Assembly (NCBI GenBank): GCA_021378565.1
Contig: JAACJU010000004.1
Span: forward strand, 1 to 64,000
DNA length: 64,000 nucleotides
Reading direction: 5' to 3'
Origin: Arcobacter sp. LC1
GTDB taxonomy: Bacteria; Campylobacterota; Campylobacteria; Campylobacterales; Arcobacteraceae
Part shown: one piece after another, positions 1 to 64,000 of the stretch
Layout of the letters: each line of letters begins with the position of its first letter
Numbering within the stretch: position 1 is the stretch's first letter
The notes under the pieces: generated by a model
The model's input: only the letters and a program-made list of their open reading frames with translations
Told to the model about the DNA's origin: nothing
Database searches by the model: none
Made by a program: the position numbers and the translations under genes

Positions 1-811
1 TTACAGACCACTTGTCAAGATAAAATTAAAAGGCTTTAAGGCTTTTTTAGCTTTTACTATTTGTTTTGTGCCATTTTTTTTAGGCTTTTTATTCCCCTTT
101 GTTCAGATGTGTTATTGGTTTCTTATCTCATACAAAGAAATTATAAATGCCTCTTTTGTAGAAATTTTTTATAATACTTTTTTCCTAGCTCTTATTTCAG
201 CTTTCATTATCACAATTCTAGGATTATTTTTTGTGTATGCAATTAGACGGACAGATTTAAAAGTAAGCGAATTTTTTACTTCCATAGTCAAGCTTGGATA
301 TTCAATCCCAGGCGCAGTCACAGCTGTGGGTATTTTGTCATTTTTAGCATTTTTTGATAATACCTTGTACGAATATTTAAAAAGCCATTTTGGCTACGCA
401 ATACCATTTTTACTAGGTGGCACTATCTTTGCACTAGTCTTTGGTTATAGTATTAGAATGCTAGCAATTTCTATAAATTACTTTGAATCAGGCTTTGAAG
501 GTATTCCTAAAAGCTACGATGATGCAGGAAAAACTATGAATTTATCAGGGCTAAATATGCTAAAAAAAATATTCATTCCTCTTTTAAAAAGTTCTATTTT
601 TGCGTCTTTCATCATAGTTTTTATAGAAGTTGTAAAAGAACTTCCTTTGACTATGATTTTAAGACCATTTAATTTTAACACCCTTGCAGTTGAAACTTTT
701 GTATTAACTGGGCAAGCACAAATAATAGAATCTTCCGTACCAGCTATGTTTATAGTTTTGCTAGGTATTTTATCAGTTATTTTATTAGCTAAAAATATGA
801 TTAAGGAATAA
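1..811 (+). CDS. fbpB: Ferric iron ABC transporter permease, 3' part (FbpB-like)
   Basis: The reading frame is open from the window edge, so the true start lies upstream; a GTG at 68 is only an internal codon. The visible 269 residues are strongly hydrophobic with about six membrane spans. A cytoplasmic loop reads EGIPKSYDDAGKTM, the EAA-type motif by which ABC permeases dock on their ATPase. The protein is expected in the inner membrane, moving Fe3+ from a periplasmic binding protein. The ATPase gene follows after 1 bp, as in the C. jejuni cfbpABC operon. The iron substrate is inferred from this pairing and from overall resemblance. The binding-protein gene would lie left of the window. Confidence 0.8.
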   Translation, partial: YRPLVKIKLKGFKAFLAFTICFVPFFLGFLFPFVQMCYWFLISYKEIINASFVEIFYNTFFLALISAFIITILGLFFVYAIRRTDLKVSEFFTSIVKLGYSIPGAVTAVGILSFLAFFDNTLYEYLKSHFGYAIPFLLGGTIFALVFGYSIRMLAISINYFESGFEGIPKSYDDAGKTMNLSGLNMLKKIFIPLLKSSIFASFIIVFIEVVKELPLTMILRPFNFNTLAVETFVLTGQAQIIESSVPAMFIVLLGILSVILLAKNMIKE

Positions 812-812
812 G

Positions 813-1817
813 ATGAGTTTACTACAAATAAAAGATTTTGGTATAAGTTTTGGCAAAACCGAAATTTTAAAAAATATAAATTTTGAGCTAAGAGAAGGAG
901 AAATTATATCTTTGCTTGGACCTAGTGGTTGTGGAAAATCTACTATTTTACGAGCAATTTGCGGATTAGAGCAAAAGCATGAAGGTGAGATTTATATAAA
1001 TTCTAAGTGCGTTTCTTCAAAAAAAATCTATCAAAATGTAGAAAAAAGAAAACTTGGTTATATTTTTCAAGATTTTGCACTATTTCCGCATTTAAATGTT
1101 GAGCAAAATATAGGTTTTGGACTTATCAAAAGCACAAAAGAAGAAAAAAGAATAAAAGTAGCTAAGCTTTTAAGGCAATTTGAACTAGAAGAGCAAGCCA
1201 AAAAACCAATCCATCAACTAAGTGGAGGACAACAGCAACGAGTGGCAATCGCTAGAGTATTAGCTCTAAATCCTAAAATTATTTTACTAGATGAGCCTTT
1301 TTCAAATCTTGATACTTTACTTAGAAATCGCACAAAACTTTGGCTTCAAGATATAATAAAAAAATTCAAGGTATCAGCTATTTTAGTAACTCATGATCAA
1401 AAAGAAGCCTTAAATATTTCAGATAAAATAGGCATAATCCAAGATAAAACTTTGGTGCAGTTTGATACTCCAAAAGATTTATATTTAAATCCAAAAAATC
1501 TATATTGTGCTAAATTCTTAGGTGAGCTTAATGTTTTTGGTAAAGAATTTTTAAAATTTTTCCCAAAATCAAAAGGTAAAACATTAGGTAAAACTTTGGC
1601 TTTAAGAGTTAAAAATACCAATCTTGGCACTAGAAAAAATGATTTTGCTTTGGAGATATTATCAAGCTCTTTTTGCGGAGATTATTATGAACTAAAAGTA
1701 AAATGCTTAAAGTCTAAACTTGATATTCATTTAATTTCTAAGGATTTACCAGATTTTTCTAAAAAGAAATTTTATCTTGATTTTTCTAAAAAAGATTTAA
1801 TGTATTTAAATATCTAA
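813..1817 (+). CDS. fbpC: Ferric iron ABC transporter ATP-binding protein (FbpC-like)
   Basis: This 334-residue ABC ATPase has Walker A GPSGCGKST at residues 36-44, a Q-loop FQDF near 85, the signature LSGGQQQR at 136-143, Walker B IILLDEP at 156-162 and the switch histidine in VTHDQ at about 194. The last 100 residues form a weakly conserved TOBE-like regulatory tail, typical of the FbpC/PotA group. It powers the permease encoded 1 bp upstream. The gene ends convergently with the next one and overlaps its stop by 4 bp, and no terminator is visible there. Family is secure; ferric substrate is inferred from context. Confidence 0.85.
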   Translation: MSLLQIKDFGISFGKTEILKNINFELREGEIISLLGPSGCGKSTILRAICGLEQKHEGEIYINSKCVSSKKIYQNVEKRKLGYIFQDFALFPHLNVEQNIGFGLIKSTKEEKRIKVAKLLRQFELEEQAKKPIHQLSGGQQQRVAIARVLALNPKIILLDEPFSNLDTLLRNRTKLWLQDIIKKFKVSAILVTHDQKEALNISDKIGIIQDKTLVQFDTPKDLYLNPKNLYCAKFLGELNVFGKEFLKFFPKSKGKTLGKTLALRVKNTNLGTRKNDFALEILSSSFCGDYYELKVKCLKSKLDIHLISKDLPDFSKKKFYLDFSKKDLMYLNI

Positions 1818-2323
1818 AACCACTTAGTTTGATTGTTGTATTTTTGAAATTTATAATTAAGAAGCACAGAACGAGAATTAAAAATTAGCATTAATCTTGT
1901 GCCTTTTTTTGATTTTTTATACCAATTAAATATATTTCCACCATCTGTTTTAGTATTAATATAAACCCAATAAACCACTTCAATCTTAGAATCAGATATT
2001 TCTTCTTGAGTTAATTTGGCTTTTGTGCCATCAGTTGATTGGGGCATTGTTCTAAAAAGGAGCAAAGGCCTTTTATCAGAATTTGCTTGTTTTGCATGAA
2101 ACATTTTTTTTGCTTCTAAGAGTGTTATTATATTTTCTTCTGTTGGATTTCCATATTTTGCTCTAATCTGTCTACTTGTTGTTTTCCCCTTTATAAACCT
2201 TCGCATTATTTGACTTGTATTTAGATTTAGAATTGAAAGTTTTGAGACACAGGCTGAAAAAGTAAAAAAAGACACACAAAGAATAATATTTCGTATAATT
2301 TTTATCACAATTTTCCTTTTCAT
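1814..2323 (-). CDS. Putative lipoprotein with BamE/SmpA-like pattern, copy 1
   Basis: From ATG 2323 the product has a basic N-terminus, a hydrophobic stretch and a lipobox-like FSAC, so it should be an outer- or inner-membrane lipoprotein. A TTG 15 bp upstream would also be in frame but gives a poorer signal peptide. The mature part has FIKGKTTSRQIRAKYGNP, recalling the 'G-T-...-V-...-lG-x-P' helix-turn of BamE/OmlA lipoproteins, and ends in strand-rich LMLIF and YKFQKYNN. It is clearly paralogous to the gene at 2511-3011. The two share the KGKTT...RAKYG core, the MFxAK segment and the C-terminus. The BamE-like fold is my inference; the function is unknown. Confidence 0.65.
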   Translation of the reverse strand: MKRKIVIKIIRNIILCVSFFTFSACVSKLSILNLNTSQIMRRFIKGKTTSRQIRAKYGNPTEENIITLLEAKKMFHAKQANSDKRPLLLFRTMPQSTDGTKAKLTQEEISDSKIEVVYWVYINTKTDGGNIFNWYKKSKKGTRLMLIFNSRSVLLNYKFQKYNNQTKWF

Positions 2324-2480
2324 GTCCAAGATAAACAAAGTTTAACAATATAATTTTTATAAAAGATTGAAAGGGATTATAATACAGATATTCTTATAAG
2401 TAAATAAGTTTTATAAGGCTAAATATTATGGAAGAATTTTTTAAAAGAAGGTTATTAGTTTCAATAAAATTACTAACTAT

Positions 2481-2506
2481 TTTAGGCTAGAAAAATCTAG
2501 CCTAAA
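2481..2506 (-). terminator. Hairpin after lipoprotein copy 2
   Basis: Two perfect 10-bp arms, TTTAGGCTAG and CTAGCCTAAA, are separated by six bases and lie 5 bp past the stop of the upstream lipoprotein gene. There is no strong T-run on the minus strand, so this may be a weak terminator or an mRNA-end stabiliser. Confidence 0.5.
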
Positions 2507-2510
2507 GAAT

Positions 2511-3011
2511 TTACCAAGTTTTTTTGTTATTATATTTTCGAAATTCATAATCAATAAGAACAAATTTAGTATTAAAAATTAGCATTAGTTTTGCACCTTT
2601 TTTAGTTTTTTTGGAGTCATCAAAAATACTACCATCACTTACTGTAAAGTCATCATAAGCCCAGTAAATGACTTTATTATTAGGATTTGACACTTTTTCT
2701 TTTGGGCTTGTGCTACTTTGAGCACTTTTTTCTAATGCTATGGTTTGAGCAATCATATCAAATGCTTTTGCGTAATCGTCATTCTCAGCATTTTGATCTT
2801 TTGCTTGAAACATTTCCCTAGCTTCTGTAAGTGTCATAAAACTTATCACAGTCGGATCTCCATATTTTGCTCTAACTTTTTGAGCAGTTGTTTTGCCTTT
2901 TATAAATTGTTGCATAAGCTGCGCTGTATTTAAATTTGCAACTTTTGAAGCACACCCACTAAAGCCAATGATAAGAGCAAAAATTACTAGACTTCCTAAA
3001 ATCTTTCGCAT
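2511..3011 (-). CDS. Putative lipoprotein with BamE/SmpA-like pattern, copy 2
   Basis: This is a 166-residue protein with a signal peptide ending in lipobox FSGC (cysteine at 20). The mature region starts SKVANLNTAQLMQQ and continues with FIKGKTTAQKVRAKYGDP, the stretch that resembles BamE/OmlA lipoproteins. Residues about 75-110 are a polar, probably flexible insert. The C-terminal part (KLMLIF, DYEFRKYNN) matches its neighbour at 1814-2323, so the two arose by tandem duplication. The upstream regions also share an ATATTCTTATAA block. A role in envelope assembly would fit the fold but is not shown. No other gene links to it. Confidence 0.7.
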   Translation of the reverse strand: MRKILGSLVIFALIIGFSGCASKVANLNTAQLMQQFIKGKTTAQKVRAKYGDPTVISFMTLTEAREMFQAKDQNAENDDYAKAFDMIAQTIALEKSAQSSTSPKEKVSNPNNKVIYWAYDDFTVSDGSIFDDSKKTKKGAKLMLIFNTKFVLIDYEFRKYNNKKTW

Positions 3012-3100
3012 ATTTTTTCCTAATAAATAATGTATATTATATAATACTTATAAATAATTGTAGCATAAATATTCTTATAAAAAAGTAAGTTATAAATTTT

Positions 3101-3127
3101 TAAGCCCAAAAGAATTCTTTTAGGCTT
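3101..3127 (-). terminator. Hairpin after lysP
   Basis: An inverted repeat (AAGCCCAAAAG / CTTTTAGGCTT, one mismatch) around AATT lies about 20 bp past the lysP stop, between two minus-strand genes. It probably separates their transcripts. Confidence 0.45.
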
Positions 3128-3144
3128 AGTTAAAAATCATATAC

Positions 3145-4587
3145 TTAAGACAGTTTTTTTAAGTCTATTTCTTTTAAAGGAATTACTTTTGTTTTTTTGC
3201 TTATTTTATAAATTAGCATTGCTAGGAAAAACAAAATCACGCCCCCATAAGTTGCAAAAAATCCACTCCAAGTAGCGTCATGTTTTATAAGTTCCATAAC
3301 TTCTTGCCCTACCATGATAATAGCTATTAAAGCCATAGCAAAAAGTGGAGCAAAGGGAAAAAACTTAGCTTTAAAAGTCAAAATTTCCAAGTTCTTTTTT
3401 TGCGCCCCAAAAGCTTTTCTGAAACGATAATGACTAAGGCAAATCCCAAACCAAGCAATATACCCAGCTAATGAAACCATATTTATAAGCCAAGTAAATA
3501 TCAAACCACTATGATAGCTTGATACTGCAATAAGTACGAAAGAAACAACAGCAGTTAAAATTACAGCCTTAAGAGGAACTCCATTTTTACTAATACCTTG
3601 CAAACTTTTTGGCGCTTCCTTTTCTTTACCCATATGCCACAAAATCCTAGAAGCTGTGTACATACTAGCATTTGCAGCTGAAAGTATTGCACTTAAAACT
3701 ATAAAATTCATCACGCCAGCAACGTATTTTATCCCAGCTTGAGAAAAAACCATAGTAAAAGGACTAGAAGCCACTGTTGAGTTAGGATTTACAAGCCAAG
3801 AGCTAGTAAAGGGAACTAAAATAGCGATAATAGCCATAGCAAGGATATAAAATAACATAATCCTCCAAAAAACACTTTTGATAGCTTTTGGAATATTTTT
3901 GCTAGGATTATCAGCTTCACCTGCCGCTATTCCTATAAGTTCAGTTCCTTGAAACGAATATCCAGCTACTAAAAATACAGAAAAAAATCCAAAGAGTCCA
4001 GCGTGAAAGGGGCCATCTGCTAAGGTAAGATTTTTAAATCCCACAGGGGCATTTGAGCCAACGAGACCAAAGATTATCAAAACTCCAACAACAATAAATA
4101 TAATAATCGTAGCAATTTTTATAAAAGAAACCCAATATTCAACTTCTCCATAAACTTTAACTGCGACTAGATTTATAACAAAAATTAAAATAAAAAATAT
4201 CAAAGTCCAAAGCCACGTATGAGTATTTGGAAACCAATATTGCATAATAAAAGCAGAAGCGATAAGCTCAGAAGCTATCACAAAAACCCAGTTAAAATAA
4301 TAATTCCAGCTCATAGCAAAGCCAAAAGATTTATCTACATATTTTGAGCAGTATTCACAAAATGAACCAGTTACAGGTGAGTGTGCTGCCATTTCTCCTA
4401 AGCTTTGCATCAAAAAATACACTATTAAAGCCACTAAAACATAGCCTAAAATTGCCCCAGCAGGTCCCGCGTCATGTAAAGCACTCCCACTAGCTAGAAG
4501 TAAACCTGTGCCAATAGTGCCTCCTAAAGTCATCATAATAAGATGTCTTGCTTTAAGATGTCTTTTAAATTTTCCCTCTTGGTTCAT
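3145..4587 (-). CDS. lysP: Lysine/basic amino acid permease, APC family (LysP-like)
   Basis: The 480-residue protein has about 12 membrane spans and follows E. coli LysP almost block by block from memory. It shows LKARHL at the N-terminus, GGTIGTGL in TM1, the SLGEMA and PVTGSF loops, GFAMSWNYYFNW, EVEYWVSFIK, the strongly conserved FQGTELIGIAAGE and HYRFRKAF. It should import lysine with protons across the inner membrane. Length and topology are normal for the family. It sits alone between hairpin-bounded neighbours, and the ATG is preceded by AGGAGAAAG. Another basic or neutral amino acid cannot be excluded from sequence alone. Confidence 0.82.
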   Translation of the reverse strand: MNQEGKFKRHLKARHLIMMTLGGTIGTGLLLASGSALHDAGPAGAILGYVLVALIVYFLMQSLGEMAAHSPVTGSFCEYCSKYVDKSFGFAMSWNYYFNWVFVIASELIASAFIMQYWFPNTHTWLWTLIFFILIFVINLVAVKVYGEVEYWVSFIKIATIIIFIVVGVLIIFGLVGSNAPVGFKNLTLADGPFHAGLFGFFSVFLVAGYSFQGTELIGIAAGEADNPSKNIPKAIKSVFWRIMLFYILAMAIIAILVPFTSSWLVNPNSTVASSPFTMVFSQAGIKYVAGVMNFIVLSAILSAANASMYTASRILWHMGKEKEAPKSLQGISKNGVPLKAVILTAVVSFVLIAVSSYHSGLIFTWLINMVSLAGYIAWFGICLSHYRFRKAFGAQKKNLEILTFKAKFFPFAPLFAMALIAIIMVGQEVMELIKHDATWSGFFATYGGVILFFLAMLIYKISKKTKVIPLKEIDLKKLS

Positions 4588-4673
4588 ACTTTCTCCTTTT
4601 GTTGAAGTTTATTATATACTTATTTTTATAAAGAAAAAATTTATTTATATAATTTTAAATAATTTCTTATATT

Positions 4674-5348
4674 TTATTTATATCTTACTTCACTTTGCTT
4701 GGCACAATTTACTTGGAATTTAACCATTTCCAAAAATGGATTTAGAAAATTTTCAAGCTTAGACTTGTCTATTTTTTCACTTTGACTATTATTTAGAGCT
4801 TTTAAAACTTCATAAACTGACTCCATTGTGCATAGACAGGCTTTGTTTGGTTGAGTTTTAAATCCAAATTTTGAAAGGCCAGAAAAATCAAAACTAAGCT
4901 TTGGCAAGTTTGATAGATTTTTGCTTAGTTTTAGCATTTTTCTAGAGCACGGCCACGAACCATCTAAGATAAAAATAAGATTGTTTTTTGTGCTTTTTTG
5001 ATTTTGCATTATATCTAGATTCAGATTGTCCTTGCTTAGATTTATAGCGTCTTTACTTGGATATAAAATATAAGCATTATGTGTTTTGATAAGCTCATTT
5101 ACTTTAGTGTTGTTTGTAAAATCTTCACCCACAAAAAGCAAAGAATTTACTAGATTTAAATGTGTAAAATGCCCTGTTTTATTTTTGCATTTTCGAAATT
5201 CTTTTACATGCATCAAAATCACAAATTTAGTTTTAGTAATAATCGGTTTTATAAATTCACAAATGCAAGAGCTTTTTGGTCTAAAGCATTTATAACAAGT
5301 TTGCCTAAAATTTTCTTTGTTTTCTTCTGTGTTTTTTTGTAAATTTTT
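4674..5348 (-). CDS. DTW-domain tRNA-uridine aminocarboxypropyltransferase
   Basis: The product has the zinc-finger-like pair CYKC...CIC at the N-terminus (residues 18-30 from this start), HVKEFRKCKNKTG, and LDGSW at about 128-132 followed by CSRKML. That is the DTW signature (here D-G-S-W). The family (E. coli TapT/TuaA, eukaryotic DTWD) puts a 3-amino-3-carboxypropyl group from SAM on uridine of tRNA. The frame also offers ATG 5369 and TTG 5375. However, a good extended -10 (TTTTTGTATAAT, complement of 5375-5386) would start RNA near 5368, so ATG 5348 is preferred. The family call is firm; which uridine is modified is unknown. Confidence 0.78.
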   Translation of the reverse strand, partial: KNLQKNTEENKENFRQTCYKCFRPKSSCICEFIKPIITKTKFVILMHVKEFRKCKNKTGHFTHLNLVNSLLFVGEDFTNNTKVNELIKTHNAYILYPSKDAINLSKDNLNLDIMQNQKSTKNNLIFILDGSWPCSRKMLKLSKNLSNLPKLSFDFSGLSKFGFKTQPNKACLCTMESVYEVLKALNNSQSEKIDKSKLENFLNPFLEMVKFQVNCAKQSEVRYK

Positions 5349-5374
5349 ATCCATATTTTCTTTAATCATTAGCA

Positions 5375-5380
5375 ATTATA
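5375..5380 (-). promoter_or_regulatory. -10 element of the DTW-domain gene
   Basis: The minus strand reads TTTTTGTATAAT, a T-rich extended -10 typical of Campylobacter sigma-70 promoters. Its predicted start point, about 5368, makes upstream start codons of the DTW gene unlikely. Confidence 0.55.
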
Positions 5381-5391
5381 CAAAAATCTTA

Positions 5392-5397
5392 TATAAT
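5392..5397 (+). promoter_or_regulatory. -10 element of the SDR gene
   Basis: TATAAT on the plus strand, about 70 bp before the ATG. It is back to back with the minus-strand promoter just left of it. Confidence 0.5.
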
Positions 5398-5465
5398 ATG
5401 TTTTAAAGACAAGGCAGAAGAAGAAAAAAGACAAAAAACAAAGAAGAAAGAAAAGAATAAAAGAT

Positions 5466-6104
5466 ATGAAAAAAAATGCACTTATCACAGGATTTAGCAA
5501 AGGCATAGGCAAAGCACTTTGCTTAGAACTTGAAAATGATTATAATATCATAAGATTAAATTCAAGACTAGAAGACACAAAAGCACTAGAACTTGAGCTT
5601 AAAAATCTTTTAAAACTTTGCGATATTGACTTGCTAATATCTTGTGCAGGTTTTGGAATATTCTCACCCTTAGAAGAAATATCAGCTAAAAATATACAAA
5701 AACTAATCGCAGTTAATCTTACAGCTCCCATACTTCTTAGCTCTTTGCTTTTGCGAAGTTTGAAAAAAACAAAAGGGCATATTATAAACATAAGCTCAAT
5801 CGAAGCACTAAAAAGCTCAAAATATTCAGCCCTTTATACTGCATCAAAAGCAGGGCTTAGAGCTTTTTCATTAAGCTTATTTGAAGAGCTTAGAACAAGT
5901 GGCGTAAAAGTAACTTCTGTAAATCCAGATTTAACCAAGACAAGTTTTTTTGAAAATTTGCATTTTGAACCAAGCGAAGATACAGACACTTTTTTAAGTC
6001 CTAAAGAAATAGCTAAGCAAGTAAGAAGTATTTTAGAATTTGATGGGGTGGTTTGTGATATTACCTTAAGGGCTCAAAAATTTGGACTAAAAAAGAAGAA
6101 ATAG
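5466..6104 (+). CDS. Short-chain dehydrogenase/reductase
   Basis: This 212-residue SDR has the cofactor loop TGFSKGIG at residues 8-15, SCAGFG in place of the usual NNAG, the catalytic serine in NISSIEA and the catalytic pair in YTASK. It is somewhat shorter than the usual 240-260 residues. The C-terminal substrate loop is reduced and ends in a lysine tail, so it is not FabG. An NAD(P)-dependent oxidoreduction is expected, but the substrate is unknown. The gene stands alone with its own promoter and a strong terminator. Both flanks are long purine-rich tracts with similar sequence, which is unusual for this window. Confidence 0.8.
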   Translation: MKKNALITGFSKGIGKALCLELENDYNIIRLNSRLEDTKALELELKNLLKLCDIDLLISCAGFGIFSPLEEISAKNIQKLIAVNLTAPILLSSLLLRSLKKTKGHIINISSIEALKSSKYSALYTASKAGLRAFSLSLFEELRTSGVKVTSVNPDLTKTSFFENLHFEPSEDTDTFLSPKEIAKQVRSILEFDGVVCDITLRAQKFGLKKKK

Positions 6105-6136
6105 AAGAAGACAAAGAAAGAATAAAAGAAAAATAA

Positions 6137-6188
6137 AACTCAAAACTAGCTAAGGGCCTTAAATGCCTTAGCTAGTTTATTTTGAGTT
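6137..6188. terminator. Strong bidirectional terminator between the SDR gene and the Hcp array
   Basis: Two perfect 13-bp arms (6143-6155 AAACTAGCTAAGG and 6166-6178) are extended outward by AACTCA/TGAGTT. The hairpin lies between converging genes and has A- and T-rich flanks on either side, so it can stop transcripts from both directions. Confidence 0.7.
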
Positions 6189-6202
6189 CTAATTAAATGA
6201 CT

Positions 6203-6781
6203 TTATTTAATACCAGCTTCATTTAGTATTCTATAGTTTTTGCAACCAAGTTGAATTCCTTTATCACAAGTCATTCCAAAAAGTTTTTTTGCTTTTGTTT
6301 TGTTTTGTCCAAGACCTTGCCCATAATAATACAAAAGTCCCAAATTGTAACAAGCTTTTATGTAACTTTTATCACAAGCTTTTTTGTATAATTTACTTGT
6401 TTTAAAATAATCTTGCCTAGCCCCTTGCCCATTATAATACAAAACTCCCAAATTATAACAAGCCTTTGTATTGCCACCATCACAAGCCTTTTTGAAAAAT
6501 TCTTTTGCCTTAAAATAATCTTGCCTAGCCCCTTGCCCATCTCTGTACAAAACTCCCAAATTATCACAAGAATTCATATAACCTCTATCACAAGCCTTTT
6601 TAAAAAGTTCTTTGCCTTTAAAATAATCTTTTTTAATTCCTTTTCCTATAAAATAAGCAACTCCTAAATGGTCGCAAGATTTCATAATGCCATCATCACA
6701 AGATTTTTGCAAAGCATCAATTTTAGTGCTTGCAAAACTAAAACTTACAAGCATTAAAAATAATATAATTATTTTTTTCAT
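6203..6781 (-). CDS. Sel1-repeat cysteine-rich secreted protein (Hcp family), hcp1
   Basis: The 192-residue product has a signal peptide (MKKIIILFLMLVSFSFA) and four 36-residue Sel1-like repeats with a shorter C-terminal cap (CDKGIQLGCKNY). Each repeat opens with a cysteine and carries a second cysteine eight residues on, as in CDRGYMNSC and CDGGNTKAC, followed by LGVLYxxGQGxxQDYFKA. This is the disulfide-paired helical repeat of Helicobacter Hcp proteins, some of which bind penicillin. Location is periplasmic or secreted, and the partner is unknown. It is the last gene of the array, 41 bp after the next Hcp gene, and has ribosome site AAGGAAAG. Confidence 0.85.
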   Translation of the reverse strand: MKKIIILFLMLVSFSFASTKIDALQKSCDDGIMKSCDHLGVAYFIGKGIKKDYFKGKELFKKACDRGYMNSCDNLGVLYRDGQGARQDYFKAKEFFKKACDGGNTKACYNLGVLYYNGQGARQDYFKTSKLYKKACDKSYIKACYNLGLLYYYGQGLGQNKTKAKKLFGMTCDKGIQLGCKNYRILNEAGIK

Positions 6782-6813
6782 TTCTTTCCTTATTTTTTAG
6801 ATTAATTATAGAA

Positions 6814-6838
6814 TAGAGCTAGTTAATAACCAGCTCTA
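6814..6838 (-). terminator. Hairpin overlapping the hcp2 stop codon
   Basis: TAGAGCT...AGCTCTA arms (one mismatch, extended by GTT/AAC) enclose the stop codon of the gene at 6823-7938. The same core, GCTGGTTATTAACTAGC, is found at the end of the gene at 9226-10551, so gene ends were duplicated with their hairpins. Confidence 0.5.
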
Positions 6839-7938
6839 TCTAGTACCTTGTAATTTTTACAGCCAAGCTTATTTCTTTTATCACAAGCTTTGCCAAAAAG
6901 TTCTTTGGCTTGAGTTCTGTCTTGTCGAACTCCTTGTCCTCTATAATATAAAATTCCTAAATTGGAGCAAGCACCCATATCACCACCATCACAAGCTTTT
7001 TTGTAAAGTTCAGATGCTTTAAAATAATCTTGCCTAACTCCTTGCCCATTAACATATGAAATACCTAAATTGTAACAAGCACTTACATAACCCCCATCAC
7101 AAGCCTTTTTGTAAAGCTCAGACGCTTTAAAATAATCTTGTCTTACACCTTTTCCGCTAATATACAAGAGCCCTAGAATTGAGCAAGCACCCATATCTCC
7201 TCCATCACAAGCTTTTTTGTAAAGTTCTTTTGCCTTAAAATAATCTTGTCTTACACCTTTTCCGCTAACATGCAAAGCCCCAAAATTTGAGCAAGAACCC
7301 ATATTTCCTCCATCACAAGCTTTTTTGTAAAACATACTTGCTTTAGAATAATCTTGCTTAACTATTTTACCAGATTCGTAGATGCCCCCTAAAATTAAAC
7401 AAGAATTCATGTTCTTTCCATCACAAGCCTTTTTCAAAAGTTTAATAGTTTTTAAATAATTTCTCTTAACTCCTTTACCCCCTTCGTATAAAAATCCTAA
7501 ACTCGTACAAGCATTCATAATGCCCCCATCACAACCCTTTTTATAAAATTCACTTGCTTTAAAATAGTCTTGTTTTACTCCTGTTCCATTTTCATAAATA
7601 CTTCCTAAGGCAACACAAGCACGTGAAAACCCTCCGCTACAAGCTTTTTTAAAAAGCCTAATAGCCTTAGAATGATTTTTTTTAACTCCTGAGCCAGTAT
7701 TGTATGAAACTCCTAAATTATTGCAAGAGTTCATAATATTCCCATCACAAGCTTTTTTGAATAATTTACTTGCTTTAAAATAATCTTTTTCAACTCCTTT
7801 TCCTATAGCATATGAAAGTCCTAAGCTATCACAAGAACTCATATTTCCTTTATCACAAGCTTTTTGCAAAGCATCACTTTTAGTACTTGCAAAACTAAAA
7901 CTTGCAAGCACTAAGCAAAAAAGTATTATTTTTTTCAT
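6823..7938 (-). CDS. Sel1-repeat cysteine-rich secreted protein (Hcp family), hcp2
   Basis: A signal peptide (MKKIILFCLVLASFSFA) precedes nine 36-residue Sel1/Hcp repeats and a C-terminal cap (CDKRNKLGCKNYKVL). Cysteine pairs eight residues apart mark each unit (CDGGIMNAC, CDGGDMGAC, CDGGYVSAC). The last four repeats are nearly identical (VRQDYFKASELYKKACDGG), pointing to recent internal repeat amplification. A periplasmic or secreted superhelical solenoid for protein or peptidoglycan contact is the family expectation; the ligand is unknown. The ribosome site AAGGGAAG is shared with hcp3 and hcp4. The stop codon lies in a hairpin. Confidence 0.87.
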   Translation of the reverse strand: MKKIILFCLVLASFSFASTKSDALQKACDKGNMSSCDSLGLSYAIGKGVEKDYFKASKLFKKACDGNIMNSCNNLGVSYNTGSGVKKNHSKAIRLFKKACSGGFSRACVALGSIYENGTGVKQDYFKASEFYKKGCDGGIMNACTSLGFLYEGGKGVKRNYLKTIKLLKKACDGKNMNSCLILGGIYESGKIVKQDYSKASMFYKKACDGGNMGSCSNFGALHVSGKGVRQDYFKAKELYKKACDGGDMGACSILGLLYISGKGVRQDYFKASELYKKACDGGYVSACYNLGISYVNGQGVRQDYFKASELYKKACDGGDMGACSNLGILYYRGQGVRQDRTQAKELFGKACDKRNKLGCKNYKVLDRAGY

Positions 7939-8085
7939 TTCTTCCCTTATTTTTAAATTTTTTATAATTCTTAGATTCTAACTTAATCTATATTAAATTA
8001 TATTAGACATATTATTTATTTTAGTTTTTTACTTATAAAATAAATATTAATAGATTTTTAAAGATAACTAACGTAAAAGCTGCTA

Positions 8086-9183
8086 TTAATGCTCAGCCTC
8101 ATTTAACTTTTTATAATTTTCACAACCAAGCTCAATGCCTTTGTCACAAACTTTGCCAAAAAGCTCTTTTGCTTTAGATTTGTCCTGATTGACTCCCCGT
8201 CCATTTTTATATAAAACACCTAAAGCACCACAAGCATACATAAATCCACCATCACAAGCTTTTGTATAAAACTTAGATGCCTTAAAATAATTTTGTTTAA
8301 GACCTTGCCCGTTTTCATATGAAATTCCCAACATATAGCAAGCAGTTGCGACACCTCTATCGCAAGATTTTTTAAATAGTTTATTTGCTTTAAAATAATC
8401 TTGTTTGACTCCTTGTCCATTATTATATAAAATTCCCAGAAGGTAGCAAGTATTAATCATCCCCGCATCGCAAGTCTTTGTCCAAAGTTTAAAAGCTTTA
8501 AAATAATCTCGCTTAACACCTCTTCCTTTATAAAATAAAGTGCCTAAGGCACCACAGGAATGAATATTGCCTCCATCGCAAGCTTTTGTCCAAAGAGTAA
8601 AAGCTTTAAAATAATCTCGCTTAACCCCTTGTCCATGATCGTACAAAGAACCCAATGCACCACAAGAATTTATAATGCCGTTATTGCAAGCTTTGGTAAA
8701 AATCTTTTTTGCCTTAAAGAAATTTTGATGAACTCTTTTTCCAATTAAATATAGCATTCCTAACTTATCGCAAGATTTCATATTTCCTTTATCACAAGCT
8801 TTTTGCAAAGTATCACTTTTTGAACTAGAGCTTGCTACATTTAATCTCTTATAGGATTTACATCCAATTTTATTTCCTTGATTGCAAGTCTTGCCGTATA
8901 GTTTTTTTGCTTTAATTATGTCTTGCTTAGTGCCTCTGCCATATTCGTATGAAATTCCTACAAAATTACAAGAAGCAATAAAATTCCCATCACAAGCCTT
9001 TTTAAAAAAATTAAAAGCTTTAAAAAGATTTTTTTGTACTCCTTTTCCATATGAGTACAAAATTCCCAAATCAGTACAAGATTTCATATTTCCACTATCA
9101 CAAGCTTTTTGTAAAGTATCGCTTTTTGAACTTGCAAAGCTAAAATTTACAAGTATCAAGCAAAAAAGTATTATTTTTTTCAT
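8086..9183 (-). CDS. Sel1/Hcp secreted protein with two fused repeat domains, hcp3
   Basis: After the signal peptide, the protein has two Hcp units and a cap-like CNQGNKIGCKSYKRLN ending near residue 115. It then continues NVASSSSKSDTLQKACDKGNMKSC, a second copy of the mature N-terminus seen at residues 18-36 (SSKSDTLQKACDSGNMKSC). Six more repeats and a true cap (CDKGIELGCENYKKLN) follow. I read this as an in-frame fusion of the end of one Hcp gene to the mature start of another, with no signal peptide left at the junction. It is exported like its neighbours, and the ligand is unknown. It lies 42 bp downstream of hcp4 with no promoter visible, so the two are probably co-transcribed. Confidence 0.85.
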   Translation of the reverse strand: MKKIILFCLILVNFSFASSKSDTLQKACDSGNMKSCTDLGILYSYGKGVQKNLFKAFNFFKKACDGNFIASCNFVGISYEYGRGTKQDIIKAKKLYGKTCNQGNKIGCKSYKRLNVASSSSKSDTLQKACDKGNMKSCDKLGMLYLIGKRVHQNFFKAKKIFTKACNNGIINSCGALGSLYDHGQGVKRDYFKAFTLWTKACDGGNIHSCGALGTLFYKGRGVKRDYFKAFKLWTKTCDAGMINTCYLLGILYNNGQGVKQDYFKANKLFKKSCDRGVATACYMLGISYENGQGLKQNYFKASKFYTKACDGGFMYACGALGVLYKNGRGVNQDKSKAKELFGKVCDKGIELGCENYKKLNEAEH

Positions 9184-9215
9184 TTCTTCCCTTATTTCAT
9201 AAACTAATTCTATTT

Positions 9216-9237
9216 AAAAAGCTAGTTAATAACCAGC
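9216..9237 (-). terminator. Hairpin at the hcp4 stop codon
   Basis: The minus strand reads GCTGGTTATTAACTAGC followed by TTTTTAAA. The stem includes the stop codon of the gene at 9226-10551. It may give partial termination before hcp3. Confidence 0.5.
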
Positions 9238-10551
9238 ATTGTTCAATCTTAAATAATTTTTACAACCAAGCTTAAGTCCATTATCACAAGCTTTTTTATA
9301 AAGCTCCTTCGCCTTTGTCTTGTTTTGCTTAAATCCATGTCCAAATTCATACGAAACTCCTAAAGCAGCACAAGCACTCATATTGCTTTTATCGCAAGTC
9401 TTTTTAAAAAGTTGATTAGCTTTAAAATAATCTCGTCTAACCCCTTTTCCATCCCAATATGAACTTCCCAACAAAAAGCAAGCACCCATATCGTTTCTAT
9501 TGCAAGCTTTCTTAAAAAGCATACTAGCTTTATAGTAATTTTGCTTAACTCCTTTTCCAAGCTCATACAGAATTCCTAAGCTAGTACAAGATTTTATATT
9601 GCCTCCATCACAAGCTTTTTTCAAAATATTACTTCTAGATTTTTTAAAACTAGAACTTGCTTCATTTAGTATTTTGTAATGTTTGCATCCAAGCTCATAT
9701 CCTTTATCGCAAACTTTGCCGTAAAGTTCTTTTGCTTTAGTTATATTTTGTCTGACACCACGTCCTTCATCGTATAAAATTCCTAATTTATAACAAGCCT
9801 TCACAATGTTATTATCACAATCTTTTTTCCAAATTTTGCTTTCTTTGAAATAATTTGTTTCAGCTGGATGTCCACTACTATTCGAATTTTCTAAATTATC
9901 ACAAGCATGCATATTGCCCCCATCACAAGCTTTTTTCCAAATTTTGTTGGCTTTAGAGTAACTTTGTTTTACTCCTTTTCCATCAGAGTACAGATTACCT
10001 AAACTGATACAAGCATCTGTGTCGCCTTGATTGCAAGCTTTTTGAAAGTATTTACTAGCTTTTAAATAATCTTGTTTAACATCCTTCCCTCTTTCATATT
10101 GAAGCCCCTTCAATTCATCGCTATTAGTAATTGTTGTCACAATCATAATGCGATTAGCACTTGAAAAACTAGAACTTGCCTTATTTAGTCCTTTATAGTA
10201 TTTACATCCATCTCTATCTCCCTTATCACAAGCTTTCCCATAAAATTCTTTTGCTTTATTTTTATCTATCCCTACTCCTTTGCCAGATTCGTATAAAAAC
10301 CCTAGGTAATTACAAGCATTCGTAAGTCTTCCGTCACAAGCCTTTTTATATAGTTTTATTGCTTTAAATCTATCTTTTTTAACCCCAATATTATATGAGT
10401 CTCCTAAAGCAACACAAGACTTCATATTGCCTTTATTACAAGCTTTTTGCAAAGCCACATTATCCTTATGAACTTTTTGCAAAGCCACATTTTGACAAGC
10501 AATAAAACTAAAGCTTACAAGCACCAAACATAAAATAATTATTTTTTTCAT
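9226..10551 (-). CDS. Sel1/Hcp repeat protein with three fused domains, possible lipoprotein, hcp4
   Basis: At 441 residues this is the longest member. The signal sequence ends FSFIAC, giving a lipobox-like cysteine at 19 that other members lack, so it may be lipidated. A small tandem repeat (NVALQKVHKDNVALQKA) follows. Two internal caps (GCKYYKGLNKASSS, GCKHYKILNEASSS) each run into a new repeat block, as in hcp3, so three ancestral units seem joined. The middle block is degenerate: residues about 127-150 (SSANRIMIVTTITNSDE) do not fit the repeat, and the unit beginning DNLENSNSSGHP has lost its loop. The promoter box at 10584-10616 lies 33 bp upstream. Confidence 0.82.
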   Translation of the reverse strand: MKKIIILCLVLVSFSFIACQNVALQKVHKDNVALQKACNKGNMKSCVALGDSYNIGVKKDRFKAIKLYKKACDGRLTNACNYLGFLYESGKGVGIDKNKAKEFYGKACDKGDRDGCKYYKGLNKASSSFSSANRIMIVTTITNSDELKGLQYERGKDVKQDYLKASKYFQKACNQGDTDACISLGNLYSDGKGVKQSYSKANKIWKKACDGGNMHACDNLENSNSSGHPAETNYFKESKIWKKDCDNNIVKACYKLGILYDEGRGVRQNITKAKELYGKVCDKGYELGCKHYKILNEASSSFKKSRSNILKKACDGGNIKSCTSLGILYELGKGVKQNYYKASMLFKKACNRNDMGACFLLGSSYWDGKGVRRDYFKANQLFKKTCDKSNMSACAALGVSYEFGHGFKQNKTKAKELYKKACDNGLKLGCKNYLRLNNAGY

Positions 10552-10583
10552 TTCTTCCCTTATTTTTAAACTTTTAAATACTT

Positions 10584-10616
10584 ATATTTTATCTTAGCTT
10601 TTGTTAAAATAAAATT
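10584..10616 (-). promoter_or_regulatory. 33-bp conserved promoter box upstream of hcp4
   Basis: This segment matches 12734-12766, upstream of hcp6, at 32 of 33 positions. On the minus strand it holds GATAAAAT, an extended -10, placed 33 bp before the hcp4 start. On the plus strand it holds TTTTGTTAAAAT, which would also serve as a -10. Confidence 0.55.
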
Positions 10617-10760
10617 ATTATTTGTTTTTTAAATTTTGAGTATTTGTAGTATATTTATTTTTGTAGAATTAAATTAAAATATTCTATAGAAGAAAAGAGA
10701 AAAGCAAAAGAGAAAAGAAAGAAAAAAGCTAAAAAATAAAAATGCTAAATATTAAGAGTC

Positions 10761-11048
10761 TTAATATCCAGCATCACTTAGTGTTTTATAATGCTTACAA
10801 GCTTCTTTTATTCCCCCATTACAAGATCTATAAAATAACTGCTTTGCTTGTGATTTGTCTTGCTCTAGCCCACCTTTTCCTTTGCTGTATAAAAATGCTA
10901 AGTGATAGCAACCAACCAAGTTTCCATTTTGGCATTTGTTTTGATAAATCTTATAATAGGTTTGATTTCTAACTGTTTTTTTCTCATATTCAAGCACTAG
11001 CAAAACAACGACTATTAATATAATTATACCGATTAGCATTTTTTTCAT
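10761..11048 (-). CDS. Mini Hcp protein with membrane anchor, hcp5
   Basis: The 95-residue product starts with an uncleaved-looking hydrophobic segment (residues 4-20, LIGIIILIVVVLLVL). It then has a single Sel1-like unit (CQNGNLVGCYHLAFLYSKGKGG) and a cap (CNGGIKEACKHYKTLSDAGY). It is therefore a one-repeat, membrane-anchored relative of the larger Hcp proteins around it. The cap ends in the same AGY as hcp2 and hcp4. The role is unknown; such a short form cannot make a superhelix and may be an accessory or inhibitor. A decayed second copy lies just upstream at 11174-11360. A plus-strand frame over the same DNA is a shadow. Confidence 0.75.
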   Translation of the reverse strand: MKKMLIGIIILIVVVLLVLEYEKKTVRNQTYYKIYQNKCQNGNLVGCYHLAFLYSKGKGGLEQDKSQAKQLFYRSCNGGIKEACKHYKTLSDAGY

Positions 11049-11173
11049 TTTTTACCTTATGTTTTTTAGTTTAATACTTGTATTCTAGCCAAGCCTAGCT
11101 TAGACTAATTCAGTTCGCATTAAAATAAATTTATTATTTTAGTTATTTTATTATTTGTATTCTATAAAAATTT

Positions 11174-11360
11174 CTAGTAATAAGCATCTCTTAGTTTTTT
11201 ATAAAATTTACAGCTTTCTTTTATTCCACCCTTGCAAGCTTTTCCAAATAAATATCTTGCTTTTGATTTGTTTTACTCCGTCTTTTCCTTTGTCATATAA
11301 AAATCTTGGTTGATAGCAGTTCACTAGATTTCTTCTGCGATATCTAGTTTGATACAATTT
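11174..11360 (-). pseudogene. Decayed copy of the mini Hcp gene (hcp5 paralogue)
   Basis: Reading the minus strand, one frame gives LYQTRYRRRNLVNCYQPRFL then YDKGKDGVKQ. Another frame continues KARYLFGKACKGG then IKESCKFYKKLRDAYY and a TAG at 11174-11176. These align in order with hcp5 (IYQNKCQNGNLVGCYHLAFL, QAKQLFYRSCNGG, IKEACKHYKTLSDAGY). A small deletion at the join, about 5 bp judged against the intact pattern KQDKSKA, shifts the frame. The upstream part has stops and no start or membrane segment, and one repeat cysteine is lost. It fills most of the 425-bp gap between hcp6 and hcp5. Confidence 0.75.
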
Positions 11361-11452
11361 TTTTTAAGCTTATTTTTATCTTAGAAATAAGTTCAAAAAG
11401 AAGTTTGAAAGCAAGCTTAGAAATAGGTTTTTAAAAAGAGAAGTTTTAAGTT

Positions 11453-11475
11453 AAGACTAGCTAAAAGCTAGCCTT
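11453..11475 (-). terminator. Hairpin after hcp6
   Basis: AAGACTAGC and GCTAGCCTT arms (one mismatch) surround TAAAA and reach the hcp6 stop codon. It separates hcp6 from the decayed copy. Confidence 0.5.
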
Positions 11476-12688
11476 ATTTTAGTCTTTTGTATTCTTTACA
11501 TCCAAGTTCAAGCCCTTTATCACAAATCTTTTTAAAGAGTCTTTTGGCTGTACTTGTACTTTTTTTAACCCCATGCCCACTTTCATATAAAAATCCTAAA
11601 AGTCCGCAAGCATGCACATAGCCACCATAGCAAGCTTTTTTGTAAAGTTTACTAGCACTATAATAACTATGTTTAACTCCATGCCCTTCTTCATATAAAA
11701 TTCCTAGATTAGCACAAGCATTCATATGCCCACCATAGCAAGCTTTTCTAAAAAGTTTCCCAGCGCTGTAAAAACTTCGCTTAACTCCCTTGCCTTTTAC
11801 ATATAAAAGTCCTAAATCAAAGCAAGAATCTACATTTCCTTTATTGCAAGCTTTTAAATAATAGTTTTTTGCTTGGTGAGTATTTTTTTTGACTCCATAT
11901 CCTTCTTCATAAAAAATACCTAGATTAGCACAAGCAAGTGCATCTCCTTTTCTGCAAGCTTTTTTGTAAAATTTGGTAGCTTCATTGTAACTTTGCTTAA
12001 CTCCATGCCCTCTTGCGTAAGAAATCCCTAAAAAGCCACAAGAACTTGCTAGCCCTTTATCACAAGATATTTTAAAAAGTCTATTTGCTGTAGTATAATT
12101 TTGTCTAACACCTTGCCCTTTTACATAAAAAATTCCTAAATCACCACAAGCACTTATAAGTCCAGCATTGCAAGCTTTTGTATATAAGGTGCTTGCCTTA
12201 GAATAACTTTGCTTAACACCTTGCCCATTGGCATATAAAATTCCTAAATTATAACAAGAGTTTACAACACCACCATAACAAGCCTTTTCAAAAAGTTTAC
12301 TTGCTTTATAATGACTTTTTCTAACTCCTCGCCCAAGTGTGTATAAAACTCCTAGATTACTGCAAGAACGCATATCTCCTCTATCACAAGCTTTTTTGTA
12401 AAGTTTTCTTGCCTCGTGGTAATTGTGTCTAACACCTTGCCCGTAGTCATATAAAATTCCTAGATTTCCGCAAGAGTTTGCAAAGCCTCTATCACAAGCT
12501 TTTTTATAAAATATTCTTGCTTCACGATAATTATGTCTAACACCTTGCCCTTTGTCATACATTACTCCCAAGCTGTCACATGCATTCATATTGCCTTTAT
12601 AGCAAGCTTTTCGTAAACTAATGCTTTTAGAATTAGCGAAGCTAAAAGCTATAAATACCAAGCATAGAAAAATTATAATTTTTTTCAT
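11474..12688 (-). CDS. Sel1-repeat cysteine-rich secreted protein (Hcp family), hcp6
   Basis: The product has 404 residues: a signal peptide (MKKIIIFLCLVFIAFSFA), ten 36-residue Sel1/Hcp repeats and a cap (CDKGLELGCKEYKRLK). Repeat loops differ from the other members: GQGVRHNYREA and GHGVKxSYYSASKL replace the QDYFKA form. This copy therefore diverged earlier or was recruited to a different ligand. All units keep the cysteine pair (CDRGFANSC, CYGGHMNAC, CYGGYVHAC). A periplasmic or secreted location is expected. It is the first gene of the array, and its promoter box at 12734-12766 is shared with hcp4. A plain ATG follows CGGAGTGATGA. Confidence 0.86.
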   Translation of the reverse strand: MKKIIIFLCLVFIAFSFANSKSISLRKACYKGNMNACDSLGVMYDKGQGVRHNYREARIFYKKACDRGFANSCGNLGILYDYGQGVRHNYHEARKLYKKACDRGDMRSCSNLGVLYTLGRGVRKSHYKASKLFEKACYGGVVNSCYNLGILYANGQGVKQSYSKASTLYTKACNAGLISACGDLGIFYVKGQGVRQNYTTANRLFKISCDKGLASSCGFLGISYARGHGVKQSYNEATKFYKKACRKGDALACANLGIFYEEGYGVKKNTHQAKNYYLKACNKGNVDSCFDLGLLYVKGKGVKRSFYSAGKLFRKACYGGHMNACANLGILYEEGHGVKHSYYSASKLYKKACYGGYVHACGLLGFLYESGHGVKKSTSTAKRLFKKICDKGLELGCKEYKRLK

Positions 12689-12733
12689 TCATCACTCCGT
12701 TTTTTTCATTTTAAGATGGATTTTTAATTGCAT

Positions 12734-12766
12734 ATATTTTATCTTAGTTTTTGTTAAAATAAAATT
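12734..12766 (-). promoter_or_regulatory. 33-bp conserved promoter box upstream of hcp6
   Basis: Same box as at 10584-10616 with one mismatch, 46 bp before the hcp6 start. Minus-strand GATAAAAT is the likely -10. A plus-strand TTTTTGTTAAAAT is an additional candidate facing the coaX operon. Confidence 0.55.
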
Positions 12767-12802
12767 TATCTTTAATATAAAAGCTTATAAAAAGTCTAAG
12801 TT

Positions 12803-12840
12803 TAAGTCTCAAAGCATAGCTTTGCTATAATTAAGACTTA
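12803..12840 (+). promoter_or_regulatory. Promoter of the coaX-his-hem operon inside nested inverted repeats
   Basis: TTTGCTATAAT gives an extended -10 at 12826-12831, with a start point near 12838. The -10 is flanked by outer arms TAAGTCT (12803-12809) and AGACTTA (12834-12840). An inner perfect repeat CAAAGC-ATA-GCTTTG (12810-12824) abuts it. This looks like an operator or a structured start region. Confidence 0.6.
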
Positions 12841-12860
12841 AAAAAGCAAAAGATAAGATT

Positions 12861-13193
12861 TTGAAAGAAGTAACAAAATATTTTTTAAATAAAAACATAC
12901 TTTTTGAAGATTTAAGGCAAGTTAGCCTAAAAGATTTAAATACAAAAAAAGCCATAGAGATTTATAGTGGCGTTAGCTTAGATAAATACTATTATGCTAT
13001 TTTTGTATTAAAAGCAAAGTCAAGATTTGTCTTAAAATCTGCTAAAGATTTGGATGTTTTATATGCTAGACTTTGTATTTTAGAAGGGCATAATTTTAAA
13101 AAAAGATACTTGCTTATATCTTCTCCAATTTGCCAAAAAGCTAAAACGTTTCTGAAAGATTTAAAATGGAGCATAATAAATGATTTTGTGTGA
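12861..13193 (+). CDS. Conserved hypothetical protein upstream of coaX
   Basis: I do not recognise a domain in this 110-residue protein. It is soluble, basic and mixed alpha/beta in composition, with no signal peptide. It starts with TTG 12861 behind a purine-rich stretch, AAAAGATAAG. Its last codons overlap coaX by 14 bp, so the two are translationally coupled. I recall an unnamed small gene beside coaX in C. jejuni as well, which suggests conservation. It is the first gene of the long biosynthetic operon read from the promoter at 12826. Confidence 0.6.
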   Translation: MKEVTKYFLNKNILFEDLRQVSLKDLNTKKAIEIYSGVSLDKYYYAIFVLKAKSRFVLKSAKDLDVLYARLCILEGHNFKKRYLLISSPICQKAKTFLKDLKWSIINDFV

Positions 13194-13812
13194 TGTAGGA
13201 AATACTACTTTTCATTTTTTGATAAATGGGCAAAATAAAGCTTTTTATCTTGATGAGTCTTTGCCAAAGCTAGATGAAAAAATATATTTCATAAGTGTAA
13301 ATGATGAAGCTAGAAAAAAGTTAGTAAAGTTTTATAAATCTAGCCAAGATTTAGCGCAGTTTTTGGATTTTAAAGGTGCTTATAAAGGCTTAGGCATTGA
13401 TAGAGCTGTGGCGTCTTGCTTTATAAAAGATGGTATAGTTGTTGATTGTGGCTCAGCAATTACAATTGATATTATGAAAGATTTTATCCATCAAGGTGGT
13501 TTTATACTTCCTGGGATTAGCTCTTATAAACAAATTTATCCTAAGATTTCAAAAAAACTAAATGTTGATTTTGAAAAAGAGATTAATTTAGATAAAATAC
13601 CTTTAAATACTAAAGATGGCATTAATTATGCGATTATAAATTCTATAGTGCTTTGCATAAAAAATATTTCAAAAAATCAAAAACTTATTTTTACAGGTGG
13701 AGATGGAGAATTTTTATCTAAGTATTTCAAAAATGCCACTTATGAAAAAGACTTGATTTTTAAGTCAATGAAAGGTTTAATTGATGCTAACAATTGCACT
13801 TCCAAAAGGTAG
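13180..13812 (+). CDS. coaX: Type III pantothenate kinase
   Basis: This 210-residue ASKHA-fold kinase has the phosphate-binding DVGNTTF at residues 5-11, GLGIDR at about 77, the catalytic VDCGSAITID, the GGFILPG loop and TGGDG near 173. These are the diagnostic CoaX blocks, so it should phosphorylate pantothenate in the first step of CoA synthesis. It is shorter than Bacillus CoaX (about 255), as I recall is usual in Campylobacterota. It overlaps the preceding gene by 14 bp and hisG by 29 bp. I am confident of the family and reaction. Confidence 0.88.
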   Translation: MILCDVGNTTFHFLINGQNKAFYLDESLPKLDEKIYFISVNDEARKKLVKFYKSSQDLAQFLDFKGAYKGLGIDRAVASCFIKDGIVVDCGSAITIDIMKDFIHQGGFILPGISSYKQIYPKISKKLNVDFEKEINLDKIPLNTKDGINYAIINSIVLCIKNISKNQKLIFTGGDGEFLSKYFKNATYEKDLIFKSMKGLIDANNCTSKR

Positions 13813-14401
13813 AATAGCCAAAGAAACTTTGGATATTTTTTCAGCTAGCCTTGGGCAAAATTTTGTCTTTGATGATAGAAAACTTATCTTAGAAAAAGGC
13901 GATTTTAGGTTTTTAGATGTAAGAAATCAAGATGTGCCTACTTATGTCAAATATGGTGGCGCTGATTTGGGTGTGGTTGGACTTGACGTTTTAGAAGAAA
14001 AACAACTAAAACTAATAAAATTACTAGATTTAAAACTTGGAGCTTGTAAGCTTTGTATTGGTTTGAAGGCTGGGCAAAAATTTGACTGGACAAAAAGCAA
14101 AATAAAAGTAGCTACAAAACATGAAAATATTGCTAAAAGATTTTTTGAAAAAAAAGCAATGGCTGTGGATATTATCAAACTTTACGGCTCAATCGAACTA
14201 GCTCCTTTGGTGGGACTAAGTGATTGTATAGTTGATATTGTCCAAACAGGTGATACTATGAAACAAAATGGGCTCGAAGCTGGAGACACTATAATGCAGT
14301 CCTCGGTTTTTCTAGTAGCAAATAAAAATTCTTATTATATAAAAAAAGATGAAATCCTAGCTCTTAGAGCAAAATTAAGAAAAAATATTGAAATATCTTA
14401 G
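13784..14401 (+). CDS. hisG: ATP phosphoribosyltransferase, short form
   Basis: The product (205 residues) begins MLTIALPKGRIAKET and has the sugar-binding and PRPP-loop blocks, including GGADLGVVGLDVL and the PRPP loop DIVQTGDTMKQNGL. It carries out the first step of histidine synthesis, joining ATP and PRPP. The ATG at 13784 follows AAAGG by 8 bp and is better than the in-frame TTG at 13781. The length shows the short HisG form, which lacks the C-terminal regulatory domain and works with HisZ. No hisZ lies in the window. C. jejuni, as I recall, has the long form. The gene overlaps coaX and aroK. Confidence 0.9.
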   Translation: MLTIALPKGRIAKETLDIFSASLGQNFVFDDRKLILEKGDFRFLDVRNQDVPTYVKYGGADLGVVGLDVLEEKQLKLIKLLDLKLGACKLCIGLKAGQKFDWTKSKIKVATKHENIAKRFFEKKAMAVDIIKLYGSIELAPLVGLSDCIVDIVQTGDTMKQNGLEAGDTIMQSSVFLVANKNSYYIKKDEILALRAKLRKNIEIS

Positions 14402-14933
14402 CGAAAAAGCAAATAATATCGTGATTATTGGCTTTATGGGTGTAGGAAAAGGCACGGTAGCTAGGGCATTGGCAAAAAAAACATATAAATTTAATATCGA
14501 CACTGATGATTTGATAGAAAGCATGCAAAAACAAAAAATTAAGTTTATTTTTAAGCAAAAAGGCGAAGAGCATTTTAGAAAACTTGAAAGACAATGTGCT
14601 ATTTGGCTAGAATTTTGTGTAAGAAATACGATTATTAGCACAGGTGGAGGTTTTTTTGTCCAAGAAAATATCAAAAGATTGGGCAAAGTTGTATATTTAA
14701 AATCATCTTTTGATGGAATCATAAAAAGACTTCAGGAGCTAAGAGGTGCAAAAATAAAGTTTGCAAAAAGGCCTTTGCTTCAAGATTTGGATAAAGCAAG
14801 AGAGCTTTATGAAGAAAGAATCATAACATATGAAAAAATCTGCGATATAATTGTGGATGTAGAAAATAAAAAAATAAACACAATAAGCACTGATATTTTA
14901 AAGCAAATTAAGGGTTTAGATGAGAATAATTAA
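14388..14933 (+). CDS. aroK: Shikimate kinase
   Basis: A P-loop kinase of 181 residues with Walker A GFMGVGKGT at about 15-23, the shikimate-binding DTDD, ISTGGGFF, and the lid arginine motif RPLL. It phosphorylates shikimate on the way to chorismate and aromatic amino acids. The predicted TTG start at 14388 overlaps hisG by 14 bp; a GTG 27 bp downstream would cut into the first strand and is less likely. The third residue of Walker A's end is T rather than S, which is common. It sits between hisG and hisD, so aromatic and histidine genes share one transcript. Confidence 0.88.
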   Translation: MKYLSEKANNIVIIGFMGVGKGTVARALAKKTYKFNIDTDDLIESMQKQKIKFIFKQKGEEHFRKLERQCAIWLEFCVRNTIISTGGGFFVQENIKRLGKVVYLKSSFDGIIKRLQELRGAKIKFAKRPLLQDLDKARELYEERIITYEKICDIIVDVENKKINTISTDILKQIKGLDENN

Positions 14934-16236
14934 TACTAAAAATGAAAATTTTAAAGAAGTTTTTAACTCTATAAAAACTAGGGCAAAAAGCGATATAAAC
15001 AATGTAAACGACATCGTAGCTAAATTGATTTTAGAAGTTTGCGAAGAAGGAAACACAGCTTTAAAAAAACATATCTCCACCTTTGATAAATGGAATCCAA
15101 AAAGTGATAATGAGCTTGAAGTTTTGCAAAGTGATATGAAACAAGCTTATGAAAATTTGGAGACTAATCTAAAAAATGCTTTGCATTGCGCTTATGATAG
15201 AATCAAATCTTATCATGAAAAACAAGTTCCAAAATCATGGCTTGATTTTGAAAAAAATGGAAATATTTTAGGACAAAAAATAACTCCAGTCCAAAGAGCA
15301 GGACTTTATATCCCAGGAGGAAAAGCAGCATATCCAAGCTCACTTCTTATGAACGCAATCCCTGCTTTAGTAGCTAAAGTTGAGCAGATTGTTGTTTGTA
15401 CTCCTGCGATAAATGGAAAAGTTAATGAGCTTTTATTAGCAGCTTGTTATCTTTGCAAAATAAAAAAAGTCTATAAAATAGGAGGAGCTAGTGCAATAGC
15501 TGCCCTAGCTTTTGGGACTCAAACTATAAAAAAAGTTGATGTAATCTCAGGGCCTGGAAATATTTTTGTAGCAACTGCTAAAAAACAAGTTTATGGTGAG
15601 GTAAATATTGATATGATAGCAGGACCTAGCGAAATAGGAATACTAAGTGATTCAAGTGCAAACCCTGCTTATCTAGCTATTGATTTACTAAGTCAAGCAG
15701 AACATGATGAGATGGCTTCAGCTTTGATGATAACAACAAGCCAAGAAATAGCTCAAAAAACAGCTAAAGAGCTAGAAGCTAAGCTAGAAAATTTGAAACG
15801 AGAAGATATTGCAAGAGTATCGATACAAGAACGAGGATATATAATCGTTTGTGAAAATGATATGGAATCTGCTGTTAGTCTTATGAATGAGATTGCCCCT
15901 GAGCACTTAGAACTAATGGTTAAAAATCCTTTTGAACTTTTACCTAAAATCAAAAATGCTGGCGCTATATTTTTAGGAGAATTTACTCCTGAGGCTATTG
16001 GAGATTATGTAGCTGGTCCAAATCATACCTTACCAACTGGAGGAACTGCAAAATTTTATTCTCCTTTGGGTGTGGAAAATTTTGTAAAAAAATCTTCTAT
16101 TATTTCTTTTTCAAAAGAGGGCATTGAGGAAGTCGGAGAAGCTTGTATGAGTTTAGCAAGAGCTGAAGGGCTTGAGGCACATGAGAAATCTGTAAAGATC
16201 CGTTTACAAGATAGTATAATATATAAAAAGGCATAG
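14920..16236 (+). CDS. hisD: Histidinol dehydrogenase
   Basis: This 438-residue protein carries the HisD signature blocks in order: VQRAGLYIPGGKAAYPSS, VVCTPAINGK, ISGPGNIFVATAKKQVYG, DMIAGPSEI, the zinc/catalytic QAEHDEMA, and NEIAPEHLEL with PNHTLPT near the end. It oxidises histidinol to histidine with two NAD+, using a zinc ion. Length is normal. ATG 14920 overlaps the end of aroK by 14 bp. The rest of the histidine pathway is not in the window, so the his genes are split. Confidence 0.92.
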   Translation: MRIINTKNENFKEVFNSIKTRAKSDINNVNDIVAKLILEVCEEGNTALKKHISTFDKWNPKSDNELEVLQSDMKQAYENLETNLKNALHCAYDRIKSYHEKQVPKSWLDFEKNGNILGQKITPVQRAGLYIPGGKAAYPSSLLMNAIPALVAKVEQIVVCTPAINGKVNELLLAACYLCKIKKVYKIGGASAIAALAFGTQTIKKVDVISGPGNIFVATAKKQVYGEVNIDMIAGPSEIGILSDSSANPAYLAIDLLSQAEHDEMASALMITTSQEIAQKTAKELEAKLENLKREDIARVSIQERGYIIVCENDMESAVSLMNEIAPEHLELMVKNPFELLPKIKNAGAIFLGEFTPEAIGDYVAGPNHTLPTGGTAKFYSPLGVENFVKKSSIISFSKEGIEEVGEACMSLARAEGLEAHEKSVKIRLQDSIIYKKA

Positions 16237-16239
16237 AAA

Positions 16240-17148
16240 TTGGAAGAATTAGCACAAGTTAAAGAAAAAATAAAAGATTTTATCCTAGAGTTAGAGGACA
16301 AAAAAAGCATAGAATTATTTGATTATCTAGCCTTTGGAAAAATGCTAAGAGCTAAACTAATATTTAAAATTGCAGGATTTAACAAAACAAGTTTAGAACT
16401 TAGTGCAATTATTGAGATGATTCACGCAGCTTCACTGCTTCATGATGATGTTATCGATGAAGCTAACACAAGAAGAGGGCAAGAGTCGATTAACTCAAAA
16501 TATGACAATAAAACAGCTATTATGTTTGGGGATATTTTATACTCAAAAGCTTTTTCAAAACTAGCTTTGCTAAATCAAGAAATAGCGAATATTGTGGCAA
16601 ATGCTGTATCTTTGCTTAGCATGGGAGAATTGCAAGATGTAGAGCTTTCTAAGAAATTTAATAATTCTTATGATTTGTACTTAGAAATGATTTACAATAA
16701 AACAGCTTCTTTGATAGAAGCTAGTGCAAAAAGCGCTGCTATTTTAGCAAAAAAGAATATCCAAAATTTTGCTCTTTATGGCAAAAACCTAGGACTTGCT
16801 TTTCAAATGATTGATGATATTTTAGATATTACTCAAGATAGCCAAACACTTGGAAAACCTGCTTTACTTGATTTTGTTGAAGGCAAGGTTACCGTGCCTT
16901 ATTTGTTTCTTTGGCAAAGACTAGAGGATAAAGAAGATAAAAAAATACTAGAAAACCTTTTTAAAAAACCATTAGAACAAAAAGAGCAAACTTGGATTAA
17001 GCAAAAAATGCAGACAAGCAAAGCACTTGTTGATAGCATAAACTTAGCTAAGAAATTAGGACTTGAAGCAAAAGAAGCTATAAAAGATGAACCAAATGCT
17101 AAGGATTTGGGTGAAATAATTTTAGCTATGATTGATAGGGATTTTTAA
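16240..17148 (+). CDS. ispB: Polyprenyl diphosphate synthase (octaprenyl type)
   Basis: The protein has the first aspartate-rich motif LLHDDVIDEANTRRG at about residues 67-81 and the second, IDDILDITQD, at about 191-200, with GKVTVPYLF after it. These are hallmarks of long-chain trans-prenyl synthases, which build the quinone side chain. At 302 residues it matches Campylobacterota IspB. The start is TTG 16240, 3 bp after hisD and preceded by AAAAAGGC. It is followed directly by hemA and proS, the C. jejuni order. The product chain length cannot be read from sequence. Confidence 0.87.
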   Translation: MEELAQVKEKIKDFILELEDKKSIELFDYLAFGKMLRAKLIFKIAGFNKTSLELSAIIEMIHAASLLHDDVIDEANTRRGQESINSKYDNKTAIMFGDILYSKAFSKLALLNQEIANIVANAVSLLSMGELQDVELSKKFNNSYDLYLEMIYNKTASLIEASAKSAAILAKKNIQNFALYGKNLGLAFQMIDDILDITQDSQTLGKPALLDFVEGKVTVPYLFLWQRLEDKEDKKILENLFKKPLEQKEQTWIKQKMQTSKALVDSINLAKKLGLEAKEAIKDEPNAKDLGEIILAMIDRDF

Positions 17149-18464
17149 TGATTTATTTACTTGTATCATTTACTCACAAAAATACAGATATTTATACAAG
17201 ACAAAAATTAAGCTTCGCAAACGAAGATAAAATAGATACATTTTTGAACAATCTTACAAAAAATGAAAATATTTTAGAAGCAGTTTTGCTTTCAACTTGT
17301 AATAGAATAGAAATAATCACAGCAGTTCACGACAAGCAAGATGCTATTTATTCTATCTTAAAAGAACTCTCAGCTCACTCAGGTTTTATTGAAGAAGAAC
17401 TAAGCTTAAGGGCTGATATTTTTGATTCAAATTCTGCAGTTCACCATCTTTTTTCAGTTGCATCTTCGCTTGATTCTTTGGTTATTGGTGAGACTCAAAT
17501 CGTAGGGCAGTTAAAAGATGCTTTTAAATATTCTATAAACAAAGGATATTGCGCTCAAAATTTAGCTAGAGTTTTTCACTATGCTTTTAAAACAGCAGCC
17601 AAAGTAAGAACAGCTACAAGTCTAGGCACAGGAAGTGTATCAGTTGCTTCAACTGCGGCACTAAAAGCAAAAAAATGCTTTGAAAATAAAGATGTTACAG
17701 GTGTAAAAGCTCTAGTTATTGGAGCAGGGCAGATGGGTGAACTTGCCATAAAACACTTACAAAACCATAATTTTGATATAGTTTTAACAAGCAGAAGCTA
17801 CGAACATGCTCTTGAGCTTGCTAAAAAATTTGATAAAATAACTATTGAAGTAAGAGATTTTAAAGACTTGCCAGACTTGATAAATTCTACCCAAGTATTG
17901 ATGAGCGCCACATCTTCGCAAGTGCCGATTATCACAAAAAATATGTTGCGAGATTTTCCTAAAAAAAGATTTTGGTTTGATATTGCAGTTCCTAAAGATA
18001 TTGAAAATAATCTAAGCTACGATAATTTACAGATTTTTAATGTAGATGATTTGCAAGATATAGTTGATGAAAATATGGCGCTTAGAGCCCAAAATGCAAA
18101 AATAGCTTTTGTAATAGTTAGCACCATGGCAAAAGAATTTTTTATTTGGCTAAAAAGTTTAGGTGTTGAACCTGTCATTAAATATTTACATGAATTAGGA
18201 GAAAATACAATTGAAGAAAAAATCAAAAAAGCTATAAAAAAAGGTTTTATTGACAAAAAAGATGAAGCCAATATCACAAAACTTTGCCAAAATATTATGT
18301 CTGATTTTTTGCATAAACCATCAAAACATTTAAGAATTGTTTCAAAAACTATGGAGGGCGATGTTGCCTTAGGAAGTATTCAAAATATGTTTGGATTAAA
18401 AGAAGATTTGAGTATGATAAATAAATATAAATGCGAACACTCACTAGAAAATTCTATATCTTAG
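17148..18464 (+). CDS. hemA: Glutamyl-tRNA reductase
   Basis: The 438-residue protein has the catalytic cysteine in LSTCNRIE (C51), GETQIVGQLK, the NADPH-binding VIGAGQMGELA, and a C-terminal dimerisation helix region. It reduces glutamyl-tRNA(Glu) to glutamate-1-semialdehyde, the first committed step of haem synthesis by the C5 route. Its ATG overlaps the ispB stop by one base (TAATG), so translation is coupled. It precedes proS by 33 bp. Gene order ispB-hemA-proS is as in C. jejuni. Confidence 0.93.
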   Translation: MIYLLVSFTHKNTDIYTRQKLSFANEDKIDTFLNNLTKNENILEAVLLSTCNRIEIITAVHDKQDAIYSILKELSAHSGFIEEELSLRADIFDSNSAVHHLFSVASSLDSLVIGETQIVGQLKDAFKYSINKGYCAQNLARVFHYAFKTAAKVRTATSLGTGSVSVASTAALKAKKCFENKDVTGVKALVIGAGQMGELAIKHLQNHNFDIVLTSRSYEHALELAKKFDKITIEVRDFKDLPDLINSTQVLMSATSSQVPIITKNMLRDFPKKRFWFDIAVPKDIENNLSYDNLQIFNVDDLQDIVDENMALRAQNAKIAFVIVSTMAKEFFIWLKSLGVEPVIKYLHELGENTIEEKIKKAIKKGFIDKKDEANITKLCQNIMSDFLHKPSKHLRIVSKTMEGDVALGSIQNMFGLKEDLSMINKYKCEHSLENSIS

Positions 18465-18497
18465 AATCATAAAAGATAAAAATACAAAAGGGCAAAA

Positions 18498-20216
18498 ATG
18501 AAATTTAGCAAAACTTTTATACCAACAAGTAAAGAAGCTCCAAAAGATGCAAGTTTAGTTTCTCACCAGTATTTATTAAGAGGTGGCTTTGTGACACAAG
18601 AAGGCGCTGGACTTTACAACTTCTTGCCACTTGGAAAAATAATCTTAGAAAAAATAAAAAAAATCACAAAAGAAGAGCTCGATATTGCAGGGCTTTGCGA
18701 AGTGGAGTTATCTTTTATCACTCCTTATTATTTATGGGAACAAAGTAAAAGAGCTTCTCAAATGGGTCTAGAAATGCTAAAAATCAAAGATAGAAAAAAT
18801 AATGATTTTGTTTTGAGCCCAACAAATGAAGAAGCCATGGTAAACTTACTTAAAAATAGAGTGACTTCTTATAAAGATTTGCCCTTGCATTTATATCAAA
18901 TAAATACAAAATTTAGAGATGAAGCACGACCTAGATTTGGGCTTTTAAGAACTAGAGAATTTTTGATGAAAGACTCTTATTCTTTTCATTCAAGTAAAGA
19001 AGATTTACAAAGAGAATTTGATTTAATGGAGCAAACTTATAAAAAAATCTTTACAAGATTAGGACTTGATTTTAGAATAGTTGCTGCAGATTCAGGTGCA
19101 ATTGGTGGAAGTGGAAGCAAGGAATTTATGGCCTTAGCCAAGGCTGGAGAAGATACTTTGGTAGTTTGCAAAACTTGTGAATACGGTGCAAATATTGAAG
19201 CTGCAAAAAGACAAAAACCAATATTAAAAACAAAAAGCTTTGATGAAGGAAAGATTTTAACTGAAAATAAAACTACTATTGAAGATTTGGCAAATTTTTT
19301 AGAAGTAGAAAAATCTCAATGCATAAAAGCTGTAATTAAAAAAGCAATATATGAAGATTTTAATGAACTTGTAATATTTTTTATAAGTGGAGATTGTGAG
19401 CTTGAAAACACAAAAGCAAGCTCATACTTAGGCGCTTTGGAGCTAGTAACAGCTAGTGAAGAAGAGATTAAGCAGGCCAATCTTGTGGCTGGATATTGCG
19501 GTCCATTTTCTTTGCCAAAGGATATAAAAATTGTTCTTGATGAAGAGTTAAAAGATAGAAAAGATATAATTTGTGGAGCAAATATTAAAGACTATCACTT
19601 AGTTAAAAAAGATTTTTCAAGTCTAAGCGAAGCTAATTTTACTGATTTATTATCTGTAAAAGCTGGAGATAAATGTATAAAATGTGGAAGTGAATTATAT
19701 CATACAAAAGGTATCGAAGCAGGGCATATTTTTCTTTTAGGGGATAAGTATTCAAAAGCTTTAGAAGCAAACTTTCTAGATGAAAATGGAAAGGCCAAAG
19801 CTTTTTTAATGGGAACTTATGGGATAGGAATAAGCAGGTTATTAGCTACAATTATAGAACAAAGTCATGATGATAAAGGTTGCATTTGGACTAGAGCTAC
19901 TGCTCCATATTTTATAGATATTATTGTTTCAAATGCAAAAAAAACAGAAGAGCTTGAAGCTGGGATAAAAATCTACGAAGAGCTTAAAAGTAACGGTGTC
20001 GAAGTTATAATTGACGATAGAAAAAATGCAAGATTTGGTTTTAAAATAAGTGATTTTGAATTAATAGGTTTCCCTTTTGCTTTAATTATTGGTAAAAAAT
20101 TACAAGATGGCTTAGTTGAGTTAATCGATAGAAAAACCCTAAAAAAAGAAGAAATAAATATAAATGAAGTATCAAAAAAAATCATTACCCTTGCAGGTAA
20201 AAATTCCTCTTCCTAG
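18498..20216 (+). CDS. proS: Prolyl-tRNA synthetase, bacterial type with editing domain
   Basis: This 572-residue class II synthetase shows motif 2 (FRDEARPRFGLLRTREFLMKD), the proline-binding TNEE loop (LSPTNEEAM), the INS editing insertion at about 225-385 with the family-typical GYCGPF, motif 3 (GIGISRLLATIIEQ) and a C-terminal anticodon-binding domain (DDRKNARFGFKISDFELIGFP). It charges tRNA(Pro) in the cytoplasm and clears mischarged alanine. Length is normal for the bacterial type. Its end overlaps the next gene by up to 53 bp. Confidence 0.95.
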   Translation: MKFSKTFIPTSKEAPKDASLVSHQYLLRGGFVTQEGAGLYNFLPLGKIILEKIKKITKEELDIAGLCEVELSFITPYYLWEQSKRASQMGLEMLKIKDRKNNDFVLSPTNEEAMVNLLKNRVTSYKDLPLHLYQINTKFRDEARPRFGLLRTREFLMKDSYSFHSSKEDLQREFDLMEQTYKKIFTRLGLDFRIVAADSGAIGGSGSKEFMALAKAGEDTLVVCKTCEYGANIEAAKRQKPILKTKSFDEGKILTENKTTIEDLANFLEVEKSQCIKAVIKKAIYEDFNELVIFFISGDCELENTKASSYLGALELVTASEEEIKQANLVAGYCGPFSLPKDIKIVLDEELKDRKDIICGANIKDYHLVKKDFSSLSEANFTDLLSVKAGDKCIKCGSELYHTKGIEAGHIFLLGDKYSKALEANFLDENGKAKAFLMGTYGIGISRLLATIIEQSHDDKGCIWTRATAPYFIDIIVSNAKKTEELEAGIKIYEELKSNGVEVIIDDRKNARFGFKISDFELIGFPFALIIGKKLQDGLVELIDRKTLKKEEININEVSKKIITLAGKNSSS

Positions 20217-21471
20217 TGATTTAGAAGAAATATTAATATACCTACTAAGCAAGTCTGCTAAAGTTTTTTTAGTAGGCGGTTGCGTAAGAGACTATTTGTT
20301 GGGCATTAAAAATTTAGATTATGATATTGAAGTTTTTAATATTAGTGAAATTGAATTAGAAAAATACCTTAAAAAATTTGGTAGTTTAAGACTACTTGGC
20401 AAGAATTTTGGAGTCTATAAGTTAAGCATTAAAGTGAGCAATAAAGTAAAAACGTATGATTTTTCTTTGCCAAGAACTGAAACAAAAATAGCCAAAGGAC
20501 ATAAAGGCTTTAAGGTTATAACTCACAAAAACTTAAAATTAGAGCAGGCATCTTCAAGAAGAGATTTTACAATAAATGCTCTAATGTATGACTATGAAAA
20601 ACAGCAAATTTTAGATTTTTTTGGTGGGCTAAAAGATTTAGAAAATAAAAATTTAGCCTTTGTAAATGCAAAAAGTTTTTGCGAAGATGCTCTAAGAATT
20701 TATAGGGGTATTGGTTTTTGTGCTAGATTTTCTTTTCATTTAAGTAAAGAAACTAAAACTCTTTGCAAAAGCATAAAAGATGATTTATGTGCCTTACCAA
20801 AAGAGAGAATTTTTGAAGAGTTTAAAAAGTTTTTATTAAAAGCACCAAAGCCAGCTTTGGCTTTTGATTTAATGGATGAGCTTCTTCTTTTGGATTTTTT
20901 CCCTCCTTTAAAAGCCTTGAATGAAAATAAAAAAGCTTGGGAAGAAATGAAAATTACCATAAATAATCTAGCAAATTTAAACGAAGATGATGGAGATAAA
21001 TTATATTTTATTTTAGCAGGAACTTGCCTTTTTTTCTCAGATGAAAAACTTATAAATCAAAAAATATCAAAAGATTTTTTAATACTTTTAACAAATGATA
21101 AAAAGCTTTTAAATAAGGTTTTAGCTCTTGTAAAATTTTACGAAAAACTTGATTTTTTTGGTAATTTAAGTGATAAAGATATAAAAATTTTAGCAAAAAA
21201 AATTAATATAAAAAAGCTTTGTAAATTTCTTGAAAATATATTTTTAAAAGATAATAAAAAATTATTGGATTTTTTAAATAGAGCTAAAACCTTAGGCGTG
21301 CAAAATTATCCCAGAAAAGCTGTGGTTAACGGTAAAGACTTGTTAGCTCTTGGATTTAAGCCTTCAAAAGACTTCAAAAAGATTTTAGATTTTGCTTATG
21401 ATTTACAAATTTCTAAAACTGAAGAGAAAAATATTTTATTAGAATTTGTGAAAAAAGAATTTGCGAAATAG
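20164..21471 (+). CDS. tRNA nucleotidyltransferase / poly(A) polymerase family protein
   Basis: The N-terminal nucleotidyltransferase domain has VGGCVRDYLLG at about 38-48, the metal-binding aspartates in LDYDIEVF, and the RRDFTINALMYD block. RNA-binding helical domains follow (EDALRIYRGIGF, LPKERIFEEF). At 435 residues, this fits a CCA-adding enzyme, which finishes tRNA 3' ends; a poly(A) polymerase cannot be excluded from motifs alone. The ATG at 20164 gives a 53-bp overlap with proS, and an in-frame TTG about 28 bp before the proS stop is an alternative. It is the last gene of the operon, followed by a hairpin shared with putA. Confidence 0.82.
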   Translation: MKYQKKSLPLQVKIPLPSDLEEILIYLLSKSAKVFLVGGCVRDYLLGIKNLDYDIEVFNISEIELEKYLKKFGSLRLLGKNFGVYKLSIKVSNKVKTYDFSLPRTETKIAKGHKGFKVITHKNLKLEQASSRRDFTINALMYDYEKQQILDFFGGLKDLENKNLAFVNAKSFCEDALRIYRGIGFCARFSFHLSKETKTLCKSIKDDLCALPKERIFEEFKKFLLKAPKPALAFDLMDELLLLDFFPPLKALNENKKAWEEMKITINNLANLNEDDGDKLYFILAGTCLFFSDEKLINQKISKDFLILLTNDKKLLNKVLALVKFYEKLDFFGNLSDKDIKILAKKINIKKLCKFLENIFLKDNKKLLDFLNRAKTLGVQNYPRKAVVNGKDLLALGFKPSKDFKKILDFAYDLQISKTEEKNILLEFVKKEFAK

Positions 21472-21516
21472 TAGTTTTTCTTTTATTTATGAAATTATAA
21501 ATTTAAAATTTATATC

Positions 21517-21545
21517 TTAAGAAGCTAGGAAAACCTAGCTCTTAA
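21517..21545. terminator. Bidirectional terminator between the CCA-type gene and putA
   Basis: TTAAGAAGCTAGG / CCTAGCTCTTAA arms with one bulge enclose AAAA, between converging genes. Confidence 0.65.
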
Positions 21546-21547
21546 AA

Positions 21548-24500
21548 TTAAGATTTTTGAAGTTCTCTTGCACTTATGTTTCCATATCTATGATAAGAAT
21601 GTGAAATACTTTGTTCTTGAAAATAGTTTAAAAGTTCAAGTCTACCTTCGCTAAAGACAGGCATTTTGCTCAAATATACTAAATTTTGTGCACAAATTTT
21701 AAACACATTATCTGAAATATCTGAAATATTTGCATAAGTTATTTGTTTATAGCTTGAAAGCTCTGATATAAAATCTTTTTCACTTTGGATTTTTTGAATA
21801 TTACTTCCAAGTATACTAGGCATTTTTGCTAGTATTTCTTCTACTTTTGTTTTTGGCTCTATACTTAGAGTGAATTTAACTTGTGCAACTCTAGCAGCAA
21901 GTATTCTAGCAAGTGCGTTAAAAACACTATCTTTTTTAGTAATTCTTAGTGCTAATTTTTGTCTTTTTAGATATTTAAAATAGTTATCTTCGCCTCGTAC
22001 TTTGCAATAATCTTTTTGAATAGAAAATTCACTTTCATAAGCATCAAAATAAGATTTTAAAGCAATATCAAGTTTAGAAAAATCTGCTTTATATTCTTTA
22101 AAATGCCCTGCTAGGATTTTAAAATCTTTATAAAGCTCTGTATTTTTATAATCTTTTTTACTTGAAATAGTAGGCTCTTTTACTTCTTTAAAGTCCATAA
22201 ATTGAGTTATGTAATTATAATGTCCAACTTTTCGTCCAGCGCCAATCGCACTTTTTCCTATGCCACCAAAAGGTTGTCTTAATACAATAGCTCCAGTTGT
22301 TCCTCTATTTACATATAAGTTTCCAGCTTTTATATGCTCTTTCCAAAGAGAAATTTCTCTTTCATCTAAAGATTCTAGACCAGAAGTTAAACCATATCCT
22401 GTTGCATTTACAAGCTCAATCGCTTCTTCTAAGCTATCAGCTCTCATTACACTTAACATTGGTCCAAAAAGCTCATTCATATGAGTAAAACTTCCATTTT
22501 TTACTCCATATTTAATACTAGGAGTCATCATATAAGGATTTTTTTCCAAAATTTTTGGTTTTAAAGCCCAAGTTTCTCCAGCTTCAAGAGTGCTAACAGC
22601 TTTTTTAAGTTTCGCACCTATCTTAGTTGACATGCAAGTTATAGTATTTTGAGGATTCCAAACACTTCCTTGAGAAAAAGATTTTGCGCAATCAACCAAA
22701 CCATTTTTAAAATCTTTATCTAGATAAACATCTTTTTGCAAAATAAGTAAAGAAGTTGATGAACATTTTTGCCCTAGGTTATCAAAAGCACTATGGCAAA
22801 CGTTTCTAATTGCTTGTTCTTTATCTGCTAAAGATGTGACAATAGTTGCATCTTTTCCACCAGTTTCTGCACTTAGGTGTAAAGAAGCTCTTGTTTTTAA
22901 CATAGCTTTTGCTGTATCTTCTCCACCTGTTAAGACGACAAATTTTACATCTTCGCTTGGGATTAGAGTTTTACCAGCTAAGCTTCCAGAGCAAGGTAAA
23001 AATTGTAAGGTATTTTTAGAAACTCCAGCATCCCAAAAGCATTTGCATAATTCATAAGCGCAAAGTACAGCGCAACTAGAAGGCTTGATAATTGTAGTAT
23101 TTCCTGCTATTAAACTAGCTGCCATTCCGCCTAGTGGAATAGCTAAAGGAAAGTTCCAAGGTGAGACTATAAGTCCTAGCCCTTTTGGTTTCATTTTTAG
23201 ATTTTTATAATTTTCAAAATATCTTAAACTATGTGCATAAAACTCTACAAAGTCAATAGCTTCAGACACTTCTACGTCACTTTGAGTCAAGGTTTTAGAA
23301 ACTTCTAATGCAGCAAAAGCTAAAAGTGTAGCTCTTCTTTCTCGAAGATTAATAGCAACTTTTTTAAAAATTTTATGTTTATTGATTGGGCTCATTTTTG
23401 CCCATTTATCGACATCATCTTTTCCAGCTTTGATAGCTTTTTTTATATCAATTTCACTAGCAAGTCTATATTTTCCTACAATGATTTTTTTCTTTTGGCA
23501 TTTGTCAAAAACGTCAATAGTTTCTCTGCTTCCGCTAAGTTCTTTTCCAGCTATTACTGGACCTATTGTTTTGTATTTTGTATTTGCATTAGGTTCATAA
23601 TCTTTTAATATTTTTTGAGCCCAAGCAATATTTGCTTCAAGAGTAAAATCTGTATCAGGTTCATTTTGAAAAGTTCCTGTATCAAAAGAAGAATTTTTAA
23701 ATCTTGTAAATTTTTCTTTTTGTCTATCTTGTTTTCTTACTACACCTATATAAGATGTTTTTTCATTTTCAAAAGATTTCAAAAATAGTTTTTCTTGTTT
23801 ATTCCAAGAGCTTGAACCAACTGTTAGTCCAAAAGAATGTCTTATAAAGTTTTGCTCAGATGTATTTTCATCAAGTCGTCTTACAAGATAAGCAATAGCG
23901 TTTGTAAACTGTTCTTTTTTAGATGTTGGAGCATACAAAATAACATCTTGAGATAATTCTTTGATAGCTTGTCTTGCTCCATCACTCATGCCTTCTAGCA
24001 TTTCTACGGTATGGAATTGGCTTGTTTTATTATGCTCAGCTAAAACAACAGAAAATGCTTGTTCAAAAAGGTTATGCGAAGCAGTTCCAATATGTACAAA
24101 AGGAGCATTCTTTTTATCAAGCCCAAAGCGAAGCATTCTTTTATAATTTGAATCTGTATCACTTTTATCGCTATATGTTACTAAATCCCAGTGTTTTTGT
24201 GAAGCTTCAGTTTCTTCCATCTCCATATTTGCACCCTTAACAAGTCTTATTTTGATAGGAGTTCCACCATTTTTAACTCTTTTTTTAGCCCAAGTAGTTA
24301 GATTTTTTTGCCAAAGAGAAGAATCTGGTAAATAAGTCTGAAGTACAATTCCCGCGTAAAGGTCTTTAAACTCAGGTTTATCAAGAGTTTTTTTGAAAGT
24401 TTCTATACTTAGGACTAAATCTCTATATTCTTCCATATCAAGATTTATAAACTTATATTTTTTTTCACCTTTATCATCTATAAAGGTATTTTTTTTAGCA

Positions 24501-25126
24501 GCTCTATAAAGTAAAGTTAGTTTATCACTTAAAATCTTAACAGTATTATCAAAATCTAGCGTGTTTATTTGTGAAAAAATAGTAGAAATTTTTATAGAAA
24601 TATAAGTAATATTTTTTTGTTTTAAAGCATCTAAATATTTATTCATTCTTTGTTCTGCTTCATCTTCACCTAGAATTACTTCACCTATTAAATTTACATT
24701 TACTTTGATTTTTTCAGCTTTTCTTTTCTGTAAAAATTCTGAAAAATATTTTTTTTCACCTTTAATGACTACTGTTTTTGTATCATTCCTTATATAAGAA
24801 ATAAACATAGGCACACATAAATTTGGCATAAGCAAAGCAAATCTTTTAAATCCCCATAAAAGTATTTTATCTTTAATGGTAAAAAAATGTGCGTATTTAT
24901 ATTTTTCTAATAAATACAAAATTTGCTCAGCCACTCTTACATTATTTTTACTTCTAAAACTTTGATCCATAAGCTCGATTAATAGCGCTTTATCCTCAGG
25001 ATGTGCTAACATTTTATTCATTTTTACATAAAATTTTTTGTCAAATGCACTTGTTAATTCGTTTGCTCTATTTTGCCACTTTTTCGCGAGGGCTATTGCC
25101 TCTTTTTGTAAAACTTTATCTTCCAT
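21548..25126 (-). CDS. putA: Bifunctional proline dehydrogenase / delta-1-pyrroline-5-carboxylate dehydrogenase
   Basis: The 1192-residue protein starts with a helical segment and a PRODH barrel (RLVKGANMEME; LRFGLDKKNAPF). A P5C dehydrogenase of the aldehyde dehydrogenase fold follows (GLIVSPWNFPLAI, SAETGGKDA, catalytic cysteine in GQKCSS near residue 788, ELFGPMLSV). Residues about 1000-1192 are a less conserved tail. There is no ribbon-helix-helix domain at the N-terminus, so it should not repress its own gene as E. coli PutA does. It oxidises proline to glutamate at the inner membrane, feeding quinones. It is the last gene of the liv operon, 11 bp after livF, with a strong AGGAGAGG ribosome site. 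Confidence 0.93.
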   Translation of the reverse strand: MEDKVLQKEAIALAKKWQNRANELTSAFDKKFYVKMNKMLAHPEDKALLIELMDQSFRSKNNVRVAEQILYLLEKYKYAHFFTIKDKILLWGFKRFALLMPNLCVPMFISYIRNDTKTVVIKGEKKYFSEFLQKRKAEKIKVNVNLIGEVILGEDEAEQRMNKYLDALKQKNITYISIKISTIFSQINTLDFDNTVKILSDKLTLLYRAAKKNTFIDDKGEKKYKFINLDMEEYRDLVLSIETFKKTLDKPEFKDLYAGIVLQTYLPDSSLWQKNLTTWAKKRVKNGGTPIKIRLVKGANMEMEETEASQKHWDLVTYSDKSDTDSNYKRMLRFGLDKKNAPFVHIGTASHNLFEQAFSVVLAEHNKTSQFHTVEMLEGMSDGARQAIKELSQDVILYAPTSKKEQFTNAIAYLVRRLDENTSEQNFIRHSFGLTVGSSSWNKQEKLFLKSFENEKTSYIGVVRKQDRQKEKFTRFKNSSFDTGTFQNEPDTDFTLEANIAWAQKILKDYEPNANTKYKTIGPVIAGKELSGSRETIDVFDKCQKKKIIVGKYRLASEIDIKKAIKAGKDDVDKWAKMSPINKHKIFKKVAINLRERRATLLAFAALEVSKTLTQSDVEVSEAIDFVEFYAHSLRYFENYKNLKMKPKGLGLIVSPWNFPLAIPLGGMAASLIAGNTTIIKPSSCAVLCAYELCKCFWDAGVSKNTLQFLPCSGSLAGKTLIPSEDVKFVVLTGGEDTAKAMLKTRASLHLSAETGGKDATIVTSLADKEQAIRNVCHSAFDNLGQKCSSTSLLILQKDVYLDKDFKNGLVDCAKSFSQGSVWNPQNTITCMSTKIGAKLKKAVSTLEAGETWALKPKILEKNPYMMTPSIKYGVKNGSFTHMNELFGPMLSVMRADSLEEAIELVNATGYGLTSGLESLDEREISLWKEHIKAGNLYVNRGTTGAIVLRQPFGGIGKSAIGAGRKVGHYNYITQFMDFKEVKEPTISSKKDYKNTELYKDFKILAGHFKEYKADFSKLDIALKSYFDAYESEFSIQKDYCKVRGEDNYFKYLKRQKLALRITKKDSVFNALARILAARVAQVKFTLSIEPKTKVEEILAKMPSILGSNIQKIQSEKDFISELSSYKQITYANISDISDNVFKICAQNLVYLSKMPVFSEGRLELLNYFQEQSISHSYHRYGNISARELQKS

Positions 25127-25137
25127 ATTTCCTCTCC

Positions 25138-25860
25138 TTATATTTTAGCTTGTTTGCCCAAGTATGCTTCTTGAATACTTTTTGAAGCCAAAAGTTCTTT
25201 TGAATTTCCACTGTGTGTTATCTTTCCAAGCTCCAAAACATAGCCTCTATTTGCTAGTTTTAAAGCCGCTCTTGCATTTTGCTCTACTAATAAAACTGTA
25301 GTTCCTTTTTTAGCAACTTCTTCAATTGCTTTGAAAATTGTCTTAATCAAAATAGGCGCAAGCCCTAAAGATGGCTCATCTAATATAAGCAATTTTGGTT
25401 TTGACATTAAGGCTCTACCAATAGCTAGCATTTGCTGTTCTCCCCCACTTAGCGTTCCAGCTAATTGTTTTTTTCGTTCTTTTAAGCGAGGCAGTATTTC
25501 ATAAATCCATTTTAAGGTTTCTTTATCTATATGTTTTAGACTATAAGCACCCATTAAAAGATTTTCTTCTACATTTAATGTAGAAAATACTCGCCTGCCT
25601 TCAGGGCAATGCGCAATTCCTTGTGATACAATTTTGTGCGACAAAGTTGAGCTTATATCTTTACCTTCAAATATAATGCTCCCTGATTTTGATTTGATAA
25701 GCCCAGAGATGGTTTTTAATGTAGTTGATTTTCCAGCTCCGTTTGCACCAAGTATTGTAACCACTTCACCCTTTCTAACTTCTAAAGAAATACCTTTTAA
25801 GGCTGAAATTGCACCATAAGATACAAATAAGTCTTTAAGTTCTAATAAAATCTCTTGCAT
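25138..25860 (-). CDS. livF: Branched-chain amino acid type ABC transporter ATPase LivF
   Basis: A 240-residue ABC ATPase with Walker A GANGAGKST, the LivF-type region GIAHCPEGRRVF, signature LSGGEQQMLAIGRAL and Walker B LLILDEPSLGLAP. The C-terminus is YVLELGKI...EAYLGK, as in LivF. It pairs with LivG under the LivH/LivM channel on the cytoplasmic face. Its ATG directly follows the livG stop. The family is secure. The amino acid carried is not certain, since the operon ends with putA. Confidence 0.9.
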   Translation of the reverse strand: MQEILLELKDLFVSYGAISALKGISLEVRKGEVVTILGANGAGKSTTLKTISGLIKSKSGSIIFEGKDISSTLSHKIVSQGIAHCPEGRRVFSTLNVEENLLMGAYSLKHIDKETLKWIYEILPRLKERKKQLAGTLSGGEQQMLAIGRALMSKPKLLILDEPSLGLAPILIKTIFKAIEEVAKKGTTVLLVEQNARAALKLANRGYVLELGKITHSGNSKELLASKSIQEAYLGKQAKI

Positions 25861-26634
25861 TTATTCGTCCTCATCTTTTGTACCTAAGTATGCTTCAATA
25901 ACTCTAGGATCATTTTGAATAAAAGAAGGTATGCCTTGAGATATTTCTTTCCCAAAATTAATAACACTTATATAATCACTTAATTTCATAAGCATATCCA
26001 TATCATGCTCTATCATCATAATCCCAAGTCCTAGTTTTTTAACTTCTAAAATAATCTCACTAAGCTCCGCACTTTCTTGCTCATTTAATCCAGCTGCAGG
26101 TTCATCTAAAATCAAAAGTTTAGGCTCTGCGGCTAATGCTCTTGCCATTTCTACTTTTCTTTGATTTCCGTAAGATAAATCTTTAGTTGGAGTCAAAGCG
26201 TAAGCACTAAGATTAAAAAACTCCATCAATTCTTTTGTGCTCTCCCAAAGTTTTCGTTCATCTTTTCTATAAAAATTATCATGAAAAAAACTATGGTACC
26301 ACCTTTGTTTAGATTTTGTATGTGTTCCTGCTACGATATTTTCAGCCACACTCATTTCCCCAAAAAGTCTAATATTTTGAAAAGTTCGAAGTATTCCTCT
26401 TTGTGCTATTTTATGTGGTTCTAATTTGGTAATTTCTTCCCCTTGGAATTTTATACTTCCTGTATCAGGTCTGTAAATTCCTGTTATGCAGTTAAAAAGC
26501 GTAGTTTTTCCAGCTCCATTTGGTCCAATAAGTCCATAAATTTGCCCAGCTTTAAGCTCTAGATTGATATCTTCTAAGGCACTTAAGCCACTAAAAGATT
26601 TATATAGATTTTTAATCTCTAAAATATTTTTCAT
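25861..26634 (-). CDS. livG: Branched-chain amino acid type ABC transporter ATPase LivG
   Basis: This 257-residue ABC ATPase has Walker A GPNGAGKTT, the LivG block RGILRTFQNIRLF, the variant signature LSYGNQRKVEMARAL and Walker B LLILDEPAAGLN. Its C-terminal EAYLG motif is typical of LivG. It is the second nucleotide-binding subunit of the Liv complex, and its end abuts livF. It differs from LivF in the insertion around residues 95-130, as usual for the pair. Confidence 0.9.
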   Translation of the reverse strand: MKNILEIKNLYKSFSGLSALEDINLELKAGQIYGLIGPNGAGKTTLFNCITGIYRPDTGSIKFQGEEITKLEPHKIAQRGILRTFQNIRLFGEMSVAENIVAGTHTKSKQRWYHSFFHDNFYRKDERKLWESTKELMEFFNLSAYALTPTKDLSYGNQRKVEMARALAAEPKLLILDEPAAGLNEQESAELSEIILEVKKLGLGIMMIEHDMDMLMKLSDYISVINFGKEISQGIPSFIQNDPRVIEAYLGTKDEDE

Positions 26635-27585
26635 CTAAGCTTCCTTCTTTGGCTTTAGAAATTTAGGAATATCGCCAAATTTCATAGGTAAAAGCCCATG
26701 CGGTCTTAAAATCATAGTTAAAATCATTGCAGCACCAAAAATCAAATATCTTGAATCTTTAAAGCTAGTAAAAAGCTCAGGTAAAATAAACATAATAAAA
26801 GTCCCAGCTAAAATTCCTGGCATAGAAGCGCCACCACCGACTAAGATTATGGCAAAAAACATAACTGATTGCATAAAGTTAAATGACTCAGGTGAAACTG
26901 CTGAATTTTGCAAAGCAAAAACAAAGCCTGCAAGTCCAGCCATACTAGCACCTAAACCAAAAGCAAAAAGCTTGTATTGACTAATATTTATACCCATAGA
27001 TTTTGCAGCAATTTCATCTTTGTTTATATAAAAAAGTGCTCTTCCGTATTTTGATTTATTAAGTGCTTTTAATAAAAGAACACTAAGTACTAAAATCCCA
27101 AAAGCTAGATAATAAATAGATATTTGTGAGCTAAAGGTGAAGCCAAAGACATTTAATAAATCTATACCAAAGATTCCATCTGGCCCTCCTGTTAGTCCAA
27201 AAGGATTGTTTGATAAAACTTGCTCAAAAATTATATTAAAGCCAATTGTTGCAACCAATAAATAATCACCTCTTAAATGAATAATTGGAGAAATTATTAG
27301 ATAAGCAATTACTAAAGGCAATATTATGGCAAATGGCAAGGTACTTATAATGCTAAAATGAAAATGCGTATTTAAAATAGCTGTTGCGTAAGCACCTAGC
27401 CCAAAAAATATAGCATGCCCCATATTAAAAACTCCAGCTCTACCTAGGATTATATCTCCTGAGAAAGCCACAATTGAAAATATCAAAAATGTAATTGCCA
27501 AACTTAGCCAAGCTGAGCTTAGAAAAAAAGGTAGAAATGCTAGAATAATTAAAAAAATAATTAAGTATTTTGTTCTTCTGTTCAT
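26635..27585 (-). CDS. livM: Branched-chain amino acid type ABC transporter permease LivM
   Basis: A 316-residue permease with about nine hydrophobic spans. It has GRAGVFNMGHAIFFGLGAYA near residue 48, the family-typical LTGGPDGI, GRALFYINKDEIAAKSMGIN (the ATPase-docking loop) and VGGGASMPGILAGTF. It forms the inner-membrane channel with LivH. It starts 1 bp after livH and ends next to livG. No deviations from the family are visible. Confidence 0.9.
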   Translation of the reverse strand: MNRRTKYLIIFLIILAFLPFFLSSAWLSLAITFLIFSIVAFSGDIILGRAGVFNMGHAIFFGLGAYATAILNTHFHFSIISTLPFAIILPLVIAYLIISPIIHLRGDYLLVATIGFNIIFEQVLSNNPFGLTGGPDGIFGIDLLNVFGFTFSSQISIYYLAFGILVLSVLLLKALNKSKYGRALFYINKDEIAAKSMGINISQYKLFAFGLGASMAGLAGFVFALQNSAVSPESFNFMQSVMFFAIILVGGGASMPGILAGTFIMFILPELFTSFKDSRYLIFGAAMILTMILRPHGLLPMKFGDIPKFLKPKKEA

Positions 27586-27586
27586 C

Positions 27587-28489
27587 TTAAACCTTTTCTA
27601 TGAAAGTTTCGCCCAAGATTCCTCTTGGTCTGAAAATCAAAATCACGATTAGCAAAATAAAGGTAAAAGTTGCAGACCATTCAGTTGACACATATCCTGA
27701 AATCATAGTATTGAAAAGTCCAAGCAACAAGCCTCCTAACACAGCCCCAGGTATGCTTCCAATACCTCCTATAATGGCTGCAATAAAAGCATTTAATCCA
27801 TACAGCCAACCCATATCAAAAGTAAGTCCTTTATAATAGATTCCAATAAAAAGTCCACCTATTGCTCCAAGACCTGAACCTAAAATAAAAATAATACTAA
27901 TAACTTTATTTACATTAATCCCCATTAAAGCAGCAGCTTCTTTATCAATTGCACTTGCTCTTATGGCTGTTCCTATTTTTGTTTTATGTATAAAAAAATA
28001 TAGTGAAAGTGTTAAAACTGCGCAAAGTACCAAAATAACGATTTGAGTGTAAGAAAAAACCACTCCTGATACTAATACGGTGGTGTTTGGAAAAATTTGT
28101 GAAGGAAATATTCTCATATTTGGCCCCCAAATAAGCATTATAGAATTTTGAATAAGCAAAGATGCTCCAAGTGCTGAAACTACCGCACTAAGTCGTGGAG
28201 CTGTTCTTAGAGGCTTGTAAGCCACTCTTTCTAAAAGAACTCCAATCATTGCGATAATTATTGTAGTCAGTATAAAAATTGTCAAAACACTAAAAAGATT
28301 AATTGAAGACGCACCAAAAAATTCTGAAAATACGCTAAGTCCTATATAAGCTGAGAGTGCAACCAAATCTCCATGGGCAAAATTTATTAATTTCATAATC
28401 CCATATACCATCGTATAACCTAAGGCAACCAAAGCATATAAGCTACCTATTGTTAATCCGTTTACTAATTGTTGAAGAAATATATCCAT
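27587..28489 (-). CDS. livH: Branched-chain amino acid type ABC transporter permease LivH
   Basis: This 300-residue permease has the LivH N-terminal block LVNGLTIGSLYALVALGYTMVYGIMKLINFAHGD, summarised here by its ends, at about residues 8-41. ERVAYKPLR, the docking loop RASAIDKEAAALMGIN and GGIGSIPGAVLGG also fit. Together with LivM it makes the transmembrane pore. It is separated from livK by 139 bp that hold two hairpins, so it is likely expressed at a lower level than the binding protein. Confidence 0.9.
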   Translation of the reverse strand: MDIFLQQLVNGLTIGSLYALVALGYTMVYGIMKLINFAHGDLVALSAYIGLSVFSEFFGASSINLFSVLTIFILTTIIIAMIGVLLERVAYKPLRTAPRLSAVVSALGASLLIQNSIMLIWGPNMRIFPSQIFPNTTVLVSGVVFSYTQIVILVLCAVLTLSLYFFIHKTKIGTAIRASAIDKEAAALMGINVNKVISIIFILGSGLGAIGGLFIGIYYKGLTFDMGWLYGLNAFIAAIIGGIGSIPGAVLGGLLLGLFNTMISGYVSTEWSATFTFILLIVILIFRPRGILGETFIEKV

Positions 28490-28509
28490 TTTCTACCTTG
28501 TGATATCTA

Positions 28510-28526
28510 AGAGCTTATTAAGCTCT
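28510..28526 (-). terminator. Small hairpin upstream of livH
   Basis: AGAGCTT-ATT-AAGCTCT, a perfect 7-bp stem, 20 bp before livH. A second short palindrome, ATTTCTTAAGAAAT, lies at about 28535-28548. They may modulate read-through or start-site access. Confidence 0.35.
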
Positions 28527-28578
28527 ATACTGTTATTTCTTAAGAAATAAAATAATTATAATTTACATATATTTAAAC

Positions 28579-28603
28579 TTCTAGAAGCACTAGGCTTCTA
28601 GAA
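28579..28603 (-). terminator. Attenuating hairpin between livK and livH
   Basis: Perfect 9-bp arms TTCTAGAAG and CTTCTAGAA with a 7-base loop, shortly after the livK stop. A partial terminator here would give more binding protein than channel, as is usual for such operons. Confidence 0.55.
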
Positions 28604-28628
28604 TAGTAATTGCAATAATAACAATAAC

Positions 28629-29753
28629 TTATTTGTTTAAAACTTTATAAGAACCATCTTTTTGAAGTTGATAAACTAAAAATTTAACATTGATTCTTTC
28701 TCCATCGTTTCTAAAAGTTATTGGCCCTGTAATTCCTGGGTAATTTTTTAGATTATGTAAAAAGTTTGATATTTTTTTAGTATCTGTACTTTTTATAGTT
28801 TTTATTGCATATAAAATTACTCTCAATCCATCAGCATTTAAAACTGGAAATATTGAAGGAAGATTTGTTTTATAAGCTGTTTTATAAGCTTTTATGTAAG
28901 TTTTTGCAATTTTATAAGGCAAAGTTTTAGGTGAAGGGAAATTAATAATCAAACTTCCTTTAGCAGCGTCGCCCGCAAGTTTTGCAAAATTTGGATTGTC
29001 GTTTGAATCTCCACCAACAAAAACTGCTTTAATACCTAGTTCTTTTTGTTGTGATCTTATTAATCCACCATCACTAAAATATCCTGAGAAATAAATAGCA
29101 TCAGGTTTTAAAGCTTTGATTTTAGTTAAAATCGCTGTAAAGTTTTGAGTACCAGATTTGATTTTACCTCTATATACAACATTTCCACCAATATCTTTTA
29201 TAGAAGCTTCTGTTGCATTTGCTAAACCATTTGAATAAGAAGAATAATCAGATAAGACTACAATTTTTTTGAAATGTCTATCTTTTACAAGATATTTAGC
29301 TGTAAAGCTACCTTCAGCTGAGTTTGGATAAGAATTTCTAAAAAAAGTCCAATATTTTTTTGCTATTAGTTTATTACTTGTTCCATCAGTTGTTTGAAGT
29401 ATGTGATTTCTAAAATAAATTGTTTGAGCTGCTAGAGCCGCATTTGATGTGTAAGAACCAATAACTGCTAAAACTTTAGCATCAGAAAATTTTCTAGCAC
29501 AAACTGCTGCTTTTTGACTTTTACCTTCATCATCACAAGTAAGGACTGTTATTTTTTTACCAATAATTCCACCTTTTGCATTTTCTTGTTTTGCAATAAG
29601 TCTTACAAAATTATCAATTGCTTGACCTTCACTTGCATATTTACCAGTAATTGGAGCTTGAACGCCAATCTTGATAACACCATGTGCAAATAATGCGCTT
29701 GAGCTTAAAATTAAGCTTGCTAGTACCAACTTAAATCCGAGTGTTCTTTTCAT
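28629..29753 (-). CDS. livK: Periplasmic amino acid binding protein (LivK/LivJ family)
   Basis: The 374-residue product has a signal peptide cleaved around SSSALFAHG, then the Leu/Ile/Val-binding protein fold. It begins IKIGVQAPITGKYASEGQ, with ENAKGGIIGKKI, CDDEGKSQKA, IGSYTSNAALAA and GITGPITFRNDGE near the end. It delivers the amino acid to LivHM. Only one binding protein is present, where C. jejuni has two (livK, livJ). Because putA closes the operon, proline should be considered among its ligands. It is the first gene of the operon, with AGGAGAAAA before the ATG. Confidence 0.88.
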   Translation of the reverse strand: MKRTLGFKLVLASLILSSSALFAHGVIKIGVQAPITGKYASEGQAIDNFVRLIAKQENAKGGIIGKKITVLTCDDEGKSQKAAVCARKFSDAKVLAVIGSYTSNAALAAQTIYFRNHILQTTDGTSNKLIAKKYWTFFRNSYPNSAEGSFTAKYLVKDRHFKKIVVLSDYSSYSNGLANATEASIKDIGGNVVYRGKIKSGTQNFTAILTKIKALKPDAIYFSGYFSDGGLIRSQQKELGIKAVFVGGDSNDNPNFAKLAGDAAKGSLIINFPSPKTLPYKIAKTYIKAYKTAYKTNLPSIFPVLNADGLRVILYAIKTIKSTDTKKISNFLHNLKNYPGITGPITFRNDGERINVKFLVYQLQKDGSYKVLNK

Positions 29754-29856
29754 ATTTTCTCCTTAGATTAAAGACTTGTTGTAGCCTTTTGAATATTATT
29801 TCATATTTAAACTTAAAATATTTTTAAAATATAACTTTAAGTAATTTTTTTTTAAA

Positions 29857-31107
29857 TTACTCATTATTTGCTACTTTTGGTAAGAAAAATATTAAAACAA
29901 AGGCAAGTAAAAATATACAAATACTCAAATATGAAATACTAAGGAATTGATAATGTGCATTTAATAGCGATAATGCAACAGGACTTAGTCCTCCAAAAAT
30001 AGCATAAGGAATGTTGTATGATAATGAAAGCGCCGAAGATCTTTGCACAGGTTTAAACACTAAGGCAAAATATGTAGATGCACTTCCTACAAAAAGTCCA
30101 AAAATTAAAGAAAATACAAATTCAAACAAAGCAAAATTCAAATTAGTTTTATAATTTAAAAGCAAATAACTAGCAGGTAAAATAAAAATTACTATTAAAA
30201 TTGAACCTAAAAGCATAGTTTTTTTATGTCCTACTTTGTCAGCTAAATGCCCACCATAAATAGTAGAGCCCATAAAAATAAGCATAGCTATAGCATTTAT
30301 TAATAAAGTAGCTGAATGGTTATCTATGTTTTTTGGAAAAATACTAATAGGAAGCCAAATAAATAAAAATTGATAAAAGTACGAATACGCCACGACTTCT
30401 AAGCCCACAAAAAGCATAGATTTTAATGTTTCTTTTGAAAACGAATATTTCAATTTCTTTTCTTTAAATTTTAAAAATACTTCACTCTCAGGAAGTATTA
30501 TTCTAAGGTAAACTCCTGTAGCACAAATCAAAACTCCTATAAAAAAGCAAGCTCTCCAACCCCAAGCTAACATTTCCGCACTTCCAAGAAGTTCTCTAAA
30601 AATAAATACAACTAAAGAACTTACTAAAATACCTAAAGCAGTTGAAGCAGGCACGGTGCTTACCCATTTACCCTTTTGATGGTTTGGTGAAACTTCTGCT
30701 AAATAACACAAAGAAGTTGTATATTCTCCTGCTATTGAAAGTCCTTGAATTATACGGAGAAACGCAAGTAAAAATGCAGCACTTATTCCTAGAGTTGCAT
30801 AAGTTGGCAAAAAAGTTATGAAAATACTTGTTATTAGCATTAAAGCTTGAGAAAGTATTAAAGTTTTTCTTCTACCAAGTATATCTCCTAAATAACCAAA
30901 AATAATAGAACCAAGAGGTCTTGCCAAAAATCCTATCGCAAAAATGAAAAAAGTTAAAATTCCTGCTTCAGCTTTTAGCTCATGCGGGAAAAATAAAGTA
31001 GAAATCTGCGGACTTAGATAGGCATAAACTAAAAACGTATACCATTCTACTACATTTCCTATACCTGTGCCTAAAATCAACTTAACAATACTTTGTTTGC
31101 TTTTCAT
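29857..31107 (-). CDS. MFS transporter, metabolite:H+ symporter (MHS) family
   Basis: The 416-residue, 12-span MFS protein opens with IGNVVEWYTFLVYAYLSP and has the MHS blocks FLARPLGSIIFGYLGDILGRRKTL and IIQGLSIAGEYTTS. GWRACFFIG and RIILPESEVF also fit. These place it with ProP/KgtP/CitA-type proton symporters of small acids, proline or betaine. It lies upstream of livK on the same strand, separated by about 100 bp, so it may be a separate unit. Proximity to putA makes proline or a TCA-cycle acid plausible, but the substrate is not readable from sequence. Confidence 0.8.
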   Translation of the reverse strand: MKSKQSIVKLILGTGIGNVVEWYTFLVYAYLSPQISTLFFPHELKAEAGILTFFIFAIGFLARPLGSIIFGYLGDILGRRKTLILSQALMLITSIFITFLPTYATLGISAAFLLAFLRIIQGLSIAGEYTTSLCYLAEVSPNHQKGKWVSTVPASTALGILVSSLVVFIFRELLGSAEMLAWGWRACFFIGVLICATGVYLRIILPESEVFLKFKEKKLKYSFSKETLKSMLFVGLEVVAYSYFYQFLFIWLPISIFPKNIDNHSATLLINAIAMLIFMGSTIYGGHLADKVGHKKTMLLGSILIVIFILPASYLLLNYKTNLNFALFEFVFSLIFGLFVGSASTYFALVFKPVQRSSALSLSYNIPYAIFGGLSPVALSLLNAHYQFLSISYLSICIFLLAFVLIFFLPKVANNE

Positions 31108-31200
31108 GAAAACTCCTTAAAGAAAATTATATTTAAAGAATTACATAAATAAACTTATAAAAAGATTAATTTTGTACTAATAATTAATTATTATTTTTTA

Positions 31201-32076
31201 TTAAATTTTTGGATAATTAGCCCAAAAATTATAATAATTAGTCCAGATAATTGTAGATAAATAAATTTTCTCTTTTAAAATAAAATGTATGAAGATTAAA
31301 GATATAAAAGGAGATAAAAAAATCAAATTTGAAATATTGCTTATTTTTTTACTTACTTGCAAGGCTTTTAACCATAAAAGAAAAGTAAGTCCCATTTCAA
31401 ATAATCCTATATAAATAGATGCTAAAATTCCTTCTAAGTGTGGCATTTTAAAATCTTTAAAAAAACAAATGTATAAGATTATATAAACTAAGGAAAATAA
31501 AAAATTTCCTGCTAGGTTAAAGATTGGAGGAAAATTATTTTTTGTATTAATTATCCAATAACTTGCCCAAAGTAAGGTAGAAAGTATGGCAAAAAATACT
31601 CCAAGCTTTGATGAAAAATGTAAGCTCAAAAGGTCTCCCTTACTTGAGATTAATAAAACTCCAAAATAGCAAATAAAACCTGCTAAAATATCTTTAAGCC
31701 CTAATTTATGCTTTAGAAATATTGCGCCAAGATAAGCTAAAACTAAAGCCCAAGTATAGTTTATTGCTTGCGCTTCTTGTGCTAAAAGTAAAGAGTAGGC
31801 TTTGAAAAGTATCAAATAATAAGCAAAAGGACTAATAAAAGAAGACAAAGCAATACTTAGTTTGTTTTTATTTAAAAATTGAAAAAAAGAAGATAGCTTT
31901 TTTTGCTTTATTAGCAAAGAAAAGAAAAAAATATTTGAAACTATGATGGAATAAAAGACCATTTCAAAAGGCTCAAAACTCCTAAGCGCAATCTTAAAAG
32001 CAGTAGCGACACTAGACCATAAAAGTACAGCCAAAAGCGCGTATTTATATTCACTCGCTAAAAATTGCTTTTTCAT
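31201..32076 (-). CDS. EamA/DMT-family transporter
   Basis: A 291-residue, about ten-span membrane protein with two repeated EamA halves. The first ends near YTWALVLAYLGAIFLKHKLGLKDILAG and the second near IGLFEMGLTFLLWLKAL and IFIHFILKEKI. These are typical of the drug/metabolite superfamily, which export amino acids or other small metabolites. Only the family can be named. It lies between the MHS transporter and lnt, each with about 90 bp spacing, and has its own AT-rich upstream region. Confidence 0.75.
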   Translation of the reverse strand: MKKQFLASEYKYALLAVLLWSSVATAFKIALRSFEPFEMVFYSIIVSNIFFFSLLIKQKKLSSFFQFLNKNKLSIALSSFISPFAYYLILFKAYSLLLAQEAQAINYTWALVLAYLGAIFLKHKLGLKDILAGFICYFGVLLISSKGDLLSLHFSSKLGVFFAILSTLLWASYWIINTKNNFPPIFNLAGNFLFSLVYIILYICFFKDFKMPHLEGILASIYIGLFEMGLTFLLWLKALQVSKKISNISNLIFLSPFISLIFIHFILKEKIYLSTIIWTNYYNFWANYPKI

Positions 32077-32169
32077 TTTTATCCTTTGGGTTATTCTTTA
32101 GTTTATTAAGAAATACAAATTTATACTAAAATAAAACTTTTAGAATAATTAAAATCTTATGATTATCTT

Positions 32170-33429
32170 TTAAGGATTTAAAATATAGCTTTTACTTCCG
32201 TTTATTTCATGAAATATTTTTATATCGTATCTTTTTGCATAATATAATAGTAAAAGCCTTTGCAAAGTAGGCATGATTGAAGGAGTAAACCAAGCATCAT
32301 TTGAAAGGGCTATAAAATGCTTGGTATTTTTTAGATTTTGGTACAATATTTTATTTGTAGCCTCATAGCAAATAGCCACCCTAAAAGAAGTATCTTTTAT
32401 CTTAAAAGTGCTGGGTTTTTTAGCACTTGCATAATCACTAGCTCCATCAAAAAATATCTTGTTTATAAAATCTTTTGCAAATTTTGGCAAAGGCACTTCT
32501 TCTCCAAAGGGTACTAACACGACTTTATTCGCAATTTTAACTTGTCCTTTTGAAAATAAATACAAGCTATTATAAAACTTGCCATTTTTTTCGCTCAAAG
32601 CCCCTGTGATAATATTTATTTTTTTTGAAAATTGTTTTAGTTTTAGCATATCCTCAGTGCTTGCATTTAAAATAATACTAAAGGCAGTCTCAGGTAAAAT
32701 CACTAAATCATAGTGTTTTTTTATCGCTTCTTCGATGTTTTCATAATTTATTTGCTTTGATTTTTCTAAAAAACTAGCTTTCCATCTTAGGGTTTGACTT
32801 ATATGATAACTTGGAAGATAAATTTTCAATTTAGTATTTATTTTTTTTTGTGCTGTAAAATTTATGCAAAAACCCAAGCAAAGAATCAAAACTAGGCTCA
32901 TAGTTTTAATATAATTTATATTTTTATTGTTTCTTAGAAATATTAAACTCGCTATTATAAATACAAGTAAAATGATATATATTTTATGAATATTAAAAAC
33001 ACTATTTGCAAATAAAACTTCAAATTTAAACCAATCAAAACCAAAAGGTCCAAAAGAGCTTAGCACTAAAAAGGCAAAAGCCTTATAAAAAACATTTGAA
33101 AAAAATCCACAAATAAAAAATAAAAAACCATAAATAATCCCAAGCCCTAAAATCTCAAATGGTATCAAAAACTCAAGTTTATAATAAACTAAACTAAAGC
33201 TAATCCAATAAAACCACATAATTCCTACAAAAAAACCAGTATAAAAATAATCAGCTCGTTTTTTTAAATTTAGTAGCGTATAAATCGCCAAAAGTCCAAG
33301 TAAAGAATTTAGGTATTTATTAGAAATTGAAAAATATTCCAAATAAGGTATTAAGCTTAGTAAAATTGCTATTATCAAGCCATTTCTTATATTTGTTTTG
33401 TTAAAATAGCCTCGTTTTATGCTAGACAT
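32170..33429 (-). CDS. lnt: Apolipoprotein N-acyltransferase
   Basis: The protein has N-terminal membrane spans (residues about 10-180) and a C-terminal nitrilase-like periplasmic domain. The catalytic residues are visible in the usual places: glutamate in LPETAFS, lysine in KVVLVPFGEEVPLP, and cysteine in VAICYEA. It adds the third acyl chain to lipoproteins in the inner membrane. At about 419 residues it is shorter than E. coli Lnt (512), with trimmed loops. I set the start at ATG 33429 (MSSIKRGYF); an ATG 30 bp upstream would run into the yajC start. The divergent partner yajC matches C. jejuni order. Confidence 0.85.
   Translation of the reverse strand: MSSIKRGYFNKTNIRNGLIIAILLSLIPYLEYFSISNKYLNSLLGLLAIYTLLNLKKRADYFYTGFFVGIMWFYWISFSLVYYKLEFLIPFEILGLGIIYGFLFFICGFFSNVFYKAFAFLVLSSFGPFGFDWFKFEVLFANSVFNIHKIYIILLVFIIASLIFLRNNKNINYIKTMSLVLILCLGFCINFTAQKKINTKLKIYLPSYHISQTLRWKASFLEKSKQINYENIEEAIKKHYDLVILPETAFSIILNASTEDMLKLKQFSKKINIITGALSEKNGKFYNSLYLFSKGQVKIANKVVLVPFGEEVPLPKFAKDFINKIFFDGASDYASAKKPSTFKIKDTSFRVAICYEATNKILYQNLKNTKHFIALSNDAWFTPSIMPTLQRLLLLYYAKRYDIKIFHEINGSKSYILNP
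33402..33407 (+). promoter_or_regulatory. -10 element of the yajC-secDF operon inside lnt
   Basis: TTTTGTTAAAATAG is a T-rich extended -10 that lies within the 5' end of the divergent lnt gene, about 50 bp before the yajC ATG. The same string precedes the chemoreceptor gene at 53993. Confidence 0.5.
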
Positions 33430-33457
33430 AAAAAACCAAATACATAAAGGAAACTCC

Positions 33458-33739
33458 ATGGGTGGACACGGTTCAAATCTTTTAGGTTCATTATTGCCTC
33501 TTGTTGCGCTTTTCGCAATATTTTATTTTCTAATTATTAGACCACAACAAAAACAGTCTAAGAATCATAAGAAAATGCTTTCTGAGTTAAAGAAAGGTCA
33601 AGTCATTGTAACAAATGGTGGCTTAATTGTTGAAATTATTAAGGTAGAAGAAGACTTTTTAAAAGTTAAAAACCCTGATGGTTCAGAACTTAAATTGATA
33701 AAAACTCACGTTGCAAAACAATACGAGCAAAACTCTTAA
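33458..33739 (+). CDS. yajC: Preprotein translocase subunit YajC
   Basis: From ATG 33458 (AAAGG 7 bp upstream) the 93-residue product begins MGGHGSNLLGSLLPLVALFA and has one membrane span followed by FYFLIIRPQQKQSKNHKKML, the YajC hallmark. The small cytoplasmic domain has KKGQVIVTNGGLIVEI. It is an accessory of SecDF in the inner membrane. An upstream in-frame start at 33419 would add residues that do not fit the family. A hairpin separates it from secD. Confidence 0.92.
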   Translation: MGGHGSNLLGSLLPLVALFAIFYFLIIRPQQKQSKNHKKMLSELKKGQVIVTNGGLIVEIIKVEEDFLKVKNPDGSELKLIKTHVAKQYEQNS

Positions 33740-33740
33740 G

Positions 33741-33770
33741 TTTACAAGCCCTTTTTGAAGGCCTTGTAAA
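33741..33770 (+). terminator. Hairpin between yajC and secD
   Basis: TTTACAAG and CTTGTAAA arms, with CC/GG pairing inside, follow the yajC stop at once and end in TTTGTAAAT. Probably partial termination, since secD has no obvious promoter of its own. Confidence 0.5.
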
Positions 33771-33801
33771 TTTGTAAATACCTAGATTTAAAGGGAAAAA
33801 A

Positions 33802-35373
33802 TTGAAATTTTTTAATTATAGATTTATAATTTTTGTAATAACACTTGTTTTTGGAGTAGTTTTTTCTATGCCATCTTTTTTACAAACAAACACTGGTAAA
33901 AAGATAGCCCTTGGATTAGACTTGCAAGGTGGTTTGCATATGCTTTTAGGTGTGCAAGTTAATGACGCAATTACTACAAAAATAAAAGGATTAGCGACAT
34001 CTATTAACTATCTAACAAATAAAGATGATATCTTAGTACAAAATTTACTAATCTCAAAAACAAACTTAACATTTCAGCTTCTTGATAAAGATGATACTAA
34101 AAACATTGATAAGATGTTAAAAACTATCAAGGGTTTAAATATAACAAAAACACAAAGTTTGAAATATACAATCAAATTAACTCCAAGCGAAATCTTAGAG
34201 ACAAAAAAAATGGCTGTAAGTCAAGCTGTTGAGACTATTAGAAATAGACTTGACCAATTTGGTTTATCTGAGCCTAGTGTTACAAAACAAGGTAAGTACG
34301 ATATTGTAGTCGAACTTCCTGGGATTAAAAACCAAGCTGAAGAAGAAAGAGCAAAAGATTTAATAGCAAAACCAGCAGTGCTAGACCTTATGGCTGTTGA
34401 TGAAGCAAGAGCTAGTAATGTTTATACAATGACTAAAGCTACAGCACATGAATACGGCGATTTGATTTTGCCATCTTCAAGCTCAACAACGACAAAATAT
34501 CTAGTAAAAGAAATACCTATTTTAAACGGTTCTCAAGTTGTTGATGCTAAAGTAGCTTTTGACAAAACAAATCAACCTATAATAAATTTTACACTAAATT
34601 CAAGTGGAGCTAAAATTTTTGGTGATTTTACTGCTAAAAATGTCGGTAAAAGATTAGCTGTTGTGCTTGATGGAAAAGTTTATTCTGCTCCAAATATTAG
34701 AGAAAGAATTGGCGGAGGTTCTGGGCAAATTTCAGGTGGATTTACTATGAGTGAAGCAGGAAATGTAGCAATTGCACTAAGAAGTGGGGCTTTACCCGCA
34801 GGAATTAAAATCTTAGAAAAAAGAAGCGTTGGACCTAGTCTTGGAGCTGATTCTATAAAAGCTTCACTATACGCTCTAGCAACGGGATTTATTTTAGTTG
34901 TTTTATTTATGTTGCTTTATTACAGATACGCAGGACTAATTGCAAATATTGCTCTTGTTGCTAATTTATTTATAATTCTTGCAGTTATGGCTTTATTTGG
35001 TGCCACGCTTACTTTGCCTGGAATGGCGGGGATTGTACTAACGATTGGTATGGCAGTTGATGCAAATGTAATAATAAATGAACGGATTAGGGAACTTTTA
35101 TGGAAGGGTTGCTCACTGAATAAGGCTATTGATGATGGCTATAAAAATGCAATGAGAGCGATACTAGATTCAAATATTACTACACTTTTAACTTCTGTGA
35201 TTTTGTATATTTACGGAACAGGACCTATTAAAGGTTTTGCGATTACACTTTCTATAGGAATTATAGTATCAATGATAACTGCGATTTTAGGGACCCATGG
35301 AATTTATGAGATGTTAATGCCAAAAATTTCTAAAAGCAAAAAATACAATGCTTTGTTTGGAGTAAAAATATGA
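33802..35373 (+). CDS. secD: Protein translocase subunit SecD
   Basis: The 523-residue protein has an N-terminal span, LGLDLQGGLHMLLGV (the D1 block), a large periplasmic part with RNRLDQFGLSEPSV and the ISGGFTMSEAGNVAIALRSGALPAGI region. Five more C-terminal spans follow, including GMAVDANVIINERIRE. It uses the proton gradient to help pull proteins through SecYEG. It starts at TTG 33802 with AAGGG 6 bp upstream. The end overlaps secF by 4 bp. Confidence 0.94.
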   Translation: MKFFNYRFIIFVITLVFGVVFSMPSFLQTNTGKKIALGLDLQGGLHMLLGVQVNDAITTKIKGLATSINYLTNKDDILVQNLLISKTNLTFQLLDKDDTKNIDKMLKTIKGLNITKTQSLKYTIKLTPSEILETKKMAVSQAVETIRNRLDQFGLSEPSVTKQGKYDIVVELPGIKNQAEEERAKDLIAKPAVLDLMAVDEARASNVYTMTKATAHEYGDLILPSSSSTTTKYLVKEIPILNGSQVVDAKVAFDKTNQPIINFTLNSSGAKIFGDFTAKNVGKRLAVVLDGKVYSAPNIRERIGGGSGQISGGFTMSEAGNVAIALRSGALPAGIKILEKRSVGPSLGADSIKASLYALATGFILVVLFMLLYYRYAGLIANIALVANLFIILAVMALFGATLTLPGMAGIVLTIGMAVDANVIINERIRELLWKGCSLNKAIDDGYKNAMRAILDSNITTLLTSVILYIYGTGPIKGFAITLSIGIIVSMITAILGTHGIYEMLMPKISKSKKYNALFGVKI

Positions 35374-36341
35374 CTTTCTTTTCTGCACATAAAATATATA
35401 ACTTTATGAATAAAAGGACGATGTTTCTAGGATTTTCAATTATTTTGTCTATAGCTTCAATCGCTCTTTTGATGACTAAAGGTTTGCATTATGGTATAGA
35501 TTTTGAAGGTGGAACAATTGTTCAGGTGAAATATAATGCAAAAGCACCTATGGATAAGATTCGAGCTCTTTTAAAATCTGATAAAACTATGCCTGACGCA
35601 AGTGTTTCAAAATTTGGCTCAGATGATGAAGTGATTATCCGTTTAGATGGAAGTTCAAGCTCATTTAAAAGTGATTTATCTAAAACTATGGAAAAACTAC
35701 TAAAACCAAGCGGAAGCTTTGAAATACGAAGAGTAAATATGGTGGGGCCAAAAGTTGGAGGAGAGCTAAGAAGTGACGGAATTACTGCCTTTATTTTGTC
35801 TTTAATAGTTATTATGCTTTATGTTTCTTTTCGCTTTGATTGGCGTTCAGCCATAGCTTCAGTCATAGCCCTAGCACATGATACGCTTATAGCCCTTGGC
35901 GCTTTATCATTATTTTCTGTTGATATAAATTTACCTATTTTAGCCGCAATTTTGACGCTTTTGGGGTATTCTTTAAATGATACTATTATAGTTTTTGATA
36001 GAGTAAGGGAGAGTTTACAAACATGCAAAGATGAAACTATTGAAGAAGTGATCAATGAATCTGTTTCAAAAACGCTTTCAAGAACTATGCTTACATCTTT
36101 GACTGTATTCTTAGTTGTTCTTACTTTGTATCTTTTTGGTGGCGCAATCATTCACGGTTTTTCTTTTACAATGCTTGTAGGCGTAATTATAGGAACTTAT
36201 TCTTCAGTTTTTGTAGCCGCTTCATTGTTGGTGGTATTTAAATTCTCAATCAAAAACTTTAAAGCCAAAGAAACTGCAAAAATTAAAAGAAGAAAAGAAA
36301 AAGAGCGTATGCGAGCTATGTATGAAAAAGGTACTATCTGA
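35370..36341 (+). CDS. secF: Protein translocase subunit SecF
   Basis: A 323-residue six-span protein with [15 protein letters not shown] near residue 40, [32 protein letters not shown] and [22 protein letters not shown], all SecF signatures. It works with SecD in the inner membrane. Its ATG overlaps the secD stop (ATGA), so synthesis is coupled. The C-terminus is rich in lysine and arginine, typical of the cytoplasmic tail. leuS follows after 14 bp. Confidence 0.95.
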
Positions 36342-36355
36342 GATATGGAGATAAT

Positions 36356-38854
36356 ATGCAGTATAACCCGCAAGAAATAGAAAAAAAATGGCAAAATACT
36401 TGGCAAGAAACTGGGGCTTTTGAGCCTTCAGATGATAAAACTAAGAAAAAAAAATATATTTTAAGTATGTTTCCTTACCCCAGCGGTAAGATTCATATGG
36501 GGCATGTTAGAAATTATTGCTTAGGTGACGCTTTTGCTAGACATTTTAGAGCGCAGGGTTTTAATGTACTTCATCCAATAGGTTGGGATAGTTTTGGAAT
36601 GCCTGCTGAAAATGCTGCAATAAAACACAAACTTCATCCAAAAAAATGGACTTACGAAAATATTGCTTATATGAAAAAAGAGTTAAATTCTCTTGGACTT
36701 TCTTTTAGTAAGACCCAAGAATTTGCAACTTCTGATGAACTTTATACAAAATTTGAACAAGAATTTATCATTAAAATGTATGAAAAAGGCTTGTTATATA
36801 GAAAAAATAGCACCTTAAATTGGTGTAATTCTTGTCAAACTGTTTTAGCAAATGAACAAGTTGAAGATGGGCTTTGTTGGAGATGTTCTAGCGAAGTTAC
36901 TCAAAAGCAAATGTCAGGATATTATATTAAAATCACTAAATACGCAGATGAGTTACTTGAAGATTTAAAGCTTTTAGAAAACACTTGGCCAAAGCAAGTA
37001 ATAAATATGCAAAAAAATTGGATAGGAAAAAGTCAAGGCTTGGAATTTGATTTTACTCTTGAAGAAAAAAGCAAAGAAAAACTAAAAAATAACTTCACAA
37101 CTTACAGCGTTTTTACAACAAGAGCAGATACAATCTACGGACTAACTTACAGCGCTTTAGCACCAGAGCATGATATTGTAAAATATTTAATTAGTCATAA
37201 GCTTCTAAGCGATGAAAAAATTAAAAGTATAAAAGCTATGCAAAATCTTAGTGCAAAAGCCTTACAAACTCAGGATAAAGAGGGAGTTTTTTTAGATATT
37301 TATGCTCTTCATCCTTTAACTAAAGAAAAAATACCTATTTGGACTGCAAATTTTGTTTTGAATACTTATGGTGGCGGTGCTGTTATGGCTGTGCCTGCTC
37401 ATGATGAAAGAGATTTTGAATTTGCAAGTAAATATAATCTTGATATAAAAGTAGTTATCCAAAATCCTAAAGAAAATCAAGAAGAAAATCAACATCTAAA
37501 AACTGCTTACACAAATCAAGGAATACTGGTAAATAGTGGGGACTTTTCAGGACTTAAAAGTATAGAAGCAAAAGAAAAAATAATTTCTTATTTTGAAAAA
37601 AATAATCTAGGGCGAAGAAAAATAAATTATAAATTAAGAGATTGGGGTATTTCAAGACAAAGATATTGGGGCGCACCTATTCCTTTTGTTCATTGTGAAA
37701 AATGCGGACTTGTTCCACAAGATTTAAAAAACTTACCTATTACTTTACCTGATGATATTGTGTTAACAGGAGAGGGAAATCCACTAAGCTCACATAAAAC
37801 GTGGCAAGAAGATACTTGCCCAAAATGCAAGTCTAGGGCTTTAAGGGAAACTGATACTCTTGATACTTTTGTGCAAAGTTCTTGGTATTTTTTAAGATAT
37901 GCAACATCATATAAAAAATATCCAAATATAGGAATAGACAAAAATGATGCTGATTATTGGATGGATGTTGACCAATATATTGGAGGCATTGAGCATGCTA
38001 TTTTGCACCTTCTTTATGCACGATTTTTTACCAAAGCTTTAAGAGACTTAGGATATACAAATTCTAGCGAGCCTTTTAAATCTTTATTAACGCAAGGAAT
38101 GGTTTTAAAAGATGGCGCTAAAATGAGTAAATCAAAAGGAAATGTTGTTGATCCTGACCATATAATCAAAAAATATGGTGCTGATACTGCTAGGCTTTTT
38201 ATACTTTTCGCAGCACCTCCAACAAAAGAATTAGAATGGAATGATAGCGCGCTAGAAGGTGCTTTTAGGTTTATCAAAAAATTCTATGAACGCTCAACTA
38301 TTCTTGAAGCAAAAGATTTTAAAAGTGGAGATTTTCAAAAAGAAGCTTTTGAGCTTGAAAATATAGACCAGGCGAGCCTAAATACTGAAGAAAAATATGC
38401 AAGGCGAAAAGTTTATGAAGCCTTAGAAAAATCTTTTGACGTCTTCGCTAAAACTTATGCTTTCAATACCTTAATAGCGTCTTGTATGGAAGCTTTAAAC
38501 GCTCTAAATGCTCAAGAAAATAAAATTATTCTTTTAGAAGCTTATTGTGTTCTAAGCAAAATTTTAGAACCTATTATTCCTCATGTTTGTTATGAAATTA
38601 GCCAAAAACTTTTTAATCTTAAAAATTTAAATATTGTAATAGGGATTCCAAATGGAGTTTTTGAGCAAGATTTTATTAATATTGCGCTTACGATAAATGG
38701 TAAAAAAAGACTAGAATTAAAAATCAGTCCAAAACAAAGCAAAGAAGAAGTTTTAAGCTTGGCCAAGAATGAAGCAAAAAAATATCTTGAGGGTAAAACC
38801 TTAATCAAAGAAATCTATGTGCCAAATAAACTGGTAAATTTTGTCCTAAAGTAG
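36356..38854 (+). CDS. leuS: Leucyl-tRNA synthetase
   Basis: This 832-residue class Ia synthetase has the HIGH-type motif in [15 protein letters not shown] at about 41-55 and zinc-finger cysteines (CNSCQ...CWRC). The editing domain ([24 protein letters not shown]) is in the middle and the KMSKS loop ([10 protein letters not shown]) at about 590. It charges tRNA(Leu) and edits wrong amino acids. Length is normal. It is downstream of secF and upstream of lptE, as in C. jejuni. No odd features are seen. Confidence 0.96.
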
Positions 38855-38858
38855 TGAA

Positions 38859-39410
38859 ATGAAAAATAAACTTTTTACCAAGAAATTTCTTTTTATACCT
38901 TTATTGGCGGCTTTATCTGGAGCCTTATTTTCAATCTTGCTTCTTAACTCTTGTGCTTATAAGCCTTCAAGCGTTTATGTCTCTCAAGTTCTTGGAAAAA
39001 AAGTTTATGCCAAGGTGCTTGTAAATGCAGAAGATCCTAAAAACTCCGTTGCTTTAAAAGACGCCCTTGATGAAGTTATCTTGAATCAATTTCATCTTAT
39101 TTTGGTATCAAATGCAAGCGAGGCTGATACTTTTATGAATATTTCTTTAAATTCTATTTCTTTTGATCCTATTGAATACGATGCGAATGGCTACGTAAAT
39201 ATTTATAGAGCAAATATAAGTTTAAATCTAAGCTATACCTACAAAGGAAAAACAGGAAGTATAAGTAAAAGTTCTAGCGAAGAATTTTCTATCCAAGGAG
39301 GAAGCACAATCTCAGCTATTCAAAGATATACAGCGATAAAAAATGCAGCACAAAAAGCGCTAAATAAAATGGTATCTTTACTAGCCTTTAGAGGGTATAA
39401 TGCAAAATAA
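38859..39410 (+). CDS. lptE: LPS assembly lipoprotein LptE-like
   Basis: The 183-residue protein has a long signal peptide ending in lipobox LLNSC (cysteine at about 32), followed by AYKPSS. Alternating strands end in a helix (IQRYTAIKNAAQKALNKMVSLL). LptE sits with LptD in the outer membrane for lipopolysaccharide export. The assignment rests on the lipobox, size and the leuS-lptE gene order common in Gram-negatives; sequence conservation of LptE is low. It lies 4 bp after leuS and overlaps folC by 11 bp. Confidence 0.75.
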   Translation: MKNKLFTKKFLFIPLLAALSGALFSILLLNSCAYKPSSVYVSQVLGKKVYAKVLVNAEDPKNSVALKDALDEVILNQFHLILVSNASEADTFMNISLNSISFDPIEYDANGYVNIYRANISLNLSYTYKGKTGSISKSSSEEFSIQGGSTISAIQRYTAIKNAAQKALNKMVSLLAFRGYNAK

Positions 39411-40527
39411 TTTTGAATCTGAAGACTTAGCAAGTTTTTTAGAAAACAAAAGTTTATTTTATGATAAAATTGATTTTTCTTATGTAGCAAAAGCTTATGA
39501 GCTTTTAAAACCACATATAACTTTGCCCTTTGTTATTCATATAGTTGGCACAAATGGTAAAGGAAGTACGGGAAGATTTTTAGCACATTATTTACATAAA
39601 AAAGATTTTAAGGTTTTACATTATTCATCTCCACATATACTAAATTTTTGTGAGAGAATTTGGCTAAATGGTAAAGATATTGATGAATTAAGTCTTGAAT
39701 TAGCACATAAAAATTTGCAAAAAATTTTTGATGCCAAACTTTTAAAAAAGCTTACTTACTTTGAATACACTACACTTTTAGCTATTTTTCTTAGTTCAAA
39801 AAAAGATTATTTAGTTCTTGAAGCTGGACTTGGTGGAGAATATGACGCTACAAATGTAGTTAAAAATGATTTAAGTATTATTACAAAAATTGGGCTAGAC
39901 CATCAAGAATTTTTAGGAAATACAATAGAAGAAATTACAAAAACAAAGCTTAGAGCGTGTGATAACAAAATGCTTTTAGCACTCCAAGAATTTCCTGAAG
40001 TTTTGGAGCTTGCTAAAGATTATGATTATTTTTTGGCTAAAGAATTTGACACTTCTAGTCTAGAACTTCCAAAATTTTTAAAACAAAATTTAAATACAGC
40101 ACTTAGTGCTTTGGAATATCTTGGCATTGAGATTGACCTTGATTTATTAAAAGATTGTCAAATATTTGGAAGATGTCAAAAAATAAATGAAAATATCACT
40201 ATTGATGTAGGGCACAATCCCCAAGGCGCAAAAGCTCTGCTAAAAGAATTTCAAGACAAAAAAATAAATCTTGTTTATGCTTCTTTAGAAATTAAAGACT
40301 ACGCTTTGGTTTTACAAATTCTTAAACCCATAATAAAAAAAGTATTTTTATTGGATATTCAAAATGATAAAATGGCAAAAAAAGAAGATTTAATCAAAGT
40401 ATTGAAAAAATTAAATCTTGATTTCGAAGATTTTAAAGGCATTGACAAGCAAAAAGAATATCTTGTTTTTGGTTCATTTCTCTGCGTGGAATACTTCTTA
40501 AATACATATATATTTTTACGAAGATGA
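39400..40527 (+). CDS. folC: Folylpolyglutamate synthase / dihydrofolate synthase
   Basis: The 375-residue Mur-ligase-type enzyme has the ATP loop HIVGTNGKGSTGRFL at about 46-60, SSPHILNFCERI, LEAGLGGEYDATNV and KIGLDHQEFLGNTIEEI. It adds glutamate to dihydropteroate and folates. It is somewhat shorter than E. coli FolC (422) at the C-terminal domain. It overlaps lptE upstream, and the helicase gene downstream overlaps its stop by 4 bp (ATGA), so all three are one unit. Confidence 0.9.
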   Translation: MQNNFESEDLASFLENKSLFYDKIDFSYVAKAYELLKPHITLPFVIHIVGTNGKGSTGRFLAHYLHKKDFKVLHYSSPHILNFCERIWLNGKDIDELSLELAHKNLQKIFDAKLLKKLTYFEYTTLLAIFLSSKKDYLVLEAGLGGEYDATNVVKNDLSIITKIGLDHQEFLGNTIEEITKTKLRACDNKMLLALQEFPEVLELAKDYDYFLAKEFDTSSLELPKFLKQNLNTALSALEYLGIEIDLDLLKDCQIFGRCQKINENITIDVGHNPQGAKALLKEFQDKKINLVYASLEIKDYALVLQILKPIIKKVFLLDIQNDKMAKKEDLIKVLKKLNLDFEDFKGIDKQKEYLVFGSFLCVEYFLNTYIFLRR

Positions 40528-42653
40528 CAAACTTAGAAAAAAACTTAGCAAGGCTAAAAGAGCTACAAAAACAAAAAAATATTATTGAAGAAGAAATTAC
40601 CACTCTTCAAAAAAAAATACAAAAAACATATTCAAGGCAAGATAGAGTAAATATTTTCTCTAAACTTTTTATTAATCGCTTTGATAAATACGCTAAACTT
40701 TGGCAAAGTAAGGATAAAAATATACAAAAATTTTACCCTGCAACAAAAACTTTCAGGGGTGAGGATTATTTATTTTTAGATGATTTTATGCTTGAAGAGC
40801 ATTTACTTGGCAAAGTAGTTTTAGCCACTTACATTTTAAATCAAAAAAATGAAAGTAAATATCTAGTGTTAAAAACTCCAAAGGCACAGAAGCTAAAACT
40901 CGATTTTCTTTTAAAAGATTTGGAAATTTTTGTTTACTATGAAAAAATATCGCTTAATTATTTTCATGCTTGGATATTTTTCGATGATTTTATAAGCTCT
41001 TGTGATTTGCTAAATTTTTGTGCTTTAATCTTCTCAAAACTAAAAACAAAATTTCCAAGCTATCCTTCCAAAACTTTTACAAGTCCAAGCGAAGTTGGCG
41101 AAGTCATAGCTTTGCCTTTGCAATTTTTTAGAAGAGAAGCGTCTGAAACTATATTTTTTGATATAGAAAATGAAAAACCTATAAAAAATACTTGGGCATT
41201 TTTGGATAATGTAAAAAGAAATAAAAGTGAAAAATTAAAAACCTTGCTAGGCTTTTATGATTTGAGAGCAGACAAGCAAAGTGAAGATGAAAATAAAATT
41301 GAGAAAAATAAAGAGCTAATATTAGAGCTAAGCGATAGAATTTATCTATCTCAAAAATACCTAAATAAAAAAATAAGCCTTTATCTAAAAAATCTTGTAA
41401 GCTTTGAAAACCCACAAATAAAAATACTTTTAAAACTTAGAAAACCACTTTTTGGAGTAGACAGAATACTAAAAGATTTTGAAGAAAATGAAAAATACCT
41501 TATTTTGCCTAGAGGAGTCTTAGATAAAATAAAAGTTTATTTTGAAGATTTGGGCTTAAAATATAGTATTTTAGATAAGCGAAAAAATGAAAAATCAAGC
41601 AAGATATTAAACTTAGTTTTCAGCCCAAAAGAAGAGCAAAAAATCTCTTTAAAAAATATTTTAAAATATGATTTTAGCGTTTGCGTTGCGCCTCCTGGTT
41701 TTGGAAAAACTTTTTTAGCCTCAAGTGTCTTAGCAAATAGAGGTGTAAAAACTTTGGTTTTAGTAAATAAAAATATCTTGCTTGAGCAGTGGATTGAGCG
41801 TTTTATGCAATACTTCAATTTAGAAAAAAAAGATATTGGATTTTTGGCTAAGAGCAAAAATACTTTAAATGGTGAGCTTGATGTAGCCTCCATGCAATCG
41901 CTTAAAAATTCCTTATCATTAATAAAAAATTATTCTTTTGTTATTGTTGATGAATGTCATCATATTCCTGCTTTTTCTTTTGAAAATATTATAAAAAATT
42001 TTTGTGGAAAATATCTTTTAGGACTTAGCGCAACACCTATGAGAAAAGATGGCTTGGAAAAAATCCTTTATCATCAGCTTGGAAAAATATCTTATGAGCA
42101 TAAAAATATTAGAACTTTTAACAATAAGGTTTTTGTTATTAAAAGTGATTTTAGAGGAGATTTTTCTTCTTTTGCTAGTCTTTTAACAGCGCTTTGTAAA
42201 GATGAAAAAAGAAATACTTTGCTTTGTGATTTGATTTTAAAAAATCAAGAAAGAAAAATACTTCTTTTGAGCGACAGAATAGAACATCTTAATATTTTGA
42301 GTGCAAAGCTTCAAATCTTAGGAAAAAAACACTTAGTTTTACATGGGCAATTAGCTAAAAAAGTTCAAGAAAAAGCCATGAAAGAAGCAGGAAGTGCAGA
42401 GCTTATTTTGGCTTCTTCATCATTTTTTGGAGAGGGTATGGATTTTGCGCATTTAAACACTATAATTTTTGCTACACCGATTTCATTTTATGCAAGATTA
42501 GTTCAATATCTTGGGCGAATTGGACGAAGCGGAGAAGAGTGCTTGGCTTTTGATATCTTGGATTCTTCTAACGCTATGCTTAAATCTTCTTTTAATAAAA
42601 GAAAATTAGCCTATAAAAAAATGTTTTATAATATTATTTATGATAAACTCTAA
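40524..42653 (+). CDS. TOTE-like primase-domain / superfamily 2 helicase fusion protein
   Basis: The 709-residue protein starts with a coiled coil (1-36). Residues about 45-235 follow the layout of the archaeo-eukaryotic primase domain found in TOTE-type conflict proteins: LFINRFDKYAKLW, HAWIFFDDF, VIALPLQFF, TWAFLDNVKR. The place where I expect the first metal-binding aspartates reads LVLKTPKAQK, so the primase is probably inactive. From about 370 comes an SF2 helicase: Walker A APPGFGKT (~390), DECHH (~476), SATPMRKDG, and motif VI QYLGRIGRSG. The helicase half looks intact. It is fused into the folC operon by a 4-bp overlap. Role unknown; genome defence or repair is inferred. Confidence 0.75.
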   Translation: MTNLEKNLARLKELQKQKNIIEEEITTLQKKIQKTYSRQDRVNIFSKLFINRFDKYAKLWQSKDKNIQKFYPATKTFRGEDYLFLDDFMLEEHLLGKVVLATYILNQKNESKYLVLKTPKAQKLKLDFLLKDLEIFVYYEKISLNYFHAWIFFDDFISSCDLLNFCALIFSKLKTKFPSYPSKTFTSPSEVGEVIALPLQFFRREASETIFFDIENEKPIKNTWAFLDNVKRNKSEKLKTLLGFYDLRADKQSEDENKIEKNKELILELSDRIYLSQKYLNKKISLYLKNLVSFENPQIKILLKLRKPLFGVDRILKDFEENEKYLILPRGVLDKIKVYFEDLGLKYSILDKRKNEKSSKILNLVFSPKEEQKISLKNILKYDFSVCVAPPGFGKTFLASSVLANRGVKTLVLVNKNILLEQWIERFMQYFNLEKKDIGFLAKSKNTLNGELDVASMQSLKNSLSLIKNYSFVIVDECHHIPAFSFENIIKNFCGKYLLGLSATPMRKDGLEKILYHQLGKISYEHKNIRTFNNKVFVIKSDFRGDFSSFASLLTALCKDEKRNTLLCDLILKNQERKILLLSDRIEHLNILSAKLQILGKKHLVLHGQLAKKVQEKAMKEAGSAELILASSSFFGEGMDFAHLNTIIFATPISFYARLVQYLGRIGRSGEECLAFDILDSSNAMLKSSFNKRKLAYKKMFYNIIYDKL

Positions 42654-42706
42654 TTGATATTTTTAAATTAATATTTTTATTAAATAAATTTTCATATTTC
42701 AAGTGA

Positions 42707-42712
42707 TATAAT
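42707..42712 (+). promoter_or_regulatory. -10 element of the haem-type chemoreceptor gene
   Basis: GATATAAT, 24 bp before the ATG, in an AT-rich 82-bp gap. The ribosome site is AAGGGATAA. Confidence 0.45.
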
Positions 42713-42735
42713 AAGTAAAATAAGGGATAACTGAA

Positions 42736-44757
42736 ATGTTTGATAAGATAAATAAATTAAGAGTAAGCACAAAAATAATTCTTCCTATAATTTTAATTTT
42801 AATTATTAGCAATGTCGTAAGTCATAGTTTAATAGTTTCAAATATGCAAACAATGAATAAAAAAAACTCCAAAGAATCCCTAGATATGCTAACGGATTCG
42901 ATTTTTATTTCTCTAAGAGACGCTATGAATACAGGCAATCCTAAAGTAATTTCAGAAGTTGAGTCTACCAATAGGGCCAAAATAAAAGGCTTAAATAATC
43001 TTACAGTATACAAAAGTAAAAAAACTATGGAATTGTATTCTCCAAAAGAAAGAGAATCAAAAGATAAAAATGTAAAAGAAGTTTTTAAGAATAAAAAGGA
43101 ACAAGTACTAGATTATTATTCTGGTAGTTCGCATTTTATAAAAGTACTAAGACCAATGATAGCAAGTTCTGTATGCTTAGCATGCCACGCAAATCAAAAA
43201 GTTGGAGATGTTATAGGAATAATTTCTTTGAAATTTGATTTGAGTAAGTCTGATACTAGAATAAAAAACTTTTCTTATATTTTGCTCCTTATTTCATTTA
43301 TTGCGATTATTATAACTTTGATTATTGTTTTTTTAATAGTTAAAAGAGTCACCTTGCCGCTTAAAAATCTCAAAAAAGATTTAAATTTATTCTTTGATTT
43401 TATACTAAAAAAACGAGACACAATAGAGCCAATTAATGTAAGTTCAAAAGATGAAATAGGCGAAATGGTAGAATCAATAAATGATAGCATAAGTCTAGTT
43501 AGTCTAAATTTGACAAAAGACCATGAAGCAATAGAAGAAACATCAAGAATTTGCAAAGAAGTACAAGTTGGAAATTTGGATATTGAAATAAATGCAGATT
43601 CAAATAACCCTTCAATAAATAACCTAAATGATATTATCAATAATTTAATTTCCTCTTTGTCTTATAATATTTCTAGAGTTTTGGGTATTTTAGATGCTTA
43701 CAGTAAAGACGATTATTCTAAAAGGATTAATTCAAAAGGACATACCAAAGGGCAAATGCAAGAATTGTTTTTACAAATTGATCATCTTGGAGGAACTTTA
43801 GTAAAACTAAGCTCACAAAATCTTAAAAATGGTTTAGCCTTACAAGAGATTTCTGATGTTTTTAGTATAAATGTAGATTCTTTGGCAAAAACTTCAAATA
43901 GACATGCTAATACTCTTGAAAGTATATCAAAAGAATTAAATGAAGTTTTAGCTGGCATTGGAAAAAGCTCGCAAAATACTGAAAAAATGGCAATTTATTC
44001 AAAAGATGTAGCATCTTCTTCAAAAGATGGAGAAAGACTTGCGAATGATACTTCTAATTCAATGGATGAAATAAATGAAAAAGTTTCAGCCATAAGTGAG
44101 GCGATTTCTGTTATTGATCAAATATCTTTTCAAACTAATATATTAAGCTTAAATGCTGCAGTTGAAGCAGCTACTGCTGGAGAGGCTGGAAAAGGTTTTG
44201 CTGTTGTGGCCGCTGAAGTTCGAAATCTAGCTACTAGAAGTGCTGAAGCTGCTAAAGAGATTAAGGAGCTAGTTCAAAGTGCAAGTACGCAAACAATAGC
44301 TGGTAAAGAAATTTCTGGAAAAATGAAAGAAGGATATATAAAACTTAGTAAAAATATTGCAAATACTACTGAATTAATAGAACAAGTTGCTTTATCTTCA
44401 AAAGTGCAAAATAGCTCAATAAAAAACTTAAGTTTAAAAATAGTTAGCATAAGTAAAGATACTAGAGAAAACGCGCAAATTGCAGATAAAACAAATGTTT
44501 TAGCAAGTGATGCTAATAAAATAGCTAAAAAAATAGTTCAAGATGCAAGAGGAAACACCAATAAAGAAGCAATAGCACAAAAAACTGTATCACAAGATAT
44601 AAAACCACAGGATGAAAGAGCAAAAGAAGAAGTCAAGCAAGAGCCTAGAGATATAGTTATAAATCAAAAAAATACTGAAACCAAACAAGAATTTGATGAA
44701 AGTGGAAATAAGATTTTAAGACAAATAAAAATAAATAAGCTTGATGAAAATATTTAA
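42736..44757 (+). CDS. Methyl-accepting chemotaxis protein with CxxCH (haem c) sensor domain
   Basis: The 673-residue receptor has TM1 (about 13-33), a periplasmic domain of about 145 residues, TM2 (about 180-202), a HAMP region and a long signalling hairpin with the tip [19 protein letters not shown]. The periplasmic domain contains CLACH at residues 147-151, a CxxCH c-type haem site, just before [12 protein letters not shown]. Such domains in other MCPs and kinases sense redox or gases; the ligand here is inferred. A C-terminal lysine/glutamate-rich tail (about 610-673) ends NKLDENI rather than a classic methylation-enzyme docking pentapeptide. It overlaps the next gene by 14 bp. Confidence 0.85.
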
Positions 44758-45460
44758 TAAGTCTTTTTTAACAAATTTTTTAGCTCTAGTTTTAAGTCTT
44801 CTGGGGTATTTTTTGCCAAATCATATTATCTTATATATTGGGCTTTTTGCTTTAAGTGGCGCACTTACAAATTATCTTGCAATTTATATGATTTTTGAAA
44901 GAGTGCCTTTTATTTATGGTAGTGGGGTTATTGTAAATAAATTTGGAGAATTTAAAGAGGCAATTTATTCGCTTATTATGGATGAATTTTTTAAAAAAGA
45001 AAATATAATTAAATTTTTTGAAGCAAGTGCAGAAGATGGAATACTTAAAAAAGATTTTTCAAAAGTTTTAGAAAAGCTTGATTTTGATATGACATTTACA
45101 AGCTTAAAAGATACGATTTTAGAATCAAATTTTGCTAGTATGCTAAATATGTTTGGAGGAATTAGTGTACTTGAGCCTTTAAAAAAACCTTTTATTTCCA
45201 AACTAAAACAAGCAATTATTTCTATTCTAGGCTCAAAAGCTTTTCAAGATATTTTACTTAAAAATCAAGGAGGACTCGATTTTAGCGATGAATTGCTTAA
45301 ACAAATTTCTAAACTTATAAAAAATCGCCTAGATGAGCTTAGCCCTTTGATGGTTAAACAAATGATTCAAAACATTATAAGAGAACACCTTTCTTGGCTT
45401 GTGCTTTGGGGTGGAATTTTTGGAGGGCTTATTGGACTTCTAAGCGCTTTTATAAGTTAG
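44744..45460 (+). CDS. DUF445-family membrane protein
   Basis: The 238-residue protein has two spans near the N-terminus with [15 protein letters not shown], the DUF445 (YheB-like) hallmark. A long amphipathic cytoplasmic middle ([31 protein letters not shown]) and a C-terminal span with [14 protein letters not shown] follow. Function of the family is unknown. ATG 44744 is preferred over the in-frame TTG just before it. It overlaps the chemoreceptor gene by 14 bp and so is probably co-transcribed with it. Confidence 0.78.
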
Positions 45461-45613
45461 TTATTTGCTTTTTTATTTTAATGTTTGAGTTGAAATAAAA
45501 TCTTAATAATTCTAATAATTTTATCTTAGCTAAAGCTCACAAAATATATAATGACTTATATTATAGAATCTAGCTTATGCTAATTCTTAGTAATTATATA
45601 AAATAGGAAAAAT

Positions 45614-46048
45614 ATGAAAAAGATTATTATTTTACTTTTTATTTTTTGCGGATTTCTTTTTGCAAGTAATTATTTTTATATGCAAAATAATAAAAAAATA
45701 ATGTTAAAAAAAGTACAACCTACACAAAGTAACAAGCAATTACAAGTAAATAGTTTAAATTCTAAAAATCCTAATAGTTCTAATTCTTCGGTTGATTATT
45801 ATACTTTTAATTCAGGTGCTAGAGTGGGTATTGATAATACTTTGGTGGTAGGATTTAAAGACTTGACTAACCTAAAAAAATATGAAAATACCTATCACAT
45901 TACTTTTATAAAAGATTTAGGCTTAAAAATGTATGTTTTTTCTTGCCTAGATAAAAGTAAGACTTTGGGTATTGCAAATGAACTAAGTAAAAAAAATGAT
46001 ATACTTTTTGCGCAACCAAAGCTTATTCAAGCACTTAAACTTCAATAA
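45614..46048 (+). CDS. Secreted protein resembling a subtilase propeptide
   Basis: The 144-residue product has a signal peptide (MKKIIILLFIFCGFLFA), a low-complexity Asn/Ser/Gln linker (about 30-62) and a compact domain with NTLVVGFKDLTNLKKY, LGLKMYVFSC and ANELSKKNDILFAQPKL. The last string resembles the end of subtilase prodomains, where strand and 'VxxAxPN' elements fill the active site. The gene just downstream, on the same strand, encodes a subtilase that has no prodomain of its own. I infer a chaperone/inhibitor supplied in trans. The 153-bp gap upstream has an AT-rich promoter-like TATATAAAAT. Confidence 0.6.
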   Translation: MKKIIILLFIFCGFLFASNYFYMQNNKKIMLKKVQPTQSNKQLQVNSLNSKNPNSSNSSVDYYTFNSGARVGIDNTLVVGFKDLTNLKKYENTYHITFIKDLGLKMYVFSCLDKSKTLGIANELSKKNDILFAQPKLIQALKLQ

Positions 46049-46141
46049 AATATTTAATAAAAACTATTTTTAATTTTTCTTAAATGCAAAAATGTGCTAT
46101 ACTCAGAATATATTAGATTTTATTTTGAAAAGAGTTGAAGT

Positions 46142-47407
46142 TTGAGAAGATATCTTATAATTATTTTATTTATTGCTTCTTTGTTTTTTGCATCTTGTGG
46201 AAGTGATGATGATTCAGACTCCTACGCAAGTGTTTGTTCTTCTGATTATGTTTTTGGTTTTGCTTCTAGAGATATTTTTCAAAATGATGGAAATTCAAAC
46301 CCTTTATGGAAGACGCAATGGGATTTGCATGCAAATCATGGAATTTTTGGAAATCCAAGCATACATGCAAGTGCTAGTCTTATAAGAAATAATGGTGGAC
46401 ATACAGTAACTATAGCTATTCTTGATGATGGTTTTAATCTTAATCATGAAGATTTAAAAGGTTTAAATGTCATACGAAAATGGAATACAGCTTATTCTTA
46501 TGATAATTCAACTACATCAGACCCTAGTCAAGATATTAGTGAAGATCCAAATAATAAAGAGGATCACGGTACAGCAACACTTGGAATAATTGCAGCGAGA
46601 GATAATAATGTTGGTATTATGGGACTTGCAACTACATCTAATTATCAATTTATACTTGTAAAAATGTGTTTTGATGATGCCTGCCTAAAAAATCAAATTT
46701 ATACTACGTCTGAAATTTTTAGAAAAGTTCAAAGTTGGAATCCTCAAGTTATTTCTTGTTCTTGGGGAACTGTTCAGCGAGGAGGATTATCGCCTTATGA
46801 TAGAGCAACCATTGCAAGTGTTGCAAAAGGTGAAAACAAAAATGGTAAATTAACATACCCTAATGGTGTAAATGTAGTTTTTTCTAGTGGCAATGGAGAA
46901 AACAAAAATGGTCAAAATTATGGTGTTGACATTTCAAATGAAGCCAATATTCCTGAAGTTATAAGCGTAGGAGCTAGCAATTCTTTTAATAGAATTGCAC
47001 ATTATAGCAATTATGGAGAAAATCTTGATTTAGTAGCTCCTGGAGGTGGATATTATCATCCTGATATGCTAGGTATTCCAACATTATATGGCCATTTTAA
47101 TAATAGTTACTACTATTATAATAGCAAAAATTCATTTATAGGAACTTCAGCATCAGCACCTTTAGTATCAGGAGCTATTGCTTTAATTTTAGCAAAAAAT
47201 CCAAATTTAACAAGACCTAAGATTATAAATATTTTGCATTCTACTAGCGACAAAATAAGCTTTTATAGAGAAAATTTAGGAACGAAACGAAATCCTATAA
47301 TGAGATTAGAAACTTGCAATTACGACTCAGCAGGTTTTAGTAAGCATTGTGCTTACGGAAAATTAAATTTAGAAAAAGCACTTGCAAAAGTTCCAAATCC
47401 CTCTTAA
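46142..47407 (+). CDS. Lipoprotein subtilisin-like serine protease (S8)
   Basis: From TTG 46142 the 421-residue product has a signal peptide and lipobox FASC (cysteine at 19), so it should be membrane-tethered. The S8 triad is visible: aspartate in AILDDGFN (~95), histidine in DHGTAT (142) and serine in GTSASAP (336), with SSGNGENKNG as the oxyanion region. The segment between the lipobox and the triad (about 20-85) is too short and unlike a prodomain, while a prodomain-like protein is encoded 93 bp upstream. It cuts proteins in the periplasm or at the surface; the target is unknown. There is no autotransporter part. Confidence 0.83.
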   Translation: MRRYLIIILFIASLFFASCGSDDDSDSYASVCSSDYVFGFASRDIFQNDGNSNPLWKTQWDLHANHGIFGNPSIHASASLIRNNGGHTVTIAILDDGFNLNHEDLKGLNVIRKWNTAYSYDNSTTSDPSQDISEDPNNKEDHGTATLGIIAARDNNVGIMGLATTSNYQFILVKMCFDDACLKNQIYTTSEIFRKVQSWNPQVISCSWGTVQRGGLSPYDRATIASVAKGENKNGKLTYPNGVNVVFSSGNGENKNGQNYGVDISNEANIPEVISVGASNSFNRIAHYSNYGENLDLVAPGGGYYHPDMLGIPTLYGHFNNSYYYYNSKNSFIGTSASAPLVSGAIALILAKNPNLTRPKIINILHSTSDKISFYRENLGTKRNPIMRLETCNYDSAGFSKHCAYGKLNLEKALAKVPNPS

Positions 47408-47458
47408 GATTTAAGCTTCATAAAAAATCAATAAAAATACCATAAAAATATTTACTTT

Positions 47459-47905
47459 TTATTCTTTTTTTCTTACAGCATATTTCCCTTCATAATCAAA
47501 ACAAAGTTCGCCAACTTCGCTTATTTGTGCATTTACTTTTATAGAACCTATGCCCTTAGAGCTAAGTTTTTCTCTTAAAGTTAAAAGCTCTTCTTTTGGT
47601 GGGGTAAAAACGGTACAGTTTATATCGCTTGTCAAGGGTGCTTTAAAAGTGCATAAACTTGAAACCACTAAAATATCATGATTATCTTGATGTTCATTTA
47701 TCAAAAGTTCAAGCAAAACCCATGCAGAAATAGTAGCAAAACTGCTCAAGCTTCCTCCAAAAGCAGTGCCTTTGTCATTTATATTTAAATCAAGTGGAAT
47801 CCTAGTTAATAGGGCATACTTATCAAAGCTAAGAATCTCAAAACCCATCATTTTAGTAATAGGAATTTTTTCATAAAGTTTATTTTGTAAATCTAATAAG
47901 TTCAT
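47459..47905 (-). CDS. Hotdog-fold thioesterase (YiiD C-terminal type)
   Basis: The 148-residue protein (ATG 47905, AAGG 8 bp upstream; a longer ATG at 47935 is less likely) has KMMGFEILSFD, NDKGTAFGGSLSSFATISAWVLL and a final strand ELCFDYEGKYAVRKK. GTAFGGSL is the active-site helix of putative thioesterases related to the C-terminal half of YiiD. An acyl-CoA hydrolase is likely, with unknown substrate. It faces the subtilase gene convergently across about 50 bp with no clear hairpin, and diverges from the small gene before mfd. Confidence 0.72.
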   Translation of the reverse strand: MNLLDLQNKLYEKIPITKMMGFEILSFDKYALLTRIPLDLNINDKGTAFGGSLSSFATISAWVLLELLINEHQDNHDILVVSSLCTFKAPLTSDINCTVFTPPKEELLTLREKLSSKGIGSIKVNAQISEVGELCFDYEGKYAVRKKE

Positions 47906-48011
47906 TTTTGCGCCTTTTTTGCTTTTCTTAATCATTTTATCATAATTTTATCTTGCTTGTTTAGAAAAATTATTTATGATATAATTTCTTTCTTTAAAAC
48001 AAAGGTTATTA

Positions 48012-48323
48012 TTGGAAGTTTTAGTTTTGCTAGATACCCCTTCTGAACTCTCAAAAGAAATAAAACAATCTTGTAAATCTTATTTGGAGCAAGCTGGCTT
48101 CGGCCAAGTTAATGGCGAAGATTTTACTTATTTAGGAAAAACAAATACAAGTTTAATCCAAACAAGAACTTACATCTTAGCAATATTTCAAAAAGTTCCT
48201 AGCTTATTAGGACTTAAAAATCTTAAAATGCTTTTTCAAATTGGTAATAATCTTTTTGAAACATATATTTTTGATGAACTTAGCAAAGAATTTAAGAAAT
48301 TAGAAAAAATAGACAAAAATTAG
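48012..48323 (+). CDS. Small conserved hypothetical protein before mfd
   Basis: I do not recognise a family for this 103-residue soluble protein. It starts at TTG 48012, has a hydrophobic first strand (EVLVLLDTP), a helix and a second half with LLGLKNLKMLFQIGNN. It ends 25 bp before mfd and so is likely co-transcribed. The coding potential is supported by normal codon use, the even gap and the lack of an alternative frame. A role in Mfd function would be guesswork. Confidence 0.5.
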   Translation: MEVLVLLDTPSELSKEIKQSCKSYLEQAGFGQVNGEDFTYLGKTNTSLIQTRTYILAIFQKVPSLLGLKNLKMLFQIGNNLFETYIFDELSKEFKKLEKIDKN

Positions 48324-48348
48324 AAAGAATTTATGATAAAAAAAGAAC

Positions 48349-51324
48349 ATGAAAGATATTTATAATTATTTTAAAAAAAATCCTCCTTGCGAACTTTTAC
48401 TTGTAGCTGATGATAGACAAGCAAGACAAGCTTATGACGTACTAGCCTATTTAGGATTTAAACCTTTTGTGTTAAGTGATTTTAGGGCAAATTATTTAGA
48501 TGATTTACTCTCTTTTGGTGAGGAGCTAAATCAAACTCTTGATGCTTTGAGCAAATATTATGAGTGCAAAAGTACTAAAAAAATCCTAATCTCTCCACTA
48601 AGAACTATAACTTTTGCTCTGCCTAAAGAGAAATGTTTTTCTAGTTTTAATCTAAGTTTTGGCGCTAAGGTTGATATTACTCAGTTAAAAGACAAGCTTT
48701 ATGCTTGGGGGTACTATTTTGTTGACATTGTAAGTAGTGAAGCCGAGGTTTCATTTAGGGGTGACATCATAGATATTTGTCCGCTTGGTTGCGAGCATGG
48801 ATATAGATTATCTTTATTTGATGATGAGCTTGAAAGTATTAGGCGTTTTGATATTGACAAGCAAATATCGTTTAAAGAAGAGCTTGATAATATAGAAATA
48901 AGCCCAGCTTTTTTAGCTCTTGATTCTTTGGAATTTGACAAAATTGACAAAAAAATTCAGGCATTTGATAGTGATACTTTTGTAAAAGATATTCATTCTT
49001 TGGGATTTTGGTTTTTAGATGATTTAGGTACTTTTTTAAGCAAAGAATTAAATACATTTTTTACTAAAGATGCCTTTGATGAGCTTGATGAAGTTTATAT
49101 AAATGAAACAAAAAAAATACCTAAAGAGGATTTACTAAAGCTTAAAGTCTTGCCAAGTAGTGATGAATATCACGAGGTATTTACAAAAAATATCCATGAA
49201 TTTATAGAATTTCATAAAGATAAAAAAATCATAATTTTAAGCTCAAGTGAAGCAAGACTAAAGCTAAATAATTTCGATTTAAGCCAAAAAAATATAAGTT
49301 TTAAAATCGTACCTTTTATTATAAATTTGCTAGGAGATGATGAGCTTATCTTATCGCTAAATAAGCAAGTTCCAAAAAGGAAGAAAAAAAGATTAAAATT
49401 TGTTCTTGATGAGTTGAGTGAAAATGATTTTGTAGTGCATGAAACTCACGGAATTGGTCAGTTTCAAGGAATAAAACCAATTGGCGTAATGGGAGGGCTA
49501 AGAGATTTTGTAAGTATAAAATATGCAAACAATGATAAACTTTTATTGCCTGTTGAAAATATTGATTTAATAGATAGGTATATCGCAAACTCAGGCTCTA
49601 TTGCTTCGCTTGATAGTCTAGGAAAAGGCTCTTTTGCTAAGCTTAAAGCTAAATTAAAAGATAAACTTTTTGTAATCGCAAATGAAATAATAGCGCTCAG
49701 TGCAAAAAGACAATTAAGCAAGGGCTTGCGTGTTAATATTCCTTCAAAAACTATAAGCGACTTTCAAGACGCAGCAGATTTTACTTACACAAAAGACCAA
49801 GATAAAAGCATAAAAGAACTTTTATACGACTTAGATTCTGGGCTTGTTATGGACAGACTACTAAGTGGAGATGTTGGTTTTGGAAAAACTGAAGTTGCAA
49901 TGAATGGGATTTTTGCTTGTTTGGTAAATGGTTTTCAGACACTTTTTATTGCCCCAACTACGCTTTTAGTAGCGCAACATTTTGTAAGTATTTCAAAAAG
50001 ATTTAAAAAATATGGTTTTAAAATAGAAAAATTAGATGGCAAAACGACAGCTAAAGAAAAACTTAGAATAAAACAAGCATTACAAAATGGTGAACTTGAT
50101 TTACTAGTTGGAACTCACGCACTTTTAGAAATAAAATCTAAAAACTTAGCTCTCGTAATTTTAGACGAAGAGCATAAATTTGGAGTCAAACAAAAAGAAA
50201 AATTAAAATCTTTGAGAGAAGATGTGCATATTTTTTCTATGAGTGCAACTCCAATTCCAAGAACACTAAATCTTGCACTTTCGAAAATAAAAGGAATGAG
50301 CTCTTTGTTTGAAGCTCCACAAGAAAGGCTAGGGGTTAAAAGTTTTGTCAAAGAATTTGATGAAAAACTTATTAAAGAAGTTGTTTTTAGGCAAAGAAGA
50401 CAAGCTGGGCAGATTTTTTATATTTATAATAATATTTCTACAATAGAAGCAAAAAAAGAAGAACTTCAAGCTTTGATTCCTAAAATAAAAATAGAAATTA
50501 TTCATTCAAAAATAAGTGCAGTAAAATCACAAAAAATCTTAGAAGATTTTGGCAAAGGTGCTTTCGATATTTTATTAGCAACTTCAATTGTAGAATCAGG
50601 GTTACATTTTCCAAACGCTAACTTGATAATAATTGATGGAGCAAATAACTTTGGTATAGCAGATTTACACCAATTAAGAGGTAGAGTTGGTAGAGGCGCA
50701 AAAGAATCATTTTGTTATTTTTTAGTTGAAAATAAAAACAAATTAAGTAGCAGTGCTGTAAAAAGACTTCTAGCCCTAGAGAAAAACTCCTATCTAGGCT
50801 CAGGTCACGCTTTAGCTCATCAAGATTTAGAGATTAGAGGTGGGGGGAATATCATAGGCGAGGCACAAAGTGGGCATATTAAGCAAATAGGCTATGGGCT
50901 TTATCTTAAAATGTTAGAACAAGCTCTAGCTAGTCTTAGTCAAAGTCCTAGTCAAGAAAATAAAAGCGTGGATATAAAACTTGCTATTGTTGCTTATATT
51001 TCAAAAGAATACATAAAAGAAGATAGGATTAGGCTAGAGCTTTATAGACGCCTAAGCAAGGCTAGCGATGTATCTATGGTTTATGAGATTGAAGAAGAAT
51101 TAGTTGATAGGTTTGGTAAGCTTGATATTCCTACAAAGCAGTTTTTGGAGCTTATTATTATAAAAGTTTTGAGTCTTAAAAACGATATTAAAAGTCTTAG
51201 CTCTTATGAGATGAATATAAATATTCTAAGAAATAATGGCGATAAAAGCACATTAAAAAGTCCAAGTAAAGATGATGATGATATTATAAAAACTACATTA
51301 AAATTCCTAAGAAATCTCCCTTAA
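48349..51324 (+). CDS. mfd: Transcription-repair coupling factor
   Basis: The 991-residue protein has a UvrB-like N-terminal third, the RNA polymerase-interacting domain (HGIGQFQGI, about 365-435) and an SF2 translocase with Walker A GDVGFGKTE (~505), DEEHKFG and SMSATPIPRTL. A second helicase lobe (VESGLHFPNANLIIID; LRGRVGRG) and a C-terminal regulatory domain follow. It releases stalled RNA polymerase and recruits UvrA. At 991 residues it is shorter than E. coli Mfd (1148), as I expect for Campylobacterota. Gene order follows the C. jejuni folC-to-mfd stretch, with other genes inserted between. Confidence 0.94.
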   Translation: MKDIYNYFKKNPPCELLLVADDRQARQAYDVLAYLGFKPFVLSDFRANYLDDLLSFGEELNQTLDALSKYYECKSTKKILISPLRTITFALPKEKCFSSFNLSFGAKVDITQLKDKLYAWGYYFVDIVSSEAEVSFRGDIIDICPLGCEHGYRLSLFDDELESIRRFDIDKQISFKEELDNIEISPAFLALDSLEFDKIDKKIQAFDSDTFVKDIHSLGFWFLDDLGTFLSKELNTFFTKDAFDELDEVYINETKKIPKEDLLKLKVLPSSDEYHEVFTKNIHEFIEFHKDKKIIILSSSEARLKLNNFDLSQKNISFKIVPFIINLLGDDELILSLNKQVPKRKKKRLKFVLDELSENDFVVHETHGIGQFQGIKPIGVMGGLRDFVSIKYANNDKLLLPVENIDLIDRYIANSGSIASLDSLGKGSFAKLKAKLKDKLFVIANEIIALSAKRQLSKGLRVNIPSKTISDFQDAADFTYTKDQDKSIKELLYDLDSGLVMDRLLSGDVGFGKTEVAMNGIFACLVNGFQTLFIAPTTLLVAQHFVSISKRFKKYGFKIEKLDGKTTAKEKLRIKQALQNGELDLLVGTHALLEIKSKNLALVILDEEHKFGVKQKEKLKSLREDVHIFSMSATPIPRTLNLALSKIKGMSSLFEAPQERLGVKSFVKEFDEKLIKEVVFRQRRQAGQIFYIYNNISTIEAKKEELQALIPKIKIEIIHSKISAVKSQKILEDFGKGAFDILLATSIVESGLHFPNANLIIIDGANNFGIADLHQLRGRVGRGAKESFCYFLVENKNKLSSSAVKRLLALEKNSYLGSGHALAHQDLEIRGGGNIIGEAQSGHIKQIGYGLYLKMLEQALASLSQSPSQENKSVDIKLAIVAYISKEYIKEDRIRLELYRRLSKASDVSMVYEIEEELVDRFGKLDIPTKQFLELIIIKVLSLKNDIKSLSSYEMNINILRNNGDKSTLKSPSKDDDDIIKTTLKFLRNLP

Positions 51325-51475
51325 GTTTTCGTCCATTGCCAATATTTTGAATATTTATGCTAGAATTTAATAATATTTATTATGTATTTCTAATTTTAAG
51401 TACTAGACATTAAAACTTCAAAGCTAAAGAGTTCTTAAAATACAAATTAGATACAAAAAAGAGGACTTCATTTAG

Positions 51476-52714
51476 ATGAAAACAAGATCAGTTTTTTTTA
51501 GTATTAGCGTAGCTTTTTTTATTTCGCTTTTAGTTTCTATTGTTGCATTTTCAGTTATTATGTTAAATATACATCACAATCTAGAACATAAACTACAAAA
51601 AAAATATTATCCTCTTTCTTTTGCAATCGCTAGAAGTATTAGAAGAAGTGGCTTTAATAAACAGCTAAAAACTAGTTTAAAAAAATTTAATTTAAAACTT
51701 TTTATTGATAACAAATCAATGAATAGAATTTTAAGAGATCCTCATACAAAAGTAGAAATAAATCAGGTTAAAAGCAATCTCTTATTTAGAGTTTTGGAAC
51801 ATCATGGATTTTATTACGTTTATATCAAAGCGCCTAATCTTAGATTTATTTTTAAAGATAAAACAAAAATTAACGAAGATAATGCAATGTATGTTGTAAG
51901 TATTTTTATTTTTATTGTTTTGATACTTATTTTAGCTTTTTATTCAACTATAAAAAAACTTTTGCCACTTAAAAGAATTAGAAAAAAAGTAAAAAGCTTA
52001 GCTGAAGAAGATTTTGATTTTTCTTGTTGTAAATTGACAGGTCATGATGAAGTCTCACTTTTGGCAAGAGAGCTAAAAAATAGTGCTGGAAAACTAGAAT
52101 CTTTAAAGAAAACTAGACATATTTTCATAAAAAATATAGTTTATAGCTTAAAACAAAATATAGTTGAGGGCAATGTTTTATCCAAAAACTTGGAAAAAGA
52201 TGAAGAAAATTGCGAGTGCATTGAAAAAATATTTAAAAAACTTGATTATTTAGTTGGAGAATTTATATCAACCGAAGAATTAATATTTTCAAGTAACTAT
52301 TTAGAGCGAAGCACTTATTGTCTTGCTGATATTGTAGATTCAGCAACTGAGAGTTTAAGTTACGATTCAAAACAAATTCAAAGTAAATACAAAAACATAA
52401 GATTAAAGGTAAATTTTAAATTTTTTACTCTTGCAATCAAACATCTTATTGATAATGCTGTAAAGTATTCTAGTGATAATTCTATGTTTATAAGAACTAA
52501 CAAGGATGAAGATATTATTTTTGGAAACAAAGGCGATAGATTATCACAAAAGTTAGAAAAATATCTTGAATTAGCATATGATATAGATGAAAAGGAAAGC
52601 CTTTTTGGACTTGGGCTTTGTATGATTCAAAATATTTTAAATGCAAATTCTTATAGTCTAAAATATGATTATGTAGACAAAATAAATTTATTTACTATAT
52701 GCAAAAATCCTTAA
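51476..52714 (+). CDS. Histidine-kinase-like sensor lacking the phosphoacceptor histidine (ArsS-like pseudokinase)
   Basis: The 412-residue protein has TM1 (about 8-30), a periplasmic domain to about 138, TM2 (about 142-162) and a HAMP-like region (LPLKRIRKKVKSLAEEDFDF). In the usual H-box place it reads NIVYSLKQNIVEG; related ArsS-type kinases have NIxHELKTPIxxG, so the histidine is replaced by tyrosine 223. The N-box (HLIDNAVKYSSDN) and the glycine box (LFGLGLCMIQNIL) look intact. No response regulator is next to it. It may be a phosphatase-only or signal-binding protein. It overlaps the flavoprotein gene by 16 bp. Confidence 0.72.
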   Translation: MKTRSVFFSISVAFFISLLVSIVAFSVIMLNIHHNLEHKLQKKYYPLSFAIARSIRRSGFNKQLKTSLKKFNLKLFIDNKSMNRILRDPHTKVEINQVKSNLLFRVLEHHGFYYVYIKAPNLRFIFKDKTKINEDNAMYVVSIFIFIVLILILAFYSTIKKLLPLKRIRKKVKSLAEEDFDFSCCKLTGHDEVSLLARELKNSAGKLESLKKTRHIFIKNIVYSLKQNIVEGNVLSKNLEKDEENCECIEKIFKKLDYLVGEFISTEELIFSSNYLERSTYCLADIVDSATESLSYDSKQIQSKYKNIRLKVNFKFFTLAIKHLIDNAVKYSSDNSMFIRTNKDEDIIFGNKGDRLSQKLEKYLELAYDIDEKESLFGLGLCMIQNILNANSYSLKYDYVDKINLFTICKNP

Positions 52715-53862
52715 ATTATGACCTTGTAATAATTGGCGCAGGAGCTAGCGGGCTTATGCTAGCTTCTTTGCTAAAAAGAAATCCCCAAAAAGTTTGCATT
52801 ATTGAAGCTAGAGAAAAAATAGGTAGTAAAATTATCTTAAGTGGTGGTGGTAAGTGCAATATCACAAATAAATACTTAGATTTTTCAAAATATCTTGGAG
52901 ATGAAAAATTTGTAAAAGAAGCACTAAAAGATTTTAGCACCAAAGAACTTTTAGACTTTCTAGAAAGCCAAGAGCTTAGCCCAAAGCTAGATGAACGCTT
53001 GGTAGAAGGCGCTTATTTTTGCAAAAGTTCTAAAGAAGTTTTATCTTCTTTTTCTACGCTTACAAAAAAAATAAAATTATTTTTAAATACAAGCGTAGAA
53101 GATGTAAGTTTTGAAGATGGAAAATATTGTATAAAAAATTCTAAAAATCTAGACATCAGGGCTAAAAATCTTGTGATAGCAAGTGGTTCTAATGCTCATT
53201 TTGAAGATAAAGATTACGAGATTTTGACAAAAATATCACAAAAATTCAAACTTGATTTTAAGTCATTTACTCCAGCTTTAGTAGGACTTGGCTTACAAAA
53301 AGAACAAGCTTGGTTTAAAAATCTTAGCGGTATTTCACTATTTGCAAAACTAAAAATAGAGGACAAAAACTTAGAAGGAAAACTTTTATTTACTCACAGG
53401 GGATTTAGTGGACCACTTGTTTTTAATGCCTCGCTTTATTGGTCAAAAGGTTTTTTGGAATTTGATTTTTTGCCAAATAATACTCTTGATGAATTTTATA
53501 AAAAACAAATGCTAATAAGTAAGGCACTTCCTTTGCCAAGAAGATTTTTGCAAGAATTTTTGCTTAGCATTGATTTGGCAGACAAGCCTCTTAATAAGCT
53601 AAATTTAGAAGAAAAACAAAAGCTTGAAAAATTAAAATCTTATAATTTTGCTCCAGCTGGCAATCTTGGCTTTTTAAAAGCTGAGGTAAGCAAGGGCGGT
53701 TTAAATACAAAAGAGCTTGATATTAATTTTGAGTGCAAAAAGCAAAAAAATCTTTTTTTCTTAGGTGAAGCTTTGGATGTTACAGGGCAATTAGGTGGAT
53801 ATAATCTGCATTTTGCCTTTGCAAGTGCATTTAAGTGTGCAAGGTATTTAAATAAAAAATAA
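52699..53862 (+). CDS. FAD/NAD(P)-dependent flavoprotein, HI0933/YhiN family
   Basis: This 387-residue flavoprotein has the Rossmann motif IIGAGASGLM at about 11-20, then SGGGKCNITN (family hallmark), LFTHRGFSGP and, near the end, GEALDVTGQLGGYNLHFAFASA. These are diagnostic for the HI0933/YhiN (BaiN-like) group, which bind FAD; the substrate is generally unknown. Length is normal. The ATG overlaps the pseudokinase gene by 16 bp, so they form one unit. A 124-bp AT-rich gap follows. Confidence 0.85.
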   Translation: MQKSLNYDLVIIGAGASGLMLASLLKRNPQKVCIIEAREKIGSKIILSGGGKCNITNKYLDFSKYLGDEKFVKEALKDFSTKELLDFLESQELSPKLDERLVEGAYFCKSSKEVLSSFSTLTKKIKLFLNTSVEDVSFEDGKYCIKNSKNLDIRAKNLVIASGSNAHFEDKDYEILTKISQKFKLDFKSFTPALVGLGLQKEQAWFKNLSGISLFAKLKIEDKNLEGKLLFTHRGFSGPLVFNASLYWSKGFLEFDFLPNNTLDEFYKKQMLISKALPLPRRFLQEFLLSIDLADKPLNKLNLEEKQKLEKLKSYNFAPAGNLGFLKAEVSKGGLNTKELDINFECKKQKNLFFLGEALDVTGQLGGYNLHFAFASAFKCARYLNKK

Positions 53863-53958
53863 TAGCTAGAAAAGCATTAAAAGGTTCAAAAAGGTTTAAA
53901 AAAAATTAAAAAAAAATAAAATCAATAAAAAATTTACTTATGTTAATATTTTTTTTGT

Positions 53959-53964
53959 TAAAAT
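53959..53964 (+). promoter_or_regulatory. -10 element of the CZB chemoreceptor gene
   Basis: TTTTTTTGTTAAAATAG gives a textbook T-rich extended -10; the start point should be near 53971, a few bases before the GGAGG at 53978-53982. Confidence 0.55.
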
Positions 53965-53992
53965 AGCTTAATAATGTGGAGGTTAAGTGATA

Positions 53993-55375
53993 ATGTTTTT
54001 CAAAAAAAACCGAGAATACCTAATAAAATATGAAACGCTAAAAGATAAGTATATTCTTTTAGAAGATAAAGTGACTGAGCAAAAAAATGCCCAAGAAGAG
54101 GAAATAGAACATTTAAGGCTTGAATACGAAGATAAAATTAATAAAGCCCAAAAAAATGAAAAAATTTATCGACAAATTATTAATTCTTCAAGCAAAGAAG
54201 GTATTATCGTTTTTGATAAAAACTATAATTTGCTTTTTGAAAATGATGTAAATAAAAATCATTTAGAAAGTCATATACCTCAAATAATAGAAACTGTTAA
54301 AAAAGGTGAAGAAATACTAGAACTAGAAGATTTTACAGTAGTTTTGGAATTATTAGAATTTTCTGATGTAAATATCGTAAAATCCTATCAAAATACCATA
54401 AGAAACCGTAAAAATAATATAGTCACAGAATACAGAGGCAAAAATGTAGCTTCTTCTATGAGTTATACCCAAGAATCTTATGTAAGGCTTTTGGATGATT
54501 TAAGACTTTTGATGGAGGGAGCAAACAAAACAAACGAAGGTTCTCAAAAAGGGCTAGGTTTAAATGACCAAATAGTAGAAGACACTAAAAAAATGCAAGA
54601 ATTTATGCAAGATGAAAATAATATGATAAATAATCTTGTAGAAAATTCTAAAAATATTGCTTCAGTTATTTCTATAATCCAAGACATAGCTTTCCAGACA
54701 AATATTTTAAGCTTAAATGCCGCAGTTGAAGCTGCAACTGCTGGAGAAGCAGGAAAAGGTTTTGCTGTCGTTGCCGCTGAAGTTAGAAATCTAGCTACTA
54801 GAAGTGCTGATGCTGCAAAAGAGATTAAAAAAGTTGTTAATAAAATACAAAATGAAACGTTAAGAATAAAAGAAGGCTCTGACAAAGTCTCAAATGCCAT
54901 CAAAGAAAATACTTTAAGAATCAATGATTTATCTTTGCTTATGGGTAAATTTCAAGGCAATTCTAAAGAAATTGTTTTAGAAGTTGTGAATATAAATAAT
55001 AAAATTTTTATAGATTTGGCAAAACTAGATCATATGATTTATAAAGATAATTTATACAAATTATTATTTAACGAAGAACACAATTTCAAAGAAACTGACT
55101 ATCATTCTTGTAGACTTGGTAAATGGTATGAAAAAGGGCTTGGAAAAAGCACTTTTGCTGGTTTATCTTCTTATTCAAAATTAGAGCCTTACCACAGAGC
55201 CGTACATGAAAATGCAAATTTCTTAGCTTCTAAACTGCAAAATAAAAAAGATGTATTTTTAACATTTGAATTAAATGATAAAATAAAAAAACTCGAAGAT
55301 GCAAGTATGGGAGTATTTGTTATGTTAGATAATATGCTTAAAGAAAAATCTAATGAAAATAATGCCCAAAGCTAA
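53993..55375 (+). CDS. Cytoplasmic methyl-accepting chemotaxis protein with CZB domain (TlpD-like)
   Basis: No membrane segment is present. The protein has an N-terminal coiled coil (about 1-50), a PAS-like stretch ([23 protein letters not shown]), the MCP hairpin with [19 protein letters not shown] and a C-terminal zinc-binding CZB domain: H371-S-C373[12 protein letters not shown], then [12 protein letters not shown]. pylori TlpD has this build and senses oxidants or energy state; the same is inferred here. GGAGG lies 10 bp before ATG 53993; a GTG at 53987 is the alternative, with tighter spacing. It ends 9 bp before ymdB. Confidence 0.85.
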
Positions 55376-55384
55376 AGGATTGGC

Positions 55385-56200
55385 TTGAAAATAGCTTTTA
55401 TAGGTGATATTGTAGGTCGCCCTGCTAGAAAAATAATAAAAGAAAACCTGAGTATTTTTAGAGATAAATATAATATTGATTATGTTATAGCAAATGGTGA
55501 AAATGCAAGTCATGGTTTTGGACTTAGTGTTAAAAACTGTGATGAACTTAGAAGCTATGGTATCGATATGCTAACAGGTGGAAACCATAGTTTTGATAAA
55601 AAAAGTGATATGCTGACTTTGTTAGAGCAAAAAAAAGTCCTAAGACCTGATAATTATCCAAGCGAAGTACCAGGAACAGGCCTTGCAATAGCCACAGTTA
55701 ATGAGCAAAAACTTGCCATTATAAATCTTATGGGTGTGTTTACTATGCCTATGGTTTTAAATCCTTTTAACCATGCAAAAAATCTAATTTTAAAACTAAA
55801 AGAAGAGGGCATAAAAAATATTTTTGTAGATTTTCATGCTGAAGCAAGTAGTGAAAAAAGAATTTTATTTATGATGCTAAAAGGGCAAATTTCAGTCCTT
55901 TGTGGAACTCATACTCACGTTGGCACTGATGATTTGCAAATTGCTGATAACACTTGTTATCTTAGTGATATTGGACTAACTGGGTGCCGTGACAATGTTA
56001 TAGGAATGGATAAAAAAATGCCAATTTATAGAGCAATGACGGGCTTAAACGGGCATTTTGAAGTTCCAAATACTTGCAAAACTATTTTACAAATGCTAGT
56101 AGTGGATATTGATAACGGTAAAGCTATTGAAGCTTTTAAAATAAAAAAATATTGCGATAGACAAGAGGAGATTTTAACAAAGGCATTTTGTGAACTCTAG
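55385..56200 (+). CDS. ymdB: YmdB-family metallophosphoesterase
   Basis: The 271-residue protein begins KIAFIGDIVGRPARK and has ANGENASHGFG, TGGNHSFDKK, DFHAEASSEKR and GTHTHVGTDD, the complete metal-binding set of the YmdB family. Bacillus YmdB hydrolyses 2',3'-cAMP and affects motility versus biofilm; the activity here is inferred from family. The start is TTG 55385, 9 bp after the chemoreceptor gene. It overlaps magIII by 11 bp. Confidence 0.88.
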   Translation: MKIAFIGDIVGRPARKIIKENLSIFRDKYNIDYVIANGENASHGFGLSVKNCDELRSYGIDMLTGGNHSFDKKSDMLTLLEQKKVLRPDNYPSEVPGTGLAIATVNEQKLAIINLMGVFTMPMVLNPFNHAKNLILKLKEEGIKNIFVDFHAEASSEKRILFMMLKGQISVLCGTHTHVGTDDLQIADNTCYLSDIGLTGCRDNVIGMDKKMPIYRAMTGLNGHFEVPNTCKTILQMLVVDIDNGKAIEAFKIKKYCDRQEEILTKAFCEL

Positions 56201-56816
56201 TTATGAGTTATTCGTATTCTTAAAGCAAAAAGTCGACTTGAGTGCTTTTGATAAATATTGGTGGCCAGAAGCTGGAACTTTCACATGTTTAGTTTCTACA
56301 ATTCTAGGACAAAATACAAGATGGCAAAATGCAAATAAATCTATTGAAAATCTTAAAAAACTAAACCTTCTAAGCTTAGAAAAGCTTAGCGAAGTTCCAA
56401 GAGAAAAATTAATCGAAGTTATAACACCAAGTGGTTTTAAAAATCAAAAATCAAAATATATAAAAGCACTTTGTGCAAATATTCTCCAAGATTTTGGAGA
56501 CTTTGAAACTTTTAAAGATAGCGTTTCAAGAACTTGGCTTTTAGAGCAAAAAGGAATTGGCCCTGAGAGTGCTGATGGAATTTGCGCTTATGTGTGCTTT
56601 CAAGATGAAATGGTAGTTGATAAATATACAAATAATTTGCTTAAAAGTTTTGGTTATGAATTTGAATCTTATGACGAATTAAAAGCATGGTTAGAATATG
56701 GAATTAATGAAAATTACGATAAGATAAAGGAACTTTATGGGCGTGAACTTTCTTTAAATGAAATATATTGTAAATTTCATGGAAAGATTGTCGAGTATAT
56801 GAAAAAAGGTAAATGA
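56190..56816 (+). CDS. magIII: 3-methyladenine DNA glycosylase, MagIII type
   Basis: The 208-residue HhH-GPD protein closely follows my memory of H. pylori MagIII: WWPEAGTFTCLVSTILGQNTRW, SGFKNQKSKYIK, the hairpin LLEQKGIGPESADGI, MVVDKYTNNLL with the catalytic aspartate, and FHGKIVEY at the end. There is no 4Fe-4S cysteine loop, as in MagIII and unlike Nth. It removes alkylated adenine from DNA. GTG 56190 overlaps ymdB by 11 bp, and the ParA-like gene follows after 1 bp. Confidence 0.87.
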   Translation: MNSSYELFVFLKQKVDLSAFDKYWWPEAGTFTCLVSTILGQNTRWQNANKSIENLKKLNLLSLEKLSEVPREKLIEVITPSGFKNQKSKYIKALCANILQDFGDFETFKDSVSRTWLLEQKGIGPESADGICAYVCFQDEMVVDKYTNNLLKSFGYEFESYDELKAWLEYGINENYDKIKELYGRELSLNEIYCKFHGKIVEYMKKGK

Positions 56817-56817
56817 A

Positions 56818-57606
56818 ATGATAATTGTTCCTCAAACCAAAGGAGGCGTTGGCAAGTCTACTGTTGCTATGCAGATACTTGCACCTTATCTTTATAAAAA
56901 ACACGGAAAAAAAATAAATTATATTGAAATTGATGACGAAAACAATGATAGTCAATCTTTTACAAGAACGCAAATAGTAAATAAAAAAATGCTAGGCACA
57001 AATAAATTAAGCGAATTAGATGAGCTTATTTTGCTTGATGATAATCATGAAATTATTGTTGATGTTGGAGGAAACAAAACTTCAAGCCTAGTTTTAGATG
57101 AAATCAAAAAAGTTGGATCTTTTGGTAATATTTTATGGATTGTACCCTTAGGTGATGGTGAGCTTGACGGTAAAAATGCAATAACTACTATAAAAAAAAT
57201 TAGAAAAATAGAAGATAACCCTGAAAAAAATATAATTTTTGCATTAAACAGATCAATCTCTATGGAGCAAGATTATCTAGAAGAACAGTTTATTAATTTT
57301 TTTGGACACCCTTATTTAAAAAATAATAACGCAATCTGTGATTATGTTAAAAATCCTAAATATTTTCCTGTAAGAAATGATAAAGTAATCACAATGAGCA
57401 GATATTTAGGAAGCACAGTTTGGGAAATGGCTTACAATGATACAGATTTTGCAAAAAAAGCGGTAGATGCTAAAGATGCAGGAGACTTAGAAAGTGCTAG
57501 AAGATTTTTATTTTTTAGGCGAGTTCAAACAGAAGCTAAAGACTATGTTTTAAATGTTTTAAATAAAGTTTTTTATGATTTAGATAATTGGATTAGCCTA
57601 AAATAG
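56818..57606 (+). CDS. ParA/MinD-like ATPase
   Basis: This 262-residue protein has the deviant Walker A KGGVGKST at residues 8-15 (first lysine present), the ParA-like IEIDDENND switch at about 38-46 and IIVDVGGNK at about 81-89. The C-terminal 90 residues match nothing I can name. The N-terminal half resembles small plasmid-type partition ATPases. It should form ATP-dependent dimers that place some cargo. No ParB or plasmid gene is near; the neighbours are magIII (1 bp) and a small tail-anchored coiled-coil protein (2 bp). Cargo unknown; the chemoreceptor upstream is a candidate. Confidence 0.75.
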   Translation: MIIVPQTKGGVGKSTVAMQILAPYLYKKHGKKINYIEIDDENNDSQSFTRTQIVNKKMLGTNKLSELDELILLDDNHEIIVDVGGNKTSSLVLDEIKKVGSFGNILWIVPLGDGELDGKNAITTIKKIRKIEDNPEKNIIFALNRSISMEQDYLEEQFINFFGHPYLKNNNAICDYVKNPKYFPVRNDKVITMSRYLGSTVWEMAYNDTDFAKKAVDAKDAGDLESARRFLFFRRVQTEAKDYVLNVLNKVFYDLDNWISLK

Positions 57607-57608
57607 CC

Positions 57609-57857
57609 ATGAGCGAAATGAGCTTCAAACAAGCAAAAGAGCTTGTCGAAAAAATAGAATTAAGTGAACTTAGCTTAAAAAGAAGCATTAAAGATATGGA
57701 AAATTCATCTGCAAAATTTGATGAAGTATTTACCAAACAAGAAGAAATAATAAATATTGTTCCAAAAATGAATAGCAAAGTAACAACACTAAGAGTTTTA
57801 CTAGCTCTAAATTTTGGCTTCATTATAGGGCTATTAGTAGGAAAATTTTTTTTTTAA
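57609..57857 (+). CDS. Small coiled-coil protein with C-terminal membrane anchor
   Basis: The 82-residue protein has a charged, heptad-rich helix over residues about 5-55 (KELVEKIELSELSLKRSIKDM) and a single hydrophobic segment at about 63-82 (VLLALNFGFIIGLLVG) that ends the protein. It should be a tail-anchored inner-membrane protein with its coiled coil in the cytoplasm. No family is recognised. Its ATG is 2 bp after the ParA-like gene, so the two are likely partners: membrane receptor or regulator of the ATPase. ubiE follows after 12 bp. Confidence 0.65.
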   Translation: MSEMSFKQAKELVEKIELSELSLKRSIKDMENSSAKFDEVFTKQEEIINIVPKMNSKVTTLRVLLALNFGFIIGLLVGKFFF

Positions 57858-57869
57858 AAAGGCAAGAAT

Positions 57870-58580
57870 TTGGATAAACAAGAAAAAATTGTATCAATGT
57901 TTGATGAAATTGCAAGCACTTATGATATAACAAATAGAATACTAAGTATGGGAATAGATAGAACTTGGAGAAATAAAGCTTGCAATTTAGCTTATAGATA
58001 TTATGGTAAAAAAGAAATTCAAAGTATAATTGATATTGCGTGTGGCACAGGAGATATGAGCGATTTTTGGCAAAAAACTGCTATTGTCGGAGATATTAAT
58101 GTAAAGCAAATAATAGGGCTAGATCCAAGTGCAAATATGCTTGAACTTGCTAGAAAAAAACTACCAAATATAAAATTTGTTCAAGGAAGTGCAGATTTAT
58201 TGCCTTTTAAAAGTAGAAGTGCAGATTTAATGTCAATCTCTTATGGACTTAGAAATGTAATAAAGCGAAAAGAGGCCTTGGAAGAATTTGCGAGAGTATT
58301 AAAATCTGAGGGCTTGCTTGTGATACTAGAATTTACTAAAAATCCAAAATCAAGTTTGCTTGATCATCTTAGTGATTTTTATTTAAATAAAATACTGCCT
58401 TTTCTTGGTGGAATAATTTCAAGAAACAAAGAAGCCTACACTTATTTGCCAAATTCTATTGAAGGTTTTTTAAGCACTCAAAATCTTTGCTTTGAGCTTA
58501 AAAATGCAGGATTTGAAGTGATTTATACCAAAGCTTTTTCTATGAATATTTCTACTTTGGTAATTGCTAAAAAGATTTAA
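57870..58580 (+). CDS. ubiE: Ubiquinone/menaquinone biosynthesis C-methyltransferase
   Basis: A 236-residue SAM methyltransferase with FDEIASTYDITNRILSMGIDRTWR, the SAM loop IIDIACGTGDMSDF, GLDPSANMLELARKK, and the UbiE block ISYGLRNVIKRKEALEEFARVLK, ending YLPNSIEGF. It methylates the quinone ring in menaquinone synthesis. The start is TTG 57870 behind AAAAAGGCAAG. The next gene is xseA, directly after the stop, as in C. jejuni. Confidence 0.93.
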   Translation: MDKQEKIVSMFDEIASTYDITNRILSMGIDRTWRNKACNLAYRYYGKKEIQSIIDIACGTGDMSDFWQKTAIVGDINVKQIIGLDPSANMLELARKKLPNIKFVQGSADLLPFKSRSADLMSISYGLRNVIKRKEALEEFARVLKSEGLLVILEFTKNPKSSLLDHLSDFYLNKILPFLGGIISRNKEAYTYLPNSIEGFLSTQNLCFELKNAGFEVIYTKAFSMNISTLVIAKKI

Positions 58581-59768
58581 ATGCAAGCTCAAAGTGTAAG
58601 TTCTTTAAATATTCAAATAAAGTCTTTGCTAGAAACTACTTTTGTGAGTATTTTTGTTCAAGGCGAAGTCTCAAATCTAACTTATCACAAAAGTGGACAT
58701 ATTTATTTTTCTTTAAAAGATGCAGATTCTGTTGTGTCTTGCGTCATGTTTAAAGGAAACACAAAAAATCTAAAATTTCGTTTAGAACTTGGCATGAAAG
58801 TCCAAATAAGAGGCTCACTTACTTTATATGTTCCAAGAGGCTCTTACCAAATACTTTGTAGCTTTATTGAGCCCTTTGGCAAAGGAGGGCTAGCACTAGC
58901 TTACGAGCAATTGAAAGTTGAATTGCAAGACAAAGGATACTTTGAAACTAGCATAAAAAAACCTTTAGTAAAATTTCCTAAAAATATAGCAATAATAACT
59001 TCTAATACAGGCGCTGCTATTGAAGATATGAAAAAAATAGCAAATTCAAGATATAAACTTTGTAAGCTTAAAATTATTCCTTGTTTAGTTCAAGGACAAA
59101 GCGCAAAAGAAGATATAGTAAAAGCCATAAAGTTTGCAAACACCTTAGACATTGATTTTATTATTTTAGCAAGAGGTGGGGGGAGTTTAGAAGATTTATG
59201 GGCATTTAATGAAAAATGCGTAGCACAGGCAATTTATGAAAGCCAAAAACCAATAATAAGTGCGATTGGACATGAAAATGACTTCCTAATCAGTGATTTT
59301 GTGGCAGATTTGCGAGCATCAACACCCTCAAACGCTATTGAGCTAGCCTTGCCAAATTCTAAAGATTTGCTTTTGTACCTTGACGTTATTTATGATGATT
59401 TTGATAAAAGTTCAAAAATAATTTTAGATAAAAAATCAAAAGAATTAGAAAAATATTCAGCACTTTTTGCACAAAATTCATTTTTGAAATCTTTTAATTC
59501 TTCAAGCTTAGAAGTAAAAAATATCAAAGAACAATTTAGGCTAAATTTTTCTGCTATTTTAAAAGATAAAACAAAAAATTTAGAAGAAATGCTAAGATAT
59601 TTTATTATGCAAAAAGATAGTAAAAAAGAAAAAAAAGGTTTTGTGCAATTACTAAAAAATAATCAAATAATTAGATTAGAAGATTTGAGCATAAATGACG
59701 AAATAAGTTTAGAAAGCTTAAGCTATAAGGCAAAAGCTAAAATCCTAAACTTAGAGAAGCAGGGCTAG
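58581..59768 (+). CDS. xseA: Exodeoxyribonuclease VII large subunit
   Basis: The 395-residue protein has the N-terminal OB domain (FVQGEVSNLTYHKSGHIYFSLKD), the catalytic region (ITSNTGAAIEDM, LARGGGSLEDLWAFNE, SAIGHENDFLISDFVADLRASTPSNA) and a coiled-coil tail. With XseB it degrades single-stranded DNA. ATG 58581 is the base right after the ubiE stop. The small subunit xseB is not in the window. A run of six G in the RGGGS codons is part of the conserved motif. Confidence 0.93.
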   Translation: MQAQSVSSLNIQIKSLLETTFVSIFVQGEVSNLTYHKSGHIYFSLKDADSVVSCVMFKGNTKNLKFRLELGMKVQIRGSLTLYVPRGSYQILCSFIEPFGKGGLALAYEQLKVELQDKGYFETSIKKPLVKFPKNIAIITSNTGAAIEDMKKIANSRYKLCKLKIIPCLVQGQSAKEDIVKAIKFANTLDIDFIILARGGGSLEDLWAFNEKCVAQAIYESQKPIISAIGHENDFLISDFVADLRASTPSNAIELALPNSKDLLLYLDVIYDDFDKSSKIILDKKSKELEKYSALFAQNSFLKSFNSSSLEVKNIKEQFRLNFSAILKDKTKNLEEMLRYFIMQKDSKKEKKGFVQLLKNNQIIRLEDLSINDEISLESLSYKAKAKILNLEKQG

Positions 59769-59795
59769 CTAAAATATCTAGAAAAAATTATATTC

Positions 59796-60452
59796 TTAAT
59801 CCATAATATTATTATAAAAAATATCAGTTTCTTTTTTCTCTCCTAAAAAAGCAAGCATATCATCTTTTTCTATGATAATATCTTTATTTCCTAATTTATT
59901 AGTCCAAGTGCCGTTTCTTTTGTGTGCAATTGCTAAAACATCTTCAGTTTCAATATTTATTATACTTTGCCCTACTATTGATTTTGTAGCAAGAAATTTG
60001 ATGACTTTCATAGTATTGCTTAAATCAATTTCATCAAAAGTAATATTTTCAACTAGGTTATTTACTAGTCTTTTACCTGCAATTTTTTCAGGATAAATCA
60101 CTTTAAAAGCACCAATTTTTGATAAAATTTCTCCATGAACTGAAGTAATCGCTTTTGCAATTATATTTTTATTTCCTAAATCTTTGAGTGCCATAACTGT
60201 TAAAATACTAGCTTCAATATTTTCTCCAATACTTACAATAACTGTATCAAGATTATAAATCCCAGCTTCTTCAAGAGCTGTTTTACTTGTGCTGTTTAAA
60301 ACAAAAGCATTTTCTACATATTTACTTATAATTTGGACTTTATGCTCATCATTATCAGCAACTATTAAAGTAAAATCTTTTATTTTTGCCAGACTTTTTA
60401 CTATGTAATAGCCAAATTTTCCAAGTCCTATAACTGCTAAGGTATTATTCAT
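59796..60452 (-). CDS. ktrA: K+ uptake regulator KtrA (RCK protein)
   Basis: The 218-residue protein has the NAD/ATP-binding RCK-N domain (VIGLGKFGYYIVKSL at about 6-20, IVADNDEHKV) and an RCK-C domain (about 135-218, IVGQSIINIETEDVLAIAHKR). It gates the KtrB channel as an octameric ring on the cytoplasmic side. It follows ktrB with a 4-bp overlap, so both are made together. It converges on xseA across 27 bp. Confidence 0.88.
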   Translation of the reverse strand: MNNTLAVIGLGKFGYYIVKSLAKIKDFTLIVADNDEHKVQIISKYVENAFVLNSTSKTALEEAGIYNLDTVIVSIGENIEASILTVMALKDLGNKNIIAKAITSVHGEILSKIGAFKVIYPEKIAGKRLVNNLVENITFDEIDLSNTMKVIKFLATKSIVGQSIINIETEDVLAIAHKRNGTWTNKLGNKDIIIEKDDMLAFLGEKKETDIFYNNIMD

Positions 60453-61774
60453 ATTATTATTCTCCCTTTTGGATATTGAATATATTGTTTTTTAACTTTT
60501 CCTACTAAAAATAAACCAAGAGCAAAAACTCCTAGCCTTCCTGTTAACATTAAAATTATTATTATACTTTTTCCAAGTACATTGAACTCTTGACTAAAGC
60601 TCAAAATCCCACCATTTCCTGTAGATACTCCGACTGTTCCAAAGGCTGAGACTACTTCAAACAGTGTTTGTAAAAGTGGCAAATCTTGAGTTTCTTCTAA
60701 AATTAGTGTTGCTAAGAGCACTAAAAAAGAAGCACAAAGAATGATAGCAAGCGCTTTATTTACTACCTTTTGCTCAATTCTTCGTGAAAAAATATTTGGC
60801 TCTTGTCCATTGTCTTTGAAAACATGAATAACTGCTACAATTAAAAGTGCAACAGTCGTAACTTTTATACCTCCAGCAGTTGAGCCTTGCCCAGCTCCTA
60901 TCATCATAAAAATAGTTGAGAAAAACAAAGATGAATCTTTTAAGCCACCTACATCTATGCTATTAAATCCACTTGTTCTAAAATTAACCGATAGAAATAT
61001 AGCATTTGTGAGTTTGTGGAAGATGCTTAGATTTCCAAAAGTTTCAGGATTTGACCATTCAGTTGATAAAAATAAAATTACCCCAAATACAATCAAAATC
61101 ACAGTACCATAAAGCATAAGTTTAGTATGCAAAGAAAATTTTTGTAACAATCTTCTATTTTCATATATTTCAACCAAGACAACATAACCCATACCACCCA
61201 AAACAATGAGTAAAGAAATAGTCATTAAGATTATGCTGTCGCCTTGAAAATTTTCTAAGCTTGAATCAAAAAGTGAAAAACCTGCATTATTAAAAGCTGA
61301 AATTGAGTGAAAAATTCCATACCAAATAGAAGTGCTCAAATCATAATATTGATAAAATCTAAGACTCAAAATAATTGCACCAAGTCCCTCAATAATAATA
61401 ACAGCACTTACAATTTTTTTCAAAAAATTTATTACATGCAAATCAGGCAAATCCATAGATTCTTTTATCGCTCTTTTTTCACTTATATTTAATTTTGATT
61501 TTATGAAAACAAAAAACACACTAACTAAAGACATATATCCAATTCCACCAATCTGGATAAGCACTAAAAGTATGATTTTACCAAAAAAAGTAAATCCATG
61601 TGCCGTACTTTTTACTATAAGCCCTGTAACACAAGTAGCAGAGGCAGAAGTAAACAAAGCATCAATTACGCTTAAAGCACCATTATGTGCTATTGGCAAG
61701 GAAAGCAAGGCAGCACCTATGGCTATAATTGTTATATAGCCATAGAATATTAATTTTATATATTTATGCCCCAT
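60449..61774 (-). CDS. ktrB: K+ uptake transporter KtrB (Trk/Ktr family)
   Basis: This 441-residue membrane protein has the four P-loop repeats of the Ktr/Trk family: SATCVTGLIV, SAFNNAGFSLF, NFRTSGFNSID with GAGQGSTAGGIK, and SAFGTVGVSTGNGG. The glycines mark the K+ selectivity filter. It carries Na+- or H+-linked K+ uptake. It starts at 61774 and overlaps ktrA. C. jejuni has the same pair. Confidence 0.9.
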   Translation of the reverse strand: MGHKYIKLIFYGYITIIAIGAALLSLPIAHNGALSVIDALFTSASATCVTGLIVKSTAHGFTFFGKIILLVLIQIGGIGYMSLVSVFFVFIKSKLNISEKRAIKESMDLPDLHVINFLKKIVSAVIIIEGLGAIILSLRFYQYYDLSTSIWYGIFHSISAFNNAGFSLFDSSLENFQGDSIILMTISLLIVLGGMGYVVLVEIYENRRLLQKFSLHTKLMLYGTVILIVFGVILFLSTEWSNPETFGNLSIFHKLTNAIFLSVNFRTSGFNSIDVGGLKDSSLFFSTIFMMIGAGQGSTAGGIKVTTVALLIVAVIHVFKDNGQEPNIFSRRIEQKVVNKALAIILCASFLVLLATLILEETQDLPLLQTLFEVVSAFGTVGVSTGNGGILSFSQEFNVLGKSIIIILMLTGRLGVFALGLFLVGKVKKQYIQYPKGRIII

Positions 61775-61898
61775 AAAGTCCCACTTTTAAATATTTTAAG
61801 TGATTGTATAATACTTTTAGTCAAAAGATAATAAAACAAAGAAAGTATTTTTTAAATTGACTAAATATTTTGCTTATTGAATTTAATTTTAAATTTAG

Positions 61899-61904
61899 TA
61901 TAAT
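61899..61904 (+). promoter_or_regulatory. -10 element of the phosphoribosyltransferase gene
   Basis: TTAGTATAATG, about 27 bp before the TTG start, in the 156-bp gap shared with the divergent ktrB. Confidence 0.5.
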
Positions 61905-61930
61905 GTAAAAAATATAAATAAGGATAATAT

Positions 61931-62383
61931 TTGCAAAAGTATTACTATGATTATAAAGAGTTTTTAGAAGACACTAAGATTTTGATAGAAAAAACTAAAA
62001 TTTTTAAACCTGAGTGTATCTTGGCTATCGCAAGAGGTGGATTAATGCTTGGACAATACTTTGCTTATGTCTATGATACTAGAAATTTATTTGCCTTAAA
62101 TTCCATACATTATAATAAGGATAAAAAACTTGATACATTTAAGATTTTTAATATTCCTGATTTGAGCGATTATAAAAAAGTATTGATTCTTGATGATATT
62201 GTTGATAGTGGTGAAAGCATGAGTGAGATTTTAAAGCTTTTAAAACAAAAATATCCAAAATGTGAGTTTAAGGTAGCTGCACTTTTTTACAAAAAAACTT
62301 CTATTTTAAAGCCTGATTTTTATGTAAAAGAAGCAAAAATGTGGATTGATTTTTGCTGGGAAATTGATATTTTAAAAAAATAA
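61931..62383 (+). CDS. Phosphoribosyltransferase (Gpt-like)
   Basis: The 150-residue type I PRTase has the PRPP loop VLILDDIVDSGESM at about 86-99 and ARGGLMLGQYFAY at about 37. The C-terminal half ends WIDFCWEID, a pattern of bacterial xanthine-guanine PRTases (Gpt) and their relatives. Purine salvage is likely; the base preference is not certain. TTG 61931 follows AAGGATAA. It stands alone. Confidence 0.78.
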   Translation: MQKYYYDYKEFLEDTKILIEKTKIFKPECILAIARGGLMLGQYFAYVYDTRNLFALNSIHYNKDKKLDTFKIFNIPDLSDYKKVLILDDIVDSGESMSEILKLLKQKYPKCEFKVAALFYKKTSILKPDFYVKEAKMWIDFCWEIDILKK

Positions 62384-62410
62384 TATATTAATTTTAAGCT
62401 AAAATATCAA

Positions 62411-62441
62411 ATTAATGTTATAATTTTATTAAAACATTAAT
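62411..62441 (+). promoter_or_regulatory. Promoter with palindrome upstream of the PilN/PilO-like genes
   Basis: TGTTATAAT puts a -10 at 62419-62424. Perfect 9-bp arms ATTAATGTT (62411-62419) and AACATTAAT (62433-62441) flank it, so a repressor or activator could sit over the promoter. Confidence 0.45.
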
Positions 62442-62452
62442 TTGGAAATAAA

Positions 62453-63334
62453 ATGCTAAACAAAGAATCTGTGCTTGAATTTGATATTAAAGTAAGTGAA
62501 GAAATTAATAAACACAATATTAAGCAATTTTTTTCTACTTTTCTAAAAACTAACAATATAAAACCAAGTCCACTTATTAAAGTTATTTATTTTTATGCAC
62601 AAAATATTCAAAATTATCATATTTTTGTATTTTTAAATCCAAAGAAAAAGTTTTTTCTTCCTGCTTTATTTTTAAGTTATTTAGAAGATTTTACTAAGCA
62701 AAGAAATAAATCAAATCTAAGACTTTATATTTGTGAAGATTTTTTTGCAATTTTTGAAAATAAAAATTTAATTTTTGTAAAAAATAAAAAGGAGCAAAGT
62801 TCAAAAGCTGATATTTTATCCTATGTTCAAAAATATTTAAAACTTAATTTAGATAAAACATTTGAAATAAATAATAAACTTCTTCTAAAGGCAAAAGAGG
62901 ATTTTTTACTACAAGTTAAGAAAAAGTATAAATTTGAAGTTTTGGGGCTTAAAGTGTTGAGTTTTGAAAATTTTAAAAGAATAAAAGTTCTTAGCTTATT
63001 TGTTGTACTTTTATTTTCTTTTAATATCGGATTTTTTTCTTATAAATTTTTATTTATTCATAAAGAAAAAATAAATAAAACAAAAATAAGTCTTAATATT
63101 CCAAGTAAAAATCAAGTTAAAATTTTTCAAAACCTTAAAGAGTTTTTTCTAAGCCAAGGTATAGAATTAAGACAAGTAAAACTTGGAAAAAGAATAGATT
63201 TAATTTTAAGAAGCAAGGATAAAGATAAGATTTTAAAGGCACTTAATTCTTTTAAAAAATACAAACTAATTTTAAAAGAGATAAACTATTTACAAGATAA
63301 GAAAAATTATGAAGCTTTTGTATTTTCTAAATAA
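62453..63334 (+). CDS. Bitopic membrane protein, probable PilN-like pilus/competence component
   Basis: The 293-residue protein has a cytoplasmic part (1 to about 178), one span (about 180-198, VVLLFSFNIGFFSYKFLF) and a periplasmic part with a ferredoxin-like look (QVKIFQNLKEFFLSQGIELRQ; DKILKALNSFKKYKLILKEINY). That layout resembles PilM/PilN fusions or GspL-type proteins of type II/IV systems. The next gene looks PilO-like and overlaps by 26 bp. In C. jejuni such small proteins belong to the Cts transformation locus, but I cannot match a specific Cts gene. Confidence 0.5.
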   Translation: MLNKESVLEFDIKVSEEINKHNIKQFFSTFLKTNNIKPSPLIKVIYFYAQNIQNYHIFVFLNPKKKFFLPALFLSYLEDFTKQRNKSNLRLYICEDFFAIFENKNLIFVKNKKEQSSKADILSYVQKYLKLNLDKTFEINNKLLLKAKEDFLLQVKKKYKFEVLGLKVLSFENFKRIKVLSLFVVLLFSFNIGFFSYKFLFIHKEKINKTKISLNIPSKNQVKIFQNLKEFFLSQGIELRQVKLGKRIDLILRSKDKDKILKALNSFKKYKLILKEINYLQDKKNYEAFVFSK

Positions 63335-63938
63335 AAAATTAAGAGATTTATCTTTATTTCAAATCTTTGAAGTTCATTTTATTGTTCTTATTATTTTTTC
63401 TCTACCTAGCTATTATTATCTAAAAAATCAAAGCAAAGTACAAGAAAAAAATTTTATTGGAAGAAAATCTAAAATAAGACTAAAAGTAAAACATTTTAAC
63501 GCCGAAAGATTTCTAGGAAAATTTGAAAGTCTAGCTAGTAAAAATTCTATTTTGATTTTAGATTCTAAACTTTTTGACTTTTCTTTGGATGTAAATTTAA
63601 GAACTAAAAATTATTCTTTTTTATCATTCCTAAGAAAAAGTCAAAAAATTAATAAGCATATTTTATTAAGTAAAATAAATTTTACAAGACAAAATAATTT
63701 TTATATGCTAAGACTTCATTATAAATATAGCATGCATAAAATTTTTTATAAACGAAGAAAACAAACTTTAAAGCTTTTCGCAATACTTGCAAATTATGTC
63801 AAAATAAATCAAATATGGTACAAAATAGGTTCTAAAATTCAAGGCTATAAAATAAGCAAAAAAAATAACAATGAAGTAGTATTAAGTAAAAAAGGAAAAA
63901 ATATTTTACTAAGGATATTTAATGAATTCGCAAATTAA
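63309..63938 (+). CDS. Membrane protein, probable PilO/GspM-like pilus/competence component
   Basis: The 209-residue protein has one N-terminal span (about 22-40, FIVLIIFSLPSYYYLK) and a basic periplasmic domain. ESLASKNSILILDSKLF and FLRKSQKIN are reminiscent of the PilO/GspM fold, and the C-terminal quarter is strand-rich. It overlaps the previous gene by 26 bp and the next by 17 bp, so the cluster is one unit. The call rests on layout and neighbours, not on strong similarity. Confidence 0.45.
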   Translation: MKLLYFLNKKLRDLSLFQIFEVHFIVLIIFSLPSYYYLKNQSKVQEKNFIGRKSKIRLKVKHFNAERFLGKFESLASKNSILILDSKLFDFSLDVNLRTKNYSFLSFLRKSQKINKHILLSKINFTRQNNFYMLRLHYKYSMHKIFYKRRKQTLKLFAILANYVKINQIWYKIGSKIQGYKISKKNNNEVVLSKKGKNILLRIFNEFAN

Positions 63939-64000
63939 CGATTTAATTTTTGATTTTAAGCTCTTAACAAAGCATAAAAAAGAAATAGAAAAATATTTAT
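63922..64000 (+). CDS. Start of a gene cut by the window end
   Basis: ATG 63922, with AAGGA 6 bp upstream, opens a frame beginning MNSQINDLIFDFKLLTKHKK and running to the window edge (26 residues). It overlaps the previous gene by 17 bp. Too little is present to name it; a secretion or competence component is likely from context. Confidence 0.5.
   Translation, partial: MNSQINDLIFDFKLLTKHKKEIEKYL

What the first reader, a model, noticed from the sequence alone, without database searches (positions are those of the whole stretch)
40524..42653. TOTE-like primase-helicase fusion with a decayed primase, embedded in the folC operon
The protein matches, block by block from memory, the archaeo-eukaryotic-primase plus SF2 helicase proteins of TOTE-type conflict systems (HAWIFF, IALPLQ, TWAFLDN; then APPGFGKT, DECHH, SATPMRKDG). 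The presumed metal-binding aspartates are replaced (LVLKTPK), while the helicase motifs are intact. It is translationally coupled to folC in a housekeeping operon instead of standing in a defence island. This suggests domestication of a conflict-system enzyme for repair or for sensing foreign DNA.
Basis: partly seen in the sequence, partly recalled or inferred. Interest (0 to 1): 0.7.

Follow-up and report, generated by a model that had tools for sequence, protein, structure and literature searches.

The report
Chromosomal helicase with a dead primase
In the Arcobacter family, a DNA-priming and DNA-unwinding enzyme normally found on plasmids and beside toxin genes has become a fixed chromosomal gene whose priming half has lost every residue needed for catalysis while its unwinding motor stays intact, so it probably now serves the cell's own DNA upkeep.

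Summary
The 709-aa ORF at 40524-42653 is a coiled coil + AEP (TOTE-type) primase-fold domain + XPB/UvsW-like SF2 helicase, translationally coupled (ATGA) to folC. The window lies in an Arcobacteraceae genome. Orthologues occur in 62 of 73 family genomes sampled, mostly in the leuS-lptE-folC operon, form one clade, and track FolC/LeuS divergence (Mantel r 0.95-0.97): vertical inheritance. Every folC-locus copy has lost both motif I aspartates and the motif III aspartate, most also the motif II histidine, with intact helicase motifs. The 30-odd mobile relatives, some on Aliarcobacter plasmids beside AbiE toxin-antitoxin genes, keep the catalytic residues. The dead domain still folds as a primase (model pLDDT 88; best PDB match MpCAPP, TM 0.75) and is under purifying selection (dN/dS about 0.12). 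In three genera it has been excised, leaving coiled coil + helicase. Best reading: a domesticated TOTE-type enzyme, now a chromosomal branched-DNA translocase with a non-catalytic AEP module; the function is inferred. In passing: DUF1882 (HP0184), a Campylobacterota core protein beside glyA, is a second degenerate AEP, absent from the glyA locus of the Arcobacteraceae examined.

The parts
40524..42653 (+). gene of the coiled-coil / dead-AEP / SF2-helicase protein (709 aa)
40530..40616 (+). N-terminal helix aa 3-31, predicted coiled coil; retained even where the primase domain is deleted
   Evidence: helix in full-length model; same type of N-terminus in helicase-only orthologues
40635..41258 (+). 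AEP (TOTE-type) primase-fold domain, aa 38-245, catalytically dead
   Evidence: Pfam; model and fold match; profile match to 7nqd, E 2e-20
40863..40883 (+). motif I site, LVLKTPK aa 114-120 in place of (A/V)IDLDK: both metal-binding Asp lost
40941..40973 (+). motif II site aa 140-150, EKISLNYFHAW: His148 kept here, glycines lost
41055..41072 (+). motif III site aa 178-183, PSYPSK in place of (Y/F)DR(L/M)FPNQD: Asp and about 9 residues lost
41310..41618 (+). middle domain aa 263-365, in the position of the XPB/UvsW N-terminal DNA-recognition domain
   Evidence: full-length model matches T4 UvsW and XPB; phmmer match to archaeal RAD25/XPB starts at aa 338
41619..42629 (+). SF2 helicase core aa 366-702 with intact APPGFGKT (389-396), DECHH (476-480), SATP (502-505), QYLGRIGR (661-668)
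39400..40527 (+). folC (Mur ligase family), overlaps the gene by ATGA
38859..39410 (+). lptE, same operon
   Evidence: synteny
36356..38854 (+). leuS, same operon
   Evidence: synteny

Best explanation
A TOTE-type primase-helicase of the kind carried by plasmids and conflict-gene clusters entered the leuS-lptE-folC operon of an ancestor of the Arcobacteraceae and was domesticated. Its primase catalytic site was removed while the fold was kept; the helicase became the working part. Proposed action: the N-terminal coiled coil oligomerises the protein; the AEP module, unable to bind catalytic metals, serves as a passive DNA-binding or positioning surface; the XPB/UvsW-like motor with its recognition domain translocates on branched or damaged chromosomal DNA (forks, D-loops, R-loops) in house-keeping repair or recombination. 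Shown: homology, domain architecture, loss of catalytic residues across the family, intact motor motifs, vertical inheritance, purifying selection, in-frame excision of the primase domain in three genera. Inferred: DNA-binding role of the dead domain, oligomerisation, substrate and pathway.
For: AEP-TOTE and helicase matches. The domain model built only from decayed sequences matches MpCAPP PrimPol at TM 0.75, then HP0184, LigD polymerase and PrimPolC. The full-length model matches T4 UvsW and XPB best. folC-locus copies are dead and mobile copies intact; residues lost are exactly those invariant in mobile copies at motifs I-III, whereas HLxG, W150, P198, R204 and W224 persist. The AxA mutant of MpCAPP has no detectable polymerase or primase activity (PMC8211822). 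One clade, 100/100 support. Distances track FolC and LeuS, r 0.97 and 0.95. dN/dS primase 0.12, helicase 0.07 (85 pairs). Helicase-only orthologues keep the coiled coil.
Against: No functional data. The gene is dispensable: absent from 11 of 73 family genomes. A motor of this type also occurs in restriction and defence proteins, so the helicase fold does not by itself indicate repair. The helicase-only forms show that the AEP module is not essential to the core function.
Confidence: 0.55

Rival explanations
1. It is still a defence protein: a chromosomally fixed surveillance translocase that senses or blocks incoming DNA, the dead primase recognising foreign replication or transfer intermediates.
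For: Nearest relatives sit with AbiEi/AbiEii, AAA_14, HsdR and Dcm genes and on plasmids; patchy loss in 11 of 73 genomes is usual for defence genes.
Against: No conflict gene recurs around the folC-locus copies examined; vertical inheritance with FolC; low dN/dS with no sign of diversification.
Confidence: 0.25
2. It is an antidote: the dead copy forms mixed oligomers through the shared coiled coil with plasmid-borne active relatives and poisons them, protecting the chromosome.
For: The coiled coil is kept even in helicase-only forms; intact relatives occur on Arcobacteraceae plasmids.
Against: Two Aliarcobacter-group genomes (G385, G399) carry both copies; about 38% identity makes mixed oligomers doubtful; helicase-only forms are kept.
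Confidence: 0.07
3. A protein in slow decay: the primase half drifts neutrally and only the helicase is kept.
For: Faster evolution of the primase half (dN ratio 1.8), erosion in genus g2, excision in three genera, stop codons or frame breaks in some genomes.
Against: dN/dS about 0.12 in the dead domain; invariant residues new to the clade such as E91; a confident fold.
Confidence: 0.09
4. The primase is still active with a rearranged metal site.
For: Most orthologues, not this one, have Glu at the first Asp position, and about half have Asp three residues on.
Against: This protein has K-T-P-K there and no acidic residue at motif III; the third acidic residue is lost across the clade.
Confidence: 0.04

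Closest known systems
TOTE-type AEP primase + SF2 helicase proteins (Pfam PF22548 AEP-TOTE), mobile copies in Campylobacterota and on Aliarcobacter plasmids
   Same: Same order of coiled coil, AEP, middle domain and SF2 helicase; 37-40% identity over the whole length
   Different: Mobile copies keep DxD, GxH and motif III Asp and often neighbour AbiE, AAA_14 or restriction genes; this one is dead at the primase and sits in a housekeeping operon
CRISPR-associated primase-polymerase CAPP, helicase-fused type (PMC8211822); structure of Marinitoga CAPP 7NQD
   Same: Same AEP subfamily fold (TM 0.75; profile E 2e-20); the paper reports that the commonest non-CRISPR architecture carries a putative helicase domain, and that such proteins lie on mobile elements
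   Different: CAPP is catalytically active with an intact DxD; no CRISPR context was looked for or seen around this gene
T4 UvsW and XPB-family SF2 translocases
   Same: Best structural matches of the full-length model; sequence match to XPBII, E about 3e-16
   Different: Neither has an AEP domain; no TFIIH or Bax1 partner was looked for
DUF1882 / HP0184 (PDB 2ATZ)
   Same: Degenerate AEP-fold protein of Campylobacterota encoded by a folate-pathway gene (glyA); ranks 7th in the fold search; listed with a 'Prim-pol domain' fold in PMC3397514
   Different: 180-aa stand-alone protein without helicase, at another locus; keeps the first Asp and the His

Membership tests
AEP-TOTE primase domain family (PF22548) | Profile match above the curated cut-off over the domain | tested here: met
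   101.4 bits vs 27, positions 2-229 of 230
AEP-TOTE primase domain family (PF22548) | Primase-polymerase fold | tested here: met
   AlphaFold2 model pLDDT 87.7; best PDB matches are CAPP Prim-Pols
AEP-TOTE primase domain family (PF22548) | Catalytic motifs DxD, sxH, hD | tested here: not met
   Both motif I Asp and the motif III Asp lost, in the orthologous clade as a whole
TOTE conflict system | AEP fused to an SF2 helicase | tested here: met
TOTE conflict system | Association with conflict genes or mobile elements | tested here: not met
   leuS-lptE-folC operon in most genera, vertical inheritance. The system's definition in the literature could not be read: no paper in the library holds the term
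Active PrimPol | Primer synthesis or DNA extension | not testable with these tools
   needs purified protein
XPB/UvsW-type SF2 helicase | Complete helicase motifs and an N-terminal recognition domain | tested here: met
   motifs invariant; full-length model aligns with UvsW and XPB
XPB/UvsW-type SF2 helicase | ATP-dependent DNA translocation or branch migration | not testable with these tools
   needs an assay

The most novel reading that the evidence does not exclude
The dead primase is a dedicated sensor: it has given up catalysis to become a ligand-binding (primer-template or nucleotide) switch that controls a chromosomal translocase. With the glyA-linked DUF1882 protein it would show that Campylobacterota twice turned AEP primases into non-catalytic modules placed beside folate genes (folC, glyA), possibly linking the supply of DNA precursors to DNA maintenance.
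Probability: 0.1. Interest if true: 0.8.

Novelty: new variant of a known kind. Interest (0 to 1): 0.5.

Why it matters
It is a clean natural series from a mobile primase-helicase to a chromosomal helper: intact copies on plasmids, dead but conserved copies in the core operon, and copies from which the dead domain has been cut out. That makes the question 'what does a primase domain do for a helicase when it cannot prime' directly testable in culturable Aliarcobacter and Malaciobacter strains. Current names ('DEAD/DEAH box helicase family protein' for the plasmid relatives) hide this.

Tried and rejected
A single-sequence scan of genome contigs returned nothing; the alignment-based scan worked. 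Intact copies at the folC locus were sought and none found. Shifted catalytic residues were sought by alignment to MpCAPP and not found in this protein. The idea that DUF1882 and this gene replace each other was weakened: genus g7 of the family lacks both, and G106 outside the family lacks DUF1882 and shows only a weak helicase hit. A phage origin of the whole protein was not supported: phage records match only the helicase half, under 30% identity. Plain chance was rejected by profile, fold and orthologue evidence. The primer-initiation structure paper of CAPP is not held, so the domain's DNA contacts were not mapped.

Full report
What is there. The ORF at 40524-42653 encodes 709 aa and begins inside the folC stop codon (ATGA), after leuS and lptE. 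Pfam places an AEP-TOTE primase domain at aa 41-240 (101.4 bits, cut-off 27) and an SF2 helicase at aa 368-670. It is the only copy in its genome, which is 99.8% complete.

Where it comes from. Contigs of related genomes match, by length, named Arcobacteraceae records (Arcobacter sp. CECT 8985, Poseidonibacter lekithochrous, Malaciobacter halophilus), so the window lies in an Arcobacteraceae genome, of a genus with no other genome in the sample. By my count, 62 of 73 genomes of the family hold an orthologue: 43 full length, 4 with an eroded N-terminus (genus g2), 2 broken by a contig end or frame, 13 with only the helicase part (genera g6, g11, g13). Eleven have none.

The primase is dead in the whole clade. 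In relatives outside this locus the motifs read FL(A/V)IDLDK, SKSGNGIHIW and (Y/F)DR(L/M)FPNQD, and the five key residues D, D, S, H, D are intact wherever present. In folC-locus copies the first Asp is mostly Glu, or Lys, Gln or Ser; the second is lost in all but some of the eroded g2 forms, where alignment is doubtful; the motif III Asp is gone with about 9 residues; the His survives only in this protein and two other early-branching lineages (L123/L020 and L051). Helicase motifs do not vary. A column-by-column comparison shows that what was invariant in mobile copies and lost here clusters at the three catalytic motifs, whereas HLxG, W150, P198, R204 and W224 persist. PMC4538821 states that these motifs are essential for catalysis, and the AxA mutant of MpCAPP was inactive (PMC8211822).

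It still folds and is still selected. A model of the domain made only from decayed sequences has pLDDT 87.7 and finds the CAPP Prim-Pol structures first (TM 0.75), then HP0184, LigD polymerase domains and PrimPolC. A profile of the decayed domains finds CAPP by sequence alone (E 2e-20). Median dN/dS over 85 close pairs is 0.12 for the dead domain, 0.07 for the helicase; in mobile copies (only 6 pairs) the halves are equal at about 0.08. The dead domain is thus relaxed about 1.8-fold in dN but far from neutral.

Domestication. The folC-locus copies, helicase-only forms included, form one clade with full support. With the non-Campylobacterota relatives as outgroup, the Campylobacterota mobile copies are the sister group, so the loss of the aspartates is derived; the root itself was not tested. 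Pairwise distances follow FolC (r 0.97) and LeuS (r 0.95) in 29 loci plus the window. Gene order leuS-lptE-folC is kept, with or without an M23 peptidase and bactofilin pair between folC and this gene, and often an Na/H exchanger after it. No conflict gene recurs there. By contrast, many mobile relatives lie next to AbiEi-AbiEii pairs or AAA_14 proteins, some near HsdR and Dcm, and on plasmids of Aliarcobacter, Arcobacter, Acinetobacter, Escherichia and others. Arcobacter vandammei (loci L129 and L160) and genomes G385 and G399 carry both kinds.

The next step of decay. In g6, g11 and g13 the primase domain is missing from inside the protein: the N-terminal coiled coil is joined directly to the middle domain and helicase. 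In g11 and g13 this form still sits at the folC locus where the contig shows it; in g6 the gene follows der instead. The persistent core is coiled coil + recognition domain + motor.

How it works, inferred. The full-length model resembles T4 UvsW and XPB, translocases that remodel branched or damaged DNA (general knowledge). I therefore favour a chromosomal branched-DNA translocase assisted by a non-catalytic AEP module. A retained defence role is the main rival. Nothing here measures activity.

Side result. DUF1882 proteins (HP0184, PDB 2ATZ), encoded between glyA and a SPOR-like gene in the loci examined and present in 119 of 150 Campylobacterota genomes sampled, match AEP-TOTE weakly (two of four tested above the Pfam cut-off of 27 bits, 29.6 and 27.7) and match the decayed-domain profile (hhalign probability 88%); the crystal structure ranks seventh in the fold search. 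PMC3397514 already lists 2ATZ with a Prim-pol domain fold, so the fold is known; the tie to TOTE-type primases and the exact absence of the gene from the Arcobacteraceae glyA loci examined I did not find described. HP0184 is called non-essential in PMC6294363.

Limits. No paper in the library mentions a TOTE conflict system, so that label rests on the Pfam name. The window's own protein is on a long branch, so its exact place in the clade is unsure.

Noticed in passing
L094:3656-4195, L098:3278-3817, L111:3037-3576 (glyA loci): DUF1882 (HP0184, 2ATZ), a widespread Campylobacterota protein encoded after glyA, is a degenerate stand-alone AEP domain related to AEP-TOTE; the gene is missing from the syntenic glyA locus of the window's genome and of the 8 other Arcobacteraceae genomes examined there.
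   Followed up: partly
L102:6792-10517, L103:7177-10902, L105, L107, L108, L141, L147, L153, L170, L216: Catalytically intact TOTE-type primase-helicase genes of Campylobacterota often follow an AbiEi-AbiEii toxin-antitoxin pair directly, as a three-gene module, sometimes on Arcobacteraceae plasmids; others follow an AAA_14 ATPase gene.
   Followed up: partly
L163:5926-7350, L164:5926-7356, L180:5926-7356: In-frame internal excision of the whole primase domain, leaving the coiled coil joined to the middle domain and helicase; in genus g6 the gene has moved behind der (engA).
   Followed up: yes
L108:6958-9152 (G385:C2, plasmid of Aliarcobacter faecis, hit H6): The plasmid-borne TOTE gene is split into two frames in this record, while the chromosomal folC-locus copy of the same genome is present.
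   Followed up: no
window 6203-12688 (-): Cluster of paralogous secreted Sel1-repeat proteins (at least five ORFs of 190-440 aa); Sel1 confirmed by Pfam for two of them.
   Followed up: no
window 45614-47407 (+): A subtilase gene (46142-47407) is preceded by a separate 144-aa secreted ORF with no Pfam match that looks like a free-standing propeptide or inhibitor.
   Followed up: no
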